Positions 1-64,000 of a stretch of 64,000 nucleotides of DNA are shown here, piece by piece. How positions within the stretch are numbered: position 1 is the first letter of the stretch; every line of letters starts with the position of its first letter. The translations under genes were made by a program, and so were the position numbers. The notes below the pieces were generated by a model, which worked only from the letters and a program-made list of their open reading frames with translations, did not search any database and was not told where the DNA came from. Location of the stretch: contig CAMBDS010000002.1 of the NCBI GenBank assembly GCA_945865405.1, forward strand, positions 66,368 through 130,367, read 5' to 3'. This DNA comes from Caldithrix abyssi DSM 13497 (lineage in GTDB: Bacteria; Electryoneota; AABM5-125-24; Hatepunaeales; Hatepunaeaceae).

Positions 1-1074
1 GAAGACGTTAAGTCTGGGCACCGGGTGGTTCTTGGTGACGGGAACATAGTATTCGTAATCAACGAAAAATCGGGTGGGGAGATAGCCTGCACGGTGACAG
101 CCGGAGGGGTAATTCGGTCGAAGTGGGGATTAAATTTCCCCGATAGCGCTCTCACACTCGGTGCGATTACCGATAAAGATAGAGACGATATTCGCTTCGG
201 GTTGGAGCTTGGAGTCGATCTGATGGCGCTCTCGTTTGTTCAGAGCGCGGCTGATATGTTGGAGGCGAAAAAACTTATGGAGGGAGCTTCAACGATTCCG
301 TTTCTAATTGCCAAAATAGAGCGGGGTCAAGCGGTCGATAATATCGACGCAATTCTCGATGAGTCCGACGGCTTAATGGTGGCTCGCGGCGATCTCGGGA
401 TCGATCTGCCGATGGAGAAGATCCCTACGGTGCAGAAGATGTTGATTGCTCTCTGTCGGAAGCGTGGCAAAGCGGTCATTACAGCGACGCAGATGCTTGA
501 GTCCATGACAACTTCACCTCGACCTACACGCGCTGAGGTGACCGACGTCGCAAACGCAGTCTATGATGGGACAGATGCTGTAATGCTATCAGGAGAAACT
601 GCTGTAGGAAGCGACCCCCGGCTTGTCGTCGAAACGATGGCAAATATTTTGATGGAAGCGGAGAGCCACTTGCTGCTTCCGACACCTGATCGAATAGAAG
701 ATTCTGTCGAAGAGGCAGTCGTCGATGCGACGGCGGTTCTGGTCAGGGATTTGGAAGCCAAAGCCGTACTTGTGCCATATACTGGCGGAAGCACTGCGGC
801 AAGAATAAGCAGGCAACGGCTCGGAGTTCCTGTAATCGCTGGTGCCCGAACTGAAGCAGCTGCGAGGCGAATGAAGCTCTATTCGGGAGTTTACACGTTG
901 ATTAGCCCGAGCCAGTCGTCATGGCTGGTGAACATCGGCGCGGCTCTCGACTTTGCAAAACGGCGAGGATGGGTAAAAGATGGGGATATTGTTGTGGCAA
1001 CAGGCGGCTTCCCTCTTGGTAAGGTTGGAGCTACCAATTTTGTCAGAGCGATAAAGGTTGGCGAAGAACTATAG
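1..1074 (+). CDS. pyk: Pyruvate kinase, C-terminal part (5' end outside window)
   Basis: Converts phosphoenolpyruvate and ADP to pyruvate and ATP, the last step of glycolysis, in the cytoplasm. The frame is open from base 1, so the N-terminus is missing. Visible family motifs are the Lys/acid active-site stretch FLIAKIERGQAVDN, the MVARGDLGIDLP segment, ITATQMLESM, and PTRAEVTDVANAVYDGTDAV followed by MLSGETAVG. The remaining ~130 residues form the usual C-terminal allosteric domain. About 350 residues are present of the usual ~470. A strong hairpin terminator follows 40 bp after the stop. Identification is secure. Confidence 0.96.
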   Translation, partial: EDVKSGHRVVLGDGNIVFVINEKSGGEIACTVTAGGVIRSKWGLNFPDSALTLGAITDKDRDDIRFGLELGVDLMALSFVQSAADMLEAKKLMEGASTIPFLIAKIERGQAVDNIDAILDESDGLMVARGDLGIDLPMEKIPTVQKMLIALCRKRGKAVITATQMLESMTTSPRPTRAEVTDVANAVYDGTDAVMLSGETAVGSDPRLVVETMANILMEAESHLLLPTPDRIEDSVEEAVVDATAVLVRDLEAKAVLVPYTGGSTAARISRQRLGVPVIAGARTEAAARRMKLYSGVYTLISPSQSSWLVNIGAALDFAKRRGWVKDGDIVVATGGFPLGKVGATNFVRAIKVGEEL

Positions 1075-1114
1075 AATCCTATTGGTTGTAAGCAATAGGT
1101 TATTCGTTAAAAAA

Positions 1115-1145
1115 GGCGCTCCGGATTTCGGAGCGCCTTTTTTTT
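1115..1145 (+). terminator. Rho-independent terminator after pyk
   Basis: Perfect 9-bp stem GGCGCTCCG / CGGAGCGCC with loop GATTT, followed by a run of eight T. It lies 40 bp after the pyruvate kinase stop. The convergent peptidase gene on the minus strand ends at 1164, and the A-run before the stem could let it work in both directions. Confidence 0.9.
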
Positions 1146-1163
1146 GAATACTATTAACTGACC

Positions 1164-4100
1164 TTAACGTATCAATGCGACCTTTCGGTTCAAAACCTTA
1201 CCACCGGTCTCAAGCCGAATGATATAGATCCCCGAAGGAGTCGGATCACCATGCCATACAACTGCATGGCGTCCGGCTTTGATTTGCCCTGCTGCCAGAC
1301 GTACTATCTGCCTTCCTACGAGGTCATACACAGCAAGATCGACGATAGATTCTTTCGGTAAACCGAATGAAATATTTGTGCTGGAGTTGAAAGGATTAGG
1401 GAATGCACCATCCAAACCGAACTCGACCGGAACCTGCGAGGGCGATACTTTTGCCACCGTCAGACCGTCAGACAGCCACGTAAGTTTACCCTCAATAATT
1501 TGAGCTGGCAGATCAGACTCGTTTTCGCCATTCCAGATTCTAACCGCGAATGACTCGCCGGCTTTCAAACCTTCTAATTCAAGTGTTGCAGGATCGTCAC
1601 CGTAAATTGCAATCCCAGCATTACCTGACTTGTTGATAACTCCTACACCCACCACTCCACCCTCTTCCCCTAAAACAGCCACCTCAAAACCTGCCATAGA
1701 TGTCTCGCCGATTAGCAACAACGAATGATTCAGCATGCTGAAATTTGGAATGCTAAAGTGTGTTGGGTAGTTATCGGCGATAGCAATACGGTCTCCACCC
1801 TCCGGGATCTGATAGACAAGGTCTATGCCCTGACTGACTTTAATCAGGTAGCCGTTCCCCTCGCTCAGATTGCCAAGATTGTTGAAGTTGTAAGCTGGCA
1901 AATAGAATCGACCAGATATGTTTTTGGCAATAGTCAGCGCGTCACCCAAACCGATAAACCCGATGTCAGCGGCGACCGATTCCGTCGGATAGTAAGCAAC
2001 CATATTCCAACCTTCTCGAAGGTGAATTGGAGCGTCCGGGGCAATGATTGTCCCTCGAACCGACATAGTTGCATCACTATTGACGTAGATCTGGTAGGCA
2101 CTTGAGGTGTCGTAACCGGGAATATTGTTAAACTCAGCGCCTGGATTGTAGAATCTCCCTTGCCCATCCTTCATCATCGCCATGATTCCGTCTTCAACAA
2201 GCGGGAGCATAAGCTCGACTACGTCCAATAATTCTGGCACAATGTTGAGAGAGACGAGATTCCAGCCTCGGGAAAAAGTCAAAGTCCTTTCGGCAAGCGC
2301 ACCGGGTCCGGGTATGATATTAATGTTGACTGGTAGTGATGTGAACCCAAATGCTGCATTGTGATGAAAATTTAGATCACCTTCAAGATCCATTACCGGC
2401 AGATCCGTTGCGCCGAGACGGATAACGATTTCCTGATGCTCGCCTGGATTGATCGTTCCGAGAAGCGGCGTCGATTTCATCCAATCTCTTCTCGGAGCAA
2501 TCTGGTAGATATCAAGTCGATCTCCGCCATCTGCAGGAAGAGTGTTCTCCATCGTAATATAGACCCAATTCAAAGGGTCGTAGAGCCCCGATATTTCGGC
2601 ACAGGTAGGAAGCCCGGGGCCGACCGGATCAAGCACATGAAAGAGTTCGGGCTCACCTGCCAATGGGTTGACGCGATAAATCAATTGGCGTTCTGTATCG
2701 CGTTCGCGGACATGCAAATAAAGTGTTTTCCCGTCTGGATCGGCAGAATTGTAGGAAAGGCCATATATCCGAAGCATCCGATTAGGAATCGAGCGCCCTA
2801 CCCGTTGGCCCTGTCGGTTTACCGCGACAATTGCGGTAGTTACAGTGCTTGTCCAAAGCCAACCACGATCAGTATCGAAGGTTAAAGCACTCTGGGGGCT
2901 TTGTGGGCCTACAAATCTCGCTACTACCTCGCCATCCGGTTTGATGCCGAAAATCGTATCCTCACCAGAGCCCCAAATCAAGTCTCCATCCCAGGCAAGG
3001 TCCTTATAACCATATTGCGAATTACCGACCTGCTCGAAACTGCTGACCAACTCTCCTTCTCGAGATATCTTATAGACAGTATTTGGGTCACCAGCGTTTG
3101 CTCCGCTGACGAAAAAGTGGTTATCTGCAAAAACAACTCCTTCAACCCTATCGTCTTCAGCAATCCTGGCAATGTTGAGTGAAGAAATAGGTTCCCATAT
3201 CGGTCGCTCATCCTCCTGGATCACTTTTGGCTTGCTCTCCCAGACAAGTGGACCATTACCATCGTTGCTGATGGTCAGCTCGACCTCAGTGGTAGTGCCG
3301 ACGCTGATATCCCGCCGAATGCGATCATGTGAAAAACGAATTACGGGGTGAAGGAGCGAAAAATCGACGGTTAGCGTCTCATCCTCTGTAACGTCAAATC
3401 CGGTGAGTGTAGAATCGTTCCAACCCAATGCCGTTGCCGTAAGGGCGTAATCGTCACCGATGATAATGTCATCGATACGGTAAAATCCGTTCTCGTCTGA
3501 TTCTGCCCAGAACGATCTGGTTGTCAGTACTTGAGCCCTGGGGATCGGTTCGCCTGTTTCGACATCGGTTATGAAGCCCTCAATGACACCGGTTCGGGTA
3601 GTCGATTGAGTGGTGAAGGTGATCGCTAGACCGTTGGCGACTCGCGTTGCTCCGGCGTGATAGGTATTCCAGTACGTATATTCCATTCCGCTCATGCCGT
3701 CAGGAGTGCTGATCCCGATTGCACAATAAGGAAGATCGTTATGAGCGACCAAGTTTTGATTCGTAACGTTGTTGTACTGGTATGTAATTATCCCGTCACC
3801 AGTCACCGTCTGGTAGCGCTCGGGATCGTAAAGGATCATCTGAAAAGTTTCGTCGGCACCCTGACCTGCTTCGACCAGACGCCGCATCTGACTCCATTCG
3901 ACAATAAATCTTCCGCCCTCGCGATCATTGTAGGTGACAATTTTTGAAGTGTTTGGTATGGTGATAAGATTATCCCACCATACCGCAAGCATCGCTTTGG
4001 GGGCCAGCGCCTGACCAACATGTTGTTTACGAAAATTACCGATGAAATGCTGATCTCCAAATGCCGCCCATCCGTTGCTACATATCGTCAACTGTCGGTA

Positions 4101-7034
4101 GTTTTGGCCATAATATTGAAAATCCCATGGCATATTGACTGCGATAGATGCGTCCTGGTTATCACCAGTATCAGTCAGGTTGAGGACTGTCCCATTAAAT
4201 CGGCGCTGCTGGATAGCAGGATTAATTTCGATCCAATCATACTCAGGTGCCATATCCCAACCCTCATCACCTGAGTCGTAGCAGACATAGCCGTATTCAT
4301 CGGGGCCAAACGGGTCGTTCGCCTCTGGCTCGCCCAAAATAAGCTCAAAAAAGGTCGAGTCACGAAATCCATCATTTGTCTCTACAATCAGGATCATTTT
4401 GCATATGGTTCCTGGGATCGAGAGTGGATGGGCGCGGAGTCGGAATAGGTTACCATTCAATGCACGGGACGAGTTTGATGGTATGCGAGGAAAAGTCGAT
4501 TCAGCGTCGATAACCGTAACGGCATCATTCAAGGAGACTAATAACGCCGTGCTCGGAGTCAACTGATAAGAGCCAGTGTTCGTTGCAACAATTCCGAGAG
4601 TTTTTATCTGTGATGGAAGAAGCATGTTGTCAGCTAATTCCATACTTTCGATCACGATATTTGGTGCGGAAATTTCCATTTCAGAGACCGACGCCCATAC
4701 TTGTTGTCCAGAAGTAATCTCAAATTGAAGTCTCGCTAACTCGCTATATGGAGCCGATTCGTCGATTTGAACAACGATCCTTTGTTCGATGTATTCACCT
4801 GGCGCGGGAACTTCATCGATCACGAATTCCTGATCTATAACTTCAACAAAATGAGTGAGCGAAGTGATGGAAAGGTTGACTTCGCCCTGAATTGCATCAC
4901 CTCCATGGTTGGCCAAATGGAAGGCAATTTCGACTCTTTCGCCAGGATTAAGCTCTTGATTACCGTTACCATTGCTCTGCCCCTGCTGATCGTCATCGAT
5001 AGTGAAATTTTGAGCTTGCAGACGTCTGGCTGGCTCGGTAAACTCGATCTCGCCTTGAAAGGGAAAAACATTGTGCTTGACTACAGTAAGGGCAGCGACA
5101 CCCGGTTCTACATCGTCAGGCATCGTCAGGTAGGCGCGACCATTCTCATCGGTAGTTCCGACAATCTGGTACTCATCTTCTTTGTAAATGCAGACCTGAG
5201 CATCTCCAACGGGATCGCCATCTTCATCGTCAGTAACATCGATTACAACAAGGTTGGAAGTGACCGGGGTTTCGGCTGAATAAGTCACTTCAATTCGTTG
5301 TGGGACCTCTGTCCAAATCGAGGTCCCGGGATCTCCCATCAGGTTATTCCAGTCCATAAACCGTGAGTAAACGTCATCAAAGCCGTGATAAGTGCGCCAG
5401 ATTTCGTATTTTCCTTGATTTAACCCCCAACCAAGGCAATACATTTTCATCTCATAGACGCCTTTCCAGACTCCAGCGGCGACAAGATTATTGAATCTGA
5501 CGTTTGTTTCGCCAGTAGCCGTTCCGATGGCGCCTATTCCACCACCTCGTGAACGAAGAAATTCCTCTGACATGCCGGTATTTTGATAATTTCCGTTATT
5601 GTCAGCGACGAAATTACCGGTATTGCAAGAGATAGCCAATACCGCAGGCCAGCGACCATCGTCATTAGGGAGATTAGTGATTACTGCAAGAGGGAGCTGA
5701 TTCATGTGGGAGAAGGCTCGATAATGGAGGATCGACATCCCCCAGCGGAATGCATCGGTCAGAAAGTCCTGATTGCCCGACGCCTCCCCATCGACGTTCC
5801 AGTACCAATTGCGGATTTCGTCAAAACCATAAGCCTCAAGCTGCATTCTGACCCAATGCGCCAAGTGGACTTCGCCAATACCGTTGCCAACGTGCCCGGC
5901 GACAACCATTGCTTGCTTATACCAATCGGTGTTATCCATATTTGGGTCGGTTTCGTAGCTGACGATTTTGGTTACTATCCATCGCAACTGATTGATGTTC
6001 ATCGCTGATAGCCGTCCCAACGCAACGTCGGGCAAAGGGTCGTTTCCATCAAGCCGGGAGTACTCATAGTCACCGGTCTGGGTTGCGGCAGCGACGTTAA
6101 TCTCTCCACCCGCGCTTGCATCGCCGACCAGACAGACAAATTCGGGGGGCGAATCGCTGTCGTAAGCGTTTTGAATTATTGCCTTAATGGTCGCAACACT
6201 GGCGTTTGGGTTGACGTGCGCGACAGAGACAGTATGCCCCATGCGTCGTCGCCATTCGATGAGTGGTCGCAGGGCATCATCGACACTTTGCAAACCCTGG
6301 GCGATGTAGAGGTAGTTGCCCGTCAAAATGTCGTCACGAACTGGAACCTGTGGCGGGTTAATCACCATATTTTCGAGGGCTCGCTGAACAGCATTCGAGG
6401 CTGGAATGCGAGAAGGGTTGGCAACTTCGTTGCTACCATTCCCTTCAAATTCGAGGTCGAATTTGATCTCCTCGTTGAAGCGAGTCTGGCCTGTCGCCGG
6501 ATTGTATTGAATCGGGAACGTATAAACAGTGACTATTCTGTTGCCACGCATGATGGCAGGCTCGTCGATCACGATCGGTTCGGGTGGAAACCAACTGTCG
6601 GTGATGAGATAGTCTTCGGATGGAACGCCCGCCATAACATCTTCGACTTCAGCAGGTGGTGCCACTATCGGCTGAAATCCGTTCTCGTCACGGGATGTAA
6701 TTTTGGTTACGTTGAGTTTTGCGGCACCTGTCGGAGGCATAAGGATCGTGCGGCTGATAACAGGAAGGTCGGGCCAACCGGGGCGACCAAGGGTCAACTC
6801 ACCCGCAAGCTCAAACTTGTCAAAGGTGCCAACAGGGGTGGCAACCTGCTCTGAGGTGATCGTCGGTGTAGCTACAGAAAGGTGGAATTTCGTAGAAGAA
6901 GCTTGAGTCAATTCATACGACACGGCACTTGAAATTGGTCCCACAGCGGCAATTAGAGGCATGCTCAACACCAAAGTGAGAATCAGATATTGAGTAAAAA
7001 TCCTCATCGAATTAAGAATAGAAGCGTGAGTCAA
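1164..7034 (-). CDS. Gingipain-like C25 cysteine peptidase with sorting-domain C-terminus
   Basis: A very large secreted protein (~1,950 residues). The frame is open further upstream, but the best start is TTG 7034, with GAGG eight bases before it, or ATG 7007. Both lead into a hydrophobic signal peptide (MRIFTQYLILTLVLSMPLIA). The ATG at 7358 would overlap the upstream gene by 182 bp and lacks a signal sequence. Order of parts: gingipain propeptide-like region, C25 peptidase domain (CLVGDASAGG; SILHYRAFSHM; the Cys-containing ISCNTGNF), Ig-like domains, a carboxypeptidase-regulatory-like domain (GVIEGFITDVETGEPIPRA), a beta-propeller-like stretch, two GWN/GRFY modules, and a C-terminal sorting domain with FPNPFNSSTNISF. 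Probably exported by a type IX-like route and cell-surface bound or released. It lies directly after the beta-helix protein and may be co-transcribed with it. Confidence 0.85.
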   Translation of the reverse strand: MTHASILNSMRIFTQYLILTLVLSMPLIAAVGPISSAVSYELTQASSTKFHLSVATPTITSEQVATPVGTFDKFELAGELTLGRPGWPDLPVISRTILMPPTGAAKLNVTKITSRDENGFQPIVAPPAEVEDVMAGVPSEDYLITDSWFPPEPIVIDEPAIMRGNRIVTVYTFPIQYNPATGQTRFNEEIKFDLEFEGNGSNEVANPSRIPASNAVQRALENMVINPPQVPVRDDILTGNYLYIAQGLQSVDDALRPLIEWRRRMGHTVSVAHVNPNASVATIKAIIQNAYDSDSPPEFVCLVGDASAGGEINVAAATQTGDYEYSRLDGNDPLPDVALGRLSAMNINQLRWIVTKIVSYETDPNMDNTDWYKQAMVVAGHVGNGIGEVHLAHWVRMQLEAYGFDEIRNWYWNVDGEASGNQDFLTDAFRWGMSILHYRAFSHMNQLPLAVITNLPNDDGRWPAVLAISCNTGNFVADNNGNYQNTGMSEEFLRSRGGGIGAIGTATGETNVRFNNLVAAGVWKGVYEMKMYCLGWGLNQGKYEIWRTYHGFDDVYSRFMDWNNLMGDPGTSIWTEVPQRIEVTYSAETPVTSNLVVIDVTDDEDGDPVGDAQVCIYKEDEYQIVGTTDENGRAYLTMPDDVEPGVAALTVVKHNVFPFQGEIEFTEPARRLQAQNFTIDDDQQGQSNGNGNQELNPGERVEIAFHLANHGGDAIQGEVNLSITSLTHFVEVIDQEFVIDEVPAPGEYIEQRIVVQIDESAPYSELARLQFEITSGQQVWASVSEMEISAPNIVIESMELADNMLLPSQIKTLGIVATNTGSYQLTPSTALLVSLNDAVTVIDAESTFPRIPSNSSRALNGNLFRLRAHPLSIPGTICKMILIVETNDGFRDSTFFELILGEPEANDPFGPDEYGYVCYDSGDEGWDMAPEYDWIEINPAIQQRRFNGTVLNLTDTGDNQDASIAVNMPWDFQYYGQNYRQLTICSNGWAAFGDQHFIGNFRKQHVGQALAPKAMLAVWWDNLITIPNTSKIVTYNDREGGRFIVEWSQMRRLVEAGQGADETFQMILYDPERYQTVTGDGIITYQYNNVTNQNLVAHNDLPYCAIGISTPDGMSGMEYTYWNTYHAGATRVANGLAITFTTQSTTRTGVIEGFITDVETGEPIPRAQVLTTRSFWAESDENGFYRIDDIIIGDDYALTATALGWNDSTLTGFDVTEDETLTVDFSLLHPVIRFSHDRIRRDISVGTTTEVELTISNDGNGPLVWESKPKVIQEDERPIWEPISSLNIARIAEDDRVEGVVFADNHFFVSGANAGDPNTVYKISREGELVSSFEQVGNSQYGYKDLAWDGDLIWGSGEDTIFGIKPDGEVVARFVGPQSPQSALTFDTDRGWLWTSTVTTAIVAVNRQGQRVGRSIPNRMLRIYGLSYNSADPDGKTLYLHVRERDTERQLIYRVNPLAGEPELFHVLDPVGPGLPTCAEISGLYDPLNWVYITMENTLPADGGDRLDIYQIAPRRDWMKSTPLLGTINPGEHQEIVIRLGATDLPVMDLEGDLNFHHNAAFGFTSLPVNINIIPGPGALAERTLTFSRGWNLVSLNIVPELLDVVELMLPLVEDGIMAMMKDGQGRFYNPGAEFNNIPGYDTSSAYQIYVNSDATMSVRGTIIAPDAPIHLREGWNMVAYYPTESVAADIGFIGLGDALTIAKNISGRFYLPAYNFNNLGNLSEGNGYLIKVSQGIDLVYQIPEGGDRIAIADNYPTHFSIPNFSMLNHSLLLIGETSMAGFEVAVLGEEGGVVGVGVINKSGNAGIAIYGDDPATLELEGLKAGESFAVRIWNGENESDLPAQIIEGKLTWLSDGLTVAKVSPSQVPVEFGLDGAFPNPFNSSTNISFGLPKESIVDLAVYDLVGRQIVRLAAGQIKAGRHAVVWHGDPTPSGIYIIRLETGGKVLNRKVALIR

Positions 7035-7176
7035 TGGAATTTCCTCTTTAGTAGCTGTTCGATGGCGCATTAGATTCATCTCATGTCCTGAATGGCTATA
7101 CTTGATGTTGGTTATCATAGGTCTGCGGAACAATGTCTCTACTGAATGGTGGTTCAAGCCACCCCTGTCAAGATCC

Positions 7177-10113
7177 TTAACGAAGTAACGTGAGTTTGGT
7201 GGAGAGGGTCTGACCACTTGTTTCAAGTCTGGCGATGTAAATCCCTGACGACAATCGGTCGGCATCCCAGACAAGGCGATGGGTTCCCTGACTGAACTTC
7301 CTCTTCGCCAATAGGGAGATCTGACGGCCAGAGAGATCGTAGATTGCCAACTTTGCATCTGCGGAAAGTGGAAGGGTAAATGCCAAAGTTGTCCTTCCGT
7401 TGAAGGGATTTGGTTGTGCTGATTCGAGGCGAAGAGTCAGCGGTAAGCCGCTCGGTGCTGCAAGTTCAACACTTGCAAAATCGTCTCCAACAAAGATATT
7501 CGGCTCTTTCCAGGTGGCATCGACTGGCAGTTCGCTCCTTCCGTCGAAGGCGACAAAACGAATGGCTTCGCCATCTGTAGCACCATCTTTTTCAGTCGTT
7601 GTAGGGTCATCACCCCAAAGTGCAAGCCCCCAAGGCGATTGCCCGGTGAGCTTCGTCGCGCCGACAAGTCTGCCGTCTGGGCAGTAGGCGGCAATCTCAC
7701 AACCCTGAAGCGATGCACCGCCGTTAAGTAAGATGCTCATTGAAAGCCCGGTTGAGTTTGGCGCGGTGAAATGCTCGGTAACATTGGAGCCAGGCTGAAC
7801 CGACCCGATTTGCTGTTGTGGAACATTCCAGACCAGATCAACTGCCTGAGTCGCTCTAACCTGATATCCGAGACCTCTGCGTAAAGGTGGCATGTTGCTG
7901 AAATTGATACCCGGCAGGTAAAACCTGCCGAACGAATCTTTGACCAGGTTGATCTGGTTGACGACATTGCGAAATGCCACTTGTACTGTTAGTGGCGATT
8001 CCGGGAAATAGGAGACGATGTTCCAACCTACACGTAACGGGATCGGCGTATTGACCGCGACATAATCTCCGCCAAGGTCAAGCGAATCGACTGCGTTGCC
8101 TCGAACTTGATAGCCCTGACGAAAGTCCCATGGCGCCATATTCGAAAATCCGAAAAGCGCCGAGTAGAATCTCCCACCGGAGTCTTTCATAATAACGAGG
8201 TGGCCTCTGTCGACGATTGGTCTCCACAACCTGACGACGTTGGTCTCTTCCGGAACGACAGGAGCCGAGACGATCCCCCAACTATTGCTGATGTAGATCT
8301 TAAACCCATCTGGAGCACGTTCGACGTTCAACCTTAATATTGTCAATCCATTAGGACGAAAATGGTCTTCGCCATCGACAATCTCAACATCGGGAATGAC
8401 CTCCTGATCAGCCGCAAGATCCCAAACCTTGAATGAAAATGCCTGACCTTCGCGCCATCCATCGACAGCCTCTGTCATTTCGTTATCACCCCACGCAGCC
8501 AGCCCAAGTCTTTGATCCAGCCAGTAGTCGGCTCCGCAACAACGATCATCATCGGTGAAGATCGCCACTTCGCTACCAAATACCAATGGTTCGCCATCGA
8601 TATCAATTGAGAGTACAAGCATCGAGTGATCGAGCCCAGTGTTGTCAGTGAAGTTATACCGTCGTTGAGGCAATACCCCTGTGCCGGAGAGTGCAACGTT
8701 AATAACGCCCTCGTCTTCATCGTCTGAAATGAATTGGAGGGTCGCAGATTGATCATCAAGTTCAAGAGGATTGAAGGAAACCGTTAGCGCAAGTTGGCCG
8801 TCAGGTTGAATTGCGACCGCGTTGTTAAAATTCAAGTTGAAAAATGTAGGATCTTCGAGAATCGCCGCGCTTTCGATATTGAGTACAGCGTTTCCTGAAT
8901 TGCGGATAGTGACGACCCGGTCAACTTCTCGACGGATTACGACATCTCCATAAACAACGTTTCGCACGTCGATCTCGAACTCAGGGGATGGAGGCGTACC
9001 TCGTCCGGTCAGTTCAACAAAAATGTCTTCGTTTTCGGGGTCATTTGATGCGATTAGGAGAGTGTCGGTGAAAAGCCCCTGTTCGTCAGGCGAAAACCGG
9101 ACGACGACAATAACGTCTTCGTTTGGTGCCAATTCGATTGCTTCACCATTATCGACCACGGTAAATGGTGTATCTTGATCGAGAATACCAATTGAAGAGA
9201 CTCGCAATGGGGTTGCGCCATCGTTCATAATTGTGACGTTACGATCAAGGGTGCTGTTTAGTCTTAGAGAGCCGAAATCGATTTCAACAGGATTGACTGC
9301 TATGACCGGTACATGATTAAACGAGAGGGCACCCATATCGGCACGACTTTCATCGGGATCGTGAGTTGCATTTTCCTGACCGGCATCGATACATTCGCTG
9401 TTTTGGTCAAGGCTAAAGTCTCCACCATCTGCATCGGTAAAGAGTGGATTGACATCAATATTTCCTTCTCCCTCTCGGCCATCCTCGATATCGCAATAAG
9501 AAGCATCCATCTCTTCAGACAGCTCAAGCGGTGAATTGCCAAATATTATTGAATTGGTTATTACGGCAGTCCCGCCATTGTAACATCTAATCGCCCCATA
9601 GGAATTAGCCTGATTTCCGTAAAGAGTCACCCTGTCAATAATAGGTGCTGAATCTACTGTAACATATATTCCCCCGCCATTATTATTGGCAACATTTCCA
9701 TAAATGATTAGATGCGAGAGAATCGGTGTTGAGCCACCCCTTAGGTAAATACCCCCACCGTATTGCGCACGGCCATTTCGAATGGTGAGGCCGATTAATT
9801 TGGCATTTTCGGTTTCATCATTTTGGAACACCACGACTCGATGATCATCGTTACCATCGATAATTGTCCGGGCAATATAATCCTCGTCGCCGGTATCGAA
9901 GTATCGACTGGCGACTGTGATATCTTTGCCTCGAAAGTCAATAGTATCAACATATACGCCAGGCTCGATCAGGATGATGTCACCGTCGTTGGTATTAGCG
10001 TTGCGAATTGCAATCTGAATTGATTCGTAGTCGTCAGGGATGTGGATAACTTCCGCGACGGAGGTGTTGATGAGAAAGAGGGTGATTAGAAGAGGAACAA
10101 AACGCAATTGCAT
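7177..10113 (-). CDS. Secreted right-handed beta-helix protein with ASH domains and sorting domain
   Basis: A 978-residue exported protein of unknown substrate. ATG 10113 has GGGAG about seven bases upstream and leads into a signal peptide (MQLRFVPLLITLFLINTSVA). Residues ~25-250 form a pectate-lyase-type parallel beta-helix (repeated NGGGIY/YGGGIYL turns). Two ASH/choice-of-anchor-D domains follow (INFGSLRL-type strands, ~265-480). Then come a calycin-like module that recurs near the C-terminus (TGLDHSMLVLS and TGLSMSILLNG copies), two GWN/GRFY modules, and a type A sorting domain (QPNPFNGRTTLAF ... SSGIYIARLETSG). The C-terminal half has the same architecture as the neighbouring peptidase, so both are probably exported and anchored by the same machinery. 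The biochemical role is unknown. Confidence 0.85.
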   Translation of the reverse strand: MQLRFVPLLITLFLINTSVAEVIHIPDDYESIQIAIRNANTNDGDIILIEPGVYVDTIDFRGKDITVASRYFDTGDEDYIARTIIDGNDDHRVVVFQNDETENAKLIGLTIRNGRAQYGGGIYLRGGSTPILSHLIIYGNVANNNGGGIYVTVDSAPIIDRVTLYGNQANSYGAIRCYNGGTAVITNSIIFGNSPLELSEEMDASYCDIEDGREGEGNIDVNPLFTDADGGDFSLDQNSECIDAGQENATHDPDESRADMGALSFNHVPVIAVNPVEIDFGSLRLNSTLDRNVTIMNDGATPLRVSSIGILDQDTPFTVVDNGEAIELAPNEDVIVVVRFSPDEQGLFTDTLLIASNDPENEDIFVELTGRGTPPSPEFEIDVRNVVYGDVVIRREVDRVVTIRNSGNAVLNIESAAILEDPTFFNLNFNNAVAIQPDGQLALTVSFNPLELDDQSATLQFISDDEDEGVINVALSGTGVLPQRRYNFTDNTGLDHSMLVLSIDIDGEPLVFGSEVAIFTDDDRCCGADYWLDQRLGLAAWGDNEMTEAVDGWREGQAFSFKVWDLAADQEVIPDVEIVDGEDHFRPNGLTILRLNVERAPDGFKIYISNSWGIVSAPVVPEETNVVRLWRPIVDRGHLVIMKDSGGRFYSALFGFSNMAPWDFRQGYQVRGNAVDSLDLGGDYVAVNTPIPLRVGWNIVSYFPESPLTVQVAFRNVVNQINLVKDSFGRFYLPGINFSNMPPLRRGLGYQVRATQAVDLVWNVPQQQIGSVQPGSNVTEHFTAPNSTGLSMSILLNGGASLQGCEIAAYCPDGRLVGATKLTGQSPWGLALWGDDPTTTEKDGATDGEAIRFVAFDGRSELPVDATWKEPNIFVGDDFASVELAAPSGLPLTLRLESAQPNPFNGRTTLAFTLPLSADAKLAIYDLSGRQISLLAKRKFSQGTHRLVWDADRLSSGIYIARLETSGQTLSTKLTLLR

Positions 10114-10372
10114 CGGAGAACTCCCGGATTGGGTCAGCGGCGCATCAGTTTAAGCGCCGGGTATTTGTTGAAGCTGTTACGATAGAAGATACACCAGAAT
10201 TAAGATAATAAATTTTCATTGTGATTGCAAGAAGCGTGGTCATGTTGTGTCAATCGCCTGCAATTCAAAAATTATCTGACAAATGATCGAAATTGATATC
10301 CGAAAATTGTAAATTAAATTGACTATCGCAACCAACCAGATTGTTGGATGATACATTTTTCAGGATGCCAAC

Positions 10373-11989
10373 TTGCCCGATATTATTTCCCGAATTGAGT
10401 CAAACAGCCGCCCCCTTCTCTGGGCGATTATAGCGATATTGGTAGTTTTCGCCTTTGCCCAACGCTATCCGATGGACGACGCGTTTATCAGCTACCGCTA
10501 CGCCAAATTTATGGCGGCTGGCGAGGGGCTTGTCTGGAACGTTGGTGAGCGAGTCGAGGGCTACACCAATTATCTTTGGACATTGCTCCTTGCCGCCGGA
10601 ATAAAGCTCGGAATCGTGCCTGAAAGATTCAGCATTATCCTTAGCTTCCCATGCTACTTTACAGCTCTACTGCTAACCTACCAGCTAACCCTCACTTTTT
10701 CAAAGAGCACCTTCGCTGCACTTGTATCCCTAATCTTCGTGGGTTTCAACCGCTCAGTTTATGCGTTTGCGACAAGCGGACTCGAAACTTCGCTCCAGAT
10801 GTCACTTTTTCTTGCAATTATCTTGATGATCGATCATTTGAAAACAAATGGCTGGCGGATGAAAACCACTGCCATGCTCTCGACATTGCTGGGGATTGCA
10901 CTGCTGACAAGGCTAGATTCTGGTATAACAGTACTGGTCGCCCTCTATGCATTTTACAGATCTGGCGCATGGCTCGATAAAAAACTGCTGGCGGCGGCAT
11001 TGGTGCCTCTAAGTATGCTTGTCGTTCCGTGGATAATCTGGAAGGTGGGATATTACGGATCCATTTTGCCAAATTCCTTCAATATCAAGGTGCAAGGGTT
11101 TCAAAACATATTCTACGGCATTTTCTATTTCCATCTCTTCACTCTCGCCAACCTGCTCCACATCCATTTCGGAATCCTGACTTTTTACTGGAGATCACTG
11201 CGCAACCTCTCTGCTGGTGCGTTCGAAGCTGGAGTTCTGGTGGTCCTCTGGATAGCCTATACAATATACGTTGGCGGCGATTTCATGGAGTTCCGCTTTC
11301 TTGTGCCGATAACCCCCATTTTGATAGCGTTGTTGACCGCGATTGCCTGGCAATTCCGATCGATGGTGATTACTTCCGCACTCCTGATCGGATTGGGGCT
11401 TGGCACAATCCACTCAAGCTTTGCGCTCGAAAGGGTGCTATTCGGGTATGGAGTCGAAAGCGTATGGCATTTGCGGGGACATCTGAATGGGCGAACTGAA
11501 AACTGGGTGTTGATCGGGCAGCGACTTAAGGAGTACTTTGGTGGGAGCGACATCGTCATATCGGCTGGTGCCGCCGGGGCGATACCGTATTATTCCGAGC
11601 TGAAAGCGGTCGATTTTCTTGGATTGACAGACAAGGAGATCGCTAAAAATAACGAACCATTCAGCAGAGTCCCCGGTCACAGGGTGATATGCAGCCTCGA
11701 CTACTTGGCTAAAAAAGATGTCAACCTTATCATCGAGCCGAACAATCACATGCTTACTCAGCAGGAGTTTGCCGTTTGGCAGAGGATGGTTTCATGGCGG
11801 GATGCTTATGAATTCTATCTCGACCCGGACAAACGCGTCAAGAGCGGGATCATTGACCAGATCAGGTTGATAGCCATGCCCATTGATGAGGAGAACACGT
11901 TGATAGTATGGTATCTGACACCAGACCCTTTGATCGACAAAGTTATTGCCGAAAAAAACTGGCAGATGTTTACAATTAGAAGGGATTGA
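10373..11989 (+). CDS. Polytopic GT-C membrane glycosyltransferase (AftB/ZomB-like)
   Basis: 538 residues with about ten hydrophobic segments. The N-terminal motif MDDAFISYRYAKFMA, followed by GERVEGYTNYLW, is characteristic of the family containing mycobacterial AftB-type arabinosyltransferases and the ZomB-like proteins. The paired Asp in the first extracytoplasmic loop is the likely catalytic site. By family it should move a sugar from a polyprenyl-phosphate donor to a surface glycan. The start is TTG 10373 with AGGA seven bases upstream; the ATG at 10365 is out of frame. The C-terminal ~150 residues form a soluble periplasmic part. It stands alone and is convergent with tadA 10 bp away. 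Donor and acceptor cannot be told. Confidence 0.75.
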   Translation: MPDIISRIESNSRPLLWAIIAILVVFAFAQRYPMDDAFISYRYAKFMAAGEGLVWNVGERVEGYTNYLWTLLLAAGIKLGIVPERFSIILSFPCYFTALLLTYQLTLTFSKSTFAALVSLIFVGFNRSVYAFATSGLETSLQMSLFLAIILMIDHLKTNGWRMKTTAMLSTLLGIALLTRLDSGITVLVALYAFYRSGAWLDKKLLAAALVPLSMLVVPWIIWKVGYYGSILPNSFNIKVQGFQNIFYGIFYFHLFTLANLLHIHFGILTFYWRSLRNLSAGAFEAGVLVVLWIAYTIYVGGDFMEFRFLVPITPILIALLTAIAWQFRSMVITSALLIGLGLGTIHSSFALERVLFGYGVESVWHLRGHLNGRTENWVLIGQRLKEYFGGSDIVISAGAAGAIPYYSELKAVDFLGLTDKEIAKNNEPFSRVPGHRVICSLDYLAKKDVNLIIEPNNHMLTQQEFAVWQRMVSWRDAYEFYLDPDKRVKSGIIDQIRLIAMPIDEENTLIVWYLTPDPLIDKVIAEKNWQMFTIRRD

Positions 11990-11999
11990 GAGGGATGGT

Positions 12000-12461
12000 T
12001 TAGTTGCGTTTGGCGGAGTAAAAATCTTTGAGTAGATTCAGCGATTCGTTGGGATTGCCTGCCCGGTAAATTTCCACCTTGTGACCCATTCTACCGTCAC
12101 GCGGCAGATCGATCATCGATCCGCAAGCCCCCATGCGCGGATCTTCTGCGGCATAATAAAGTCGTTTCACCCTCCCGAGTACAATCGCCGCTGCACACAT
12201 CGGGCACGGTTCGAGAGTCGTGTAAAAGTCGCACTCATCGAGTCTCTCGGAGCCGAGCGTCTGACATGCGGCTGTGATTGCCAAAATTTCAGCGTGTGCC
12301 GTTGGGTCGGCGAGCGTTTTCGTTCGGTTATGTCCCTTCCCCAACAAAACTCCCGCCTTCACAATGACTGCCCCGACAGGAACTTCACTCTCATCGAACG
12401 CCAACCGTGCTTCGGCAAGTGCGAGATTCATCCAGTGATCGTGAGGAGTCATGAGGCTCAT
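12000..12461 (-). CDS. tadA: tRNA-specific adenosine deaminase TadA
   Basis: Deaminates A34 to inosine in tRNA-Arg(ACG). 153 residues, the usual length. The zinc site is clear: His56-Ala-Glu58 (HAEILAI) with Glu58 as proton shuttle, and PCPMC with Cys86 and Cys89. ATG 12461 overlaps the hflX stop by four bases (ATGA), so the two are translationally coupled in one operon. A related guanine or cytidine deaminase is less likely, because the spacing and the N-terminal MxxAL.EA helix fit TadA. Confidence 0.92.
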   Translation of the reverse strand: MSLMTPHDHWMNLALAEARLAFDESEVPVGAVIVKAGVLLGKGHNRTKTLADPTAHAEILAITAACQTLGSERLDECDFYTTLEPCPMCAAAIVLGRVKRLYYAAEDPRMGACGSMIDLPRDGRMGHKVEIYRAGNPNESLNLLKDFYSAKRN

Positions 12462-13834
12462 TCGCTTTCCTCATCGATTTCTTCCTCACCCTCTTCATAT
12501 TCTCCGTCCGACATCTCTTCGTCCGACATCTCTTCGTCAGATAACTCTTCATCTGACAACTCATCATCAGATAATTCAATCGTTTTGCGGGGTGAGTGAT
12601 CGGGGATAATGTATTCTACTACAATCAAACCGTCGACAAAACTGCGACCGACAACTTGAACCCGCTCTTCCAAGTCTTTCAGCCGCACAACTTCATCTGG
12701 TCTGAAACTCTCGCTTTTGCGGATGAATCGTTGTTGCGTATATTCTGCGATTTTCAGCGGCAGATCGTGCAGCCGGATTTCGCGCAAAGCACTGATGAAC
12801 AACGCCCCCGGAAACTGGCGTTGCAATCCTTCGATCAAGAGCGGGTCTTCGATTGCGTCGACTTTGTTGAACACAAGGATCTGCGGGATGCTCCCGAGCT
12901 TCAACTCCTTCAACAGTTCATCTGTCTTCAAAAGCTGTCCCTCCCAGTGCGGATGGGAAATATCGACGACGTGAATGAAGAGATCAGCTCGGCGCGACTC
13001 TTCAAGGGTGCTTTTGAATGAGGTCATCAACCCGAGCGGCAATTTGCGGATGAAGCCGACCGTATCGATCAAAAGTATCCGCGAACCGTCTGGCAGTCGA
13101 TACGAGCGCACAGTAGGATCGAGAGTCGCAAAAAGGCGGTCTTCGACAAAGATATTCGAATGTGTCAAAGCGTTGATCAAGGTCGATTTACCGGCGTTTG
13201 TGTAGCCGATTATCGCCGCTTTATACATCCCCTGACGTCGGTGGCGACGAGTTTCACGCGCTTTTTCGATCCTCTTCAGCTCTCGCTTAAGGCGACTCAC
13301 ATGCTTTTTAATCGCCTGCTTGTCAAGCTCAAGCTGTGTCTCACCCGGCCCACGAGCGATAGGCCCGGAAACCTGCCGGGAAAAGTGTCGCCAACGACCA
13401 GTCAGTCTTGGCAGCAGATAGAGCGATTGAGCAAGCTGAACCTGAATGCGAGCTTCTCGAGTCCGGGCGCGAGTGGCAAAAATGTCGAGGATCAACCCCG
13501 CCCTGTCCATTACCCGGCATTGCAATTCCTTTTCAAGATTTCGCATCTGGCCTGGGGTAAGGTCGTCGTCGAAAATGGCAATTTTGGCTTCAAGTGCTTC
13601 GAGCATCCCGTGAAGTTCCTGCACCTTGCCGGACCCAAGAAACAGCCTGGCGTCGGGATGGTGGCGATCCTGAATGAAACGCCCGACAGTGACGCCTCCG
13701 GCTGTGTCCAGCAACTGTTCGAGTTCGTCGAGGTGGTCGTTCACTTCCCAGATCGGGACATTGCGCCGCTGCACACCGACCAGAATTGCCCGGTCGCGCT
13801 GTTCGGCGATTTCGCCTGGTTTTTCTCTACTCAC
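12458..13834 (-). CDS. hflX: Ribosome-associated GTPase HflX
   Basis: GTPase that splits stalled or hibernating 70S ribosomes. The N-terminal HflX domain (FLGSGKVQEL, DDDLTPGQMRNLE) and a helical linker precede the G domain: G1 GYTNAGKST, G3 DTVGF, G4 NKVD. The C-terminal domain is followed by a highly acidic tail of about 40 residues built from SD[DE]E[LM] repeats, which is not part of the usual protein. The start is GTG 13834, three bases after the BatA-like gene stop. It overlaps tadA by four bases. Identification is secure; the tail is the unusual part. Confidence 0.94.
   Translation of the reverse strand: MSREKPGEIAEQRDRAILVGVQRRNVPIWEVNDHLDELEQLLDTAGGVTVGRFIQDRHHPDARLFLGSGKVQELHGMLEALEAKIAIFDDDLTPGQMRNLEKELQCRVMDRAGLILDIFATRARTREARIQVQLAQSLYLLPRLTGRWRHFSRQVSGPIARGPGETQLELDKQAIKKHVSRLKRELKRIEKARETRRHRRQGMYKAAIIGYTNAGKSTLINALTHSNIFVEDRLFATLDPTVRSYRLPDGSRILLIDTVGFIRKLPLGLMTSFKSTLEESRRADLFIHVVDISHPHWEGQLLKTDELLKELKLGSIPQILVFNKVDAIEDPLLIEGLQRQFPGALFISALREIRLHDLPLKIAEYTQQRFIRKSESFRPDEVVRLKDLEERVQVVGRSFVDGLIVVEYIIPDHSPRKTIELSDDELSDEELSDEEMSDEEMSDGEYEEGEEEIDEESE
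12500..12577 (-). repeat. Short tandem repeat coding an acidic HflX tail
   Basis: Degenerate 12-15-base units (variants of TCTTCGTCCGACA on the plus strand) encode five to six copies of Ser-Asp-(Asp/Glu)-Glu-(Leu/Met), followed by a Glu-rich end. The frame is kept throughout. Copy number could change by slippage without breaking the frame when whole units change. Confidence 0.75.
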
Positions 13835-13837
13835 GCT

Positions 13838-15886
13838 TTACGCATCCTCCCTTTTGCCAGACCTTCCGATGATCGATTCGGCGAGCAGCAACCCGATGAA
13901 CATGGCAGCTATCGGACGCCAAAGCTCGGTGCCGAAGCGCGCGGAGGTAATCTCGGCAGAAATTTGTTCTCGCGGAAGATCGAGGACTTTCGCTTCCTTA
14001 AATTTCCCTGCCAATTCGTCAACATTTGATCTTACTAATTGGCCTGAACCAGAAGCGATGTTGGCGGAAAACTTGGCGACTGCGGTTCCGTTATCCTCGA
14101 AACGATAGACTCCCGGCGAGGTCACCAGCCCCGCATCATACTCGACACCACCCATGACGCTGCGAGGTTGCTTCTGGAACAACTCGCTGAGTGGCGTCAC
14201 CATTGTCAACTCGACAACCTTCGATGAGAGGAGAACGGGGTGTTGCATGGTGCCGACCTCCCAGTTGTCAAGAGTTCCGAAGCTCCCGCCCGCAACGTAT
14301 GCTCCTGAACGAAATAATAACGGCGCGAATATACCACTGAAAATGAACTCGCCAGCGGCTGGTGAAGGTGGCGAGGCAAACAGCAGGACTCTCCCCCGCC
14401 CGGCTTGTCTTTCAAGTAAAAATGATCCACCCGTGGTCAATGGGATGATTGAAAGGTCGCCCGGCCCGGCGCTTAAATTTACGGCGAATGAAAGTGTCGG
14501 GGAGGCTGGCGCACCTGACTCCTCGAACACTCCAAAGAACAGAGGGTGTTGATGGTCGAATTTGCCCCACTTGACGCCGCCGGTTGTGACTCCGGAAACA
14601 GCCCTAAACCCTAACCTGTCCAAGATCCCCCGGCTCCAGTCGGCAAGATCAGTTGACCTGCCCGGCAGCAGAATCACCCCCCCGCCAGCTTGCACAAACT
14701 CATCGACTCTCTGCACAGCGCCGGATGAAATAGTAGCAACATCTGCCAGTATAATTCCATCGAAACTGCCAAGCGGCTCGGTCTCCCAGCTTCGCGACAG
14801 GCGTAAAGTCAGGTCAAAATAGTGTTCGGGGCCTGAATCAAAAACCGACTTCAGAATTGCCAATTCAAGACTGTCGGCCGCTACGACCAGCAAACGCAGT
14901 TTTTCGGGAACGTCAAGCACAAAGTGCCGTTTGTTATCGAACGGAAAAGGATCTGGATCTTCCAATCTGACCGACCCGGCAAGCAACCCCGCTTCACTAA
15001 GGGTGAACGTAAAGTTCTTGACGACGCTACCTTCTGCAGGCAGATCAACAGAGCCTTGCGCTACGCGGTCGTTGCCGAGATAGAGGCTGATAGGGAGTGC
15101 TTCGACAGCCTTTTTACTATAGTTACGAATGGTGGCGTTGAGATCGACCGGTCTCCCTTTTTGCCTAAGCGCGCTGACTAGGGTGATCGACTCTACTGAA
15201 GCGTTTGGCAACTCTTCAGGCCCAACGGGAACGAGGTAGCAACGAACCTTGTCAAAGGTGGGGACAGTAAGTGAATCGAAACCAGCGCCAAAGTAAGGCG
15301 ACACGATGTAAAGTTCGCGATTGAACCGCTCTGTGGCTTTGAAGATGTTATCTGCGTGAGCCAGTGCAAAGCTGAATTTGGGTTTGAAGAGTTGGGGTTC
15401 CCGTTCGCGAAGCTCGTTGGTCAGGACCGCCAGTTCAGTCGCTGTCCTTGAGAGGGGATTTGTCGGTTCCGAGCTACGGATGATCGTCGCCCTGTCGTTC
15501 GCGCCGACCAAACCGGCAAGAGATTCGAGGTAATCGACTTCCATCTGGTAAATCGAACCGCTACGAGTCTCTGCGGCGGACGAGAGTGCGTCGTCAAGAA
15601 TTATGACCATCTCGGTGGAGGAGGTCGCGCCGCCGCCACCGGCATTGCTCTTTAATGCAGGTCGAATGAACGCCATGACCAATGCCAGAATTGCCAAAGT
15701 ACGAAGGATGAGGAGGATGATCTGACGGAGTTGGACGCGACGAGCCTGCCGCTTTTGTAGCTTCAGCAAAAACTCAAGGCTGCTGAAATCGATAACTGGC
15801 AGGCGTTGACGGCTGAAGAAGTGGAGTAGAACGGGGATTGCCGCGGCTGCGAGGGCGGGCAGAAAGATGGTGTAGAGAAAACTCAA
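13838..15886 (-). CDS. BatA N-terminal-domain membrane protein with vWA-like region
   Basis: 682 residues. The start MSFLYTIFLPALAAAAIPVL followed by LLHFFSRQR is the BatA/aerotolerance N-terminal domain (PF07584 type), with two N-terminal membrane helices and one at the C-terminus (RPIAAMFIGLLLAESIIG). The middle holds a degenerate vWA-like domain (MVIILDDALSS) and a class-I-glutaminase-like fold often seen in these proteins (GIILADVATISS, GGGVILLPG). Homologues normally sit beside moxR and DUF58 genes and are thought to act in envelope protein assembly or stress. Here the MoxR gene is ~15 kb away. The start is TTG 15886. The exact role is unknown. Confidence 0.8.
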   Translation of the reverse strand: MSFLYTIFLPALAAAAIPVLLHFFSRQRLPVIDFSSLEFLLKLQKRQARRVQLRQIILLILRTLAILALVMAFIRPALKSNAGGGGATSSTEMVIILDDALSSAAETRSGSIYQMEVDYLESLAGLVGANDRATIIRSSEPTNPLSRTATELAVLTNELREREPQLFKPKFSFALAHADNIFKATERFNRELYIVSPYFGAGFDSLTVPTFDKVRCYLVPVGPEELPNASVESITLVSALRQKGRPVDLNATIRNYSKKAVEALPISLYLGNDRVAQGSVDLPAEGSVVKNFTFTLSEAGLLAGSVRLEDPDPFPFDNKRHFVLDVPEKLRLLVVAADSLELAILKSVFDSGPEHYFDLTLRLSRSWETEPLGSFDGIILADVATISSGAVQRVDEFVQAGGGVILLPGRSTDLADWSRGILDRLGFRAVSGVTTGGVKWGKFDHQHPLFFGVFEESGAPASPTLSFAVNLSAGPGDLSIIPLTTGGSFLLERQAGRGRVLLFASPPSPAAGEFIFSGIFAPLLFRSGAYVAGGSFGTLDNWEVGTMQHPVLLSSKVVELTMVTPLSELFQKQPRSVMGGVEYDAGLVTSPGVYRFEDNGTAVAKFSANIASGSGQLVRSNVDELAGKFKEAKVLDLPREQISAEITSARFGTELWRPIAAMFIGLLLAESIIGRSGKREDA

Positions 15887-15905
15887 ATTGTGGTCCGGGT
15901 GGTGC

Positions 15906-16184
15906 TCAACGCTTCGACGTTACAATCATATAAACCCCGACAACGATCAAAGCAGTAGCCGCGATTGGGATATCGAAGTAAAACCAGCCCATTCTGTTCG
16001 AGAGCCATACAGAGCCGACAATCAGAAAAATCAATCCCCAGAAACTGCGGGAATTGGATGGATCTCTACGTCGCGCTCCAGTTGGATCGATGCGCTGGCC
16101 AGCTCGCTCGGCGAGGTCGTCGATACGTCTGCCCATCGTTTCAAGGCGTTGTTCGAGTTCTGCTATTTTAGTTTGATCTTCCAT
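15906..16184 (-). CDS. Small coiled-coil membrane protein
   Basis: 92 residues, not assigned to a named family. Residues 1-35 form a heptad-like helix (IAELEQRLETMGRRIDDLAERA), a basic Arg-rich linker follows, and two hydrophobic segments (FWGLIFLIVGSVWLS and AATALIVVGVYMIV) resemble LiaI/DUF5668-type membrane domains. It starts the operon that continues 19 bp later with the BatA-like gene, so a role in the same envelope system is plausible but unproven. Confidence 0.7.
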   Translation of the reverse strand: MEDQTKIAELEQRLETMGRRIDDLAERAGQRIDPTGARRRDPSNSRSFWGLIFLIVGSVWLSNRMGWFYFDIPIAATALIVVGVYMIVTSKR

Positions 16185-16215
16185 CAGGCATACCTTTTAG
16201 ACGTTTTGGGTTCCG

Positions 16216-16280
16216 CCGTCAGACGCCCTCGTCTGACGGATTGCCTACACACTGTTCTGGCAGACGAGGGCGTCTGCCAG
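16216..16280. repeat. Twin-hairpin intergenic repeat, copy 1
   Basis: Two perfect hairpins, CCGTCAGACG-CCCT-CGTCTGACGG (16216-16239) and CTGGCAGACG-AGGG-CGTCTGCCAG (16257-16280), separated by 17 bp. The same 65-bp arrangement with identical spacing recurs at 53326-53390. It lies between the dCTP deaminase gene and the small membrane protein gene. Confidence 0.9.
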
Positions 16281-16310
16281 CCGGAGTCGTAAATACAGCA
16301 AAAAGTCTCG

Positions 16311-17453
16311 TTACCAGGCTCGAAAATATTTCGATAAATTTAATTCTTGCAACTGGTAGTTATCAGGAGCGATAGAGTCAAGCACCACGCTTTCCGACAT
16401 CCGGAAGTACTTTATCGTCGCCATTCTTTCCCCCTGACGCAGGAAGGTCACAATGTTGTGGCCTCGAGTCTCAAAGATCAGCGGCGTCCCCCCCGGTCTT
16501 CCCCAGCCGAAACCGGGATGAACAAACCCGGCGTAATGGATGCGCAACTCACCAAGCTGCTCGGTCACAGCATGGACAAATGCCGCGACGTCAGGCGGAA
16601 GGCTGAACCTTTCGCGAGAACGAAGGATGTAAAAGCGTTCCGGGACAATTTTTAGTGTATCCCCTGTTTCACCGACTGGAGTCACTGGCTTCCAGTAGAT
16701 ATGCGGGTCATGCCCTTTGGCACGACTGACAAGGTCGATTGGTTCCCGAACGTCGGATTTGGCTTCAAATCCGATGTACCCGTCGCAACTCCCGTCTTTT
16801 ACCGGCGAGACATCGACGGTCAGTTCTCCGACTCCCCCCGAATCGGTTTCTCCTCCATGAGGTCCGGTCAGAACGTCACCGTAAAGCCTTAGCTCTTCAG
16901 GGCTTAATTCACTTAATCGTGGCTCGCCCTGAAACAGACGCAATTGGTTAAGTGTAACGCCCGCTTTAACAATAATCGGAAAGCTTATCGGGGTCACTTC
17001 TGCATATAGCGCTACCCGCCAGCGACCACTCACCCGTCTTGGCAGCACTTCATCGTAGCCAGCCGCATAATCAGCTACCAGTCGCACCAACATGTCAAGT
17101 CTTCCGACCGAACTTTTACCGGAAGCGTATCCCTGCAATTCAGGATACTCATCAAAGTAGAGTGATTCCTTTAGCCTGATGACGTAAGTGTTTGGCGGTT
17201 CAAGAATGACCGGCTGGGTCAGGTCGAGATTCTGCTGAATGAAGTGGGCTTGGGTCAGAACATCGGTGTATGGCTTGTCAAGTCGACCCTTGATCGAGCC
17301 ATACAATTTCCACCCTTCTTCACCCAGTGTCAGGTCGATGGCGCTTGCGCCTGAAGCAGACTCAGGATCATTCACGCCTTCGATAACGCCGTTCTTGGCG
17401 AGAAGGGCTAATTGACGGCTTGAAAGGACTCCGGGGCGAAATTCTGTCGTCAA
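16311..17453 (-). CDS. dcd: 2'-deoxycytidine 5'-triphosphate deaminase (long, DCD_N type)
   Basis: Deaminates dCTP to dUTP for dTMP synthesis. 380 residues, matching the long two-domain DCD family rather than the ~190-residue Dcd. The duplicated trimeric dUTPase-like fold shows YASGKSSVGRLDMLVRLVAD in the first half and VTEQLGELRIHYAGFVHPGF in the second. The start is TTG 17453, and the parA stop overlaps it by three to four bases, so it is coupled to parA. A G7 run in its coding strand (16488-16494) is in frame here, a useful contrast to the broken G tracts elsewhere. Confidence 0.85.
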   Translation of the reverse strand: MTTEFRPGVLSSRQLALLAKNGVIEGVNDPESASGASAIDLTLGEEGWKLYGSIKGRLDKPYTDVLTQAHFIQQNLDLTQPVILEPPNTYVIRLKESLYFDEYPELQGYASGKSSVGRLDMLVRLVADYAAGYDEVLPRRVSGRWRVALYAEVTPISFPIIVKAGVTLNQLRLFQGEPRLSELSPEELRLYGDVLTGPHGGETDSGGVGELTVDVSPVKDGSCDGYIGFEAKSDVREPIDLVSRAKGHDPHIYWKPVTPVGETGDTLKIVPERFYILRSRERFSLPPDVAAFVHAVTEQLGELRIHYAGFVHPGFGWGRPGGTPLIFETRGHNIVTFLRQGERMATIKYFRMSESVVLDSIAPDNYQLQELNLSKYFRAW

Positions 17454-18223
17454 GCTGCGCGAACCTGTCGATCCATCAACTCAGCTGCAACCGCAAGATA
17501 GTCTCGAGCACCCTGAGAAGCGGCGGCTATGTGCATAGCCGGTTTGCCGTAACTCGGCGCTTCAGCAAGGCGAACATTGCGGTGAACCATCGTTGCAAAG
17601 GTGTGGTCAGGGAAGAACTTGCGCAACTCGTCGCGAACTTGCCGGGAGAGGTTCAGTCGTTCGTCGAACATCGTCAAAAGCAGACCTTCCATCGTTAAGC
17701 CGGGGTTGAGGCGCTTCTGAACGAGCCGGATAGTGTTAAGCAACTGGGTCAGTCCTTCAAGCGCAAAATACTCAGCTTGAACCGGTACGATGAATGCGTC
17801 AGCTGCCGTTAACCCGTTGAGCGTCAAAAGACCGAGAGACGGAGGGCAGTCGATAAGAATAAACTCATAGTCGTTGCGAATCTGATCGACAGCGCGTTTT
17901 AATGCTTTCTCACGTTCGGGAATGCTTACTAATTCTATTTCTGCGCCAACAAGCCTGATGTGAGCAGGCAACACCGAAAGATAGGGAAATTCAGTTTTTA
18001 ATATGACAGTATCCGGCGGCACCGAGTCGATCAAAACGTCGTATATGCACGCGTCGTCACGCTCGAGTCGGATATTCAGTGATGAGCTGGAGTTTGCCTG
18101 GGGATCGAGGTCGAGCAGGAGTGTCCGTTTCTCAGCAACCGCCAGCGCAGCCGAGAGATTGACCGCTGTGGTTGTTTTACCAACGCCGCCCTTCTGGTTG
18201 GCAATAGCTATAACGCGAGACAT
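17450..18223 (-). CDS. parA: ParA-family chromosome partitioning ATPase
   Basis: 257 residues. Deviant Walker A KGGVGKTTTAVNLSAALA with the signature Lys at residue 11, Walker A' LLDLDPQANSS and Walker B ILIDCPPSLGLLTLNGL identify the Soj/ParA family, which moves ParB-bound origins over the nucleoid. ATG 18223. No parB follows; the gene is instead fused in an operon to the dCTP deaminase gene by a short overlap. Other ParA-like roles cannot be excluded, but the sequence is typical of chromosomal Soj. Confidence 0.88.
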   Translation of the reverse strand: MSRVIAIANQKGGVGKTTTAVNLSAALAVAEKRTLLLDLDPQANSSSSLNIRLERDDACIYDVLIDSVPPDTVILKTEFPYLSVLPAHIRLVGAEIELVSIPEREKALKRAVDQIRNDYEFILIDCPPSLGLLTLNGLTAADAFIVPVQAEYFALEGLTQLLNTIRLVQKRLNPGLTMEGLLLTMFDERLNLSRQVRDELRKFFPDHTFATMVHRNVRLAEAPSYGKPAMHIAAASQGARDYLAVAAELMDRQVRAA

Positions 18224-18282
18224 TTATACTCTGATTGGTTCGTAAAAAAGGAGGGATAATTTGGGAATTTTGAGCAGATTAA

Positions 18283-18319
18283 CTTTGAGAGCGTCCCACT
18301 ATTCAGGACGCTCTCAAAG
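18283..18319 (-). terminator. Hairpin terminator after the outer-membrane protein gene
   Basis: Perfect 14-bp stem CTTTGAGAGCGTCC / GGACGCTCTCAAAG with a 9-base loop, 12 bp after the stop of the minus-strand gene at 18332 and 60 bp before the parA start. The T-run on the minus strand is weak (TTAATCTG), so termination may be partial. Confidence 0.6.
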
Positions 18320-18331
18320 CTTAATATCTAT

Positions 18332-19072
18332 TTACTCGCCGCTCCAGACCGGGAAGACACTGAAACGCCAACCAAGCCCGCCGAATGGATCGACTTCGGT
18401 CTCTATCGGGAAGAATTGCGAGTAGTTCAACCCGCCCTGTAGTATCAGGTTGTCATTTTTCCATAATGTAAAGTCAAGTCCACCTCGCACGGTGAACATA
18501 TTTTCATCTTCGAGGATAGTAACCTTAATATCAGCGCCCTGACCCTCGGCAATGGCGTTATGTCGTTGAATATTTCGTGTGGCGAAACCGACATCAACCT
18601 GCGCCAGACCTGTTATCCAGGTTAAAGGAGTCTTGAAATCGTATGCAGCGCCGATGTTCAACCAACTGGTGTTACCTCGCTCGACAACAATCTCGTCACG
18701 ACGGGTGAAACCGAAGAAGTCGAGTGTCAACGGATAGACAAATCGGGCGCGATCCTGAATGACAACTGCCGAAGCCTGCAGGACAATCATTTCGTCGAAA
18801 CGATAACGATAGAGCAATCCCAAGACGGGAGGCTCAAGATCGTCCTCACCACGGAATTTCCCGTTATAGTAGAAAGTTGAATCAGCAAAGCCATCTTGCT
18901 GATAGGTCCGGAAGGTCATGTCCCAATCGACGCCTCGCTGTTGACCGTTTAGGTATTGATAGCCAACAATGGGCAGCAATGTATGCTTCGCCAATCGGGG
19001 ATTGCCGATGTCAAGGTCGTCGGCTCCGAATGCAGGAAGAGTCGAGAGCAAAATAATGAAAAACGTTCGCAC
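18332..19072 (-). CDS. Predicted outer-membrane beta-barrel protein
   Basis: 246 residues from GTG 19072, chosen because a perfect GGAGGT (19082-19087) lies nine bases upstream and the protein then begins with a signal peptide (VRTFFIILLSTLPAFGA). Longer in-frame starts lack both. The rest alternates hydrophobic and polar residues in strand-like segments (YQYLNGQQRGVDWDMTFRTY, LGLLYRYRFDEMIVLQASAV, WLNIGAAYDF, FTVRGGLDFTLW) and ends with an aromatic-rich strand, as expected of a barrel. No family was recognised. Confidence 0.7.
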   Translation of the reverse strand: MRTFFIILLSTLPAFGADDLDIGNPRLAKHTLLPIVGYQYLNGQQRGVDWDMTFRTYQQDGFADSTFYYNGKFRGEDDLEPPVLGLLYRYRFDEMIVLQASAVVIQDRARFVYPLTLDFFGFTRRDEIVVERGNTSWLNIGAAYDFKTPLTWITGLAQVDVGFATRNIQRHNAIAEGQGADIKVTILEDENMFTVRGGLDFTLWKNDNLILQGGLNYSQFFPIETEVDPFGGLGWRFSVFPVWSGE

Positions 19073-19249
19073 TTTCGAAATACCTCCGTAAGTGAAGGGA
19101 TACCTTCCAACTAATTTTTTACCCTGCTTGGCAAGGCTATTGCGGAGATTCTCACGCAATGTACAAGGTAACGCTCTAATGCCACCTGCACAAGTACGAA
19201 ACTCCGGCTTTCACGGGAGTGACAACGGAATTTGTCTCGTGCGCAAATC

Positions 19250-20212
19250 CTACCCTTCCAAGCCGTTCTCTTCGCCTGTGTCGATCCAACGGTCCAGCAA
19301 TTTTACGAATCGCCATCTACCGGTTCCCGGTTCGTTGGTGATGCGTTTCAAAGCGTCCATTTTTGCGTCGATTTCATCGGCATAATGAAGCAGAAACGCC
19401 TCACGCGTCATCGGCTGAACAGGTGAACCATGTTCGCCTTGATGGGACAGAATCAGGTGAATAACCAGATCGAGTAAATCAGGCGGAAAGTTCTCGATTC
19501 GGGACGCTCTAAGCGTTGTCCACTGAGCTCCGAGTGTGATGTGCCCAACCAGCCTCCCACGGTCAGTATAGTCGAAAAAGCTGTCGTACTTTAGCTCCTC
19601 GATCTTACCGATGTCATGGAGCATCGCCCCCGTCAACAACAGATCCCGGTCAATCTCAGGGTAGTGACGAGCGAGCCTTCGCACCAGTCTTGTCAGCGAG
19701 AGGGTATGTTCCAGCAACCCGCCGAGACGGTTGTGATGCCAAAGCTTGCCAGCCGGAGCGCGCGAGAACGCGGTGACAAATTTCTCATCCTCAAAGAAGG
19801 ATGTCAGTAACTGCGACAGATAGGGATTCTTGATCGTCTTGATGATACCCTTAAACCGCAACAGCAGTTCAGCCGGATCACCCTCAATTATTGGAAGGAA
19901 TGCCGAAGCATCTACCTCGTCATCCGGCTTTGCAGGCCGAATCTGCCGTACATTCAACTTCTTCCGACCCTCGAATTCCTCGACCAACGCCTTGATCTTG
20001 ACGACCTGTCCCGGCTCAAACTGTCGGGAAAGTCGCTCAGCATCCTCCCAGATATTGCCCTGCATTCTACCGGAACGATCAATGAACTCGACGGTAAGAT
20101 AGCTCCCACCATCGCGCTTCGACTTCACTGCTATGGCTTGCAGGAGAGCAAATCCGGTGAAAATTTCACCCGAAAGGTGCTCTTTCAGTAGCCGTGTCGT
20201 CGATTCGATCAT
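19250..20212 (-). CDS. yhaM: YhaM-like 3'-5' exoribonuclease (OB fold + HD domain)
   Basis: 320 residues. An N-terminal OB-fold nucleic-acid-binding domain (~20-100, TVEFIDRSGRMQGNIWED) is followed by an HD phosphohydrolase domain: GGLLEHTLSLTRLVRRLARH and the metal-binding LLTGAMLHDIGKIEEL, then ILSHQGEHGSP. This layout is that of YhaM/CBF1, which degrades RNA 3' to 5' in the cytoplasm. ATG 20212. A repeat-rich gap separates it from the next gene upstream. Confidence 0.88.
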   Translation of the reverse strand: MIESTTRLLKEHLSGEIFTGFALLQAIAVKSKRDGGSYLTVEFIDRSGRMQGNIWEDAERLSRQFEPGQVVKIKALVEEFEGRKKLNVRQIRPAKPDDEVDASAFLPIIEGDPAELLLRFKGIIKTIKNPYLSQLLTSFFEDEKFVTAFSRAPAGKLWHHNRLGGLLEHTLSLTRLVRRLARHYPEIDRDLLLTGAMLHDIGKIEELKYDSFFDYTDRGRLVGHITLGAQWTTLRASRIENFPPDLLDLVIHLILSHQGEHGSPVQPMTREAFLLHYADEIDAKMDALKRITNEPGTGRWRFVKLLDRWIDTGEENGLEG

Positions 20213-20252
20213 AATTTCTCAATCACTCGCAACTTTACTGATTTTCCGGAGT

Positions 20253-20308
20253 GCGCAAGCTTGCTTGCGCCCACTGCTTCACTCTTGGAGGGCGGACTTT
20301 TAGTCCGC
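20253..20308. repeat. Two intergenic hairpins
   Basis: GCGCAAG-CTTG-CTTGCGC (20253-20270) is the reverse complement of the elements at 38509-38526 and 49917-49934, and shares their CCGGAGT flank. GCGGACT-TTT-AGTCCGC (20292-20308) belongs to the same family as 37615-37631 and 38580-38596. The second is followed by CTCTTTTTG on the plus strand, but no plus-strand gene ends here. Confidence 0.85.
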
Positions 20309-20359
20309 TCTTTTTGCTGAAGCAAGCTTCAACAATCCATCAACAGTTTTTTATTCTGC

Positions 20360-20713
20360 CTAGAGGGTGGAAACGTCGGCGTAAATTTGGTAGTCTTTTA
20401 CCTGACCGTTTTCCATTTTGAAATAATTGCAGAATGGAATGGTCAGTGTCGAGCCGTTGTGGCGTGTGTAGGTCACCATCCCCCGACTGATAAGGTCATT
20501 GCCATCCTCTACTGCATCAACCAATGTGTGGGTGAGGCTCTTGATGCTGGAGTAGAACCCGGCAACCACCGGCTCGATGTTTGACCGTCCGACGACCGGG
20601 GTCCAGTTACCAAACTGAAAGGAACCATCGACTGCTATGAACGAAGCGAAGTTTACGGCGTCCATCGAATCGATTGCGACGTAGAGATCTTTGATTGTTG
20701 ATTTGTTTAGCAT
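20360..20713 (-). CDS. SnoaL/NTF2-like domain protein
   Basis: 117 residues with the cone-shaped SnoaL-like fold signature: an N-terminal helix (LYVAIDSMDAVNFASFIAVD), GSFQFGNWTPVVGRSNI, and the final strands LTIPFCNYFKMENGQVKDYQ. Members serve as small-molecule isomerases, hydrolases or binding proteins, so no activity can be assigned. ATG 20713. It lies 30 bp downstream of the threonine aldolase gene and may share its transcript. Confidence 0.75.
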   Translation of the reverse strand: MLNKSTIKDLYVAIDSMDAVNFASFIAVDGSFQFGNWTPVVGRSNIEPVVAGFYSSIKSLTHTLVDAVEDGNDLISRGMVTYTRHNGSTLTIPFCNYFKMENGQVKDYQIYADVSTL

Positions 20714-20747
20714 TGTTCTTATAATAGGTTGATTGATTGTTGTTGAA

Positions 20748-21773
20748 TTATTTGAATGTCTTCTGAAGTATTCCTATTGCCTTATCGACTGCCGCGTCAT
20801 CGACGTCGAGGTGGCAGACCATCCGTACCTTACTGCCAAAGCTCGTCGCAAGTAGCCCCTGCTCACGCAATTTAGCTACTGCTTCCGAGCCTTGCATTGG
20901 AGCGGCGTCGAACAGCACGATATTTGTTTCGATCTTCTCGAGGTCGATTCGGAACGCTTTCATTTCAGCGACAGCCAAAGCGATGCGTTTTGCGCGACGA
21001 TGGTCATCGGCAAGTCTTGCGCGGTGATTTTCGAGTGCGTAAAGTCCAGCCGCCGCAAGAAATCCAGCCTGCCTCATGCCTCCGCCGAAACGCTTGCGCG
21101 CACGGTGAGCCTTATCGATGAACCCGGCTGAACCAGCGACTAACGACCCGACCGGACACCCAAGACCTTTGGAGAGGCATACCGAGATCGAGTCAAACGG
21201 AGCCGCAAGTTCCTTTTCGCTTTTCCCGGTAGCGATAGCGACGTTCCAAATTCTCGCCCCGTCAAGATGCATCGCCAAACCTTTCCTGTCAGCAAGTTCG
21301 CGAAGGCTGTTGACAGACTCTTGCGGAAAAATCGTCCCGCCCGAGCGATTGGCGCTGTTTTCGACCCAAATCAGACGGCTCGGAGCGTAATGGTGATCGT
21401 TGGGTCGGAGTATCGGCTCGACATCCGCGGCAGAGAAAGATCCGTGGCTGTTCTCGATTGTCGCAGCCGAAACTCCTGAGAGCATAGCCATGGCTCCACC
21501 CTCGAAGTTCAGAACGTGCGCCCCGCTGTGACAATAAAGCTCGTCGCCTGGAGAAGTGTGGCAGTTAACGGCAATCTGATTGGCCATTGTGCCTGAAGGT
21601 ACAAAGAGCGCTCGCTCCTTCCCGAGCAACTCAGCGACCCGCTCTTCGAGGTGCCGGATTGTCGGATCGTCACCAAAGACGTCGTCACCGACCTCAGCCT
21701 CAAACATAGCCTTACGCATTGCCGGGGTAGGGCGGGTGACGGTATCGGAGCGAAAATCGAGAAATGTGGGCAA
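20748..21773 (-). CDS. ltaE: Low-specificity L-threonine aldolase
   Basis: PLP enzyme cleaving threonine or allo-threonine to glycine and acetaldehyde. 341 residues beginning [19 protein letters not shown], followed by [10 protein letters not shown], both family hallmarks. [14 protein letters not shown], the PLP-binding HLDGARIWN and the Schiff-base Lys in [12 protein letters not shown] are present. The start is TTG 21773. The beta-eliminating lyase (tryptophanase/tyrosine phenol-lyase) branch is unlikely given the length and N-terminus. Confidence 0.92.
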
Positions 21774-21903
21774 GTTGCCTGAGATGAATTTGTGCCTAAG
21801 GTGAAAGGTGGAAATTGAATCTCAATATATGAACTTCAATGAACTAAAGTCAACCGAAGAGTAAGTCTGGCTCGCCGTTTCTCTTATTCACTTATTCTCA
21901 TCC

Positions 21904-23856
21904 TCACTTCCCCCCAAACTTAACCATCTGGGCGACAAAATCCTTCGGATACTTGATCTCGAAACCCTTAATTCCGCCCATCTTATTGATAACAGGTTCG
22001 ATTTCCGGCATTGTGAAAGCGAGTCTGTCCGGGACATCAATAGGCTTGACTCGCGCTATGACTTCGTCCCGCATTTTGGTATCGAATTTGATCCCATAGG
22101 TTTCAACCAGTCTTTTGGCGGCTAAGTAGTCGCCAGTCGCTTTGATTCGCTGGACTTCGGCGAGTAATTCTCCGGCGGCCTTATAAGCCTTCTCTTCATC
22201 GACGAGGCGGCAGTAATGTTTTCCGTCGATCATTTCGATAGCCGCACCACCCTTTGCAATGATGTAACTGTTGATCAGATTTCCTGCCCGTGCGTGGTCT
22301 TCCTCGAATTGATCGCCCTCAGGTACATCGCGCAACTCGACCAACGAAAAGGCGAACATGGAAGTATAAGCAGATTTTCTCGTCACATCCGCGCCATGCA
22401 TTCCAAGCTCGACCAGTTTCGGGTCGCCAATGAACCACCACGCGACCAGGTCTGCTCGCGCCTCTTCCAAGGTCGAGGCAAATTCCTTCAGTCCATCTCC
22501 TGCAATCGAGGAGTCCACCTTGCCTGACCCGTGTCCAACTACCTCGTGCAGTGCCACCATCGCCGCCCTTCGTGAGTCGTATCCTTTCAGCGCGAGTTGT
22601 CGCTCCTCCTCTGTCGGAATGAATTCAGCAAATAGAAGCTTCGCCCTGTCGAACGACCCTGAGCCCATCACGTTGGTCAGCATGAAGTTCTTCGTGCCAA
22701 CTGTCTCTCGCAGGTTTTGATCGTTGGGAAGATTGATTCCGCTCGGGCATGTCGGCCCCTCGCCAGCCACTCCCAACAGTAACTTCACCGCCTTCGCAGA
22801 CGGAAGAGTGAACTCCTGCTTCTTAAAGCGATCTTCCCACGGCATTCTGGCCTCAAACCATGCCGCATTCGTTGCCAATGCTTTCATCATAGCCGTTTCT
22901 GCCGAATCAACAAGAAAAACTCCACCCTCAAATGACCCGCGCATTCCGAGCGGGTCCTGATAAACCTCGATAAACCCGATGATATAATCGACAGGTGACG
23001 AGTTATCCTCAACCCAAAGTCGACAATGCCGGTCAAATGCCTCTGCTTCACCCGTTCGGAAATACTCGATCAGTGATTGTAATGCAGGGCGTGATCCTTC
23101 CGGTGCAAACGAGAGAGCCGCTTCAAGCTCAATAACTACCTTTTCGAGGGTTGCTGCCATCCTCCCGGGAGCTATATCAGGCGTTCCAGCGCGATATACC
23201 TCCTCGACGAGCTGGTTTCCAGCCATAGCGTATCGTCCATTTAGGGTAAAGTGGGGCTGGTTGGCTTCAGCTTGAGCGCGAGTGATGCCGCGGTCATAAA
23301 AATTGACCGCCGAAGCAGTCACAGCATCACCTTCAGGTGGGTTCTTGTTGACAAGGACTGGCAGAAAACTCCCGTCGAAGATATATGCCCTCAAGTCGTT
23401 GGTGGTAATCTCGCTCTGAATGTCAGCGGGAAGGTCATCAAATGAAAACTCTGGCACAAATTTACGGCTCGTTTCGGTGTCGTAATTGCCGTTCGCCGCC
23501 CAGAACTTGACTCCATACCGCACAATCTTTTCTTTAAGTCCCGGCTCCAAGTCTTCTCTGAGAACTAACGCTTCGAGTAACCCCCGTATCTCAAGACCCT
23601 TCGGAATCGTCTGGTCAAAGATTATGTCTCGCCCTGCGATAGCCGCCCGGCAGAGATGGTAAGCGTAACGCTGCAACCCCTCAGGCAACGAGTTAAACTC
23701 AGGGCAGTAGAGTTGGTAAATGGCGAGGTTATCCTGCCGCAGAATAAGTTCGGCCGAAGATGGAGTCGAGATTGTCTTCGTCTCCGGTGCGGGTGCGCAA
23801 GCGTTGGTTACTAATGTCATTATGATTATGAATAAGTATGTTAGATTGATTCTCAT
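21904..23856 (-). CDS. M49 dipeptidyl-peptidase III-like lipoprotein
   Basis: 650 residues. The zinc motif HEVVGHGSGK is the HExxGH signature of family M49, and EEARADLVAWWF supplies the second Glu ligand, so it should release dipeptides from N-termini. The N-terminus MRINLTYLFIIIMTLVTNAC is a lipoprotein signal with Cys at the lipobox, placing it in the periplasm or on the outer membrane, as in the Bacteroidetes-type DPP III. ATG 23856. It stands alone, with a hairpin cluster upstream. Confidence 0.9.
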   Translation of the reverse strand: MRINLTYLFIIIMTLVTNACAPAPETKTISTPSSAELILRQDNLAIYQLYCPEFNSLPEGLQRYAYHLCRAAIAGRDIIFDQTIPKGLEIRGLLEALVLREDLEPGLKEKIVRYGVKFWAANGNYDTETSRKFVPEFSFDDLPADIQSEITTNDLRAYIFDGSFLPVLVNKNPPEGDAVTASAVNFYDRGITRAQAEANQPHFTLNGRYAMAGNQLVEEVYRAGTPDIAPGRMAATLEKVVIELEAALSFAPEGSRPALQSLIEYFRTGEAEAFDRHCRLWVEDNSSPVDYIIGFIEVYQDPLGMRGSFEGGVFLVDSAETAMMKALATNAAWFEARMPWEDRFKKQEFTLPSAKAVKLLLGVAGEGPTCPSGINLPNDQNLRETVGTKNFMLTNVMGSGSFDRAKLLFAEFIPTEEERQLALKGYDSRRAAMVALHEVVGHGSGKVDSSIAGDGLKEFASTLEEARADLVAWWFIGDPKLVELGMHGADVTRKSAYTSMFAFSLVELRDVPEGDQFEEDHARAGNLINSYIIAKGGAAIEMIDGKHYCRLVDEEKAYKAAGELLAEVQRIKATGDYLAAKRLVETYGIKFDTKMRDEVIARVKPIDVPDRLAFTMPEIEPVINKMGGIKGFEIKYPKDFVAQMVKFGGK

Positions 23857-23897
23857 TGAACCGATTTATAATTACTTTTGGTCGAAATTGAGCTGGA

Positions 23898-24007
23898 GGG
23901 CGGACACTCTTGTCCGCCCGTTAAGTTCAGGCGGACGGCCTCTTCCGCCATTCAAAATTCTCGTGACTCATAAGATTTCCGTTCCGTCAGGTCTTTTGAC
24001 CTGACGG
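23898..24007. repeat. Cluster of three intergenic hairpins
   Basis: GGGCGGACA-CTCT-TGTCCGCCC (23898-23919), GGCGGA-N8-TCCGCC (23930-23949) and CCGTCAGGTC-TTTT-GACCTGACGG (23984-24007). All lie between the divergent M49 peptidase gene and the tRNA genes. The first belongs to the GGCGGACA family found at six places in this window. Confidence 0.85.
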
Positions 24008-24182
24008 CGGAATCGTTCTTTGTTCGTCGCTCACAAGATAACACCGATCAGAACCAATGGCAATCGTTCGACATAGACTCCTTTTGGTTGTAACGTCTTG
24101 ACAATAGGCAACCGATTTGATTATACTTTGCTTCTGCATTATGAATTTGATATGGCTGGCGTTATTAACAGCCTCGCCGTAT

Positions 24183-24255
24183 GGCGGCATAGCCAAGTGG
24201 CTAAGGCGGAGGTCTGCAAAACCTCTATTCAGCGGTTCGAGTCCGCTTGCCGCCT
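24183..24255 (+). tRNA. tRNA-Cys (GCA)
   Basis: Acceptor stem GGCGGCA / TGCCGCC, D arm GCC..GGC, anticodon stem GAGGT / ACCTC with loop CTGCAAA (anticodon GCA), T arm AGCGG-TTCGAGT-CCGCT. Discriminator base U73 is typical of tRNA-Cys. CCA is not encoded. The variable loop is five bases. Confidence 0.96.
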
Positions 24256-24281
24256 CATCACTCATCCTTCATCCTTCCGAA

Positions 24282-24365
24282 GCCGGGGTGGTGGAACTGG
24301 TAGACACAAGGGACTTAAAATCCCTCGGCCGCAAGGCCGTGCCGGTTCAAATCCGGCCCTCGGCA
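24282..24365 (+). tRNA. tRNA-Leu (TAA)
   Basis: Acceptor GCCGGGG / CCTCGGC, anticodon loop ACTTAAAAT with anticodon TAA in stem GGG..CCC, a long type II variable arm (CGGCC-GCAA-GGCCG) and T arm GCCGG-TTCAAAT-CCGGC. Discriminator A; CCA is not encoded. It starts 26 bp after tRNA-Cys and is probably co-transcribed with it. Confidence 0.95.
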
Positions 24366-24423
24366 CAATGTTAACAAGTCGATTCCCTAAAGAAAGCGGA
24401 ATTCGAGAAACTGATTTCAAGTA

Positions 24424-24888
24424 TTGGCAAAAGCACAAAATAAGACAGTACCTACCGACAAGTCCATCGACCTGTATCTCGCCGGGCTTGAGGAGAACCG
24501 CCGCGAGGAAGCCAAACGGTTGATCCCCCTTTTTCAGGAAATCATCGGCTACCCACCCGTCTTATGGGGCGATTCCATCGTCGGATTCGGACAATTTCTC
24601 GTTGTATCCCCAAGTGGACGCGAAGTCGATTGGTGCCTCGCCGGGTTCGCCATGCGCAAAGCAGCGATATCGTTCTATCTCTCGTTTGACATCAGTAAAA
24701 TGGGAGCATACCTTGAGCGACTCGGCAAGCATTCCCACGGCAAAGGGTGCCTTTATGTAAAGAAACTCAGCGATGTCGATGTTAACGTTTTGAAAGAGAT
24801 GATAACAATTTCTGTCAAAGAGATGCTGAAATGGTCAGAAGAAAATGGTAGCATGAAAAAGCGGACGACCTCATCTGCAAAGGTATGA
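24424..24888 (+). CDS. DUF1801 (YdhG-like) protein
   Basis: 154 residues. TDKSIDLYLAGLEENRREEA, LIPLFQEIIGYPPVLWGDS, FLVVSPSGREVDWCLAGFAMRKAAISFYL and KLGKHSHGKGCLYVKKLSDVD-type segments match the DUF1801 family, whose biochemical role is unknown. The start is TTG 24424. It sits between tRNA-Leu and tRNA-Val. Confidence 0.85.
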   Translation: MAKAQNKTVPTDKSIDLYLAGLEENRREEAKRLIPLFQEIIGYPPVLWGDSIVGFGQFLVVSPSGREVDWCLAGFAMRKAAISFYLSFDISKMGAYLERLGKHSHGKGCLYVKKLSDVDVNVLKEMITISVKEMLKWSEENGSMKKRTTSSAKV

Positions 24889-25005
24889 TGCATCGATTTT
24901 GACCCCCGGCACAGAAAATATTCGAGTTTGGAGTTTGGGGATTGGAAAATTGTGTTTGGAATTTCAAGATTCTGAATATATATTCCTAATTGGTAATTTA
25001 ATTCA

Positions 25006-25079
25006 GGGCGATTAGCTCAGATGGTTAGAGCGCTTGCTCGACACGCAAGAGGTCGTTGGTTCGAGTCCAATATTGCCCA
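25006..25079 (+). tRNA. tRNA-Val (GAC) with unusual C33
   Basis: Acceptor GGGCGAT / ATTGCCC, D arm GCTC..GAGC, anticodon stem CTTGC / GCAAG with seven-base loop TCGACAC, giving anticodon GAC, and T arm GTTGG-TTCGAGT-CCAAT. The base before the anticodon (25039) is C rather than the nearly universal U33. Discriminator A; CCA is not encoded. Confidence 0.92.
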
Positions 25080-25089
25080 CATTGAAATC

Positions 25090-25117
25090 AGTAGGGCGGA
25101 CAGTTGTCCGCCCTACT
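25090..25117. repeat. Perfect hairpin upstream of thrS
   Basis: AGTAGGGCGGACA-GT-TGTCCGCCCTACT, 13-bp perfect arms, 11 bp after tRNA-Val and 20 bp before thrS. GGCGGACA family. It could end the tRNA transcript or shape the thrS leader, but no T-run follows. Confidence 0.9.
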
Positions 25118-25137
25118 ATTCGTTAATTTAGATAAGT

Positions 25138-27048
25138 ATGCCTGATCAAATCATCAACATAACTGTCGCTAATAACGACGGTGCGGGCGTTAGTTCAGGC
25201 AAGTCACTGAAGGAGGCGCTCGGCAGCCTCCTCTCCGGCGTCATCGGCGCTGAGTCGGGCGGTCGGCTCTTCGGTCTGGAAGACCCCATCCGCGAAAGTG
25301 GCGACTTCCGGCTGATGACCATCGATTCCCCACGCGCCATGGAGCTGTTCTGGCACTCCGCCTCGCATCTTCTTGCACAGGCGGTTCTGCGACTCTACCC
25401 CGACGCCAAACTGGGCATCGGCCCCGCTATCAAAGATGGCTTTTACTATGACTTCGACTTTGGGCAGCCAATCTCCTCCGATGACCTCTCCCGCATCGAA
25501 CAAGAAATGCAAAAGGAGGTCGAGGCTGATTACCCTATAGTCCGCGCAGAAGTCGAACCAGCCGAAGCGAAATCGTTTTTTGGCGAGAAAAAACAACCAC
25601 TCAAGCTGGAGTTAATCGAGGGACTAAACGAACAGATATCGACCTACACTCAGGGCGAGTTCACCGATCTCTGTCGAGGCCCTCACGTCCCCTCTACCGG
25701 ATTGCTGAAGCACTTCAAGCTCCTCTCCCTCACCGGAGCCTACTGGCGCGGTGACGAACGGAACCCGATGCTCCAGCGCATCTACGGTACCGCGTATCCG
25801 ACGAAGGAACAGCTTGAAGCCCGCCTCACCCAGCTTGAGGAAGCCAAGCGTCGCGATCACCGCGTAGTCGGCAAGGCAATGGGGCTGTTCAGCTTCCATA
25901 CCGAAGCCCCCGGAGCTCCGTTCTGGCACGACAAAGGCGTCATTCTGTTCGACCTTGTGCAGAATTACGTCCGTTCGCTTTTGCGAGTAAACGGCTACAC
26001 TGAGGCCAAGACCCCCTTAATTCTCGCCAAAGAATTGTGGGAAAAGTCGGGCCACTGGGATCACTACCAGCGAGCGATGTACTTCACTTCGCAGGAAGAT
26101 CGCGACTACGCCGTCAAGCCGATGAACTGCCCTGGACACGTTCTGATGTACTCGGAACGGCAGTACTCATACAAAGAGCTTCCCGTCCGCATCGCCGAAA
26201 TGGGGATCGTCCATCGCTACGAGAAGTCTGGCACTCTGCACGGCTTGCTCCGCGTCAGGCACATCACTCAGGACGACGCGCACGTCTTCTGCACCCAGGA
26301 TCAACTGGTTGATGAAGCCATCAGGATGATAAATCTGGTCTTCCAGATTTATGGCCATTTCGGGATGAAAGACTTCGTCATCGAGCTTTCGACCCGGCCC
26401 CTCGACCGGATCGGTTCCGACCAGAATTGGGATCTCGCAGAGGCTGCCCTTGCAGATGCATTGAAGATTGCAGGCAGGGAATTCCAGATCAGTGAAGGTG
26501 AAGGCGCGTTTTACGGACCCAAGATCGACTTCCATGTCACCGATAGCATTGGCCGCACCTGGCAATGCTCGACGGTGCAAGTTGACTTTAACTTCCCGGA
26601 TCGCTTTAACCTCGAATATATTGGGGCTGACAATCAGGCGCATCGGCCTGTGATGCTTCACCGTGCAATACTCGGTTCGGTTGAGCGCTTCCTCGGCGTC
26701 TTGATCGAACATTATGCTGGCGACTTCCCGCTCTGGCTGGCTCCTGAGCAAGCCGTCGTACTTCCGATTGCTGAAGCTCAACTGCCTTACGCCGAAGAAG
26801 TGCTTAAAGCTTTGAAAGCGGCCGGGTTGCGTGGCAGAATCGACAGTCGCAGCGAGAAGATCGGTAAGAAGATTCGTGACGCCGAACTTGACAAAGTACC
26901 CTATATGATCGTCATTGGTGGTCGAGAAGCGGAAAATCATTCCGTATCACTTCGAAGGCGTGGCAAAGGCGACCTCGGCGTCAAGCCACTGGACGAGGCT
27001 CTTCAGGAACTTATTGCCGAAGCAGAGTCTTCTGCAAATCTATCATAA
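25138..27048 (+). CDS. thrS: Threonyl-tRNA synthetase
   Basis: Charges tRNA-Thr. 636 residues: N-terminal TGS-like domain, editing domain with HSASHLLAQAVLRLYP and DLCRGPHVPSTG (metal-binding His/Cys), class II catalytic core (MNCPGHVLMY, LLRVRHITQDDAHVFC, GPKIDFHV, HRAILGSVERFLGVLIEHYAG) and C-terminal anticodon domain (GLRGRIDSRSEKIGKKIRDAE). ATG 25138. It leads the thrS-infC-rpmI-rplT cluster conserved in many bacteria. Confidence 0.97.
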   Translation: MPDQIINITVANNDGAGVSSGKSLKEALGSLLSGVIGAESGGRLFGLEDPIRESGDFRLMTIDSPRAMELFWHSASHLLAQAVLRLYPDAKLGIGPAIKDGFYYDFDFGQPISSDDLSRIEQEMQKEVEADYPIVRAEVEPAEAKSFFGEKKQPLKLELIEGLNEQISTYTQGEFTDLCRGPHVPSTGLLKHFKLLSLTGAYWRGDERNPMLQRIYGTAYPTKEQLEARLTQLEEAKRRDHRVVGKAMGLFSFHTEAPGAPFWHDKGVILFDLVQNYVRSLLRVNGYTEAKTPLILAKELWEKSGHWDHYQRAMYFTSQEDRDYAVKPMNCPGHVLMYSERQYSYKELPVRIAEMGIVHRYEKSGTLHGLLRVRHITQDDAHVFCTQDQLVDEAIRMINLVFQIYGHFGMKDFVIELSTRPLDRIGSDQNWDLAEAALADALKIAGREFQISEGEGAFYGPKIDFHVTDSIGRTWQCSTVQVDFNFPDRFNLEYIGADNQAHRPVMLHRAILGSVERFLGVLIEHYAGDFPLWLAPEQAVVLPIAEAQLPYAEEVLKALKAAGLRGRIDSRSEKIGKKIRDAELDKVPYMIVIGGREAENHSVSLRRRGKGDLGVKPLDEALQELIAEAESSANLS

Positions 27049-27128
27049 ATAATCAACTAAACGGGGATTGCGCCATAATATTGGTGATACAACTTTGACC
27101 CCCGACCTCAAACGTCGGGAGAATAGCC

Positions 27129-27671
27129 ATTAACTCAAATCAGACACGCGCACCGCGCGACTTTGGAAAAAATCCGCGTGTAAACGAAGAGATCGTTTCG
27201 CATGAGGTACGCCTTATCGGCGCCGACGGCAAGCAGGTCGGAGTCGTTACCAATCGCGAGGCTTTCCTTGCGGCTGAAGAAGCCGGACTCGACCTGGTGG
27301 AAATTGCCCCTACGGCGTCCCCACCCGTCTGTAAAGTTATTGACTACGGCAAGTACCGTTACGAACTGACCAAAAAAGACAAGGACAACCGCAAAAAACA
27401 GCATATTGTCCAAGTCAAAAAGATCCGCTTCAGCACCAACATCGACGACCACGACTTTACAACCAAAGTCAATGCGGCGAGACGGTTCCTCGAAGCTGGC
27501 GACCGCGTCAAAGCGACTTTGATGCTTGTTGGACGCCAGATGACGAGGAAAGAGCGGGCGGAAGAGGTACTTCTTAAAATGTCAGCCGATCTCGCTGACT
27601 TAGCCAAAGTTGAAGACGGTCCCCGCATCGAAGGGAATACCTTCTCGATGCTGTTAGTGAAGAAAAAGTAA
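27129..27671 (+). CDS. infC: Translation initiation factor IF-3 (ATT start)
   Basis: 180 residues. The conserved N-domain (NPRVNEEIVSHEVRLIGADG, followed by KQVGVVTNREAFLAAEEAGL) is only complete if translation starts at ATT 27129, seven bases after GGGAG (27117-27121). The frame is closed by TGA at 27096 and contains no ATG, GTG or TTG between the two. An AUU start is the classical infC start and lets IF-3 repress its own synthesis by discriminating against it. The first conventional start, GTG 27297, would remove 56 residues. The C-domain (KIRFSTNIDDHDFTTKVNAA, followed by RRFLEAGDRVK) is normal. Confidence 0.93.
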   Translation: MNSNQTRAPRDFGKNPRVNEEIVSHEVRLIGADGKQVGVVTNREAFLAAEEAGLDLVEIAPTASPPVCKVIDYGKYRYELTKKDKDNRKKQHIVQVKKIRFSTNIDDHDFTTKVNAARRFLEAGDRVKATLMLVGRQMTRKERAEEVLLKMSADLADLAKVEDGPRIEGNTFSMLLVKKK

Positions 27672-27681
27672 CTTATCAGTA

Positions 27682-27859
27682 GGGCAGATTGTAATCTGCC
27701 CCACAACAACAAGAACTAAGTGCGGCTTCGTGCCGCCCCCTCGCGTCCTTGGGAGTTTGGGCGCCATTTAAGGCGGGCGATCAAGTCGCCCCTCACGCAA
27801 GATGCCTGGTTGAACTCGAAGAACGTTGTGAATTCTGCAGGCAGACGCCCTCGTCTGCC
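27682..27859. repeat. Four hairpins in the infC-rpmI leader
   Basis: GGGCAGATT-GT-AATCTGCCC (27682-27701), GCGGC-TTCGT-GCCGC (27722-27736), GGGCGA-TCAAG-TCGCCC (27775-27791) and GGCAGACG-CCCT-CGTCTGCC (27840-27859). Together they fill most of the 259 bp between infC and rpmI, where L20 leader control sits in other bacteria. The arms match elements elsewhere in the window, so they look inserted rather than a dedicated leader. Confidence 0.8.
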
Positions 27860-27930
27860 AGAATAATGAACTTCGTCCCTTCTGGTTTGATATCATCTTT
27901 GCGTCTCACACATCGTTCTGGAAACAAGTA

Positions 27931-28137
27931 ATGCCGAAAATGAAGTCCAACCGTGCCGCGATGAAGCGTTTCCGCCTCACCGGCACCGGTAAAATCAAGC
28001 GGGATCATCAGGGAACGGGACATCTGTTCACTGGCAAACCCCGCAGTTTGAAGCGGCGGCTGAAAGCCTCCGGTCTCGTCGCAAGACCTGACGAGAAGCG
28101 CATAAGAAGGTTGATTATGGCGGGGGTACCAGACTAA
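27931..28137 (+). CDS. rpmI: Ribosomal protein L35 (bL35)
   Basis: 68 residues, usual length. The start MPKMKSNRAAMKRFRLTGTG and the later KRRLKASGLVA.PDEKRIRRL are diagnostic. ATG 27931. The stop TAA is directly followed by the rplT ATG. Confidence 0.97.
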   Translation: MPKMKSNRAAMKRFRLTGTGKIKRDHQGTGHLFTGKPRSLKRRLKASGLVARPDEKRIRRLIMAGVPD

Positions 28138-28503
28138 ATGTCACGTTCAGTAAACTCCGCGGCGTCGCATGCGCGTCGCAATAAAATACGTCTTGCGGCG
28201 CGAGGCTATTACGGTGCTCGCAGCCGGCTCCTCAGAACGATGCGCTCGGCAGTCCGCCGGGCAGGTCAGGCAAGTTTTGCTCACCGTCGCCGTCGTCCGG
28301 CTGTCTTCCGCAAGCTTTGGATTGTCCGCATCAATGCGGCTTGCCACATCAATGAGCTTAGCTACTCAAAGTTCATTCACGGGCTGAAACTGGCCGGGAT
28401 CACAATGGATAGGAAGATGATGGCAGAGATTGCCGTCAGCGATCCGATTGCGTTTGCCGCGCTGGCTCACCAAGCGAAGGATGCTTTGGGAGTGGCGGCT
28501 TAG
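28138..28503 (+). CDS. rplT: Ribosomal protein L20 (bL20)
   Basis: 121 residues. It binds 23S rRNA early in 50S assembly. RARGYYGARSRLLRTMRSAV-like N-terminal helix region, AHRRRRPAVFRKLWIVRINA and SYSKFIHGLKLAGITMDRKM match the family. ATG 28138 follows the rpmI stop without a gap. A terminator lies 50 bp downstream. Confidence 0.97.
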   Translation: MSRSVNSAASHARRNKIRLAARGYYGARSRLLRTMRSAVRRAGQASFAHRRRRPAVFRKLWIVRINAACHINELSYSKFIHGLKLAGITMDRKMMAEIAVSDPIAFAALAHQAKDALGVAA

Positions 28504-28555
28504 GAAATTAAAAGTGTGAAGCGCATCGTTTTCAATGACGCGCTTATAACTTGAA

Positions 28556-28587
28556 GGGCGCTCCGAACATTCGGGGCGTCCTTTTTT
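28556..28587 (+). terminator. Terminator of the thrS-infC-rpmI-rplT cluster
   Basis: 11-bp stem GGGCGCTCCGA / TCGGGGCGTCC (two G-U pairs) with loop ACAT, followed by six T. 52 bp after the rplT stop. Confidence 0.88.
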
Positions 28588-28663
28588 GTTGGGTATAGTG
28601 TAATACGGGGAACTTTGTTTTCATTAAGTATTTAATATTGAATGTGATGCTTCATAGCATTCA

Positions 28664-28733
28664 AATTTATCTTCACATCGTCACAATCGTCACAGGGCAT
28701 ATCAGACGGGCGTTTCGGGCGTGAAGATAAATT
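28664..28733. repeat. Long-range inverted repeat with 9-bp iterons
   Basis: AATTTATCTTCAC (28664-28676) is exactly reverse-complementary to GTGAAGATAAATT (28721-28733). Directly inside lies ATCGTCAC-AATCGTCAC (28677-28693), and the pair AATCGTCAT-AATCGTCAC recurs at 28772-28789. The function is unknown; a protein-binding array or remnant of a mobile element is possible. Confidence 0.6.
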
Positions 28734-28930
28734 AATTTCCGTCACCAACTTCACAGTGGGGGGTATATAAAAATCGTCATAATCGTCACTTTTTGCATGT
28801 GACTGGTGATTTGTAGAGTAGTTTTACATGACCACAATATACGAAATAATTTGTCTTAAAACAAGACATATTGTGAATATTATGCATTGCCACAGTAAAT
28901 ATACGACACCATTCCATTAAGAGTAGTTGG

Positions 28931-28949
28931 GGGCGCAGTCAATGCGCCC
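28931..28949. repeat. Intergenic hairpin
   Basis: GGGCGCA-GTCAA-TGCGCCC, perfect 7-bp arms, followed by CTTACTAATT, 54 bp beyond the stop of the minus-strand sorting-domain gene. It shares the loop-and-flank style of the other hairpins here. Confidence 0.75.
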
Positions 28950-29002
28950 TTACTAATTTCCGGTCGGACTGAAAGCCCCTACACGTACTTTGGTTACTTG
29001 GA

Positions 29003-30430
29003 CTACCTGATCAGCTCGAATGACTTGGAGATCCTGTCGTTACCTGCTTCAATCCGGATCAGATAGTTGCCGCTTGCGACTCCGGCGCCGTTCCAGACTT
29101 CGCGGTAGTTTCCGGGTTGGGCGTAGCCTTCTTTCACCTTTCCGACCAGCCTGCCCACTGCATCATAGACCCCCAGCCTGACGAAGCCGGGCTGAGCGAC
29201 GTCGTATGTGATGGTAGTGGACGAGTTGAAGGGGTTGGGGAAAGCTGGATGAAGGGTGAACGATGAGAGCGAAATGGGAAATGTAGAAGGAGCAGAAAGG
29301 GTGTCGTTGGTTGTCTTGAGGAGTTCTGACGGGCCAGAATCCCAGACCGATCCAGTGATGACATATCCACCATCTTTAGCCAATATTGCGTTGTATGCAC
29401 CACTTTGAGTAGTATCGAAGTAAGTCGTCCAAAGCGAATCGCCTTCCTGGTTTATGCGCATTAGAAAAACGTCTCGATCATTATCTCTAATCGAATAGCT
29501 ACCGTAAAGGGTAAGCGATCCATCAATCTCGGGTAAGACTCCTGCAAAATAACAGTTGCTAACATCTCGACTACTCATTCTATATGTACGACAAAATAAT
29601 GAATCACCATCATTCCCATAGTAAGTCAGCATCGCCATGTCATCAAATATCTCATCAACATAAAGATTGCGAGGTAAAACATAGGTTCCATTTGACAGTC
29701 TAACAAGGTTGTCGAGGTAATTTGTTTCAACTTCAAACTCTACAATATCGAGTGAATCACCATCATTAGATATCCGAAAAAATGCTGCAGAATCGCCAAC
29801 CCTACGACGGAATAAGACTATCTCATAGCCATTTTCGGTTTCGAATAGTTTTATTGGGCCTGAAAATTCCGGAAAATAGTAGTCGCGTATTTTATATTGC
29901 TCACCCTGAGGCGTGATCCACATTAGTCTTATGTCTTCATCATCATTATGAGGTGGTTCCCTTCGTTTACTGCTGACAGAGAGAATATCACCGTCTGGAG
30001 TTCTTAAGAGGTCACAGTAACTTGAAGAATTGCGATCAAAAATAGTCCACAAGATTTGACCATTTTCATCGTAGGAGGTGACCCAATAACTTCCCTGTGA
30101 AACAATACTACCTGAAGCTACAACCTGATTACCGGGTAAAGCCAAGATTGATTCAGCCACATTGGGCAACTGATTCTCAATTTCTGAGTCCCACTCTATC
30201 CTGCCTTCAGCGTCAGTCTTTATAACAGTATGCCAACCCCCTTGACCTCTGTTCCAAAGTCCACCGAGAAAAAAGCCACCCTCATCGGCTTCGGCGAGGC
30301 ATAACACATAGGGCGCACCAGTAGAATCGCCATAGGTCTGAAGCCATTCAAGCCGAGGCTGCGCATGTGCCCTCAACATGAAAATCGCAACTACGAGCAC
30401 AATCCCAAAAATCCTAATTCCAAATTTCAT
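29003..30430 (-). CDS. Secreted repeat protein with type IX-style sorting domain
   Basis: 475 residues. Signal peptide MKFGIRIFGIVLVVAIFMLR with AHA cleavage region. Residues ~25-385 consist of delta-60/propeller-like repeats with recurring elements such as GGYVITGSVWDSG, GNQVVASGSIVSQG and DGDILSVSSKR, interleaved with WTTYFDTTQSG-type strands. The last ~80 residues are a type A sorting domain (HPAFPNPFNSSTTITYD ... GVASGNYLIRIEAGND). Probably a surface or extracellular protein using the same export route as the two proteins at 1164-10113. No activity can be assigned. Confidence 0.8.
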   Translation of the reverse strand: MKFGIRIFGIVLVVAIFMLRAHAQPRLEWLQTYGDSTGAPYVLCLAEADEGGFFLGGLWNRGQGGWHTVIKTDAEGRIEWDSEIENQLPNVAESILALPGNQVVASGSIVSQGSYWVTSYDENGQILWTIFDRNSSSYCDLLRTPDGDILSVSSKRREPPHNDDEDIRLMWITPQGEQYKIRDYYFPEFSGPIKLFETENGYEIVLFRRRVGDSAAFFRISNDGDSLDIVEFEVETNYLDNLVRLSNGTYVLPRNLYVDEIFDDMAMLTYYGNDGDSLFCRTYRMSSRDVSNCYFAGVLPEIDGSLTLYGSYSIRDNDRDVFLMRINQEGDSLWTTYFDTTQSGAYNAILAKDGGYVITGSVWDSGPSELLKTTNDTLSAPSTFPISLSSFTLHPAFPNPFNSSTTITYDVAQPGFVRLGVYDAVGRLVGKVKEGYAQPGNYREVWNGAGVASGNYLIRIEAGNDRISKSFELIR

Positions 30431-30506
30431 TTTACCTCCAGCTTCAGTTGTTCGTTGAGTTCGCTTCTTATATCCAATTTAACACAGGTTCCCCTGCGTC
30501 AAACGA

Positions 30507-30788
30507 TCAATTTCCTTCAACCTTCCGTCCCTTCACCAATGGCCCAACCGCGAGGTCTTCGTCGATCAAGGGCCAATGGATTCCGATGTTCATGGGAGAG
30601 ATTCTTATGGCTAACCGTTCGTATTGCTTTGCGGCCGCGAGGCGCGTCGAACATTCATTCCATGGAATCAGATACTTGCCATCTTCCATTTCGATGAACA
30701 AACCCTCCCGACGAGCAGAGATTTTCCTCGCCATCACGGGAGTCTGTTTCGGGTATTTGGTTGTTGTTTCGATCATCTTATCTCCCAT
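30507..30788 (-). CDS. DUF2442 protein
   Basis: 93 residues. ARREGLFIEMEDGKYLIPWN, followed by ECSTRLAAAKQYERLAIR and the ending GIHWPLIDEDLAVGPLVKGR, match DUF2442, whose members are usually encoded next to DUF4160 genes. The pair has been suggested to act as a toxin-antitoxin-like module, but this is not demonstrated. It overlaps the DUF4160 gene by 16 bp. The start could be ATG 30788 or one of the internal Met codons. Confidence 0.8.
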   Translation of the reverse strand: MGDKMIETTTKYPKQTPVMARKISARREGLFIEMEDGKYLIPWNECSTRLAAAKQYERLAIRISPMNIGIHWPLIDEDLAVGPLVKGRKVEGN

Positions 30789-31012
30789 ACCTGTTTAATC
30801 AGGTCGTAATGTTGTAACAATATCTCGCGAATTTCGCGCTTCTGCGCAGGTGTAAAGTTGTAGGCATAGGCTTCGCTTATATTTGCTTCTTCGGGAACGA
30901 GCCAGAATTTGCCTAAAGCCTCACCTTTTGCTACATGAACGTGGGGAGGCTCATTTCCCTCATTCATGTATATATAAACACGCCAGCCTTTTATCTGCAA
31001 AATCGTTGGCAC
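30773..31012 (-). CDS. DUF4160 protein
   Basis: 79 residues. MPTILQIKGWRVYIYMNEGN, followed by EPPHVHVAKGEALGKFWL and the C-terminal AQKREIREILLQHYDLI, are the DUF4160 signature (PPHVHV core). First gene of a two-gene unit with the DUF2442 gene. ATG 31012. Function unknown. Confidence 0.85.
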   Translation of the reverse strand: MPTILQIKGWRVYIYMNEGNEPPHVHVAKGEALGKFWLVPEEANISEAYAYNFTPAQKREIREILLQHYDLIKQVWEIR

Positions 31013-31229
31013 AGTTTCTCCAGCTTCTCGATACCTCCTTAACTTTCATCTCCAATTTACACCAACTTCCCCCAAAATCCTAAATCCAAAATCAGAAATC
31101 AGAAATCGTCATTCCGACTGCAACTTCCTATGCTCATCAGTCGTTACACTTGCAACGATTTGCAGTTGAGCCTCAAGCTCACTATCTTTAGCGTACAGAA
31201 ATCTATCAATCCTAAAATTCAAGTAGCCA

Positions 31230-32204
31230 ATGCCCTCAGACGTAGAATCCGTAGTTCAACTCAAATCTGCCCGTGACCGCATCGCCGCCGAAATAGGCAA
31301 GGTGATCGTCGGGCAAACCGCAATCGTCGATCAACTGCTGACAGCGATGCTCTCCGGCGGGCACGTCCTGCTGGTCGGCGTTCCGGGCCTTGCCAAAACG
31401 TTGCTCGTCAACAGCCTGGCTCGCGTCCTCGACCTGAAGTTCCAGCGCATCCAGTTCACCCCCGACCTGATGCCGTCCGACATCACCGGCACCGAGGTCA
31501 TCGAAGACGACGTCTCGACCGGCAAAAAAGTCTTCCGGTTCGTCAAAGGCCCGATCTTCGCGCAGATACTGCTCGCCGACGAGATCAACCGGACGCCACC
31601 AAAGACTCAGGCGGCACTCCTGCAAGCGATGCAGGAACATGCCGTCACCGCCGCCGGGCAGACGTTCAAGCTGGAGGAGCCGTTCTTCGTGATGGCAACC
31701 CAGAACCCCATCGAACAGGAGGGAACCTACCCCCTGCCCGAAGCGCAGCTTGACCGGTTCATGTTCAGCTTGTGGCTCGACTATCCTTCCGAAGCCGAAG
31801 AGCGCGAGATCGTACGGACGACAACATCCGGCTATAACCCCGAACTGGCGCAAGTCATCAACGCGAAGCAGATTGGCGAGTTGCAAGCGTTGGCGCGACG
31901 AGTGCCGGTGTCGGATCATGTGGTCAATTTTGCAGTTGAGCTGGTGCGGAAAACTCGCCCAGGGCAAGCCGACACACCGGACTTCATCAAGCAGTGGATC
32001 ACCTGGGGCGCAGGGCCAAGAGCCTCTCAGTACATGATTATCGGCGCGAAAACGCGGGCGATTCTGGATGGAAGGCCGACACCAGACGTTGAGGACGTTC
32101 GGGCGATGGCGACTTCGGTGCTTCGGCATCGGCTGGTGACAAGCTTCAATGCGGCGGCGGAGGGAATCACTTCGGTTGATATTGTGGAGAGGTTGTTGAA
32201 GTAG
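31230..32204 (+). CDS. MoxR-family AAA+ ATPase
   Basis: 324 residues. Walker A GVPGLAKT, Walker B LLADEINRTPPKTQAALLQA, sensor 1 FFVMATQNPIEQEGTYPLPE and AQLDRFMF arginine-finger region are typical of the MoxR subgroup (RavA/MoxR), chaperone-like ATPases that assist assembly of vWA-domain proteins. ATG 31230. In many genomes it precedes DUF58 and BatA genes; here those are absent and the BatA-like gene is at 13838. A long open frame on the opposite strand is a shadow. Confidence 0.92.
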   Translation: MPSDVESVVQLKSARDRIAAEIGKVIVGQTAIVDQLLTAMLSGGHVLLVGVPGLAKTLLVNSLARVLDLKFQRIQFTPDLMPSDITGTEVIEDDVSTGKKVFRFVKGPIFAQILLADEINRTPPKTQAALLQAMQEHAVTAAGQTFKLEEPFFVMATQNPIEQEGTYPLPEAQLDRFMFSLWLDYPSEAEEREIVRTTTSGYNPELAQVINAKQIGELQALARRVPVSDHVVNFAVELVRKTRPGQADTPDFIKQWITWGAGPRASQYMIIGAKTRAILDGRPTPDVEDVRAMATSVLRHRLVTSFNAAAEGITSVDIVERLLK

Positions 32205-32540
32205 GAGGGAGGGCAGGTTAGTCGAAGAGTTCAGGAGGACGGGTCTCCGCACCGATCCAAACGCTAGACACATAATACTCTCGGCATCGTCACAATGCTG
32301 TCAACCCCTGTCCAGTAACGGTTAGCGCGTGACGATGAGCTTCACTTCCCGTCCATTTATGGCAAGGTACGGCCGACAGTTGTCGGCGTTTGCGTGACTC
32401 CCAATGCAGAGTCATCCTGAACGAAGTGAAGGATATCTGTTTACTCTTCCCGCGAAGGCGGCGAGTCAGTACGACAGACATTCCTGTCTGTCAACTTATT
32501 CACTAAGGCAGTGGGGCGGACAGCCTGTCCGCCTTCAGCA
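32205..32540. other. 336-bp non-coding region with dispersed repeat words
   Basis: No coding frame. It carries GTCATCCTGAACGAAGTGAA (32411-32430), a word also common between genes of many other bacteria as I recall it, and two perfect hairpins: GACAGACA-TTCC-TGTCTGTC (32473-32492) and GGCGGACA-GCC-TGTCCGCC (32515-32533). The second, with its GCAGTGG flank, is mirrored on the other side of the restriction gene. Confidence 0.6.
32473..32533. repeat. Two hairpins left of the restriction gene
   Basis: GACAGACA-TTCC-TGTCTGTC and GGCGGACA-GCC-TGTCCGCC, the latter preceded by GCAGTGG. An inverted counterpart of the second, GGCGGACA-GAA-TGTCCGCC followed by CCACTGC, lies at 36116-36141. Confidence 0.85.
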
Positions 32541-32595
32541 CCACCAGTTTTCCATTCCTGCGTAAGCAGGAGCCGAAGGCCGCGTAGCAATCCAG
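32541..32595. repeat. 55-bp inverted repeat, left copy
   Basis: It begins CCACCAGTTTTCCATTCC and ends GGCCGCGTAGCAATCCAG, and matches the reverse complement of 35914-35968 at 49 of 55 positions. Differences in its internal stem (CCTGC..GCAGG here, CCCGC..GTGGG there) keep pairing possible. It ends 28 bp before the restriction gene start. Confidence 0.9.
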
Positions 32596-34525
32596 ATCGA
32601 GAGTTAAACAGATTGAGTCATTCTTGAGCATTACCTTTATCAAAAGCTATCTTCGTTCACTTGAGCAGACAGCTCAAACGGGCGGTGCCACCGAGCACTC
32701 ATTCCGACCCGCTCTGAAAGCGCTGATTGAAGCATTGGGTACTTCCATCGAAGCACTCAATGAGCCGAAGCGAATCCAGTGTGGCGCTCCAGATTTTCAA
32801 GTCTTCCAAGGCCCTCTGACTACCCGCTTCAGCATCGGGTACATTGAAACAAAAGACCTCGATGACAACCTCGATGAAACAGAGCGTTCCGGTCAACTCA
32901 AGCGCTACAGAAACGAACTCGATAATCTGCTACTGACTGACTACCTAGAGTTTCGTTGGTTCGTCGGAGGGGAACCTCGAAGCAAGGCGTCTCTCGGAAC
33001 ACTTTCTGGTAACCGAATAGTCAAGTCGAAGCAGGGCGAGCAAGATGTCCTGAGTCTTCTCGACCAATTCCTCTCTCACCAACCGCAACCTATCGGTCGC
33101 GCCTCCGATCTGGCAGTCCGAATGGCAAAATTAACTCGAGCCGTTAAAGACATTATCGCCGAATCGTTCAGAAATAGACAGGCTACTCCGGGACTTGTCG
33201 GACTTTATAACTCATTTAAGGTAGAGCTAATTCCGCACCTTGGCGATGATCAATTCGCCGATATGTTTGCCCAAACCCTTGCCTATGGCCTGTTTGCTGC
33301 CCGTGTACACCATCAATCCGGCACATTCCAACTCAATGCCGCTGTCAGCAATATCCCACGCACAATGCCTTTCCTTCAAGAGCTATTTCATCATGTGACA
33401 GGCCCAAGCTTCTACGATGAACCTTATTCAGGATACATTGAAGACTTGACCCAGGTTCTTGCCAAGTCAAATATGGAGAATGTGCTCGCAGATTTTGGCA
33501 AGCAAGCACGAGACAAAGACCCGGTGCTACATTTCTATGAGACGTTTCTTGCGGCTTACGACCCTGCCGAACGAGAGCGTCGCGGCGTCTATTATACGCC
33601 TGAATCGGTAGTCTCATACATAGTGCGTTCGGTTGACAGCCTTCTGAAATCTGACTTCAATTGTAATGAAGGCATGGCAGATAAATCTAAGTTTGGCAAG
33701 GGCAAGAACGATACACACCGCGTCCTGATGCTCGATCCAGCCTGTGGAACCGGATCGTTTCTCTATGGAATTATCGACCAACTGAGAACCGGTTTTGCGG
33801 ATTCGGGAAATGCAGGTGAATGGAAAGACTACGTAATCGACCATCTTATTCCGAGACTTTTTGGCTTCGAACTTTTGATGGCTCCCTATGCGGTTGCACA
33901 TTTTAAGCTCGGCTTGCAACTTGAGGGGCGACACCTTTCACCGGAACAACAGAAAATCTGGGGCGCTGATCTAAAGAAATCGACCCGGCTAAACGTATAT
34001 CTCACCGATACGCTCGAACGCTCGCAGACAATTAAGCATACTCTCACTTTCGGGGGATCAAACTTTCTCGCTGATGAAACAAACGCCGCTGCCGATGTAA
34101 AAAGCAAGTTCCCGATTATGGTCGTGCTTGGCAACCCGCCTTATTCCGGTCATTCAGCAAGTAAATCCGAATGGATTCGCAAATTGGTTGACGATTATAA
34201 ATGGGTGAACGGCTTGCCTCTTGGCGAAAAGAACCCGAAGTGGCTTCAGGACGATTACGTCAAATTCATCCGCTTTGGCCAATGGCGCATCGAGCAGACC
34301 GGGCAAGGGATACTCGCCTTTATTACCAATCACGCTTATCTTGACAATCCAACCTTTCGCGGGATGCGGCAGAGCCTGATGAAGACATTTGACGACATCT
34401 ACATCCTCAACCTGCACGGCAACGCCAAGAAGAAGGAGAAAGCCCTCGACGGTGGCAAGGACGAGAATGTCTTCGACATTCAGCAGGGCGTTGCGATTGG
34501 GATATTTGTGAAGAGACCCCGTAAC

Positions 34526-34618
34526 GCCGCCGTCCCGGCGGCAGGTAGCACCGGCGTCCCGCCGGAGTCTGATCTGAGCCGTCAAGATGACGGCGATACG
34601 AGCCGGCGGGACGCCGGC
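34526..34618. repeat. Four hairpins inside the restriction gene coding sequence
   Basis: GCCGCCG-TCC-CGGCGGC (34526-34542), CCGGCG-TCC-CGCCGG (34551-34565), GCCGTCA-AGA-TGACGGC (34578-34594) and GCCGGCG-GGA-CGCCGGC (34602-34618). All have perfect arms and three-base loops. The frame is kept and encodes a low-complexity stretch (NAAVPAAGSTGVPPESDLSR, then QDDGDTSRRDAGATV) between methylase and specificity domains. Confidence 0.9.
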
Positions 34619-34935
34619 GCTACCGTCCACTTCGACGAAATCTTCGGCAAACGCGACTCGAAAGACCAGTATCTCCTTTCCGAGGATATCTCATCAACCG
34701 TATGGAAGACGTTATCCCCCTCCTCGCCGCACTATCTCTTTATACCACAAGATGAAACTCTTCGCACCGAGTATGAAAAGGGTCTGAAAATCAATCAAAT
34801 CTTCCCGGTAAATTCGGTTGGTGTTGTGACGGCAAGAGACGACCTCACTATTGCCTTCACGAAAGAGGAGTTGATCGAGAGAGTGCGGAAATTCGTAAGC
34901 CTCAAACCGGAAGAGGCGAGAGAAAAATTTGATTT

Positions 34936-34942
34936 GGGGGGG
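34936..34942 (+). repeat. G7 tract at the restriction gene frame break
   Basis: Seven G between TTT and ATG. Reading in the upstream frame gives LGGMSEIGKSNGRRKI and stop; with one more G the frame runs on as LGGDVRDWKVEW into the specificity domain. Confidence 0.85.
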
Positions 34943-35913
34943 ATGTCAGAGATTGGAAAGTCGAATGGGCGCAGAAAGATCTGATAGCCCGGGATGACTG
35001 GGAGAAAAATATCGTTCCAATCCTTTATCGTCCGTTCGATATTCGGTGGACTGTTTATACCGGGAAATCAAGGGGATTTCTCTGTTATCCTAGAGCGAAG
35101 GTGATGGGGCATATGGTAAATGGAAATATCGGGTTGATGTATTGTAGACAACAGTCTCAATCAGGTGAATGGGAATTGATTAGCGTAACACAATACTTGA
35201 CAGAATCTTGCGCTATTTCAAATAAGACTAAGGAAATTGCTTATGTATCGCCTTTCTTGTTGGAAGGGGTGAACCATAATGTCAAAGCTCGTCTATTTCC
35301 CGATTTGGTGAACTATGAGTATCTTCATTTTTCAAATTCGGATAGGTTGCTAATGTTCTATTCATACGCGACTCTTCATTCTAGGCAGTATCGTCAACGA
35401 TATGCAGAGTTTCTCAAGGGAGATTTTCCGAGAATTCCTCTTACAAAGGATGTTGTTCTTTTTAGAAGACTTGCCGATCTAGGCGGTGAATTGATTGATT
35501 TTCACCTACTGAAATCACCCGATTCTTCTTTCTCAGCAGTTAGCTACCCTGTAGCAGGAACTGACCGAGTTGACAACGGTTTCCCGATGTATGTTGCCCC
35601 CGGGGAAAAAGACTTAATTAGTAGGCCATTCCATACACCTGCACCTCGTGGTAGGGTTTACATCAATCGGCATGAGGGGAATAATGACAATGCTCAGTAT
35701 TTCGAGGGTATTACACCGGAGGCGTGGAATTTCCATATTGGCGGGTATCAAGTGCTGGAGAAGTGGCTGAAGGATCGACGGGGGAGGACACTTAGCGCGG
35801 ATGACCGCGAGCATTACCGCAAGGTCGTCAAGGCGATTGTCGAGACTATCCGGGTTATGAAGGAGATCGACGAGGCGATACCGGGTTGGCCGTTGCCGTA
35901 GGAAACTTTAAAA

Positions 35914-35968
35914 CTGGATTGCTTCGCGGCCTTCGGCTCCCACTTTCGCGGGAATGGAAAGCTGGTGG
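35914..35968. repeat. 55-bp inverted repeat, right copy
   Basis: Reverse complement of 32541-32595 with six differences. It begins CTGGATTGCTTCGCGGCC and ends GGAATGGAAAGCTGGTGG, 12 bp after the restriction gene stop. Confidence 0.9.
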
Positions 35969-36029
35969 CTTGTGCGTCAATTCTTCTTTCGATAGAATGA
36001 TGGGGAATCAGACTAAAGTCCGTGCTACT

Positions 36030-36134
36030 GACAGGTCGGGACGCCCTGTCCTACTTGTCAAGCGAGGACGGTTAACCTACGCGACAGGTTTGGAAACCTG
36101 TCGTACCGGGGAGATGGCGGACAGAATGTCCGCC
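36030..36134. repeat. Three hairpins right of the restriction gene
   Basis: GACAGG-N9-CCTGTC (36030-36050), CGACAGGTTT-GG-AAACCTGTCG (36082-36103, perfect 10-bp arms) and GGCGGACA-GAA-TGTCCGCC (36116-36134). The last, with its CCACTGC flank, mirrors the element at 32515-32533. Confidence 0.85.
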
Positions 36135-36275
36135 CCACTGCTTGAGGTGGTGATCGGACAATCTATTCGATCACAATTCGATCACACAGTTTCTCTATGC
36201 TGCGCAACGAGTTACGCCACTCTGTGACGCAGTGATCGATTTTTGACTAATTCGACTTTTATTCAGGAAAATTTC

Positions 36276-37454
36276 GTGATTGACCTTAAAGCTACTCAGG
36301 AAGCGATCAAGAAGGCGAGCCTCGACGGCTGGCTGATATACGACTTCCGCGGCTCAAATCCGCTGGTGGAACTGATCGCCGGAAAGAAAGTCTGGACGAC
36401 GCGGCGAGTCTATTACTTCATCCCCGCCAAAGGCGAGCCGACACTGCTCGTCAACAGGCTGGACGCGTCGCATACGGGGGCGCTTCCGGGCGAAAGGCTC
36501 GTCTATACAGACAGGCATCAGTTGGAAGACTTCCTGAAGAAGAGCTTACTTAAGAGCGTCAGGCGGGTAGCGATGGAGTACTCGCCGTTGTGCGAACTGC
36601 CGGTCGTCTCCGTCATCGATGGGGGAACGGTAGAGATGATTCGCTCGACTGGAGTTGAGATTGTCTCCTCGGCGAACATCCAGCAGACGGTTGTGGCAGT
36701 CTGGTCGGACGAAGCATACAAAAACCATTTGGTTGCGTCGAAATTGGTTGGCGGAATCAAGGACAAGGCGTTTGCGCTGATCGGCAGGACTCTGCGCAGT
36801 GGAGGCAGCCTGACCGACCTTGACGTGCAACGATTCATCATGGATCAGTTTGCCGAAGAGGGGCTGGAGACGGATGAACCGCCAGTCGTGGCGACCAACC
36901 AACGATCTGGCGATCCGCACTATGTCCCGACTGAGGCGACGCATTACCCGATCAAGTCCCACGATTGGGTGTTGATCGACCTTTGGGCGAGACAGCCGGG
37001 AGAGAGCAATATCTTCAGCGATATTACGTGGGTGGGGGTCATTGGCCGCGATCCGTCGATCAGGGAACACGATGTGTTCATTACCGTTAAGCAGGGACGG
37101 GACAAGGCGATTGAGTTGATGAAGGAAATTCACCGCTCAGGGCGGCTGGCGCAAGGCTGGGAGATCGACACGGCGACCCGGAAGATCATCAGCGACAAAG
37201 GGTTTGGGGAGTACTTCTTTCACCGGACGGGACACTCGCTTAGCCCGGGGAAGTTTGTTCATGGGACAGGGGTCAACCTTGACGATTATGAGACTCACGA
37301 CACGCGAGAGATCATCCCGGGGGTTGGTTGGACGGTTGAGCCGGGGATTTACTTGCCGGAGTTTGGGTGTCGGCTTGAGATCAACGGACGGATGACCGCC
37401 GGAGGGCCTGAGGTGACATCGGTGGTGCAGCAGGATATCATTGTTGAGTCTTAG
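36276..37454 (+). CDS. M24-family metallopeptidase (Xaa-Pro aminopeptidase-like)
   Basis: 392 residues from GTG 36276, chosen because AGGAAA lies six to seven bases upstream; TTG 36243 is the longer alternative. An N-terminal creatinase-like domain (WLIYDFRGSNPLVELIAGKK) precedes a pita-bread catalytic domain with metal ligands in VLIDLWARQPG (Asp), FSDITWVG (Asp), FHRTGHSL (His), EPGIYLP (Glu) and GCRLEINGRM (Glu). The ligand set looks complete, so it is probably an active dinuclear metal aminopeptidase or dipeptidase. Substrate not known. It stands alone between repeat-rich gaps. Confidence 0.88.
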   Translation: MIDLKATQEAIKKASLDGWLIYDFRGSNPLVELIAGKKVWTTRRVYYFIPAKGEPTLLVNRLDASHTGALPGERLVYTDRHQLEDFLKKSLLKSVRRVAMEYSPLCELPVVSVIDGGTVEMIRSTGVEIVSSANIQQTVVAVWSDEAYKNHLVASKLVGGIKDKAFALIGRTLRSGGSLTDLDVQRFIMDQFAEEGLETDEPPVVATNQRSGDPHYVPTEATHYPIKSHDWVLIDLWARQPGESNIFSDITWVGVIGRDPSIREHDVFITVKQGRDKAIELMKEIHRSGRLAQGWEIDTATRKIISDKGFGEYFFHRTGHSLSPGKFVHGTGVNLDDYETHDTREIIPGVGWTVEPGIYLPEFGCRLEINGRMTAGGPEVTSVVQQDIIVES

Positions 37455-37500
37455 TCGGGGGAAGATTCAGAGCGGATTGAACGGATTAAACGGAATTGCT

Positions 37501-37631
37501 GCCGACTACAGGGGGTCGGCAGAAGAGGAAGCCGCCGGGACGGCGGTGGAACATGCCAGCGAGACGCTGGCGTTACGGGCGGACAGGAGTGTCCGCCCTC
37601 CATTTAGAACAAGAGCGGACTGAAAGTCCGC
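37501..37631. repeat. Cluster of five hairpins
   Basis: GCCGAC-N8-GTCGGC (37501-37520), CCGCCG-GGA-CGGCGG (37532-37546), GCCAGCG-AGA-CGCTGGC (37555-37571), GGGCGGACA-GGAG-TGTCCGCCC (37577-37598) and GCGGACT-GAA-AGTCCGC (37615-37631). They fill the 194 bp between the M24 peptidase and GDPD genes. The last is identical, flanks included, to 38580-38596. Confidence 0.9.
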
Positions 37632-37648
37632 CCTCCAGGAAATTTTGA

Positions 37649-38362
37649 TTGTCTGAACTACTGCTGATCGCCCATCGTGGCGGATTATACTACCGCCCGG
37701 AAAACTCGCTGGCAGCTTTTGAGCATAGCGTTTTGCTCGGCGTGAAGTGGGCTGAGTGCGATGTTCGGCTGAGCCGCGATCATGTGCCGATGCTTCACCA
37801 CGACGACAGGATCGACTTGCCTGCGGGAGATGACAAGGGGATCCGTGAGTTGGACGCAAACGAGTTGGCAAAGCTCGACATCGGGGGCGGAGAACCGGTG
37901 CCGTCGCTACGGGAAGTGCTGGAGAGGTTCGGGGAGAAGCTCTGCTTTGATATCGAGCTGAAAGAGCTTGATTCGGTAGGGAAAGTCGTTGAGGTGGTGC
38001 TTGAACTACAGCTTTCAGGGCGAGTGATGATCAGCTCGTTCATACCGGAGGCGCTGCAACTGGCGCGAGACATTGCGCCAGAGATCCCGCGAGGGCTATT
38101 GGTCGATAGGCTGACAGGCAGGATCGTTGGCCCGAAGAGTGCGGTCAAAGCGGGGGCGATGTTCCATTGCGAGTACTTTTTGCCGCATTTTACTGCTCTT
38201 TCGGCCGATTGGGTCTTGGCCGCAAGGAACGAAGGGATGAAGGTCATCCCATGGACGGTCAACCGGCTCGACGACGGCAAGCGGCTGGTCGATCTTGGCG
38301 TCGATGGATTGGTTACGGATAGAGTCGATCAGTTTTTTCCGCTTCTTCGCCACAATAAGTAG
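37649..38362 (+). CDS. Glycerophosphodiester phosphodiesterase
   Basis: 237 residues. Hydrolyses glycerophosphodiesters to glycerol 3-phosphate and an alcohol. IAHRGGLYYRPENSLAAFEH is the GDPD signature with the catalytic His and the Glu/Asn metal pair. WAECDVRLSRDHVPMLHHDD supplies the second His, and the end VIPWTVNRLDDGKRLVDLGV, then DGLVTDRVD, is typical. No signal peptide, so cytoplasmic. TTG 37649 with AGGA ten bases upstream. Confidence 0.92.
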   Translation: MSELLLIAHRGGLYYRPENSLAAFEHSVLLGVKWAECDVRLSRDHVPMLHHDDRIDLPAGDDKGIRELDANELAKLDIGGGEPVPSLREVLERFGEKLCFDIELKELDSVGKVVEVVLELQLSGRVMISSFIPEALQLARDIAPEIPRGLLVDRLTGRIVGPKSAVKAGAMFHCEYFLPHFTALSADWVLAARNEGMKVIPWTVNRLDDGKRLVDLGVDGLVTDRVDQFFPLLRHNK

Positions 38363-38437
38363 ATACCCGCCCCAACTCACCCCGCTACTGCAAACGACTT
38401 TGTTTAAATTCCGTCTTATCGAATAGAAGGAGAGGTA

Positions 38438-38596
38438 ATCCCGAGAGGTCGGGATACACTCCAATAGATGTGCTGTCAGACGAGGGCGTCTGACAGCGGA
38501 ATCTTGAGGCGCAAGCAAGCTTGCGCACTCCGGAAGTGGCGCGGGTTGATTTTCCGCCCTCCAAGAAGATAACGCAAGAGCGGACTGAAAGTCCGC
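38438..38596. repeat. Cluster of four hairpins before ispG
   Basis: ATCCCGA-GAGG-TCGGGAT (38438-38455), GCTGTCAGACG-AGGG-CGTCTGACAGC (38472-38497), GCGCAAG-CAAG-CTTGCGC (38509-38526) and GCGGACT-GAA-AGTCCGC (38580-38596). The gap of 262 bp is almost wholly made of such elements. Confidence 0.9.
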
Positions 38597-38624
38597 CCTC
38601 CAAGATTATAGAATAGGTAGCAAT

Positions 38625-39779
38625 TTGGGTCTTCGCAAATTAGACCTCACCGTCCTGAATAAGAGGCCGGAACGCGCACAGCTTTACACCAGCGACTCCA
38701 GGATCCGAGGAGTACGGGTGGGGCCACTGATGATCGGTGGGGGAGCTCCGGTAGTCGTGCAGTCGATGTGTTCGACCGATACACGGGACGTTAAGACGAC
38801 ACTCGCCCAGATTCACCGGCTTGTCGAGGCTGGCTGCGAACTGGTCAGGGTGGCTGTTCCGGATGAACTCGCATCGGCCGCATTGCCAGACATCGTGAAA
38901 GAGGCAGGCGTGCCGATTGTCGCGGACATTCACTTCCACTACAAGCGCGCCCTCGAATCGATTGAGGCTGGCGTCGCAAAGGTTAGGCTGAATCCGGGGA
39001 ACATCGGCTCGCGTGACCGCGTCAAAGCGGTAGTCGATGCGGCTGGAGCGGCGAGAATCCCGATTCGAATCGGCGTCAACTCAGGATCAATGCCGGACGA
39101 CATTCTGGTACGTGACGGATATATTGTGACCGCCGACGGGATGGTCGAAGCGGCGTTGCGTGAAGTGGAGATGTTAGAACGGGAAGGCTTCCGCGACATC
39201 ATCGTCTCGATGAAGGCTACCGAAACGAAGGTGATGGTCGAAGCGAATCGCCTTTTCCGCAAGCAGAGCGATATTCCACTACACCTTGGGATCACCGAAG
39301 CAGGGCTGGAAGGCTATGGGACGATCAAGTCCTCGATTGGGATTGGGTCGCTATTGCTTGACGGAATTGGGGAGACTATCCGCGTATCCCTGACAGCCGA
39401 GCCGGAAGAAGAGATCAAGGTTTGCTGGTGGATACTCGAATCGACAGGCGTCAGACGGCGTTCGGCGGAACTGGTGGCTTGCCCGACGTGCGGAAGGATT
39501 GAGATCGACCTGTTCGAGCTTACGGCTGAAGTTGAGAAGCTTCTGAAGGGGATTGACTTGCCGATCAAGGTGGCGGTGATGGGCTGTGTCGTGAATGGTC
39601 CGGGGGAGTCGCGAGACGCTGATATCGGCGTTGTCGGCGGCAAGGGGAAGGGGCTGATTTTGCGCAAGGGGGAGATTGTTCACACTGTTGCAGAGGATCA
39701 GCTTCTGCCGATGTTCAAGCTGGAGTTGGACAAATTGGTACTGGAACGGCGAGAAGAAGAGGAATTAGCGGAGGCGTAA
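38625..39779 (+). CDS. ispG: 4-hydroxy-3-methylbut-2-en-1-yl diphosphate synthase
   Basis: Penultimate step of the MEP isoprenoid route; a [4Fe-4S] enzyme. 384 residues: TIM-barrel domain (GGGAPVVVQSMCSTDTRDVK, VADIHFHYKRALESIEAGV, KVRLNPGNIG) and C-terminal reductase-like domain with cluster ligands in ACPTCGR and VMGCVVNGPGE. Short single-barrel form without the insert seen in plants and Bacteroidetes. TTG 38625 with TAGGTAG upstream. IspH, the next enzyme, lies at 46050 in the same orientation. Confidence 0.96.
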   Translation: MGLRKLDLTVLNKRPERAQLYTSDSRIRGVRVGPLMIGGGAPVVVQSMCSTDTRDVKTTLAQIHRLVEAGCELVRVAVPDELASAALPDIVKEAGVPIVADIHFHYKRALESIEAGVAKVRLNPGNIGSRDRVKAVVDAAGAARIPIRIGVNSGSMPDDILVRDGYIVTADGMVEAALREVEMLEREGFRDIIVSMKATETKVMVEANRLFRKQSDIPLHLGITEAGLEGYGTIKSSIGIGSLLLDGIGETIRVSLTAEPEEEIKVCWWILESTGVRRRSAELVACPTCGRIEIDLFELTAEVEKLLKGIDLPIKVAVMGCVVNGPGESRDADIGVVGGKGKGLILRKGEIVHTVAEDQLLPMFKLELDKLVLERREEEELAEA

Positions 39780-39789
39780 GGATTATGTG

Positions 39790-39843
39790 GGCGACTGGAG
39801 TCGCCGGCACCCGAATTATCGCTCTGGGCGACTAAAGTCGCCC
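39790..39843. repeat. Tandem pair of GGCGACT hairpins
   Basis: GGCGACT-GG-AGTCGCC (39790-39805) and GGGCGACT-AA-AGTCGCCC (39826-39843), each followed by a variant of GGCACCCGAA / GTACCCGAA, so the whole 36-bp unit is repeated. Just after the ispG stop. Confidence 0.85.
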
Positions 39844-39896
39844 GTACCCGAACCAAATTAGAATTCATTATTAGTCATTTATTACACATAGACCCC

Positions 39897-41576
39897 CTGA
39901 TATTCCGAGTCGAAGGCGAAGGTGGTCGCGGAGGCAGCGTCGTTGGCGAGATACTCGCTCGAAGTGCTGCTCGCGCAGGTTATTACATTCAGTGCAGTCG
40001 TGCCTTCCCCGCTGAGATCAAGGGCGGGCGAGCGTGGTTCCAGTTTAAGGTCTCCAGCGAACATCAAACATGGTGGGGCGGAAAACCGGACTTCGAGATG
40101 ACCGACGGCAAGGGCGGCGAGTGGTTGCTACATCGTCACATCGAGGGACAGGAGTCGATAAGGGCCGAGTTCTCACCGCTGGCAGTCGCCCGGAGTATCG
40201 AACAGACCCGAAGCCCAAACCTGATCGCTCTCGGATTCATGGGTGCGACGCTCAGGCTTCCGCAAGATCTCGTCATAGCGGTTGCTGAAAAACGTCTCTC
40301 GCGTCGTGGGAACCCAAATCCGGCGATTCGTCAGACGATTGTTGCTGGATACGAACAGTTGGCCTCAACAAAAGGCTGGTACACCTGGCAGATAGACTCA
40401 ACCGGAAACGGACAATCGCATCTGATTTTGAACGGCAACGAGGCGATTTCGCTCGGGGCTCTTGCCGCTGGTATTAGATTCTTTTGCGGCTATCCGATCA
40501 CTCCCGCTTCGTCGATTTTGGAGACGATGCTTGCTGAGTTGCCTAAACTTGGCGGAACGGCAATCCAGATGGAAGACGAGATGGCGGCACTGGCGGCTTG
40601 TCTGGGAGCGTCATACGCTGGAACCAAATCTATGGCGGCGACATCGGGACCGGGCTTTGCGCTGATGTCAGAATTGTTGAATTTAGCGACTATCGCTGAG
40701 CTTCCGATCACGATCATCGATGTACAGCGCTCAGGTCCAGCAACCGGTCAGCCGACGAAATCGGAACAAGCAGACCTACTTTATGCTCTGCATGGTTCAC
40801 CAGGTGATAGCCCAAGATTAGTAATGGCTCCAGCGACGGTTGAGGAAGCTTTTCATATGACGCTTGACGCCGTGAACCTGGCAGAACGTTACCAAATGCC
40901 GGTGATTTTGCTCTCGGACGGCTCACTCGCGAACCGGATTGAGGCAATTATCGAACCGGATTGGGATGCGCTACCTGTGACAGACAGGAAAAGAGTTTCT
41001 GCCGAGTCAATGCCTGACTTCGAGCGATACCTTAGCACTAAAACAGGGGTCTCGGAGTTTGCCTTTCCGGGACTTGACGATGTGCCTTACATCGCTGGCG
41101 GCATGGAACACACTGCCTCAGGCACACCATCAAGTAGTGCCGAGGGGCACTTCGTCATGAGTGCCAAGCGGGCTCAAAAGGTCGAAGACCTGCGTAATGC
41201 AATCGAAGCAAACCCGTGCTGGGATACGTTTAGCCCGGGCCAGTCGATAGGGATTGTGGGGTGGGGATCGACGCATGGGGCGATAGTTGAGGCACAGAAA
41301 AGGCTGGCAAAGTTGGGTGTCCAGGTCGGTGTAGCGCATATTCGTCACCTTAATCCGTTGCCAGAGAAACAGCTTGGGTCATGGATGAAATCGCTTCAGA
41401 GAATTATCGTCGCCGAAGAAAATCGGTCGGGGCAGTTGGCCGGGCAGATTAAGTTTTTGGCTAATGGGAAACTTGAATCGTTGCTACCAATCGATGATTT
41501 TGAAATCACCCCCGAATATTTGATCGATGCTGTGATGAAAAACCCGTATCACATGCAGGCTGCGGTCGGCCGGTAG
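39897..41576 (+). CDS. korA: 2-oxoacid:ferredoxin oxidoreductase, fused gamma-alpha subunit (non-canonical start)
   Basis: Oxidative decarboxylation of a 2-oxoacid (probably 2-oxoglutarate) to acyl-CoA with reduction of ferredoxin; KorB is at 42629. Gamma domain: IFRVEGEGGRGGSVVGEILA from 39900, then AEIKGGRAWFQFK. Alpha domain: FFCGYPITPASSILE, MEDEMAALAACLGASYAGTK, TSGPGFALMSE and NRSGQLAGQIKFL. The frame is open from the ispG stop (39777) but has no ATG, GTG or TTG before ATG 40098, which would cut into the gamma domain. CTG 39897, ATA 39900 or ATT 39867/39870 are the candidate starts; CTG is used here as best guess. About 559 residues. Confidence 0.85.
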   Translation: MIFRVEGEGGRGGSVVGEILARSAARAGYYIQCSRAFPAEIKGGRAWFQFKVSSEHQTWWGGKPDFEMTDGKGGEWLLHRHIEGQESIRAEFSPLAVARSIEQTRSPNLIALGFMGATLRLPQDLVIAVAEKRLSRRGNPNPAIRQTIVAGYEQLASTKGWYTWQIDSTGNGQSHLILNGNEAISLGALAAGIRFFCGYPITPASSILETMLAELPKLGGTAIQMEDEMAALAACLGASYAGTKSMAATSGPGFALMSELLNLATIAELPITIIDVQRSGPATGQPTKSEQADLLYALHGSPGDSPRLVMAPATVEEAFHMTLDAVNLAERYQMPVILLSDGSLANRIEAIIEPDWDALPVTDRKRVSAESMPDFERYLSTKTGVSEFAFPGLDDVPYIAGGMEHTASGTPSSSAEGHFVMSAKRAQKVEDLRNAIEANPCWDTFSPGQSIGIVGWGSTHGAIVEAQKRLAKLGVQVGVAHIRHLNPLPEKQLGSWMKSLQRIIVAEENRSGQLAGQIKFLANGKLESLLPIDDFEITPEYLIDAVMKNPYHMQAAVGR

Positions 41577-41623
41577 TTGGGTTATATTGAAATTAATTCA
41601 TAAAATTACAACGGAATTATAAG

Positions 41624-42271
41624 ATGAAAATTGCAGTTTTAGGCACCGGCGGAGTTGGCGTAGCTATCGCCGACAAATTGATCGCACTCGGCCATCATGT
41701 TATGATGGGTGCACGTGTTGCAAGGAACGAAAAGGCTGGAGAATGGGCAAAGTCTGCGGGAGGCAACGCCTCAAACGGGACGTTTGCAGACGCAATTCAT
41801 TTTGGCGAGTTGGTCTTCAATTGTGTGCTCGGTGCGGTGGCGATTGAAGTGCTTGGCTCGGCGGGCGCGAACGGACTTGATGGCAAAATCGTCATCGACA
41901 TCTCCAACCCGCTCGATTTCTCGAAGGGAATGCCGCCTTCTCTATTCGTTTGCAATACCGACTCACTCGGCGAGATGATCCAGCGAGCCTTTCCGAAAGC
42001 ACGTATTGTTAAGAGCTTGAATACTATTGCAGCTCCTGTCATGGTAAATCCTGCTATGATCCAGGGCGATCACGACGTACTGATTTGTGGCGATGACGCA
42101 AGCGCGAAAGCAGAAGTTACCGACATTCTGAAGAATTGGTTCGGCTGGAAATCGGTCGTCGATCTCGGCGATATCTCCGGCTCGCGTGTTACCGAAGCTT
42201 GGGTGCTCTTCTGGGTAAGGATCATGATGATTACCGGAAGCCCGATGCACAATATCAAAGTAGTAAGGTAG
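41624..42271 (+). CDS. NADP oxidoreductase, F420-dependent-reductase-like
   Basis: 215 residues. Rossmann motif MKIAVLGTGGVGVAIADKL, then VMMGAR, VIDISNPLDFSKGMPPSLF and SLNTIAAPVMVNP match the coenzyme F420-dependent NADP oxidoreductase family (NADP_oxidored, PF03807 type). Whether F420 is used cannot be told; many bacterial members use other partners. ATG 41624. Placed between korA and korB, so it may move electrons between ferredoxin metabolism and NADP(H). Confidence 0.8.
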   Translation: MKIAVLGTGGVGVAIADKLIALGHHVMMGARVARNEKAGEWAKSAGGNASNGTFADAIHFGELVFNCVLGAVAIEVLGSAGANGLDGKIVIDISNPLDFSKGMPPSLFVCNTDSLGEMIQRAFPKARIVKSLNTIAAPVMVNPAMIQGDHDVLICGDDASAKAEVTDILKNWFGWKSVVDLGDISGSRVTEAWVLFWVRIMMITGSPMHNIKVVR

Positions 42272-42275
42272 TTAC

Positions 42276-42611
42276 TTGCACCATAATCCCATGTTGAGGC
42301 ATAGTTTAGAAGTTCAGTACTTCGAAGGGTGCCCACATGAAAGACTGATGCGGAGCAATGCCAGAAAAGCCATCGCTCAAGCCGATTTCGAGATAGAATA
42401 TCGCGAGACGATAATTCATACGATGGCCGATGCGATTCGCGCCAGATTTTGTGGCTCACCAACACTTATCTTCGATGGCGAAGACTTTTCACAGGAAAAT
42501 CTTCCCGCAGAACCTTCAATAACTTGCAGAATTTACCCCAATGGGATACCTTCAGCTGAAGAAATTATTGAGCGAATGCGTGATATTAAATCCAGAACGA
42601 TTTCACTTTAA
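42276..42611 (+). CDS. Thioredoxin-fold protein with a single N-terminal Cys (GSPT family)
   Basis: 111 residues from TTG 42276 (AAGG seven bases upstream; ATG 42291 is the alternative). LEVQYFEGCPHERLM, followed by FCGSPTLIFDGEDF and CRIYPNGIPSAEEIIERM, fits the small thioredoxin-like family sometimes annotated alkylmercury lyase-like or DUF2703. The usual CxxC is replaced by CPHE, leaving one Cys there. Other Cys occur in FCGSPT and TCRIY. Starts 4 bp after the preceding gene. Function unknown; a redox role is likely. Confidence 0.65.
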   Translation: MHHNPMLRHSLEVQYFEGCPHERLMRSNARKAIAQADFEIEYRETIIHTMADAIRARFCGSPTLIFDGEDFSQENLPAEPSITCRIYPNGIPSAEEIIERMRDIKSRTISL

Positions 42612-42628
42612 AATTTATATATGGATTA

Positions 42629-43471
42629 TTGATTCAATTAGATTCTAACCGCCTCGTTGACAAAAATCGTGTCACGCCTGTCTGGTGCCCCGGATGCGGC
42701 GATTTCGGCGTCCTGCAGGCACTTGTCAGAGCGTTGCAAGACCTTGGCAAAAGACCGAAAGACACAGTTCTTGTCAGCGGCATAGGTTGCAGCGGCAGAC
42801 TCCCCTACTTCGTCGATGCCTATGGCTTTCATACTCTGCACGGACGAGCTTTGCCAGCCGCTCAAGGCGTTAAGCTTGCCAACCCCGATCTGACGGTGAT
42901 TGTCGTCGGCGGTGACGGCGACGGCTTTGGGATCGGTGGAGGTCACGTACCTCACATGGCGCGTCGCAATATCGATATCACGTATCTGATGCTCGACAAT
43001 GCCGTCTATGCGCTGACAAAGGGTCACTCTTCCCCGACAACTGTTCCGGGTCAGAAGACGCCGAGTTCAGGTCACGGCGAAGAGACAAAGCCGCTTGACA
43101 TTATCGGAATGTTGCTTGCGTATCGGACATCTTTCATCGCGGCGGCACACTCAGTTGACCGGCCGATGATGACCGATATTATCAAGCAAGCGATCCTGCA
43201 CCCGGGATTTTCGACGGTCCATATCTACAGCCCGTGCCCGACTTACAACGAGCTTATGACGCCGGATGCACTTAGAACATCATATCGCTCCCTGCCGGAT
43301 GACTACAATCGCCACGACTTCAGGGCAGCTCTAAATGCCCATTATGAGACTGACGGGTTTCTGGGTGGAGTAATCTACCAAGACCCTAATTCGCAACCAC
43401 TTTCTCCACATCGTGAACCTGCGTCTGAGAGCCGCAACCACTTTCTTCAATTAGCGGGGCGGTATGCCTAG
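42629..43471 (+). CDS. korB: 2-oxoacid:ferredoxin oxidoreductase beta subunit
   Basis: 280 residues. Carries TPP and a [4Fe-4S] cluster: VWCPGCGDFGVLQAL and GIGCSGRLPYF contain cluster cysteines; VVGGDGDGFGIGGGHV followed ~20 residues later by LMLDN is the GDG-N TPP/Mg site. ALTKGHSSPTTVPGQKTPSS is typical of the KorB/VorB group. TTG start. Overlaps the resB-like gene by 8 bp. Partner of korA at 39897. Confidence 0.93.
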   Translation: MIQLDSNRLVDKNRVTPVWCPGCGDFGVLQALVRALQDLGKRPKDTVLVSGIGCSGRLPYFVDAYGFHTLHGRALPAAQGVKLANPDLTVIVVGGDGDGFGIGGGHVPHMARRNIDITYLMLDNAVYALTKGHSSPTTVPGQKTPSSGHGEETKPLDIIGMLLAYRTSFIAAAHSVDRPMMTDIIKQAILHPGFSTVHIYSPCPTYNELMTPDALRTSYRSLPDDYNRHDFRAALNAHYETDGFLGGVIYQDPNSQPLSPHREPASESRNHFLQLAGRYA

Positions 43472-44210
43472 TTTCAAGTCGTCAAGCCCGGTAATGAAGG
43501 AACTTGGTAGTTTGCGGTGGACGGTAGTGATCTTGGTTGGTATGATTGTGATAATGTCGTATGCGACGTACGTCGAATCTCAAGAAGGTCATGAAGCTGC
43601 AATGGCGAAGGGATTTCACTCTTTGCCGATGGATTTTCTGATCATAGCGCTGGCAATCAACATTATTGCCTGCACAATCGGCAGATCGCCATATCAAGTT
43701 CATCAGATTCCGTGGCTGGTGACCCATCTTGGTATTCTGCTAACGATGGCGGGAACGATTATCTCGCACAGGACTTCGATGGAGGGGCAGATTATCCTAC
43801 GGGTGGGGCAACCGGCAAGCGCTGTTAAACTGTTCACCGATTCTCCCGTGCCGCTTGAAGTCCCGCTTGACTTTACATTGCATCTTGACGCTTTCCAAGC
43901 CTCGTTTTATCCGGGAACAGGCAAGGCGAAGGATTATACGAGTTGGATAAGGATGTATGACCCTGAAAAAGGGATCGCCGATACAATCGTGGTTCGGGTC
44001 AATCACCCTATCGTTCATCGCGGCTGGAATATCTCACAATCATCGTTCTTTCCCGGAGATGACACGGCAACCATACTGGGGGCTAATAAAGACCCGGGCA
44101 CACCGATTAGCTATGCAGGATTCCTGACAGTCTTTATAGGACTCTGCGGGATGTTCTTTTTGAAGCCTTGGCTGAAGGAACGGGCGGCGAAAGCTGCCAA
44201 CAAGAATTGA
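43464..44210 (+). CDS. ResB-like cytochrome c biogenesis protein
   Basis: 248 residues, about half the usual ResB/Ccs1 length. Four membrane segments (SLRWTVVILVGMIVIMSYAT, DFLIIALAINIIACTIG, VTHLGILLTMAGTIIS and the C-terminal AGFLTVFIGLCGMFFL) surround a periplasmic domain with VNHPIVHRGWNISQSSFFPG. The short ResB form pairs with CcsA in system II heme delivery to apocytochrome c. ATG 43464, overlapping korB. The ccsA gene follows. Confidence 0.8.
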   Translation: MPSFKSSSPVMKELGSLRWTVVILVGMIVIMSYATYVESQEGHEAAMAKGFHSLPMDFLIIALAINIIACTIGRSPYQVHQIPWLVTHLGILLTMAGTIISHRTSMEGQIILRVGQPASAVKLFTDSPVPLEVPLDFTLHLDAFQASFYPGTGKAKDYTSWIRMYDPEKGIADTIVVRVNHPIVHRGWNISQSSFFPGDDTATILGANKDPGTPISYAGFLTVFIGLCGMFFLKPWLKERAAKAANKN

Positions 44211-44355
44211 AAGTTAATCAATTACAATACCTTTCCACAGGGTTGAGATATTATCGAGAATATTGAACTTTCAGGCAGATGAATGATTCCCCACTCTTTG
44301 ATTTGTAGAAATCTTTGAAAGTCGTGTGGGATAGATAATTATTTATGGATTACAA

Positions 44356-46050
44356 TTGACCTTAATATATAAATTTCGAATTTTCAGTGTACTGATGTTA
44401 GTGATTGCCATGCTAACGCCAGTACTGGCAATCGAAGTGCCCCCGGAAGTCAAATCTCTTCCTGTGCAGTATGAAGGCAGAGTTATTCCGTTCGAGAGTT
44501 ATGCTCGCGAGCAGATTCTTGCCACGACTGGCAAGTTGCATATGAAGGGTCAGTCACCAAGCGAAACAGTGCTGGGATGGATGGCGAATCCGAGCTATGC
44601 TTCCGGTCAGGAAATATTCTCCGTAGGCTATGAACCGCTTCTACAAGAGGTGGGACTTGATCTAAAGAAACGGAAGTATAATCTCGATGTGCTTCTCTCT
44701 ACCAGAAAGATCATGCAGCTCGCTTCTGAATCTGCACAAATCAAGCAGCAGGAGGGGAAACCTTCACGTGTGCAGTCAGAGTCGGAAAAGTTGCTTGGCA
44801 AAATGGGTAACCACTATGCGCTGTTAACCAGTCAGGTTCCAGCATTCTTTCCTCCGGTAGGAAACCCTGAAGGGCCCTGGGCGCCGTTGGGTGATACGAA
44901 CTCGGTATTCGATTCGACTTCAGCCGGTATCCATATGGGGGTTTTGGGATTGATAAGCGCCTTTAAGGCGGGTAATACGAAACAGATGGCAGACCTCGCA
45001 AGGGAAATGAGTCGAATTACCAAGGATCGCTGGAATCCATCCAAAGATAGAATTCGGCAGTTCGATGTGGAGGTGCTTTATAACAAGCTCCGTCCCATTC
45101 AGTGGGGCAGATTACTTTATTTAATCACGCTTCTCCTCCTTCTTGGATCGTTAGTGGGTGCGCCACAGCTACTGCAACGTGCAGCCAATTGGGTTATCTG
45201 GGGAGCGTTTGGAGCTCATTTGAGTGGTCTTGCGATGCGGGCAATTATCGGAGGGCGTGCCCCGTGGTCGAACTTTTATGAAAGTCTGATCACTATTGTT
45301 GCATCGATGGTGATGTTTGGATTAATTTTCGCCAAAGGTCGCATCAAGCCTCTAATTTTGGGTGGGACGGCTTTTGCCGGATATGCGGCACTTATGATAG
45401 CAGACAATGCAGGGCTGACGCCGGGGGTTGATACGCTTGTGCCGGCTTTGCAATCTTACTGGCTGAACATTCATGTTATCATCATCCTGTCGGGATACGC
45501 AATCGCCACGACGGCGATGATTATCGGGCATGTCTCGCTTGGAGTAGAGGCGTTTCGGCCTAACGACAAGGAGCTCCACGCTGCAACCACGAAAACTCTT
45601 CACCGCAGTATTCAGATGGCTATGTTACTACTGTTTGCCGGTACAATCCTTGGCGGGGTGTGGGCTCATGAAGCGTGGGGGCGATATTGGGGTTGGGACC
45701 CCAAAGAGACTTGGGCGCTGATCTCTTGGTTCGGATATCTGGGTATTGGGCACGCCAGATATGCAGGTTGGTTGAAGCCTCGTGGATTAGCACTGGCGGC
45801 AATTGGCGTCTTTCCGCTGATCCTTATGACCTACTACGGAGTCAATTACCTTCTTTCGGGCCTCCACTCTTATGCAGGTGGTGAATCTGCATCTGTGCCG
45901 CCGCTGTTGATAGGTTTTCTCATATTCGAGGCGATTATCGTGCTGATTGGCGCGAACGGTTGGCACACCAAATTTGTGACCGTAAAGCGATCTACACCAA
46001 CACAACCAGAAAGTACAAACTCCCCTGACATTCCAGGAGGTGACAACTAA
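44356..46050 (+). CDS. ccsA: Cytochrome c biogenesis protein CcsA (ResC-like)
   Basis: 564 residues. N-terminal signal/anchor and ~240-residue periplasmic domain, then eight or so membrane helices containing the WWD heme-handling motif GVWAHEAWGRYWGWDPKET and flanking His (HVIIILSGYAIATT, YGVNYLLSGLHSYA). Passes heme to the Cys residues of apocytochromes c with the ResB-like partner. TTG 44356. The stop shares one base with the ispH start (TAATG), so ispH is coupled to it. Confidence 0.92.
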   Translation: MTLIYKFRIFSVLMLVIAMLTPVLAIEVPPEVKSLPVQYEGRVIPFESYAREQILATTGKLHMKGQSPSETVLGWMANPSYASGQEIFSVGYEPLLQEVGLDLKKRKYNLDVLLSTRKIMQLASESAQIKQQEGKPSRVQSESEKLLGKMGNHYALLTSQVPAFFPPVGNPEGPWAPLGDTNSVFDSTSAGIHMGVLGLISAFKAGNTKQMADLAREMSRITKDRWNPSKDRIRQFDVEVLYNKLRPIQWGRLLYLITLLLLLGSLVGAPQLLQRAANWVIWGAFGAHLSGLAMRAIIGGRAPWSNFYESLITIVASMVMFGLIFAKGRIKPLILGGTAFAGYAALMIADNAGLTPGVDTLVPALQSYWLNIHVIIILSGYAIATTAMIIGHVSLGVEAFRPNDKELHAATTKTLHRSIQMAMLLLFAGTILGGVWAHEAWGRYWGWDPKETWALISWFGYLGIGHARYAGWLKPRGLALAAIGVFPLILMTYYGVNYLLSGLHSYAGGESASVPPLLIGFLIFEAIIVLIGANGWHTKFVTVKRSTPTQPESTNSPDIPGGDN

Positions 46051-46967
46051 TGAAAGTAATACTCGACCCTCAAGCCGGTACCTGTGGCGGCGTCCGCCGG
46101 GCCATACAACTCGCAGAAAAAGAGTTAACCGGACATACAGACAACGTCCTTGTTCTTGGTGACATTATCCATAATGAGCGTGAAGTCAAACGCCTTGATA
46201 AGGCCGGCCTTCGCACAATTCACACGAGCGACCTCAGTCACTTCGATGACGTTCTTGACAAAGATGTGCCACAGAAGATGAAGGTCCTCGTTCGTGCACA
46301 CGGTGAGCCGCCCGAAACTTTCGAAAAACTGAGCCAATTAGGAGTCGAAGTCGTCGATGGAACATGTCCTGTTGTGACACGAAGCCAAGATCTCGCTCGT
46401 CAATATACAGACAAAGGTCATCAGGTCGTGATTGTCGGCAAGCATGGCCACCCTGAGATTATCGGGATTGTTGGCCACGCCGACAACAAGGCGATGATTG
46501 TGCAATACGACTCCGACATTGAAAAGTTGCGACCGGGCGTCCCGACAATGGTGATGACCCAGACGACTGTCTCACCTGCATGGTTCGAAGAGATGACCGA
46601 GAAAATCCGTCAACACGTCGGCGAGGTTGTTGTGAAGGACACGCTTTGCCGCTTTGTGGTGAAGCGCGATCAGAAGCTACCCGACTTCGCTTCGCAAGCA
46701 GATGTGATACTTGTTGTAGGTGGCCATAAGTCTTCCAATACCAAGATGCTCCACGCAACTTGCAAAACAATGAACCCAAGAAGTTATCACGTCGTCACCA
46801 CAGAGGAGATCGAACGCAGTTGGTTTGACAATTGCGAATCGGTAGGAGTGACCGGATCGGCTTCGACGCCGGTCTGGTTACTTCATGAGTTTGTGGCTAC
46901 ATTGGAGCGTTGGGTTGAGGCAGGATGGCCTGAAATGGTAATGGAAGAAACCGCCATAGCGGTCTGA
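46050..46967 (+). CDS. ispH: 4-hydroxy-3-methylbut-2-enyl diphosphate reductase
   Basis: Last step of the MEP route, producing IPP and DMAPP; a [4Fe-4S] enzyme fed by ferredoxin. 305 residues with cluster ligands in AGTCGGVRRA, DGTCPVVTRSQD and, in the third conserved position, DTLCRF; VRAHGEPPE, GHPEIIGIVGH and VVGGHKSSNTKML follow the family. The third-Cys context (normally ATQ.RQ) reads DTLCRFVVKRDQ, somewhat unusual. ATG 46050. Ends 18 bp before a strong terminator. Confidence 0.95.
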   Translation: MKVILDPQAGTCGGVRRAIQLAEKELTGHTDNVLVLGDIIHNEREVKRLDKAGLRTIHTSDLSHFDDVLDKDVPQKMKVLVRAHGEPPETFEKLSQLGVEVVDGTCPVVTRSQDLARQYTDKGHQVVIVGKHGHPEIIGIVGHADNKAMIVQYDSDIEKLRPGVPTMVMTQTTVSPAWFEEMTEKIRQHVGEVVVKDTLCRFVVKRDQKLPDFASQADVILVVGGHKSSNTKMLHATCKTMNPRSYHVVTTEEIERSWFDNCESVGVTGSASTPVWLLHEFVATLERWVEAGWPEMVMEETAIAV

Positions 46968-46985
46968 TCGGTAGCAACCGGAATT

Positions 46986-47029
46986 AAACAAAGAAGTCAT
47001 GCCTTACGTCAGGCATGACTTCTTTGTTT
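46986..47029. terminator. Bidirectional terminator between ispH and the agmatinase gene
   Basis: Perfect 19-bp stem AAACAAAGAAGTCATGCCT / AGGCATGACTTCTTTGTTT with loop TACGTC, between convergent genes (ispH stop 46967, speB stop 47059). The A/T-rich outer arms provide a T-run on both strands. Confidence 0.9.
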
Positions 47030-47058
47030 ACTATCATCGTAAGACGGATCGAATAGAT

Positions 47059-47907
47059 TTAGTCGGGGTATCTGGCCAGACAGAGGAGCATCTCCCGCAC
47101 TACTGAGGCAGCGACAACTGCTGATACGCCGGTCTGATCGAAATGCGGAGCAAGTTCGACGACATCGACACCGACAACGTTTCGCAATGCGAGAAGACGA
47201 GCGATCTGGATAAACTCACGGTAGGTGATGCCGAGCGGTTCGGGGTTACCGATACCGGGGACCAGCGAAGGATCGAAGACATCGAGGTCGATAGTAACGT
47301 AGAGCGGCACATTATCGCCGATCTTAGCAATCGCTTTTTCGATATCACGCATCCCGCCTTCGATACCCAAGGGAAATTCGAGTCCTGCGCCGACCATCTC
47401 TTCACGAGTACCTGCTCTGACCCCGTAGCGGTAAATCCGCTCGGGCGGGATGAATTCCATCACCCTTTTGATGACGGTCGCATGGCTTATTTTTTCACCA
47501 AGATAATCATCGCGAAGATCGGTATGGGCGTCAAGCTGAAGAACAGCGAGATTTGGGTAAAATTCGTGTGCCGCTTTGATCGCGCCGAGGCTGACGGTGT
47601 GCTCACCGCCAAGCATAAACGGTTCAGCACCAAGATTATAAATCTCGCGGACTTTTTCAGCTACCATTTCGACGGTTCGAGCGGCAGACCCTGGGGGAAC
47701 CTCAATATCGCCCCAATCCGAGTATTGAATTACATCGAGATCGCGGTCGATGAAAGGACTGAATGTCTCGAGACTGTGCGAAGCAGCTCTAATAGCGCCC
47801 GGTCCGAAGCGGGTGCCTGCCCGAAAGGAAGCGGTTCCATCGAAAGGCACACCAAAGACTATTATATCACCTTTGGTGCCTTCAGCCAAAGCTCCCATAT
47901 ATCGCAT
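47059..47907 (-). CDS. speB: Agmatinase
   Basis: Hydrolyses agmatine to putrescine and urea. 282 residues of the ureohydrolase fold with dinuclear Mn ligands in LGGEHTVSLG, LQLDAHTDLRDDY and TIDLDVFDPSLVPG, and the late GVDVVELAPHFD. ATG 47907 or the Met four codons later. Last gene of the polyamine cluster. Confidence 0.94.
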   Translation of the reverse strand: MRYMGALAEGTKGDIIVFGVPFDGTASFRAGTRFGPGAIRAASHSLETFSPFIDRDLDVIQYSDWGDIEVPPGSAARTVEMVAEKVREIYNLGAEPFMLGGEHTVSLGAIKAAHEFYPNLAVLQLDAHTDLRDDYLGEKISHATVIKRVMEFIPPERIYRYGVRAGTREEMVGAGLEFPLGIEGGMRDIEKAIAKIGDNVPLYVTIDLDVFDPSLVPGIGNPEPLGITYREFIQIARLLALRNVVGVDVVELAPHFDQTGVSAVVAASVVREMLLCLARYPD

Positions 47908-48046
47908 AAGTATGCCTGTTTATTGCTGAACGTGCTATAAACCTTGCCGGTAGTGTTGATCGACAAGGCTATCTATATAACTGAATAGAGATGGTTTGCA
48001 ATAAAATTATCAGTCGTCTATCTATTCAACTTGGGGGAAAAGGAAT

Positions 48047-48910
48047 TTAGGTGGCTACTCGTGCCAGATCGGCCGGAAGTGCAAACGCACCTTTATGAAT
48101 ATCAAGAGTGTAATACCGAAGCGACTCAGAAAATGTGCGGAATCTCACTTGGTTGGGTTGAGCCGAAGATCCACCCGGCTCACGCGACGCCAGCCCAAGA
48201 CACCAGACGCCAGAAGGGTATGTCGGAATATGGGCAAGATAGGCTTTCGCCTCAGTGAAGACTTCTCGCCAATGCTTGAGTGTTGACGCAATGCGCTCGT
48301 GAGAGTAAAGCGGCGAACCTATCTGGCAGGACATAAGGCCATCCGGCTTCAAGGCGTCGTGGACATCGGTGAAGAAGGAGCGTTCGAATAAGCCGACAGC
48401 GGGACCAACAGGGTCTGAACCGTCGATAATCGCTACATCAAACTCGCCCTTGTATCTCCTAAGATAGTCGATTGCGTCACCAATTACAAGCTCAACCTTT
48501 TTGTTGCTGTAGGCTTGTGCGACATCGGGAAAGTGCTTTTTGCAAAGATCAACGACATCACCGTCGATCTCGACTTGAGTCACTTTTTCGAGCGAAGGAT
48601 GTTTGACAATCTCACGTAGACAGCCGCCATCACCGCCGCCGACTACAAGAACCCGCTTCGGATTCGGATGTGCCAGCATCGGGACGTGAGTCATCATTTC
48701 GTGATAGACATGCTCATCACGGTCGGTCAGCATCACCATGCCATCAAGCGTCAGTAATGTACCGTACTCGACGGTCTCCATCACCTCGACCAGTTGGTAG
48801 GGCGATTGTTTCCGGGCAAGGTGTTCTGTTATCCGAAGCGTCAATCCGGCATGAGGAGTGTGAAACTCGGTAAACCAGCTCTGCCCGATATTACCAGTCG
48901 AGTCAGACAA
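48047..48910 (-). CDS. speE: Spermidine synthase
   Basis: Transfers the aminopropyl group of decarboxylated SAM to putrescine. 287 residues from TTG 48910, chosen for a GGAGG seven bases upstream that overlaps the end of the preceding gene. The longer start at 48928 lies inside that gene. N-terminal beta domain (YQLVEVMETVEYGTLLTLDG), then the SAM-binding RVLVVGGGDGGCLREIVKH, TQVEIDGDVVDLCKKHFP and catalytic DVAIIDGSDPVGPAVGLF. Agmatine instead of putrescine as acceptor is possible, but agmatinase is present. Confidence 0.94.
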   Translation of the reverse strand: MSDSTGNIGQSWFTEFHTPHAGLTLRITEHLARKQSPYQLVEVMETVEYGTLLTLDGMVMLTDRDEHVYHEMMTHVPMLAHPNPKRVLVVGGGDGGCLREIVKHPSLEKVTQVEIDGDVVDLCKKHFPDVAQAYSNKKVELVIGDAIDYLRRYKGEFDVAIIDGSDPVGPAVGLFERSFFTDVHDALKPDGLMSCQIGSPLYSHERIASTLKHWREVFTEAKAYLAHIPTYPSGVWCLGLASREPGGSSAQPNQVRFRTFSESLRYYTLDIHKGAFALPADLARVAT

Positions 48911-48912
48911 CG

Positions 48913-49395
48913 TTACTCCTCCCGCCAAAGCAACACAAGAGCGACAACAGAACCAACTTGCTTGACAATGTGCTCGACTGCAATAGATTCAATTCGCAAG
49001 ACTTCGTAATTTCTATCTTTAAGAGCCTCTTCAGCCATTTTTCTGACGCGAGCTTCGGCCTCTGCCGCTGAACTATGGAAGTGACCTTCCATAATCACTC
49101 CGGCAAGCGAAGGATCTTTGGGGATACCGACAGCTACAGAGGCAGCGATTTGCTGACCTACTTTGTACGAGGTTTCGCTACCCATTGCCGCAAACACTAT
49201 GGCACCGGCGGGCAAACACGAGTGATCACTCGCTACTGCGGCTGGGGGAAGGATGCTTGTCACTTTGACCAAATTGTACTGACCGCCCTCGGCGGACTGC
49301 AAAGCGCGGTCAAAGGCGTTCAGTCCGCCATCGGCATCTCCGGCTCCGGCGACAAGCGCGTATCTGTTTGGCAGGTAAACGATTGGTTGCGTCAA
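48913..49395 (-). CDS. pdaD: Pyruvoyl-dependent arginine decarboxylase
   Basis: Makes agmatine from arginine. 160 residues. The proenzyme self-cleaves before Ser in [14 protein letters not shown]; the usual pair is Ser-Ser, here Thr-Ser, with the Ser that becomes the pyruvoyl group retained. [25 protein letters not shown] and [15 protein letters not shown] are typical of the PvlArgDC family. TTG 49395; the speD stop overlaps its start by four bases. Confidence 0.92.
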
Positions 49396-49790
49396 ACTGC
49401 TACCACAAGAGGTTTATGAGCGAGACGCATGTTTGCAGGGAACCTCCCGCGGAATATTTCTTCCACTTCGGTGCGTTCGGCGCCGAGTGCATCTTTCAGC
49501 ACCGCAAAGCCGCGATAAGGGTCGATCTCGTCACCACAGGTAAAGAGATCAACTGCAGCGTAGCCGTATTCGGGCCAGGTGTGGATTGCCAGATGAGACT
49601 CAGCAATTACGACAACACCGCTGACGCCATGAGGGCTGAAATGATGGAAGAGTTCGCCAACAACTGTGGCACCGGTTGCCAGAGCCGCCTTAACCATCGA
49701 GCGACGAACGTGCTCGACATCGTTAAGCATTTCGGGGGAACAACCGTGGTATTCCACCATTAATTGATGTCCAAGAGAACGCATTTCCAA
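49392..49790 (-). CDS. speD: S-adenosylmethionine decarboxylase proenzyme
   Basis: Makes decarboxylated SAM, the aminopropyl donor. 132 residues from TTG 49790, nine bases after GGAGG; ATG 49784 is two codons later, and longer starts add a non-conserved leader. [20 protein letters not shown] contains the Glu-Ser self-cleavage site whose Ser becomes the pyruvoyl group; [14 protein letters not shown] follows. Bacterial class Ib (SpeH-like) form. Translationally coupled to pdaD. Confidence 0.94.
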
Positions 49791-49916
49791 CTCAGAAAAC
49801 CTCCTAAGAATAGTAATTAGCGAAAGAGCCAGCCCCTTTTGGCTGGCATTGCTCATAGAGAAGCAGTTGTGATTAATTAAGCGAACGAAGCAAACGGAAA
49901 GACGAGGGCAATTGAG

Positions 49917-49934
49917 CGCAAGCAAGCTTGCGCA
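49917..49934. repeat. Intergenic hairpin
   Basis: GCGCAAG-CAAG-CTTGCGC followed by ACTCCG, matching 38509-38526 and the reverse of 20253-20270. Between the XRE-cupin gene and speD. Confidence 0.88.
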
Positions 49935-49948
49935 CTCCGTAACAAAGC

Positions 49949-50491
49949 TCAGAAAGTCGGGGGTGAAGTGAGCCAGAGGACTTCAGCTTCGCCCCGATAG
50001 GGATTGGAAATCTTGTATTCAGCGTTAGCAGTGAAGTAGAAACTCTCGCCCGATCTTACTCTGAACTGTTCCATCCCGAAATTGATTTTGATCCTGCCTT
50101 TGGTGACGTAACCGCAACAATCGCCTTGAAAAGGACTCCGCTGTGAAGTTGCCGCACCACTTGCGAGGTGGAGGATAGCCGGTTCCATTTTGCGGTTAGT
50201 GGCACCCGGAACGAGCAGTGTCAATTTGGCAGTGCCACCTTCTTCGATCTCGACCTGATCTTCGACACCGAAGACGATGCTACGACGTTCTTCCTCTTTG
50301 AAGAAGTCAGAGAGGGAAATGTTCAGAACGTCGAGAATCTGCTTTAGACTATCGATGGAAATAGAGGTCCGTCCACGCTCGATCTGGGAAATGAAACCGT
50401 CGGTGAGATCGGCTCGCTCGGCAAGTTCACCTTGAGTCAGGTCGGCAGCAAGGCGCAAATCCTTGATTTTGCGCCCAAAATCTTCGATCAT
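49949..50491 (-). CDS. XRE-cupin transcriptional regulator
   Basis: 180 residues. N-terminal helix-turn-helix ([20 protein letters not shown], followed by [21 protein letters not shown]) and C-terminal cupin ([39 protein letters not shown]). Regulators of this build, such as PuuR, often sense small molecules and control neighbouring polyamine or amino-acid genes. ATG 50491. It leads the polyamine cluster and is divergent from the aldolase gene, so control of the speD-pdaD-speE-speB genes is a reasonable guess. Confidence 0.9.
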
Positions 50492-50834
50492 GATATTTTC
50501 AAGATATTAAGGAGTGCCCTTAGTAAAAACTTAGTAGAATATACAAGATCGGAATCGAAACATCAAGCGCAATAAACAAAAATTAACACTTAATTAAGAT
50601 TTTGTTTGCAGGATACTACGGGTTACAAAGTGATAAACTATTTTTGACTGCTCCAAGTTCCCCAATCGACATTTTTATGTCGGTTTAGTACAAACTTATT
50701 TTCAAGCAGCACAATCAGGTTCATCGATTAACAAAACCACTTGCTGATCGCATTAAAATTGCTATATTAGGTAATCTTTAATAATCAACTGGCAAATTCG
50801 GCACTTTGTCCGAACAACATCATAAGGAGAAAAT
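50492..50834. promoter_or_regulatory. 343-bp divergent control region with dyad and repeated TTAGTA
   Basis: AT-rich region between the regulator and aldolase genes. TTAGTA occurs at 50520-50525 and 50531-50536, 11 bp apart (one helical turn) next to the regulator start, and again at 50685-50690 beside a dyad. AAGGAG precedes the aldolase ATG. Promoter boxes are not clear enough to place. Confidence 0.45.
50667..50682. promoter_or_regulatory. Candidate operator dyad
   Basis: CGACAT-TTTT-ATGTCG, perfect 6-bp arms, extended by AA..TT on either side, midway between the divergent regulator and aldolase genes. It could bind the XRE-cupin regulator. Inference only. Confidence 0.35.
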
Positions 50835-51911
50835 ATGGCGCGCGCTTTAGACCGCATCACAGAGTTACTCGGCGGCGAATCAGAAAGCCTACTGAACCAT
50901 TCCTGTATCAAAATTCCTAAAAAGAGCATTCAGCAACCCGGCCCCGATTTTGTGGATCGGGTATTTTCGCATACCGACCGGCCAATAACAGTACTTCGCA
51001 ATTTACAAAGTATTTTCGACTCCGGCAGATTAGCTGGAACCGGGTATCTTTCGATTTTGCCTGTCGATCAAGGAATCGAACACTCGGCAGGAGCATCATT
51101 TGCGCCGAATCCGATCTATTTTGATCCCAATTCGATTGTCGAGCTTGCCTTCGAGGGTGGCTGTAACGCCGTAGCTTCGACGTTCGGGGTGTTGGGAGCC
51201 GTAGCCAGAAGATGGGCTCATAAGATCCCGTTTATCGTCAAGGTCAACCACAACGAACTTCTCACCTACCCAAATCAGGCAGACCAGATTCTATTCGGAT
51301 CTGTCAACCAGGCGTTCGACATGGGAGCCGTCGCAATTGGAGCGACAATATACTTCGGTTCTGGTGAATCGAGGCGACAAATTCAGGAAATTTCCGAGGC
51401 TTTCGAGCGTGCGCATGAATTGGGGCTCGGGACGATACTTTGGTGCTACACTCGCAATGATGCATTCAAGATCGGCAAGAAGGACTATCACTCTTCAGCT
51501 GACCTGACCGGACAAGCCAACCATCTTGGGGTTACGATTGAGTCGGACATCATCAAACAGAAGTTGCCGGAAGCGGGGCACGGCTATGAGGCGGTCAATA
51601 TGGAAGGCGGCAGCTACGGCAAATTTGACAAGCGGATGTACACCGATTTGATGACCGACCACCCTATCGACCTCGTTCGCTATCAGGTTGCTAATAACTA
51701 CATGGGGCGGATCGGCTTGATAAACTCAGGCGGTGCTTCCGGCTCCAATGACCTCGCTGAAGCGGCAAGAACGGCTGTTATCAATAAGCGCGGCGGCGGT
51801 ATGGGCCTGATTTCGGGGCGTAAGGCATTCCAAAAACCGATGGCGCAAGGAATCGAAATCTTGAACACCATTCAGGATGTCTATCTCTCCAAACAGATCA
51901 CCATCGCGTAA
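50835..51911 (+). CDS. fbaB: Class I fructose-bisphosphate aldolase (DhnA/FbaB type)
   Basis: Interconverts fructose 1,6-bisphosphate and triose phosphates by a Schiff base. 358 residues. [64 protein letters not shown] and the late [19 protein letters not shown] fit the prokaryotic class I family. ATG 50835 with AAGGAG. Monocistronic by its surroundings. Confidence 0.92.
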
Positions 51912-51995
51912 GTAGAGAAACCGAGTCAGGGGAACGTTATTAAAGTTAGATTCGTTCAATATCTGAAGGTTTGCAATTAGCGATCATTTTTTGTT

Positions 51996-52023
51996 GCAGG
52001 GCGGAATCGACGATCCGCCCTGC
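51996..52023. repeat. Intergenic hairpin after fbaB
   Basis: GCAGGGCGGA-N8-TCCGCCCTGC, perfect 10-bp arms, 84 bp after the aldolase stop. No T-run follows. Confidence 0.85.
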
Positions 52024-52136
52024 TCTCCATCTTACAAATATTCTCCCGTCAAACTTTCAGATTGATAATTTGTTACGTATGATTTAATAGGGGTTAAGAA
52101 TATAGCTTACCCTACAAATAAATTGCATAGAGTTCC

Positions 52137-53228
52137 ATGACCCGGACCAGACAGATTATTCTCATTATTTTGGCTTTTGTTTTGAACTCATCAACTCAGG
52201 CTCAGAAGAGCTATTTTTGTGTTGCATGTGAAAAAGAAATCATTACTCAGGCGGCGTTCATCGACGGGAAATTTTATCATCCCGATTGCTTTGTTTGTGC
52301 TTCCTGTGGCAAAACTATCAAAGACGACTATGTCCGCGATAAAGAGGAACAATATTTTCACCGTGCCTGCTCGCAGTCGAAGCCCGAGAAACCGGTATGC
52401 TCCCACTGCTACAAGCCGATTACAGAACTTAATTACATTTCTTTCAAAGATAAGTCTTACCATTCGAACTGCTACGAAAATTCGGTCGCGCCCCGTTGTG
52501 ACATTTGTGGTGAAGCGTTGGATAAAGCGGCAATCACCGATTTCTGGGGGACCCGTTTTCACCCGAGACACGCCAAGGAATTCAAGATCTGCGTCGTTTG
52601 CGGCAGATTAATTGTAAGGGATGGCCGCGAGATCGAGCCTGAACGCTGGATGTGTCCTCTCTGTTGTGAAACATCCGTCGTGAAACCCGAAAAAGCGCGT
52701 GAAATGCTGGAATTGGTGCGGGAGCAACTCGCCTCGACCGGAATAGTGGTAAAAACACTGGGGTTAAGAATACAACTCGAGACATCCCAGCAATTGCGGG
52801 AGGGTCGTCGTCCGAGCGCCAGCTCCACTGCTCACGCCTACGCCGGGATCAAATGGAACAAAGGCTCCGATGCTAAAGGGGACGAAACGGCAACCCTAAA
52901 AGTCTTAACCAGTCTGCCTGAAGACTTGATGCGAGGTGTAATAGCTCACGAACTGATGCATATCTGGCAGCACGAAAACGGCGTCGATACAGCTCCTCTT
53001 GACCATCGTGAAGGGAGCGCCAATTGGGCTTCGAGCCTTATCTACGGACAGATGCGCAACGAACGAGGCAGGTATTTCATTGGCGGTCTGGAGAAGTCAA
53101 ATGATCCGCTCTATGGAGTAGGATATCGGGAAATTGCCAAATATGCCGATAGCCATGGCGTCGATGGGGTCTTGCAAATGTTGAAGAAAGAAGGTGCAGA
53201 CGGAGCCAAAGAAAAGAAGAACCGATAA
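52137..53228 (+). CDS. Exported LIM-domain protein with DA1-like metallopeptidase domain
   Basis: 363 residues with signal peptide MTRTRQIILIILAFVLNSST-QA. A complete LIM zinc finger follows: FCVACEK, FYHPDCFVCASCGK and YFHRACSQ (CxxC-HxxC-CxxC-HxxC). A second begins VCSHCYKP with YHSNCYE, and further CxxC pairs (CDICGE, CVVCGR, CPLCCE) resemble a degenerate third. The C-terminal ~180 residues match the DA1-like domain (PF12315 type): HELMHIWQHENG has the HExxH zinc site at residues 271-275, and REGSANWASSLIY supplies a downstream Glu. Plant DA1 is a ubiquitin-activated peptidase; the exported bacterial form must have another target, unknown. ATG 52137. Confidence 0.85.
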   Translation: MTRTRQIILIILAFVLNSSTQAQKSYFCVACEKEIITQAAFIDGKFYHPDCFVCASCGKTIKDDYVRDKEEQYFHRACSQSKPEKPVCSHCYKPITELNYISFKDKSYHSNCYENSVAPRCDICGEALDKAAITDFWGTRFHPRHAKEFKICVVCGRLIVRDGREIEPERWMCPLCCETSVVKPEKAREMLELVREQLASTGIVVKTLGLRIQLETSQQLREGRRPSASSTAHAYAGIKWNKGSDAKGDETATLKVLTSLPEDLMRGVIAHELMHIWQHENGVDTAPLDHREGSANWASSLIYGQMRNERGRYFIGGLEKSNDPLYGVGYREIAKYADSHGVDGVLQMLKKEGADGAKEKKNR

Positions 53229-53526
53229 CCGGGAGCCATTTTGGCTGGAACAACGAATCTTGAAAGGTCGAATACCAGAAACTTCCGAGTCCGTCGAATT
53301 ATTACACCAAAGCCTTTAGGTTCCGCCGTCAGACGCCCTCGTCTGACGGAATGACTGTGCTTAATGCTGGCAGACGAGGGCGTCTGCCAGCGGAATCTAC
53401 ATATACTTAAACGAACTCATCTATAACTAATGCCCTCCTACACTCCTTCCTCTTGTCCCAATCACAATTTAACCGATTCTTTCTCACCAATTACATCAAA
53501 TAATTCGATTATTTTAGTCGCTCCCC
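53229..53526. other. 298-bp gap upstream of the pil promoter
   Basis: It contains the twin-hairpin repeat (53326-53390) preceded by GGTTCCG as in copy 1, then AT-rich DNA without a coding frame. Confidence 0.6.
53326..53390. repeat. Twin-hairpin intergenic repeat, copy 2
   Basis: CCGTCAGACG-CCCT-CGTCTGACGG (53326-53349) and CTGGCAGACG-AGGG-CGTCTGCCAG (53367-53390) with a 17-bp spacer, the same lengths as copy 1 at 16216-16280. The spacer sequences differ. Confidence 0.9.
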
Positions 53527-53555
53527 TTGACAGCGAAGCAATTCCCATTTATATT
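53527..53555 (+). promoter_or_regulatory. Sigma-70-type promoter of the pil operon
   Basis: TTGACA (53527-53532), 17-bp spacer, TATATT (53550-53555). Consensus -35 and near-consensus -10 at ideal spacing, about 90 bp before the MerR-like start. Confidence 0.75.
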
Positions 53556-53568
53556 GTGCCCAAGCTAT

Positions 53569-53622
53569 ACTCTACAACCATAGAGTGACCGTTTGGGATG
53601 CTCCATAACCATAGAGCAACCC
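53569..53622. promoter_or_regulatory. Two dyads sharing AACCATAGAG downstream of the pil promoter
   Basis: ACTCTA-CAACCA-TAGAGT (53569-53586) and GGGATGCTC-CATAACCATA-GAGCAACCC (53595-53622, eight of nine pairs). The cores AACCATAGAG repeat 31 bp apart, about three helical turns. They lie between the predicted transcription start and the MerR-like gene, so autoregulation is plausible. Confidence 0.5.
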
Positions 53623-53651
53623 ATCCCTTTATTATAAAGTGGGCACAAGGG

Positions 53652-53885
53652 ATGAAGGAAGTGCTTCTTATCGGAGACCTTGCGTCTCGAACCGGTCTTT
53701 CCATACATACGATCAACTATTATCTTAAGCTGGGCCTGGTTGAGGCAACCGGACGTGCGGAACGCTCCGGTTTTCGTATTTTTGGCGAGTCAACGTTATT
53801 GGATTTACAGAGAATCATCGAATTACGTAACAAGAATACCCCGATCAAGGAAATTCAAATGAGGAAGCTTAATGGAATACTATGA
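53652..53885 (+). CDS. MerR-like helix-turn-helix protein
   Basis: 77 residues from ATG 53652, where the family N-terminus begins (EVLLIGDLASRTGLSIHTIN, then YYLKLGLVEATGRAERSGFR). ATG 53598 would add 18 non-conserved residues and lies in a dyad. It is only a DNA-binding domain with a short helix, lacking a dimerisation coiled coil and sensor domain. Overlaps the ATPase gene by 14 bp. First gene of the pil operon and perhaps its regulator. Confidence 0.75.
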   Translation: MKEVLLIGDLASRTGLSIHTINYYLKLGLVEATGRAERSGFRIFGESTLLDLQRIIELRNKNTPIKEIQMRKLNGIL

Positions 53886-54699
53886 GCTTCTTGGATTACG
53901 CGAAGAACCGTTCTCCTCATCTCCCAATCCAAAATTCCTCTACAAATCGTCCGAGCATCTGGAATGTTTGAATCGCCTCGAGATTGCAATTCGCCTCAGG
54001 CGTGGGTTGTCTGTGGTGCTTGGTAGGATTGGTACAGGAAAAACGACACTTAGCCGGGCTCTACTTCAGAGTTTCATGGAAGAGCGTGAGCAGTATCATT
54101 TTGGGCTGGTTATAGACCCGATATTCCCCTCCGAGTATGCTTTCATGCGCAACATTATTGATCTCTTCAGGATCAAATCGAAGGCGCGGTCGGTGTTCGA
54201 GTGTAAAAATGCGATAGAGACATTCCTCTTCCAAAAGGGCGTTCAAGAGGGAAAAATCGTCGTCATGGTGATCGATGAGGGGCAAAACTTAACGCCGACT
54301 TACATCGAAGCACTCCGCAACTTGTTGAACTATGAGACCAATGAGTTCAAGCTACTTCAACTGGTCGTCTTCGCGCAGCTCGATTTTTTACCGAGACTGG
54401 CAAGAAATCCTAACTTCGAAGATAGGATCACGACCAGTTACATGCTGAATCCTCTGAATGAAGAAGAGACTCAGAAGATGATCCATTACCGACTGATTCA
54501 ATCAGGCTGGGATGGTCAAACTGAGATATTTTCTCCCGAAGCCATTAAGGAAATCTATTTCGTCACTCGCGGATATCCTCGCCGTGTGATGAACATCTGC
54601 CACAACTGTATTATCGAAATGCTACGAACAGAGCGTGCTGTGATTGATGAGGATATCGTTCAGCACATTGTTTCGACTGAGGTGCCTTATAACGGATGA
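53872..54699 (+). CDS. ExeA/GspA-like AAA ATPase
   Basis: 275 residues. The start MEYYELLGLREEPFSSSPNP, followed by KFLYKSSEHLECLNRLEIAI, is the ExeA signature. Walker A GRIGTGKTT, Walker B VVMVIDEGQNL, then RDITTSYMLNPLNEEET-like sensor region. ExeA-type ATPases help insert secretin rings through peptidoglycan, which suits a gene ahead of pilMNOPQ. No peptidoglycan-binding domain is present. ATG 53872. The ATGA at its end opens only a 14-codon frame. Confidence 0.85.
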   Translation: MEYYELLGLREEPFSSSPNPKFLYKSSEHLECLNRLEIAIRLRRGLSVVLGRIGTGKTTLSRALLQSFMEEREQYHFGLVIDPIFPSEYAFMRNIIDLFRIKSKARSVFECKNAIETFLFQKGVQEGKIVVMVIDEGQNLTPTYIEALRNLLNYETNEFKLLQLVVFAQLDFLPRLARNPNFEDRITTSYMLNPLNEEETQKMIHYRLIQSGWDGQTEIFSPEAIKEIYFVTRGYPRRVMNICHNCIIEMLRTERAVIDEDIVQHIVSTEVPYNG

Positions 54700-56392
54700 A
54701 GGACAGCGGGATCTCGCGACGAATCGTCTCCTCGAGATAATTCGTGGCGGAAAGGAAGCTGGTTCAAAACCTGCCGAAGGGGCGAAGCCCGCCGAATCGA
54801 AGACCTCTGCGCCGTCATCCTCCCCCCCATCGACCCTTTCAGGTTCAACACAACAGCCGAGACCTACTCAGCCGAGTGGCTCTGGAGCTACTCCACCCAA
54901 GCCTCCCACCCAACAGATTCCGACACCATCCGGCGAGCAGCCTACTACCCGGCGTCCCGGTATGGGGTTGCTGGACAAGGTTCTGAATAAGCCGGCGGGA
55001 CCTACTAAGACTCCCGGCGCACCAGCCGAACATATATCTGCCCCGACATCAGTCTCTGCTATGCTCTCATCGCCTGGGGCAACTTCTGAGACGAAGAAGC
55101 CCTCGACTGAAATAGCGCCTTCCAAACCTGATGAGCCGACACTGCAAGAAGCTTTGCCTGATGCAATGCTGCCGTTTGGTCAACGGATGGCACGCAAATT
55201 GAAGGGCAAAGGATCGTTAGCTACCTCTGCTGAGAAAAAAGGGGCAACCGAAGGCTCAAAACCGGTTGTCAGCAAGGAAACACGCCAAGCGGCGCGAGTT
55301 CGAATTAAGGCACTGACCAAGGGAAAACGGATACTTTCGGTCGATATCGGGACGTCTTCAATCAAGCTTGTCGAATTGCACAAGCAGGGACATAGTTTTG
55401 TGATCACCGGTCTGGAGGTTCGTTCCATTCCAATCGGTATGCGCAAGAATCCTGACTCTCTGTTGTTGCTGCAAAGCAAATTACTGCGCGAGATGCTGCC
55501 AGCGTCGAAGATCAAAGGTGCCGATATACACCTCTCGATCTCAGATAAATCAGCTCAGGCTCGTACTGTGAGCGTTCCGAGTGGCGCCGCCAAGGAGCTG
55601 GTCAACGCGATTAAGTTCCAGATAAAGAAGGATTTGCCATTCCCGCTCGATGTCTGTGAGATAAGCTATCGCGGCTTTGACGAGAAGAATACCAGCAAGC
55701 AGGATGTTGAGATTTTGGCGGTCGATAGACGTGCGGTTGAGTCACTGATTCAACTACTCCAGGACATCGATGCGCTACCCACTGTGATAACGGCACCATC
55801 TGCCTCTTCGCGCTTTTTAGTCAAAGATTATACGGGAATTGAGGGTGGAACTGGCGCGGTAGTTGTTGTCGATATCGGGGCAAGTCATACGACAATCACG
55901 CTTGTAGAAGAGAATCATGTAGTACTCTCACGAACCGTTGCTACTGGAGGAGATGATTTTACCAGCGCTTTAACCGGTGTGGCGCTTGGTCCGAACGGTG
56001 AGGAGCTGACCGATATTCAGGCGGAAAAATACAAGATCGACGTCGGGTTGCCGTCCGAGAGGGATGCCGGAGTAGTCATCAAGGCAGCAATTCAGATGCG
56101 ACCAATCGCAGAAAGAATCTCAACCGAAGTCAATCGTTCGCTTGAGTTTTACCGGCGTGCCCGAACCGGCGGCGAAATCAAGAAAATCATCATGGCGGGC
56201 GGTGGGTCGCTCATGAAGCGATTACCTGAGTTTATCTCGGAGAATACCGGTGTCGATTATGTGATGGGGACTCCGACTGCGCGACTAACGTTGGGGGGGG
56301 GGCATCGGAATCATTGGAAGCACAGACTACTGAGAACGGGCCGATTTTCCTTTCAGCGTTGGCTGTTGCCCTTGATGACGGCAAAGAATTAA
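54647..56392 (+). CDS. pilM: Type IV pilus assembly protein PilM, with long Pro/Ser-rich N-terminus and altered C-terminus
   Basis: Actin-like inner-membrane platform protein. A Pro/Ser/Thr-rich stretch (~40-200) precedes the ATPase core: RILSVDIGTSSIKLVELHKQ, AIKFQIKKDLPFPLD, VVVVDIGASHTTITLVEEN, EVNRSLEFYRRAR and KIIMAGGGSLMKRLPEFI. The reading frame is lost at a G10 run (56293-56302), so the predicted end HRNHWKHRLLRTG is not family-like. One more G would give ASESLEAQTTENGPIFLSAL and run into pilN as a fusion. The start is unclear: ATG 54647, TTG 54669 and ATG 54961 are in frame, the first two overlapping the ATPase gene. Confidence 0.8.
   Translation: MRISFSTLFRLRCLITDEGQRDLATNRLLEIIRGGKEAGSKPAEGAKPAESKTSAPSSSPPSTLSGSTQQPRPTQPSGSGATPPKPPTQQIPTPSGEQPTTRRPGMGLLDKVLNKPAGPTKTPGAPAEHISAPTSVSAMLSSPGATSETKKPSTEIAPSKPDEPTLQEALPDAMLPFGQRMARKLKGKGSLATSAEKKGATEGSKPVVSKETRQAARVRIKALTKGKRILSVDIGTSSIKLVELHKQGHSFVITGLEVRSIPIGMRKNPDSLLLLQSKLLREMLPASKIKGADIHLSISDKSAQARTVSVPSGAAKELVNAIKFQIKKDLPFPLDVCEISYRGFDEKNTSKQDVEILAVDRRAVESLIQLLQDIDALPTVITAPSASSRFLVKDYTGIEGGTGAVVVVDIGASHTTITLVEENHVVLSRTVATGGDDFTSALTGVALGPNGEELTDIQAEKYKIDVGLPSERDAGVVIKAAIQMRPIAERISTEVNRSLEFYRRARTGGEIKKIIMAGGGSLMKRLPEFISENTGVDYVMGTPTARLTLGGGHRNHWKHRLLRTGRFSFQRWLLPLMTAKN
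56293..56302 (+). repeat. G10 tract in pilM
   Basis: Ten consecutive G after CGTT. With ten, PilM ends at TAA 56390-56392. With eleven (or eight), the frame continues without a stop through pilN to 57102. Confidence 0.9.
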
Positions 56393-56394
56393 AC

Positions 56395-57102
56395 ATGCTT
56401 CCGAAGTCGATACAAGCTTCGCTCAAGCTGAAGAAGGCACAGGGCGTTATTGCCCCGATGGCATTAGCCGTAGTCGCGGTGTTAACCGTAGCCTACATTC
56501 TTGCTCTTGGGACAAAAAGCAAAGTCGAATCAGAACTGTCAAATATTCATGGACACCTGAAGGACCTCGATCAGTCACGAGCTACGTTTGTTGCCTCGAC
56601 CGCACAGTATGAAGAATTGGTAAGTCAATTGAAGGCACGTCAGGTCGATTATGACTCCATTCGCATGGGAGAACCGGAAATTCCACGCTATTTGAAAGCT
56701 TTTTCTAATTTAACACCTGAGAATGTTTATTTGAACAAACTTGCAACCAAGTTTCTCAATGAAACAGATGAGGAAAAGGCGCTTGAAGAAGCCGAATCAA
56801 AAGAGGCTCCAACAGCCTTGAACATGGAATCGATCATGTCGTCTTTCACCAAATCTTTTGGTGATCCCCTTTCTGCTGCAAATCTACAGAAGACACAGGC
56901 ACCTCCGGTAAAGAGACCTGTCTTCGGAAGGGTAATCGAATTGGAAGGGATGATTTATCCCCAAGGAACAATGACCGATGTGCAATTAGTTGATTATGTC
57001 TTTAATCTTGAAAATTCAGGGCATTTCAGAGATGTGGCCGTTGATTCTATGTCAACAACCGATGATGGTAGAGTGAAGTTTAGAATAATATGCGGAATGT
57101 GA
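56395..57102 (+). CDS. pilN: Type IV pilus assembly protein PilN
   Basis: 235 residues from ATG 56395. MLPKSIQASLKLKKAQG cytoplasmic N-terminus, one membrane helix (VIAPMALAVVAVLTVAYILA), then a coiled coil (KSKVESELSNIHGHLKDLDQ) and a ferredoxin-like periplasmic domain (FSNLTPENVYLNKLA, VFGRVIELEGMIYP). Binds PilM through the N-terminus and PilO through the periplasmic part. The start is 2 bp after the PilM stop, and the same frame is open upstream to the G10 tract, so a PilM-PilN fusion is possible. Longer than usual because of an inserted segment (~125-170). Confidence 0.82.
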   Translation: MLPKSIQASLKLKKAQGVIAPMALAVVAVLTVAYILALGTKSKVESELSNIHGHLKDLDQSRATFVASTAQYEELVSQLKARQVDYDSIRMGEPEIPRYLKAFSNLTPENVYLNKLATKFLNETDEEKALEEAESKEAPTALNMESIMSSFTKSFGDPLSAANLQKTQAPPVKRPVFGRVIELEGMIYPQGTMTDVQLVDYVFNLENSGHFRDVAVDSMSTTDDGRVKFRIICGM

Positions 57103-57111
57103 TGGTGGGAC

Positions 57112-57690
57112 ATGGCTAATACTAAGAAGTTGGGACCCAAGCAAGAGATCGGTTTGGCCGGAGGCGTGATGCTGCTGGCCGTTGTGGGCTGGTACTTTCT
57201 TCTCTATCAGCCGGTCATAGATAAAACCATGGAAATCCAAATCCAGCTCTTAAGCCAGGAAGATTCTGTTAAAGCTGATCAGAATTACAAGATCAATGCG
57301 GCAAAGCTACAACTCCAAATCAATGAACTTAACGAAAAGATCGCGATTTGGGATCTCCGATTTCCAGCACGAACCGAGATTGTTAGCTTGGCAAAAGAGA
57401 TTTTGCATTTCGGGGAAGCTCACAATCTCGAACTAATCGAGATGCGTCCATCACTGTTTGAGCTTTACGCTCTTGAAAAGGCTGGAGCTCACGTCAGTGG
57501 TAGGTACACTATGCAGTTGCCGATCAGTTGTCATTTTCAGGGACACTATCTCGACCTTGGACGAATGTTGGAGGATGTCTCGAATCTGCCATTCAACGCA
57601 ACAGTAGCTGATGTAGCGCTCTCCCCCATTCCGAAACGGTATCCCGAACTTGACATTAAGTTGAGGCTATTCCTCTATGTACATCTTTAA
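57112..57690 (+). CDS. pilO: Type IV pilus assembly protein PilO
   Basis: 192 residues. One N-terminal membrane helix (IGLAGGVMLLAVVGWYFLLY), coiled coil (INAAKLQLQINELNEKIAIW) and C-terminal ferredoxin-like domain (YTMQLPISCHFQGHYLDLGR, followed by MLEDVSNLPFNAT). Pairs with PilN in the inner-membrane alignment complex. ATG 57112, 9 bp after pilN. Confidence 0.88.
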   Translation: MANTKKLGPKQEIGLAGGVMLLAVVGWYFLLYQPVIDKTMEIQIQLLSQEDSVKADQNYKINAAKLQLQINELNEKIAIWDLRFPARTEIVSLAKEILHFGEAHNLELIEMRPSLFELYALEKAGAHVSGRYTMQLPISCHFQGHYLDLGRMLEDVSNLPFNATVADVALSPIPKRYPELDIKLRLFLYVHL

Positions 57691-57709
57691 TAGAACACAT
57701 TCTTAAACT

Positions 57710-58207
57710 ATGGCTCTGAAGAAAAACGAAAAGTTAATGCTTGCCGGTATCGGTGTGATGATTGTCGTCTTCATCGTCATGGATCCGTATTACTTTATCT
57801 ATAAGGATCCACCCGACGCAACTGCAGAAGCCGGAAAATAAACCGGTGAGCCGGTAAAGACAGTCAGACATCTTCCGAAGCCTAAAGAGAAAGCTGCCAA
57901 AGGCGCTGAAGTACCTGCAGAGGCAGTCGAGGATACCCGTCCAAAGCGAGAGGCGGTAGTTTTCAATGATTGGGGACGTGACCCATTTCTACAATCGAAA
58001 CGAAATTTTGATGACGCCCAGGCAATCTCAGGCTTGAAACTTAGTGGAATATCGACAAAAGGAGCCGATAGTTACGCCTTGATAAACAAACAGATCGTGC
58101 GGGTGGGTGACGGGATAGAGGGCTTGATTGTGAGCCGCATCGATCCAGACAGGGTAACCCTCACCAAGGGAGGACAGAGTTATGTTCTCACGGGAGGCGG
58201 AAGATGA
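57710..58207 (+). pseudogene. pilP: Type IV pilus assembly protein PilP, interrupted by in-frame TAA
   Basis: From ATG 57710 the frame encodes an N-terminal membrane anchor (KLMLAGIGVMIVVFIVMDPY) and a linker, then TAA at 57839-57841. After it the same frame continues for 121 codons with a Lys/Pro/Glu-rich linker, the typical PilP segment FNDWGRDPFLQSKRNFDD and the beta domain LKLSGISTKGADSYALINKQ, IVRVGDGIEGLIV, to TGA 58205-58207, which overlaps the pilQ ATG. No start codon lies soon after the stop. A one-base change TAA to GAA or AAA would restore a normal protein. Nonsense mutation or sequence error. Confidence 0.8.
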
Positions 58208-60246
58208 AATCGAATTTGACTATTATCCTGATTTTGCTGGCAATTATCCTTTCACCAGTTGTTTCTATTGCCGCTGAAGAGGTCAAGCCTTCAGCTGACG
58301 CGCTTGATAATGTGGTAGAATCGGTGGAATTCTACGACACACCGATTGCTGATGTTTTAAGACTTTTGGCGCGCCAAAATGACCTCAATCTTATCATCGG
58401 ACCGGATTCGATGGGGAATGTTTCGTTAATGTTTTCAGGCGTTACATTAAAAGCCGCTCTCGATGCCATTCTGCGAGCAAAGGGTTTCCAGTACCAGCTT
58501 TACGACAACATCATGCTTGTCAGCAGACCCGACTCGCTTGAAAGGAAGCGTGGGATCGGGCTTGAGAGCAAATTATTCAAATTGCGCAATACCGATGCTC
58601 GCGACATGAAGACGGCGATTGACTCGGCCCGTGTCCTTTCGCCTTGGGGCTTCACGTCGGTATTTTCCCGATCGATCAGCAATGAAATTATTACTGTTGC
58701 AGCAAATAGCCCTAATCAGAATGCTATGCGTGCACGTTCAGATGTTCTGCTCGTCACTGACCAAAGGAAGAATCTCGATGAAGTAGCCAAACTTATTTTG
58801 AGTATCGATACCCCGGTAAGGCAGATAGCAATCGACGTAAAATTTGTTGAGACCATTCTAACTGATGATCAACAGATAGGAATTAACTGGCAACAACTCT
58901 TACAGGTGCAGGGAGCTTATAAAGGCAAAACGGAATGGCTTCTCGGCAAGGCACTCCCAGGAGGGGCGAGCACTGGTGAAGTCGCCTTTGGAGCACTTAA
59001 TCAGACACATTTTGATCTAATTCTCGATATGCTGATGTCAAATCAGAGAGCGAAGTTACTGTCACAACCGAGAATCGCATCGCTTGACAATCAACCGGCA
59101 ACGATTGCCATTACCACAACCATTTATATTGAATCGAGAACCAGTGACCCGGCAACAGGGATTGTTCAGAGCAATTTTGAACCACTCGAAGTACCTATAG
59201 AGATGGTCGTCATCCCTCACATTCTTGAAGGTGACCGGATCATGCTCGAGATCAAACCGGTGATCAGCGAAATTGTCGGATGGCAGGTCGGGACACAGGG
59301 CCAGCGAGTCCCACAGATCTCTTCGAGAACTGCCGATACGAGAATTGAAGTTAAGAACGGCGAAACGGCAATTATCGGAGGGTTGCTCAAAGATAAGGTT
59401 ATAGTGAACGAGAAGAAGATATGGCTGCTTGGGTCCATCCCTTTCATCGGCCATCTATTCAGGCATAAAATCGAAACCATTGAGCGTTCAGACCTTTCTA
59501 TTTTCATTACTCCCCGTATTGTTAATAATAGCGATGAATCTCCTTTTGAAAATCCGGAAGATCTCTTCAATTCTGACTCCGACTCAGCCCCAAAAACAGG
59601 TCATACCCAAGCGGCTCGTGCATCAGGTTCAGCGACCAAGCTGCCGGAATTAATCGATCTCCGCGCTTATTTTCCAATGCCAGCCGGCGGAAAATGGACC
59701 TACGATTGGAGTGAGGAGCAAGGCGAAAAATGGATTAGTGAGATGTTCATTGAGAAGCGTTCCGGCGACCTTTCCTATTCCCTTGAGACGATCCCGGACG
59801 GTAAATATAAGTCGACCGCTCGTAGTTGCTACAGATGGGACAGTGTTGGGCTCGTAAGCCTTTACAAGGTGAATCCCGGCAAAGACTCGCTTGCCTATAG
59901 TCCGGTCAGATATATACTTCCGGCACAGATGGAAGTTGGGCGGGAATATGAAACAAGCTATATCTGGACAACCTACGGAATGGTCGGCCAGAAAACGTCA
60001 GTTGGGCATGTAAACCAACTTCAAAAAATTGTTCGACGCGAAGGAGTAACTGCACCAAACGGAAGGTTTAAGGATTGCCTACTGGTTGAGACGATCTGGT
60101 GGAATCCTGGCGACAAGACTAAGGCTAAGAAAAAGAAACTGGTCTGGTATGCTCGTGACATCGGGCCGGTAAAGGTTGAGCACGACATAGCACTTGATCC
60201 GTCCAAGGTCAAAGGTAAGATGTCGGCGATTCTGACTAAGCGATGA
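58204..60246 (+). CDS. pilQ: Type IV pilus secretin PilQ with extra C-terminal domain
   Basis: Outer-membrane gate for the pilus. 680 residues: signal peptide (MKSNLTIILILLAIILSPVV), secretin/TonB short domain (SVEFYDTPIADVLRLLARQN), N0/N1-type domains (KLFKLRNTDARDMKTAIDSA), then the secretin core (IAIDVKFVETILTDDQQIGI, AKLLSQPRIASLDNQPATI, VKNGETAIIGGLLKD, IPFIGHLFR, SIFITPRIV) ending near residue 440. The last ~200 residues, from FPMPAGGKWTYDW to the end, resemble a beta-rich lipoprotein-type domain not usual in PilQ. ATG 58204 overlaps the pilP stop by four bases. Confidence 0.9.
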   Translation: MKSNLTIILILLAIILSPVVSIAAEEVKPSADALDNVVESVEFYDTPIADVLRLLARQNDLNLIIGPDSMGNVSLMFSGVTLKAALDAILRAKGFQYQLYDNIMLVSRPDSLERKRGIGLESKLFKLRNTDARDMKTAIDSARVLSPWGFTSVFSRSISNEIITVAANSPNQNAMRARSDVLLVTDQRKNLDEVAKLILSIDTPVRQIAIDVKFVETILTDDQQIGINWQQLLQVQGAYKGKTEWLLGKALPGGASTGEVAFGALNQTHFDLILDMLMSNQRAKLLSQPRIASLDNQPATIAITTTIYIESRTSDPATGIVQSNFEPLEVPIEMVVIPHILEGDRIMLEIKPVISEIVGWQVGTQGQRVPQISSRTADTRIEVKNGETAIIGGLLKDKVIVNEKKIWLLGSIPFIGHLFRHKIETIERSDLSIFITPRIVNNSDESPFENPEDLFNSDSDSAPKTGHTQAARASGSATKLPELIDLRAYFPMPAGGKWTYDWSEEQGEKWISEMFIEKRSGDLSYSLETIPDGKYKSTARSCYRWDSVGLVSLYKVNPGKDSLAYSPVRYILPAQMEVGREYETSYIWTTYGMVGQKTSVGHVNQLQKIVRREGVTAPNGRFKDCLLVETIWWNPGDKTKAKKKKLVWYARDIGPVKVEHDIALDPSKVKGKMSAILTKR

Positions 60247-60266
60247 TAACAAATGGGAACAATTCG

Positions 60267-63200
60267 ATGAAGAAATTCCTTCATCACATACGCTATCTAC
60301 TCTTCTTTCTGGTAGCAGGGCTATCTCTGCAATGCCAGGAGAAGGGTACATTCAATCCTGTTGGTCCTCCAGTCAGAAACATGGTGATCGATCAGCTGAC
60401 GGCTACCCCTAATCGTGTTTCGGCCGGAGGAGGCGAGAGTACTATAACTGGTCGCATTATTGATCAGGATGAAGATCCTTATGTCGGTTTGCGGGTAACC
60501 TTTCAAGCACTTCGCGGCACAATTGACGCCTCCGACTCAACGGATCAGAATGGCGGTTTTTCAACACGTTATCTTTCTGGTGACACCCCTGGAACAGACA
60601 CGATTACCGTTTTCGCTGAGAATGAGGCGGCTTCGGTCGCTATTACTTTGACAGGATCGTCAGCCGATCTGACGATGCAACTCTCCAATCTTTCAGTCCT
60701 TGCCAATGGACTCGACACAACACTTGTTACAGCTTTAATTGTTGGCAGAAGTGGTCCCCTTAACCGTATTCCTGTCAGGTTTGAGACAACTGCCGGTTCC
60801 TTTACCGGGCAGAGAATCACCTTTGGTCAGACCGACATCGACGGTAGAGCCTCGGCCATTATCACCTCTTCGTCTTCGAACTCGACAGTTGTCGCTACGA
60901 TAACGGCCACAATCGAAGATGTCGCAACAATTGTCCCATCAGGCGATGGTGATGTAACCGTCACCGGACCCAGCCTTTCCAGTCGACTGAAGCGCTTATT
61001 CCGGATATCATCATCGGACGCCGAAGCATCGATTCCGATCACCTTCAGAGGAGTCGGGATTTCCGTCGTGGCGACCCCCGAACTCATTCCCGGGGATGGT
61101 CAGGCAACATCTGAAATCCGTGCGTTCGTCAAGGAAGATAACAATCAGGCAGTCCCGAACGCGAGAGTCACTTTCTCAGCGCGGCTCGGATCAATCCCTG
61201 TGCAAGCAGTTACCGATGGCGCAGGAGTAGTGAGGGTCAGCCTCACTTCGCCAGCTCTCCCCGGCACAACCGACCGGATTGTTGCCCGTTACGGGCCTGT
61301 ACTTGCAGACTCTGTTGAAGTGAGCTACGCCTCGGCGGTAGGTCGGATTGTGCTTAATGCAGAAGCTCCAAGCTTTCTAGCCAATGGTACAAATGCAATT
61401 GCGATCACGGCGCAGGTCTTTGGTGGAACGGGAAGCCCCGCCCCAAATGTAGAGGTGGTTTTCTCAGCAGACACCGGGTTTGTCTTTCCACAGAGTGCTA
61501 TCACCGATGCCGATGGGAAAGCGGTCACCAATCTGACCAGTCCCGGTAGCGTCAATGATCTATTAATCACGGTTCATGGTGAGGTAGCAGGAATAGCCGT
61601 CGGCCCGGGAGACGCCTCCCCCCAATCGCTGCTTACGGTAACGAAGACGTTACCACATGACGACAAAAAGACGCTCATCACGAATCAGTCGTCGCAGTCT
61701 GATCTCTTTTCTGGAAGTAGAGCATCAACAACCCCGGGCAGAGCGAACCTTTCAGCAAATGCAAACCCTTCTGTTCCGCCATCAATTTCCGCTCCAGGCG
61801 ATTTACTGGCAATCGAATCACAAGTTACTGTTCGTGCTCGTGGCGTCCAGATTCGGCTCGCGGCCGACCCTGATTCATTGGTTGCCAAAGCAGGATCGAT
61901 CAGCGCCTTGAGTGTCCGGGTATTCGAAACTATTTCGGGTAATCCTATAGTTGGTGATACCGTTCGCTTTGCCACAACACTTGGTTTAGTACCCGGATCA
62001 GCAATTCTCGACGCAGACGGCATAGCCCGCGCCAGTTTCACAGCAGACGATGAGGTCGGGAGCGCCGTTGTAACAGCGCGTTACGGATCATCTCACCGCT
62101 CCGAAGTGACGTTGGAGTTGCTACCAATCATCGGCTTTCTGACCTTGCAGACAGATCGACCTTCAATCCGGTCAGGCGGGATCGACTCAGCTCGTGTAAC
62201 AGCCCAACTTCTTGATCCGCTTGGCAACTCTGCACCCAACATCGCAATTCTTTTCAGATCGGATCATCGTCCTGGCGTAGTCGTTCGCAGGTTTACCGAT
62301 GATGATGGCTTGGCAACCTTCACCGTCGAATCACCGGCTTTTGAGTTGGACAGCGCATTCCGGGTGACAGCTACTGCCGGAGAGATTTCGGAAGTGCTGC
62401 GAATTGGCGTCCGCTCCATAACCAGGATCGTAACAGCTGAACCTGATAGCCTTTCAAGTGGTAGCACCCGCCCGGTGACTGTCACTTATCAGTCATTCGA
62501 ATCCGGCACGCGACGACCAGTTGTAGGCGATACAGTCTGGTTCTCTGCTGTCGGAGGTGTCGTCCAGCCCTTTGCAGTCCTTAACGCTGAAGGAGTCGCA
62601 CAAACGTCGTTCCGTGTCGGCCGCGATCCAGGGACTGCCGCCGCAATCGGTCAGCTTGGTGCTCTAAAACCCGACACAACGCTGTTAGAGTTGGTTGAGC
62701 CGGTCAACAACGTGGCAACTCGCGTCGGAAGACGCTCCATCCTTGCCAACGGCATTGATACAACGATGGTGACAGCTCTGGTAACCAATATTCTTGGCCA
62801 ACCAGCTCCGCTGGTCTGGGTCAGTTTCAGGGCCAACTCAGGAACCCTCACACCCGAAGCGGTTCTGACCGATACACTGGGCATTGCAAAAGTGCAATTC
62901 CAATCTTCAGCTGGCAGCATCGATCGCCAAGCCGAGATCATGGTTACTGCCTATCAAGAAGCTGTTGTGCAGGAAAATCCTATAGAGGTTACTTCACCGA
63001 AAGCTGCAAAGCCGCGTTCGTTCCGCTCCTTCCGTGGGATTCCGGCATTGGCAGATGAGCCAAATCGAGACGCTTCCGACGGATCGACCTCTCTCCCGGC
63101 TATTGCACCAAACCAGAGTAACAGACTTAGCTCATTTTCGACTCCCTCGCCACTACTCCCTGAATTTCCGCGTATCGCCGATGTCTTTGACACAATAACA

Positions 63201-64000
63201 GTCGAAACACGGGGCGTCAATTTATCCCTGAGAGTATCGGTAAATTCGATACGCGCCGACGGCAGAAGCCGTGCAGGGATCGACATTCAGCTTACCGAAT
63301 CGACGACCGGATCAGCGATTGCAGGTGCCAGACTGAGAATCGGCGCCACACGTGGCGCTATCGCCGCCGAAGGAATCACCAGAAACGACGGCACATACAC
63401 CGACAGCTTGACGGTGGGGGTTGTTCCGGGACTCAGTGTTGTTCGGGCTACATACGGCGAGCAACTACTTGCAATCGACACGCTCCTATTCACCCCCGAT
63501 CCAGCAAGACAAAACCTGATCTTTCAGCTCGACCCAGCTGAGGCTATCGCCGGGTCGGAACAGCGTACCCGTTTGATCAGCAGGGTAATCGATGGCGACG
63601 GAGTGCCCTCGCCTGAAATAGGTGTCGTTTTTACCCTTGAGGGGGCACTCTGGGTACTGGTAGATCCTTCTGAAAATCGCGAGATCACGCGCTACGAAAA
63701 TACTTTCCGCGTCAATGACCGCGAGGGTATCACATCGATCCGGCTACTGATGCAGTTGCGAGGCGTCGAGAGCGCCCAAACACAGATTTTCCTTAACCGA
63801 ACTTTACTCGACCGGGTCGCTCTTCCAGAAGGCGACCTGTGGGGTGATTACACCCTCTCTCTACCAATTGATAGGCTTCTTGATGGCGTCAATCGTTTCG
63901 AGATCGTCGGCGGCAATATCGGCGGCGTCCCAGATCGCTTCTCGGTTGCCGGAGTCAGGCTCGGGCTGATGGGTAGCCACGTTCTGGGTGAGGGCTTAAC
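60267..64000 (+). CDS. Giant Ig-repeat (Big_1/invasin-like) lipoprotein, 3' end outside window
   Basis: Open frame of at least 1,244 residues from ATG 60267 (GGGAAC upstream), 20 bp after pilQ, still open at the window end. N-terminus MKKFLHHIRYLLFFLVAGLS followed by LQC is a lipoprotein signal. The rest is a chain of ~100-residue bacterial Ig-like domains with recurring (V/I)LANGxDTTxVTAL starts (near 60700, 61380, 62150, 62750) and (T/D)D.dG.A endings, broken by two Ser/Pro-rich linkers (~61650-61790 and ~62990-63170). Such proteins act as long adhesins or surface stalks. Position suggests co-expression with the pilus secretin. Confidence 0.85.
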   Translation, partial: MKKFLHHIRYLLFFLVAGLSLQCQEKGTFNPVGPPVRNMVIDQLTATPNRVSAGGGESTITGRIIDQDEDPYVGLRVTFQALRGTIDASDSTDQNGGFSTRYLSGDTPGTDTITVFAENEAASVAITLTGSSADLTMQLSNLSVLANGLDTTLVTALIVGRSGPLNRIPVRFETTAGSFTGQRITFGQTDIDGRASAIITSSSSNSTVVATITATIEDVATIVPSGDGDVTVTGPSLSSRLKRLFRISSSDAEASIPITFRGVGISVVATPELIPGDGQATSEIRAFVKEDNNQAVPNARVTFSARLGSIPVQAVTDGAGVVRVSLTSPALPGTTDRIVARYGPVLADSVEVSYASAVGRIVLNAEAPSFLANGTNAIAITAQVFGGTGSPAPNVEVVFSADTGFVFPQSAITDADGKAVTNLTSPGSVNDLLITVHGEVAGIAVGPGDASPQSLLTVTKTLPHDDKKTLITNQSSQSDLFSGSRASTTPGRANLSANANPSVPPSISAPGDLLAIESQVTVRARGVQIRLAADPDSLVAKAGSISALSVRVFETISGNPIVGDTVRFATTLGLVPGSAILDADGIARASFTADDEVGSAVVTARYGSSHRSEVTLELLPIIGFLTLQTDRPSIRSGGIDSARVTAQLLDPLGNSAPNIAILFRSDHRPGVVVRRFTDDDGLATFTVESPAFELDSAFRVTATAGEISEVLRIGVRSITRIVTAEPDSLSSGSTRPVTVTYQSFESGTRRPVVGDTVWFSAVGGVVQPFAVLNAEGVAQTSFRVGRDPGTAAAIGQLGALKPDTTLLELVEPVNNVATRVGRRSILANGIDTTMVTALVTNILGQPAPLVWVSFRANSGTLTPEAVLTDTLGIAKVQFQSSAGSIDRQAEIMVTAYQEAVVQENPIEVTSPKAAKPRSFRSFRGIPALADEPNRDASDGSTSLPAIAPNQSNRLSSFSTPSPLLPEFPRIADVFDTITVETRGVNLSLRVSVNSIRADGRSRAGIDIQLTESTTGSAIAGARLRIGATRGAIAAEGITRNDGTYTDSLTVGVVPGLSVVRATYGEQLLAIDTLLFTPDPARQNLIFQLDPAEAIAGSEQRTRLISRVIDGDGVPSPEIGVVFTLEGALWVLVDPSENREITRYENTFRVNDREGITSIRLLMQLRGVESAQTQIFLNRTLLDRVALPEGDLWGDYTLSLPIDRLLDGVNRFEIVGGNIGGVPDRFSVAGVRLGLMGSHVLGEGL

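Follow-up and report, generated by a model that had tools for sequence, protein, structure and literature searches.

The window (the whole 64-kb stretch of DNA analysed) contains a tail-to-tail pair of 55-bp hairpin repeats around a frameshifted Type IIG restriction gene. The repeats belong to a dispersed, structure-conserving family of REP type, and a second tail-to-tail pair in the same genome has an empty site in relatives. Our best reading, to which we give about an even chance, is that defence and toxin-antitoxin genes came into split REP dimers, the repeats not being the ends of a cassette. The CGTC-type REPs form a large class of repeats for which neither a mobilising enzyme nor a cargo is known; an extended REP that twice brackets acquired defence genes, tails inward, would offer a concrete case in which to ask whether REP dimers serve as landing sites in horizontal gene transfer.

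The inverted arrangement of the two copies (Table 1), reported in the preliminary description, was reproduced: 49 of 55 bases are identical (BLAST E ~3e-14 within the 64-kb window), and the arms can be extended to 65 nt at 85% identity. The reported spacing was likewise recovered, with the left arm ending 28 bp before the TTG start codon (32624) and the right arm starting 12 bp past the TAG stop codon (35899-35901). The tail of the left copy, CCAGA, points toward the restriction gene. Compensation within the stem was found at one position, where the left copy has T-A and the right copy C-G, and the stem of the window pair also shows a G-C to G-T wobble. Outside the repeat core both window copies have CCACCAG, which is not expected of a random pair, so the two copies could be matched ends of one unit.

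Table 1. Features at and around the bracketed restriction gene (positions within the window)
Feature	Position	Strand	Remarks
MoxR AAA ATPase, left neighbour	31230..32204	+	
GCAGTGG-GGCGGACA hairpin, other dispersed repeat family	32508..32533	+	outside left copy
Left copy, 55-bp element	32541..32595	+	core 32550-32596; 66.7 bits, covariance model
Type IIG restriction-methyltransferase, N-terminal 786 aa	32624..34984	+	PADLOC PDLC03610, 691 bits
In-frame palindromic repeat within gene, ~30 codons	34520..34624	+	
G7 run, site of -1 frame change	34936..34942	+	
C-terminal part, Type_ISP_C specificity domain, -1 frame	35002..35901 (ORF 35101-35901)	+	1.9e-51
Right inverted copy, 55-bp element	35914..35968	-	69.2 bits, covariance model; tail toward gene
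GCAGTGG-GGCGGACA hairpin, same family	36116..36141	-	outside right copy
M24 peptidase, right neighbour	36243..37454	+	

The bracketed sequence had been described as one restriction gene. It is a Type IIG gene but not a single intact frame, as two ORFs are parted at the G7 run. The N-terminal part contains the N6_Mtase domain and the start of Type_ISP_C, together with a PD-(D/E)xK-like nuclease motif (GAPDF...IETK) read by inspection from the alignment of homologues; further matches of the protein are 7lo5 and LlaBIII. The predicted nuclease, N6 methyltransferase and specificity domain of the Type IIG architecture are all present, but the chain is split by the frameshift. As in the Type IIG/Type ISP-related enzymes (PDLC03610; LlaBIII 4xqk, 7lo5), the N6 methyltransferase is joined to an ISP-type specificity domain; it differs in the frameshift and the in-frame palindromic insert, and no helicase was seen, as expected for a Type IIG enzyme. 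Homologues in four relatives (G002, G008, G018 and G038) are intact across the site matching the G7 run, and the -1 frame change there could reflect decay or phase variation, or else an error in the assembly. The in-frame palindromic repeat is missing at that place in five of six aligned homologues, the sixth (G002) having a different, repeat-like insert in the same loop. Counting the palindromic repeat itself, the genome contains 14 matches to it, one of the other 13 being its own inverted half; Rickettsia palindromic elements are likewise repeats inserted in frame in genes. The GC content of the gene is 48.7%, versus 55.8% in the 3 kb to its right and 49.9% in the 3 kb to its left, the latter equal to the GC content of the insert between the window copies. 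The restriction gene was probably imported by horizontal acquisition.

A covariance model built from ten copies identified 12 strong copies of the 55-bp element core in the 2.76-Mb genome, nearly all of them intergenic and one within a 575-aa ORF, and a 25-base core gave 13 genome matches versus none for a reversed control; reading of the genome covered contig C2 and selected loci. A search for copies at the ends of other genes, proposed in the preliminary description, revealed a second gene-bracketing pair, but most copies are single and dispersed. Over ten genomic copies 91% of the cells in the stem are paired and changes on both sides maintain pairing, with a covariation score of 0.215 versus 0.137 for shuffled and at most 0.062 for slid controls. 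Exact matches to the core were found neither in IMG/VR viral contigs nor in 84,980 other genomes, a set from which the records closest to the window genome may be omitted, and no known structured RNA in Rfam matched at up to E = 1. Two tandem copies of the element lie on contig C6 (C6:96856-97234; L082 2857-3235), in a 332-bp local duplication between two secreted-protein genes. Two loci, L092 (C38:12901) and L015 (C31:26245), have in common a MazE-like antitoxin frame and the repeats that follow it, a duplicated gene-plus-repeat unit.

The element consists of a hairpin, ATTCCYGC-NNNN-GCRGGA, an 18-nt insert, GCCGAAGGCCGYGAARCA, and an ATCCAGA tail. A shorter hairpin, CGTCATTCCCGCG..GCGGGAATCCAGA, is present in family members and is of the CGTC-REP type (Di Nocera et al. 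2013, PMC3733652), a group that includes dRS3 of Neisseria and RPE-4 and RPE-6 of Rickettsia conorii. Seen in this way, the 55-bp element is this shorter hairpin with the 18-nt insert placed between GGGA and ATCCA, close to the 3' foot of the stem; among distinct sequences fitting a strict pattern, the insert at this point measures 0 nt (n = 11), 18 nt (n = 3), 27 nt (n = 3) or 8 nt (n = 1). In common with CGTC REPs, the element has AT that may form the stem foot, a 4-base loop and an unpaired CCA tail (ATCCAGA or ATCCAGT in the two window copies and the majority of sister copies), and is dispersed in multiple, mostly intergenic copies, some within genes and often in dimers. It differs in that the insert displaces the stem foot: six contiguous pairs close a 4-nt loop and the two A-T pairs of the foot could form only by bridging the insert. 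The stem of CGTC REPs has 8-9 bp and begins with AT, and their loop has 4-5 nt (PMC3733652). A further difference lies in the dimers, which in this genome are tail-to-tail and in two cases enclose kilobases of accessory genes. The window copies read TTTCC-ATTCC, with TTTCC in place of the terminal CGTC tag (or its forms TGTC and CCTC), which is found in sister copies at C1:145503 (CGTC) and at C1:152271 and C10:28586 (TGTC); since the window copies lack the tag, they are a derived variant of the CGTC REP and not strict members of the class.

The short hairpin forms three close dimers in the genome, each of them tail-to-tail, with spacings of 42, 57 and 69 bp. The 55-bp type, with its 12 copies, forms two tail-to-tail pairs, one of 2755 bp on contig C10 and the window pair of 3317 bp, both enclosing cargo that looks foreign; with 11 copies placed at random, the chance of at least two tail-to-tail pairs within 3.6 kb is ~4e-4. 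The C10 pair, located between nuoK and a lipoprotein gene, surrounds 2.8 kb of cargo made up of HEPN, zinc-ribbon and unassigned small genes. In four relatives (G001, G003, G006 and G008) the lipoprotein gene directly follows nuoK, element and cargo both being missing. These empty-site comparisons were made with relatives of other genera, and no empty dimer of the 55-bp type was found at the window or nuoK place among the relatives compared. The nuoK junction of other relatives contains different accessory genes, for example nucleotidyltransferase- and methylase-like ORFs (assigned by eye) in G013 and G017; the variety of accessory genes following nuoK in relatives (L080, L201-L224) indicates that this is an insertion hot spot, whether the element is present or not.

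The two ends of the element have different neighbours. Two copies have their tails toward the Type IIG gene and two toward the C10 island; elsewhere tails face a HicBA-like/ParE locus, a Bro-N/DinD-like gene (PDC-S13) and an antitoxin-like ORF. Heads are directed at core genes, among them those for polyprenyl synthetase, MoxR, M24, NuoK and PyrG, or at a RAYT; HicA, NuoK, PyrG and the 56-aa antitoxin were identified by eye only. Defence or toxin-antitoxin genes lie on the tail side of 7 of 12 copies versus the head side of 0 of 12 (p 0.005) or, counted by loci, 5 of 9 versus 0 of 9 (p 0.03), counts that are suggestive only, since they were made after the pattern had been noticed. Over all copies, a GC jump at element tails was not significant as a general marker (p 0.13-0.18). 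Some control loci with the short hairpin are also near antitoxin genes (HicB, MazE-like), with no consistent side, so nearness by itself says little.

These data have led us to propose a model in which the two window repeats would be lineage-restricted extended palindromic repeats, a variant of the CGTC-REP type, forming a tail-to-tail dimer comparable to those of the short hairpin in this genome. A horizontally acquired Type IIG gene would have come to rest in the dimer spacer, and a gene so placed would have a hairpin at each end with the tail toward the cargo. We infer that the cargo came into REP-dimer spacers, which may be tolerated, perhaps break-prone, landing sites for incoming genes, either by illegitimate recombination or by recombination with repeats that already bordered the incoming DNA. 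On this model the repeats would be passive scars or landing sites and would not bound an autonomous element; the Type IIG gene would now be decaying.

The same bracket could have been assembled by independent arrivals, in which the gene came first and two dispersed repeats later settled in the flanking gaps, or were homogenised there by gene conversion, the bracket having no role in the history of the gene. This is a possibility we rate as somewhat unlikely. Two tail-to-tail brackets among 12 copies argue against it, as do the accessory genes contained in both brackets and faced by tails elsewhere, and the additional CCACCAG shared by the two arms. It is consistent with the crowding of several repeat families, including the outer GGCGGACA hairpins, into the local intergenic gaps, with the predominance of single copies, and with the homologous gene of G008, where a related hairpin accompanies the 3' end but not the 5' end. 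Within the 44-nt core the window arms are no more alike than unrelated copies (86% identity, rank 3 of 36 copy pairs; the nuoK pair ranks 22nd), which fits independent arrivals and speaks against matched cassette ends. The absence of a target duplication has the same bearing: this duplication, which the preliminary description had offered as support for a cassette, was found at neither the window pair nor the nuoK pair, whose 30-nt outer flanks have no 5-mer in common; apart from TTAAA (5 nt) in the inner flanks, the comparison gave no match.

Mobile insertion cassettes and MITE-bounded cassettes carry passenger genes between inverted repeats and have no transposase inside, features that the window bracket shares. 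That a repeat-cargo-repeat unit, comparable to these or to cargo-bearing REPINs, is cut and joined in trans, for example by one of six Y1/RAYT transposases, is nevertheless unlikely in our estimate. Two brackets of equal orientation with different cargo, and the clean absence of repeat and cargo at nuoK in four family members, would be explained by such a unit; a parent insertion sequence with these ends was not found in a comparison covering the RAYT genes, however, the ends show no special match over the core, single ends predominate among the copies, the core has no exact match in IMG/VR viral contigs or the 84,980 genomes, and CGTC REPs are reported to have no dedicated transposase (PMC3733652). 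A stronger form of this idea, in which tail-to-tail extended-REP pairs bound exchangeable defence/toxin-antitoxin cassettes that a trans-acting enzyme excises and inserts as units via their hairpins, as a gene-capture system, seems to us improbable. Of the two shapes suggested in the preliminary description, repeats recruited to both ends of a selfish gene fit better than a cassette moved in trans, given the second tail-to-tail pair around an accessory island with its clean empty site, and the tails that repeatedly face defence or toxin-antitoxin genes; for a cassette, neither a duplication, nor arms more alike over the core than unrelated copies, nor a RAYT gene immediately flanked by the element was found. 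That the repeat is the recombination site of a site-specific module, as in pdif modules or integron cassettes, is very improbable: inverted short sites around toxin-antitoxin or defence genes do recall the Acinetobacter dif modules (PMC6449649, PMC13141974), in which toxin-antitoxin and other accessory genes lie between oppositely oriented sites, but the sites here are 55-bp hairpin repeats with a covarying stem instead of an 11-6-11 site, and no XerC/XerD dif-like site was found in the window at up to three mismatches. By inspection the element is not an integron attC site.

The earlier statement that no transposase is present holds for the interior of the bracket but not for the genome, where six Y1 (RAYT-type) genes occur elsewhere. 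These six genes (Y1_Tnp; L181-L186) each lie beside a palindrome family of their own, such as GTACGACAGACATTCTTGTCTGTC or GTAGTGCCGACATTTGTCGGCAC. The 55-bp element is the nearest flanking palindrome of none of the six, and in this lack of association with a transposase it agrees with CGTC REPs. One copy, C1:152271, lies ~70 bp from a RAYT, a proximity that could favour a mobile cassette, but beyond the RAYT's own palindrome. A RAYT as the cognate enzyme was rejected as direct evidence, since a different palindrome flanks each RAYT. REPINs and REPtrons (Bertels and Rainey 2011, PMC3116915) similarly comprise inverted pairs of short palindromes forming one unit and RAYT genes each with its own flanking palindrome; here, by comparison, the RAYTs are beside other palindromes and the pair spacers carry 2.8-3.3 kb of genes.

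The outer hairpins, noted in the preliminary description as mirrored (32515-32533 and 36116-36134), do exist, but their mirroring means little because they are nearly perfect self-palindromes with ~10 copies dispersed over the genome; the GGCGGACAnnnTGTCCGCC part equals its reverse complement, which leaves GCAGTGG alone to give a direction. Synteny of the M24 gene is not conserved among relatives. In six family relatives moxR adjoins DUF58, a pair that is split in the window genome, so that no empty site can be defined at the window locus. A simple inversion may have split the pair; DUF58 (L256:10064-10990) lies 67 kb from moxR on the opposite strand, 5 bp downstream of terC, at a join without a repeat.

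Follow-up and report, generated by a model that had tools for sequence, protein, structure and literature searches.

Introduction

LIM fingers normally act as intracellular protein-interaction modules. Among the closest described systems, which join them to a peptidase, are the plant DA1/DAR proteins (PF12315). In Arabidopsis DA1, the sequence HEMMHX15EE forms a clan MA site that is needed for cleavage, and the AEMMA mutation abolishes cleavage (Dong 2017, PMC5322733). Peptidase activity of DA1 is also abolished by C274Y, which alters a Cys of its LIM-like module, and four CxxC/H pairs were described for DA1 and for its Roseiflexus counterpart (Dong 2017, PMC5322733). Bacterial LIM-DA1 proteins were already recognised in Roseiflexus, according to the citation of Burroughs 2011 in Dong 2017 (PMC5322733), and a single Chloroflexus LIM protein is mentioned in a 2007 paper. 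In the open-licence literature, no papers on exported LIM-DA1 forms were found, searches for PF12315 and DA1-like having returned plant papers, and no measured activity of any bacterial member was found. LIM-DA1 proteins as such are known in bacteria, and an exported branch across several little-studied phyla appears to be undescribed. The first-pass annotation of the present locus had likewise assumed that the function was undescribed, and no description was found in the open-licence literature.

Gene, domains and zinc ligands

In the window, i.e. the whole stretch of 64,000 nucleotides that was analysed, the gene for an exported bacterial DA1 relative is confirmed as real and intact. The ORF lies at 52137-53228 on the plus strand, as do all the parts given below, and it begins with ATG and translates to 363 amino acids plus a stop. 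It is the single DA1-type gene in its own genome, where no second LIM gene was found.

By Pfam hmmscan of the protein, a LIM domain (PF00412) was placed at residues 28-78 (52218-52370; E=7.7e-12, 45.7 bits, cut-off 22.9). Its ligands, C28/C31/H48/C51 and C54/C57/H75/C78, follow the LIM pattern CX2C-X16-23-HX2C-X2-CX2C-X16-21-[CH]X2[CHD] with two zinc sites. Next is a half-LIM finger with one zinc site (C88/C91/H109/C112; 52398-52472), whose ligands are invariant in a 12-member alignment. It is followed by the DA1-type LIM-like module (52497-52664), which was recognised by family conservation and by the four CxxC/H pairs that precede the peptidase in DA1/DAR proteins, here C121/C124, H142/H145, C152/C155, and C173/C176. 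The gluzincin peptidase domain, assigned from the DA1-like Pfam match and from a VIA-align match to leukotriene A4 (LTA4) hydrolase, covers residues 182-363 (52680-53225). Its zinc-binding and catalytic motif HELMH (H271, E272, H275; 52947-52961) is separated by 16 residues from E292, the third zinc ligand of the active site (53010-53012), and this HELMH-X16-E spacing agrees with the DA1-like arrangement of HExxH and a Glu 15-16 residues further on. Closer to the C-terminus, a Y326-G-x-G motif (53112-53123) in a DPxYGxGFR segment contains a candidate transition-state Tyr, Y326. All of the structural zinc ligands (20/20) and the catalytic residues are intact.

The DA1-like match (PF12315) had E=2e-6 and 27.8 bits versus a cut-off of 25. 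This score is marginal for the single protein, because a whole-genome search with PF12315 alone stayed below threshold in its own genome and in every control genome. Nevertheless, both profile matches are over their Pfam cut-offs, and the HExxH DA1-like domain reported in the first-pass annotation is borne out. That annotation had counted one complete and at least one partial LIM finger: the full LIM stands and the partial finger is one half-LIM, while the DA1 LIM-like module had not been separated out. No ubiquitin-interacting motif was found among the Pfam matches of the 363-residue protein up to E 10.

Export signal

The N-terminus, MTRTRQIILIILAFVLNSSTQA, is organised as a signal peptide with its three regions (residues 1-22; 52137-52202). 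Inspection by eye gave n, h, and c regions of MTRTRQ, IILIILAFVLN, and SSTQA, followed by QK, as in Sec signals, with likely cleavage after A22. The signal peptide that had been claimed is thus present in the sequence, and only five residues separate it from the first LIM Cys. After this inspection a simple hydropathy test was applied, in which the best mean at the N-terminus of the protein was 3.2 over 11 residues. The test was passed by 65 of the 66 members of the exported set and by none of the 15 in the cytosolic set; it is a lenient one, since 36% of neighbouring ORFs pass too. The family-wide pattern rather than the single-protein test carries the weight of the predicted export: an export signal stands directly ahead of the first finger in 65/66 exported-set members.

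The hydrophobic stretch may alternatively be an uncleaved anchor that would hold the enzyme at the periplasmic face of the inner membrane. Hydrophobic cores occur all through the family, an obvious AxA site is absent from some relatives, and lipobox-like sequences are found in Planctomycetota forms; however, TQA followed by QK is plausible as a type I cleavage site in this protein, and the anchor is kept as a tentative, minority possibility. The preferred reading, an exported zinc metallopeptidase, includes both a periplasmic and a membrane-tethered form.

As a separate observation, two Planctomycetota forms (L085:1022-1726 and L096:5857-6633) have lipobox-like signals, LSGCAS and LGGCAS, together with a reduced finger set.

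Predicted structure

An AlphaFold2 model was built from an 81-row alignment (mean pLDDT 92.7, pTM 0.77), and it contains a helix at residues 2-17, within the signal-peptide region. Foldseek against the PDB returned LIM pairs, and VIA-align was used as a second look at the Foldseek matches. Residues 24-83 aligned with the LIM domains of PINCH and TES (Z 9.6-10.3, rmsd 1.6-1.7, 59 residues), and residues 181-359 of the predicted model aligned with LTA4 hydrolase (Z 10.5, rmsd 3.3, 151 residues). The latter match is consistent with the placement of DA1 in clan MA. No DA1 peptidase structure was found by sequence or Foldseek searches of the PDB, the sequence searches giving LIM structures only, and matches in a viral structure library were confined to partial RING-type or SprT-like ones of low TM-score.

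HExxH by itself is no proof of peptidase activity, because the fold search also gave a weak match to an alpha-ketoglutarate-dependent oxygenase domain with HExxH (8s5f, E 0.033, probability 0.41). The domain could then be another type of metal enzyme, or a fold retained for binding only. This seems quite improbable in view of the complete HExxH-X16-E, the Z of 10.5 to an M1-type peptidase catalytic domain, and the homology to DA1, for which peptidase activity was shown by mutation.

Family, distribution and phylogeny

Eight other genomes of the same family were searched and six had a relative; five of these relatives are 49-55% identical to the query and represent five genera of the same Calditrichota family. 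Across the phylum, relatives were found in 10 of 38 genomes. In a 12-protein alignment, H271, E272, H275, and E292 are invariant, as are all the structural ligands except C124, H142, and H145, which are conserved at 90% or more.

A wider family scan, in which each species was represented by one genome, yielded 86 related loci, of which 80 were kept. The carriers belong to Calditrichota, Zixibacteria, Ignavibacteria, Marinimicrobia, Desulfobacterota, Spirochaetes, Bacteroidales, Planctomycetota, Cyanobacteria, and others. The expectation that related bacterial entries probably exist was thus correct, with both exported and cytosolic branches among the loci and with the Roseiflexus type already recognised, as cited in PMC5322733. 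In the 81-member alignment, the DA1-like match is present in all members (best E 7.3e-24) and LIM in 67/81. Residues C173, C176, H271, E272, H275, E292, and Y326 are invariant (81/81), and C152 and C155 occur in 80/81; the scan patterns include HExxH and EGSAN, so the catalytic conservation, HELMH included, was partly selected for, whereas that of the fingers was not. Among the fingers of the bacterial family, the LIM-like module is the most conserved part, also in short forms without the full LIM.

Judged from the N-terminal sequence, 66 of the 81 members were assigned as exported, with the fingers after the export signal, and 15 look cytosolic, mainly those of Spirochaetes and Bacteroidales. 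In the phylogenetic tree, the query is in a starred clade with the five family orthologues (100/99). The exported/cytosolic label requires five changes on the tree, which is unrooted and has unresolved deep branches, so export was probably gained or lost several times.

Since the first descriptions of LIM and DA1 came from eukaryotes, a recent acquisition from a eukaryote, now decaying, might be considered. It is extremely improbable, as the starred clade holds six orthologues within one Calditrichota family, the bacterial spread is wide, and no zinc ligand is lost. Recent transfer followed by decay with loss of zinc ligands had been set against the proposal in the first-pass annotation; it is ruled out because the ligands are intact and orthologues of 49-55% identity occur in five genera.

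A cultivable carrier is among the sources, since one member, L047, comes from a Melioribacter roseus MAG. Two further members are of separate interest. A protein from a Gammaproteobacterial MAG (L065:5986-6948) has no signal peptide and consists of LIM, LIM-like module, and peptidase with no extra half-LIM; its DA1-like score of 84.8 bits is the highest seen. In layout it is the bacterial form closest to plant DA1, and the tree pairs it with an exported Eisenbacteria form at 100/99. One Calditrichota genome has a third paralogue, L014 (G016:C17), with a hydrophobic N-terminus, a DA1-type peptidase, and zero zinc fingers.

Gene neighbourhood

In five near relatives from different genera (L004, L017, L018, L019, and L020), whose proteins are ~50% identical, a PBP1A-type gene immediately precedes the peptidase gene on the same strand, ~13-190 bp away, and it encodes Transgly plus Transpeptidase domains, i.e. 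a class A PBP. The upstream PBP is constant while the downstream genes differ among the five, which suggests that the two genes are kept together for a reason; the pairing also hints at the envelope. No neighbour is conserved across the whole family; conserved neighbours were found within clades only.

A narrower form of the main explanation is that the peptidase serves cell-wall synthesis, either by processing or regulating a class A PBP or by sharing an envelope complex with it. The PBP1A-type gene upstream in 5/5 near relatives examined speaks for such a role, as does a PBP gene nearby, on the other strand, at the cyanobacterial locus L091. However, a DeoC/LacD-type aldolase gene is upstream in the window itself and its PBP orthologue (61% identical) sits on a different contig, C7, so that the linkage was either lost or never present here. 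Neighbours also differ outside this family, e.g. ten Ignavibacteria-type loci have an adjacent divergent transporter-like gene that is MATE-like by inspection. A cell-wall role is unlikely in this specific form, and the general one, an exported peptidase acting in the envelope, is preferred.

Other features of the surrounding DNA can be described as follows. Just downstream, at 53872-60246, genes for an AAA ATPase, PilM, PilO, and secretin form a cluster for the assembly of a type IV pilus or a type II secretion system. On the minus strand at 47059-49925 are polyamine genes, which encode pyruvoyl arginine decarboxylase and S-adenosylmethionine decarboxylase; inspection added ORFs resembling agmatinase and spermidine synthase. 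A scan for promoters and terminators gave chance level only. The palindromic 16-mer CAGACGAGGGCGTCTG was found at 53330-53386, and also at 16220-16276, 27842-27857, and 38477-38492. There are 70 exact copies in its own genome (0 for the reversed control), six of them in the window, often as an inverted pair ~41 bases apart with a very stable hairpin (z -8.3). This family is a REP/REPIN-like repeat.

Disulfide-forming systems and the proposed reduced cysteines

The gene's own genome, which is ~90% complete, gave no DSBA, DsbB, or VKOR, and the control genomes were positive; across 39 genomes, which comprise the window's assembly and others of its phylum, no DSBA over the cut-off and no VKOR were found. 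The lack of these genes would fit extracytoplasmic cysteines that are kept reduced for zinc, although absence from a ~90% complete genome is not proof. In 39 other carrier genomes, from both branches, DSBA-family genes occur in 12/39 and VKOR in 3/39, the 12/39 being an upper bound for DsbA proper since some DSBA-family proteins are cytosolic. Absence of Dsb/VKOR as a rule for carriers is ruled out, as some have such genes; carriers without an oxidising system are apparently common, and its lack is no requirement.

Proposed function

The protein is best explained, with a probability of roughly 60%, as an active Sec-exported zinc metallopeptidase of the bacterial LIM-DA1 family, either periplasmic or membrane-tethered. 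The signal peptide would carry the predicted peptidase across the inner membrane, and five putative zinc sites would fold the LIM, half-LIM, and LIM-like modules outside the cytoplasm. A sixth zinc may be held in the gluzincin active site by H271, H275, and E292, with E272 as the probable general base and Y326 as a possible transition-state stabiliser. Most likely, the LIM array serves to bind another protein, either a partner or a substrate. The LIM-like module may pack by the catalytic domain and control or gate the active site, a role that is suggested because the peptidase activity of plant DA1 needs this module. We propose that the catalytic unit includes the LIM-like module, and that the full LIM and the half-LIM, whose number varies, serve as targeting arms. 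The predicted enzyme may cut one or a few envelope proteins by limited proteolysis. Because of the predicted location and the missing ubiquitin-interacting motif, plant-style ubiquitin-dependent activation could not apply to an exported protein. A substrate (and activation) different from those of plant DA1, as the first-pass annotation had argued, is thus held to be necessary, given the export signal.

A broader scheme is doubtful at present. In it, a multi-phylum envelope branch of the DA1 family would use LIM fingers with reduced, zinc-bound cysteines, mostly in lineages without a disulfide-forming system, to trim PBP1A or an associated protein, and plant DA1 would have arisen from an old bacterial LIM-peptidase as a cytosolic, ubiquitin-coupled form.

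Comparison with known systems

A conserved exported family would show LIM fingers at work outside the cytoplasm, would serve as a simple, ubiquitin-free model for LIM-like control of a DA1 peptidase, and would bear on the origin of plant DA1. Like plant DA1/DAR proteins such as Arabidopsis DA1, the window protein has the order LIM, LIM-like module, and clan MA peptidase, an HExxH-X15/16-E site, and a DA1-like Pfam match. It differs in having a signal peptide where the plant proteins have ubiquitin-interacting motifs, in its extra half-LIM finger, and in its predicted extracytoplasmic location. M1 aminopeptidases and LTA4 hydrolase share the fold of residues 181-359 (Z 10.5) and HExxH plus a downstream Glu; however, identity is ~14%, the GxMEN exopeptidase motif of M1 aminopeptidases is absent from the translated sequence, and the other M1 domains are missing. 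The Roseiflexus-type LIM-DA1 also combines a LIM-like zinc module with a DA1 peptidase in bacteria. This type is possibly represented here by L012, which is short and without a signal peptide, whereas the window protein is exported and has a longer finger array.
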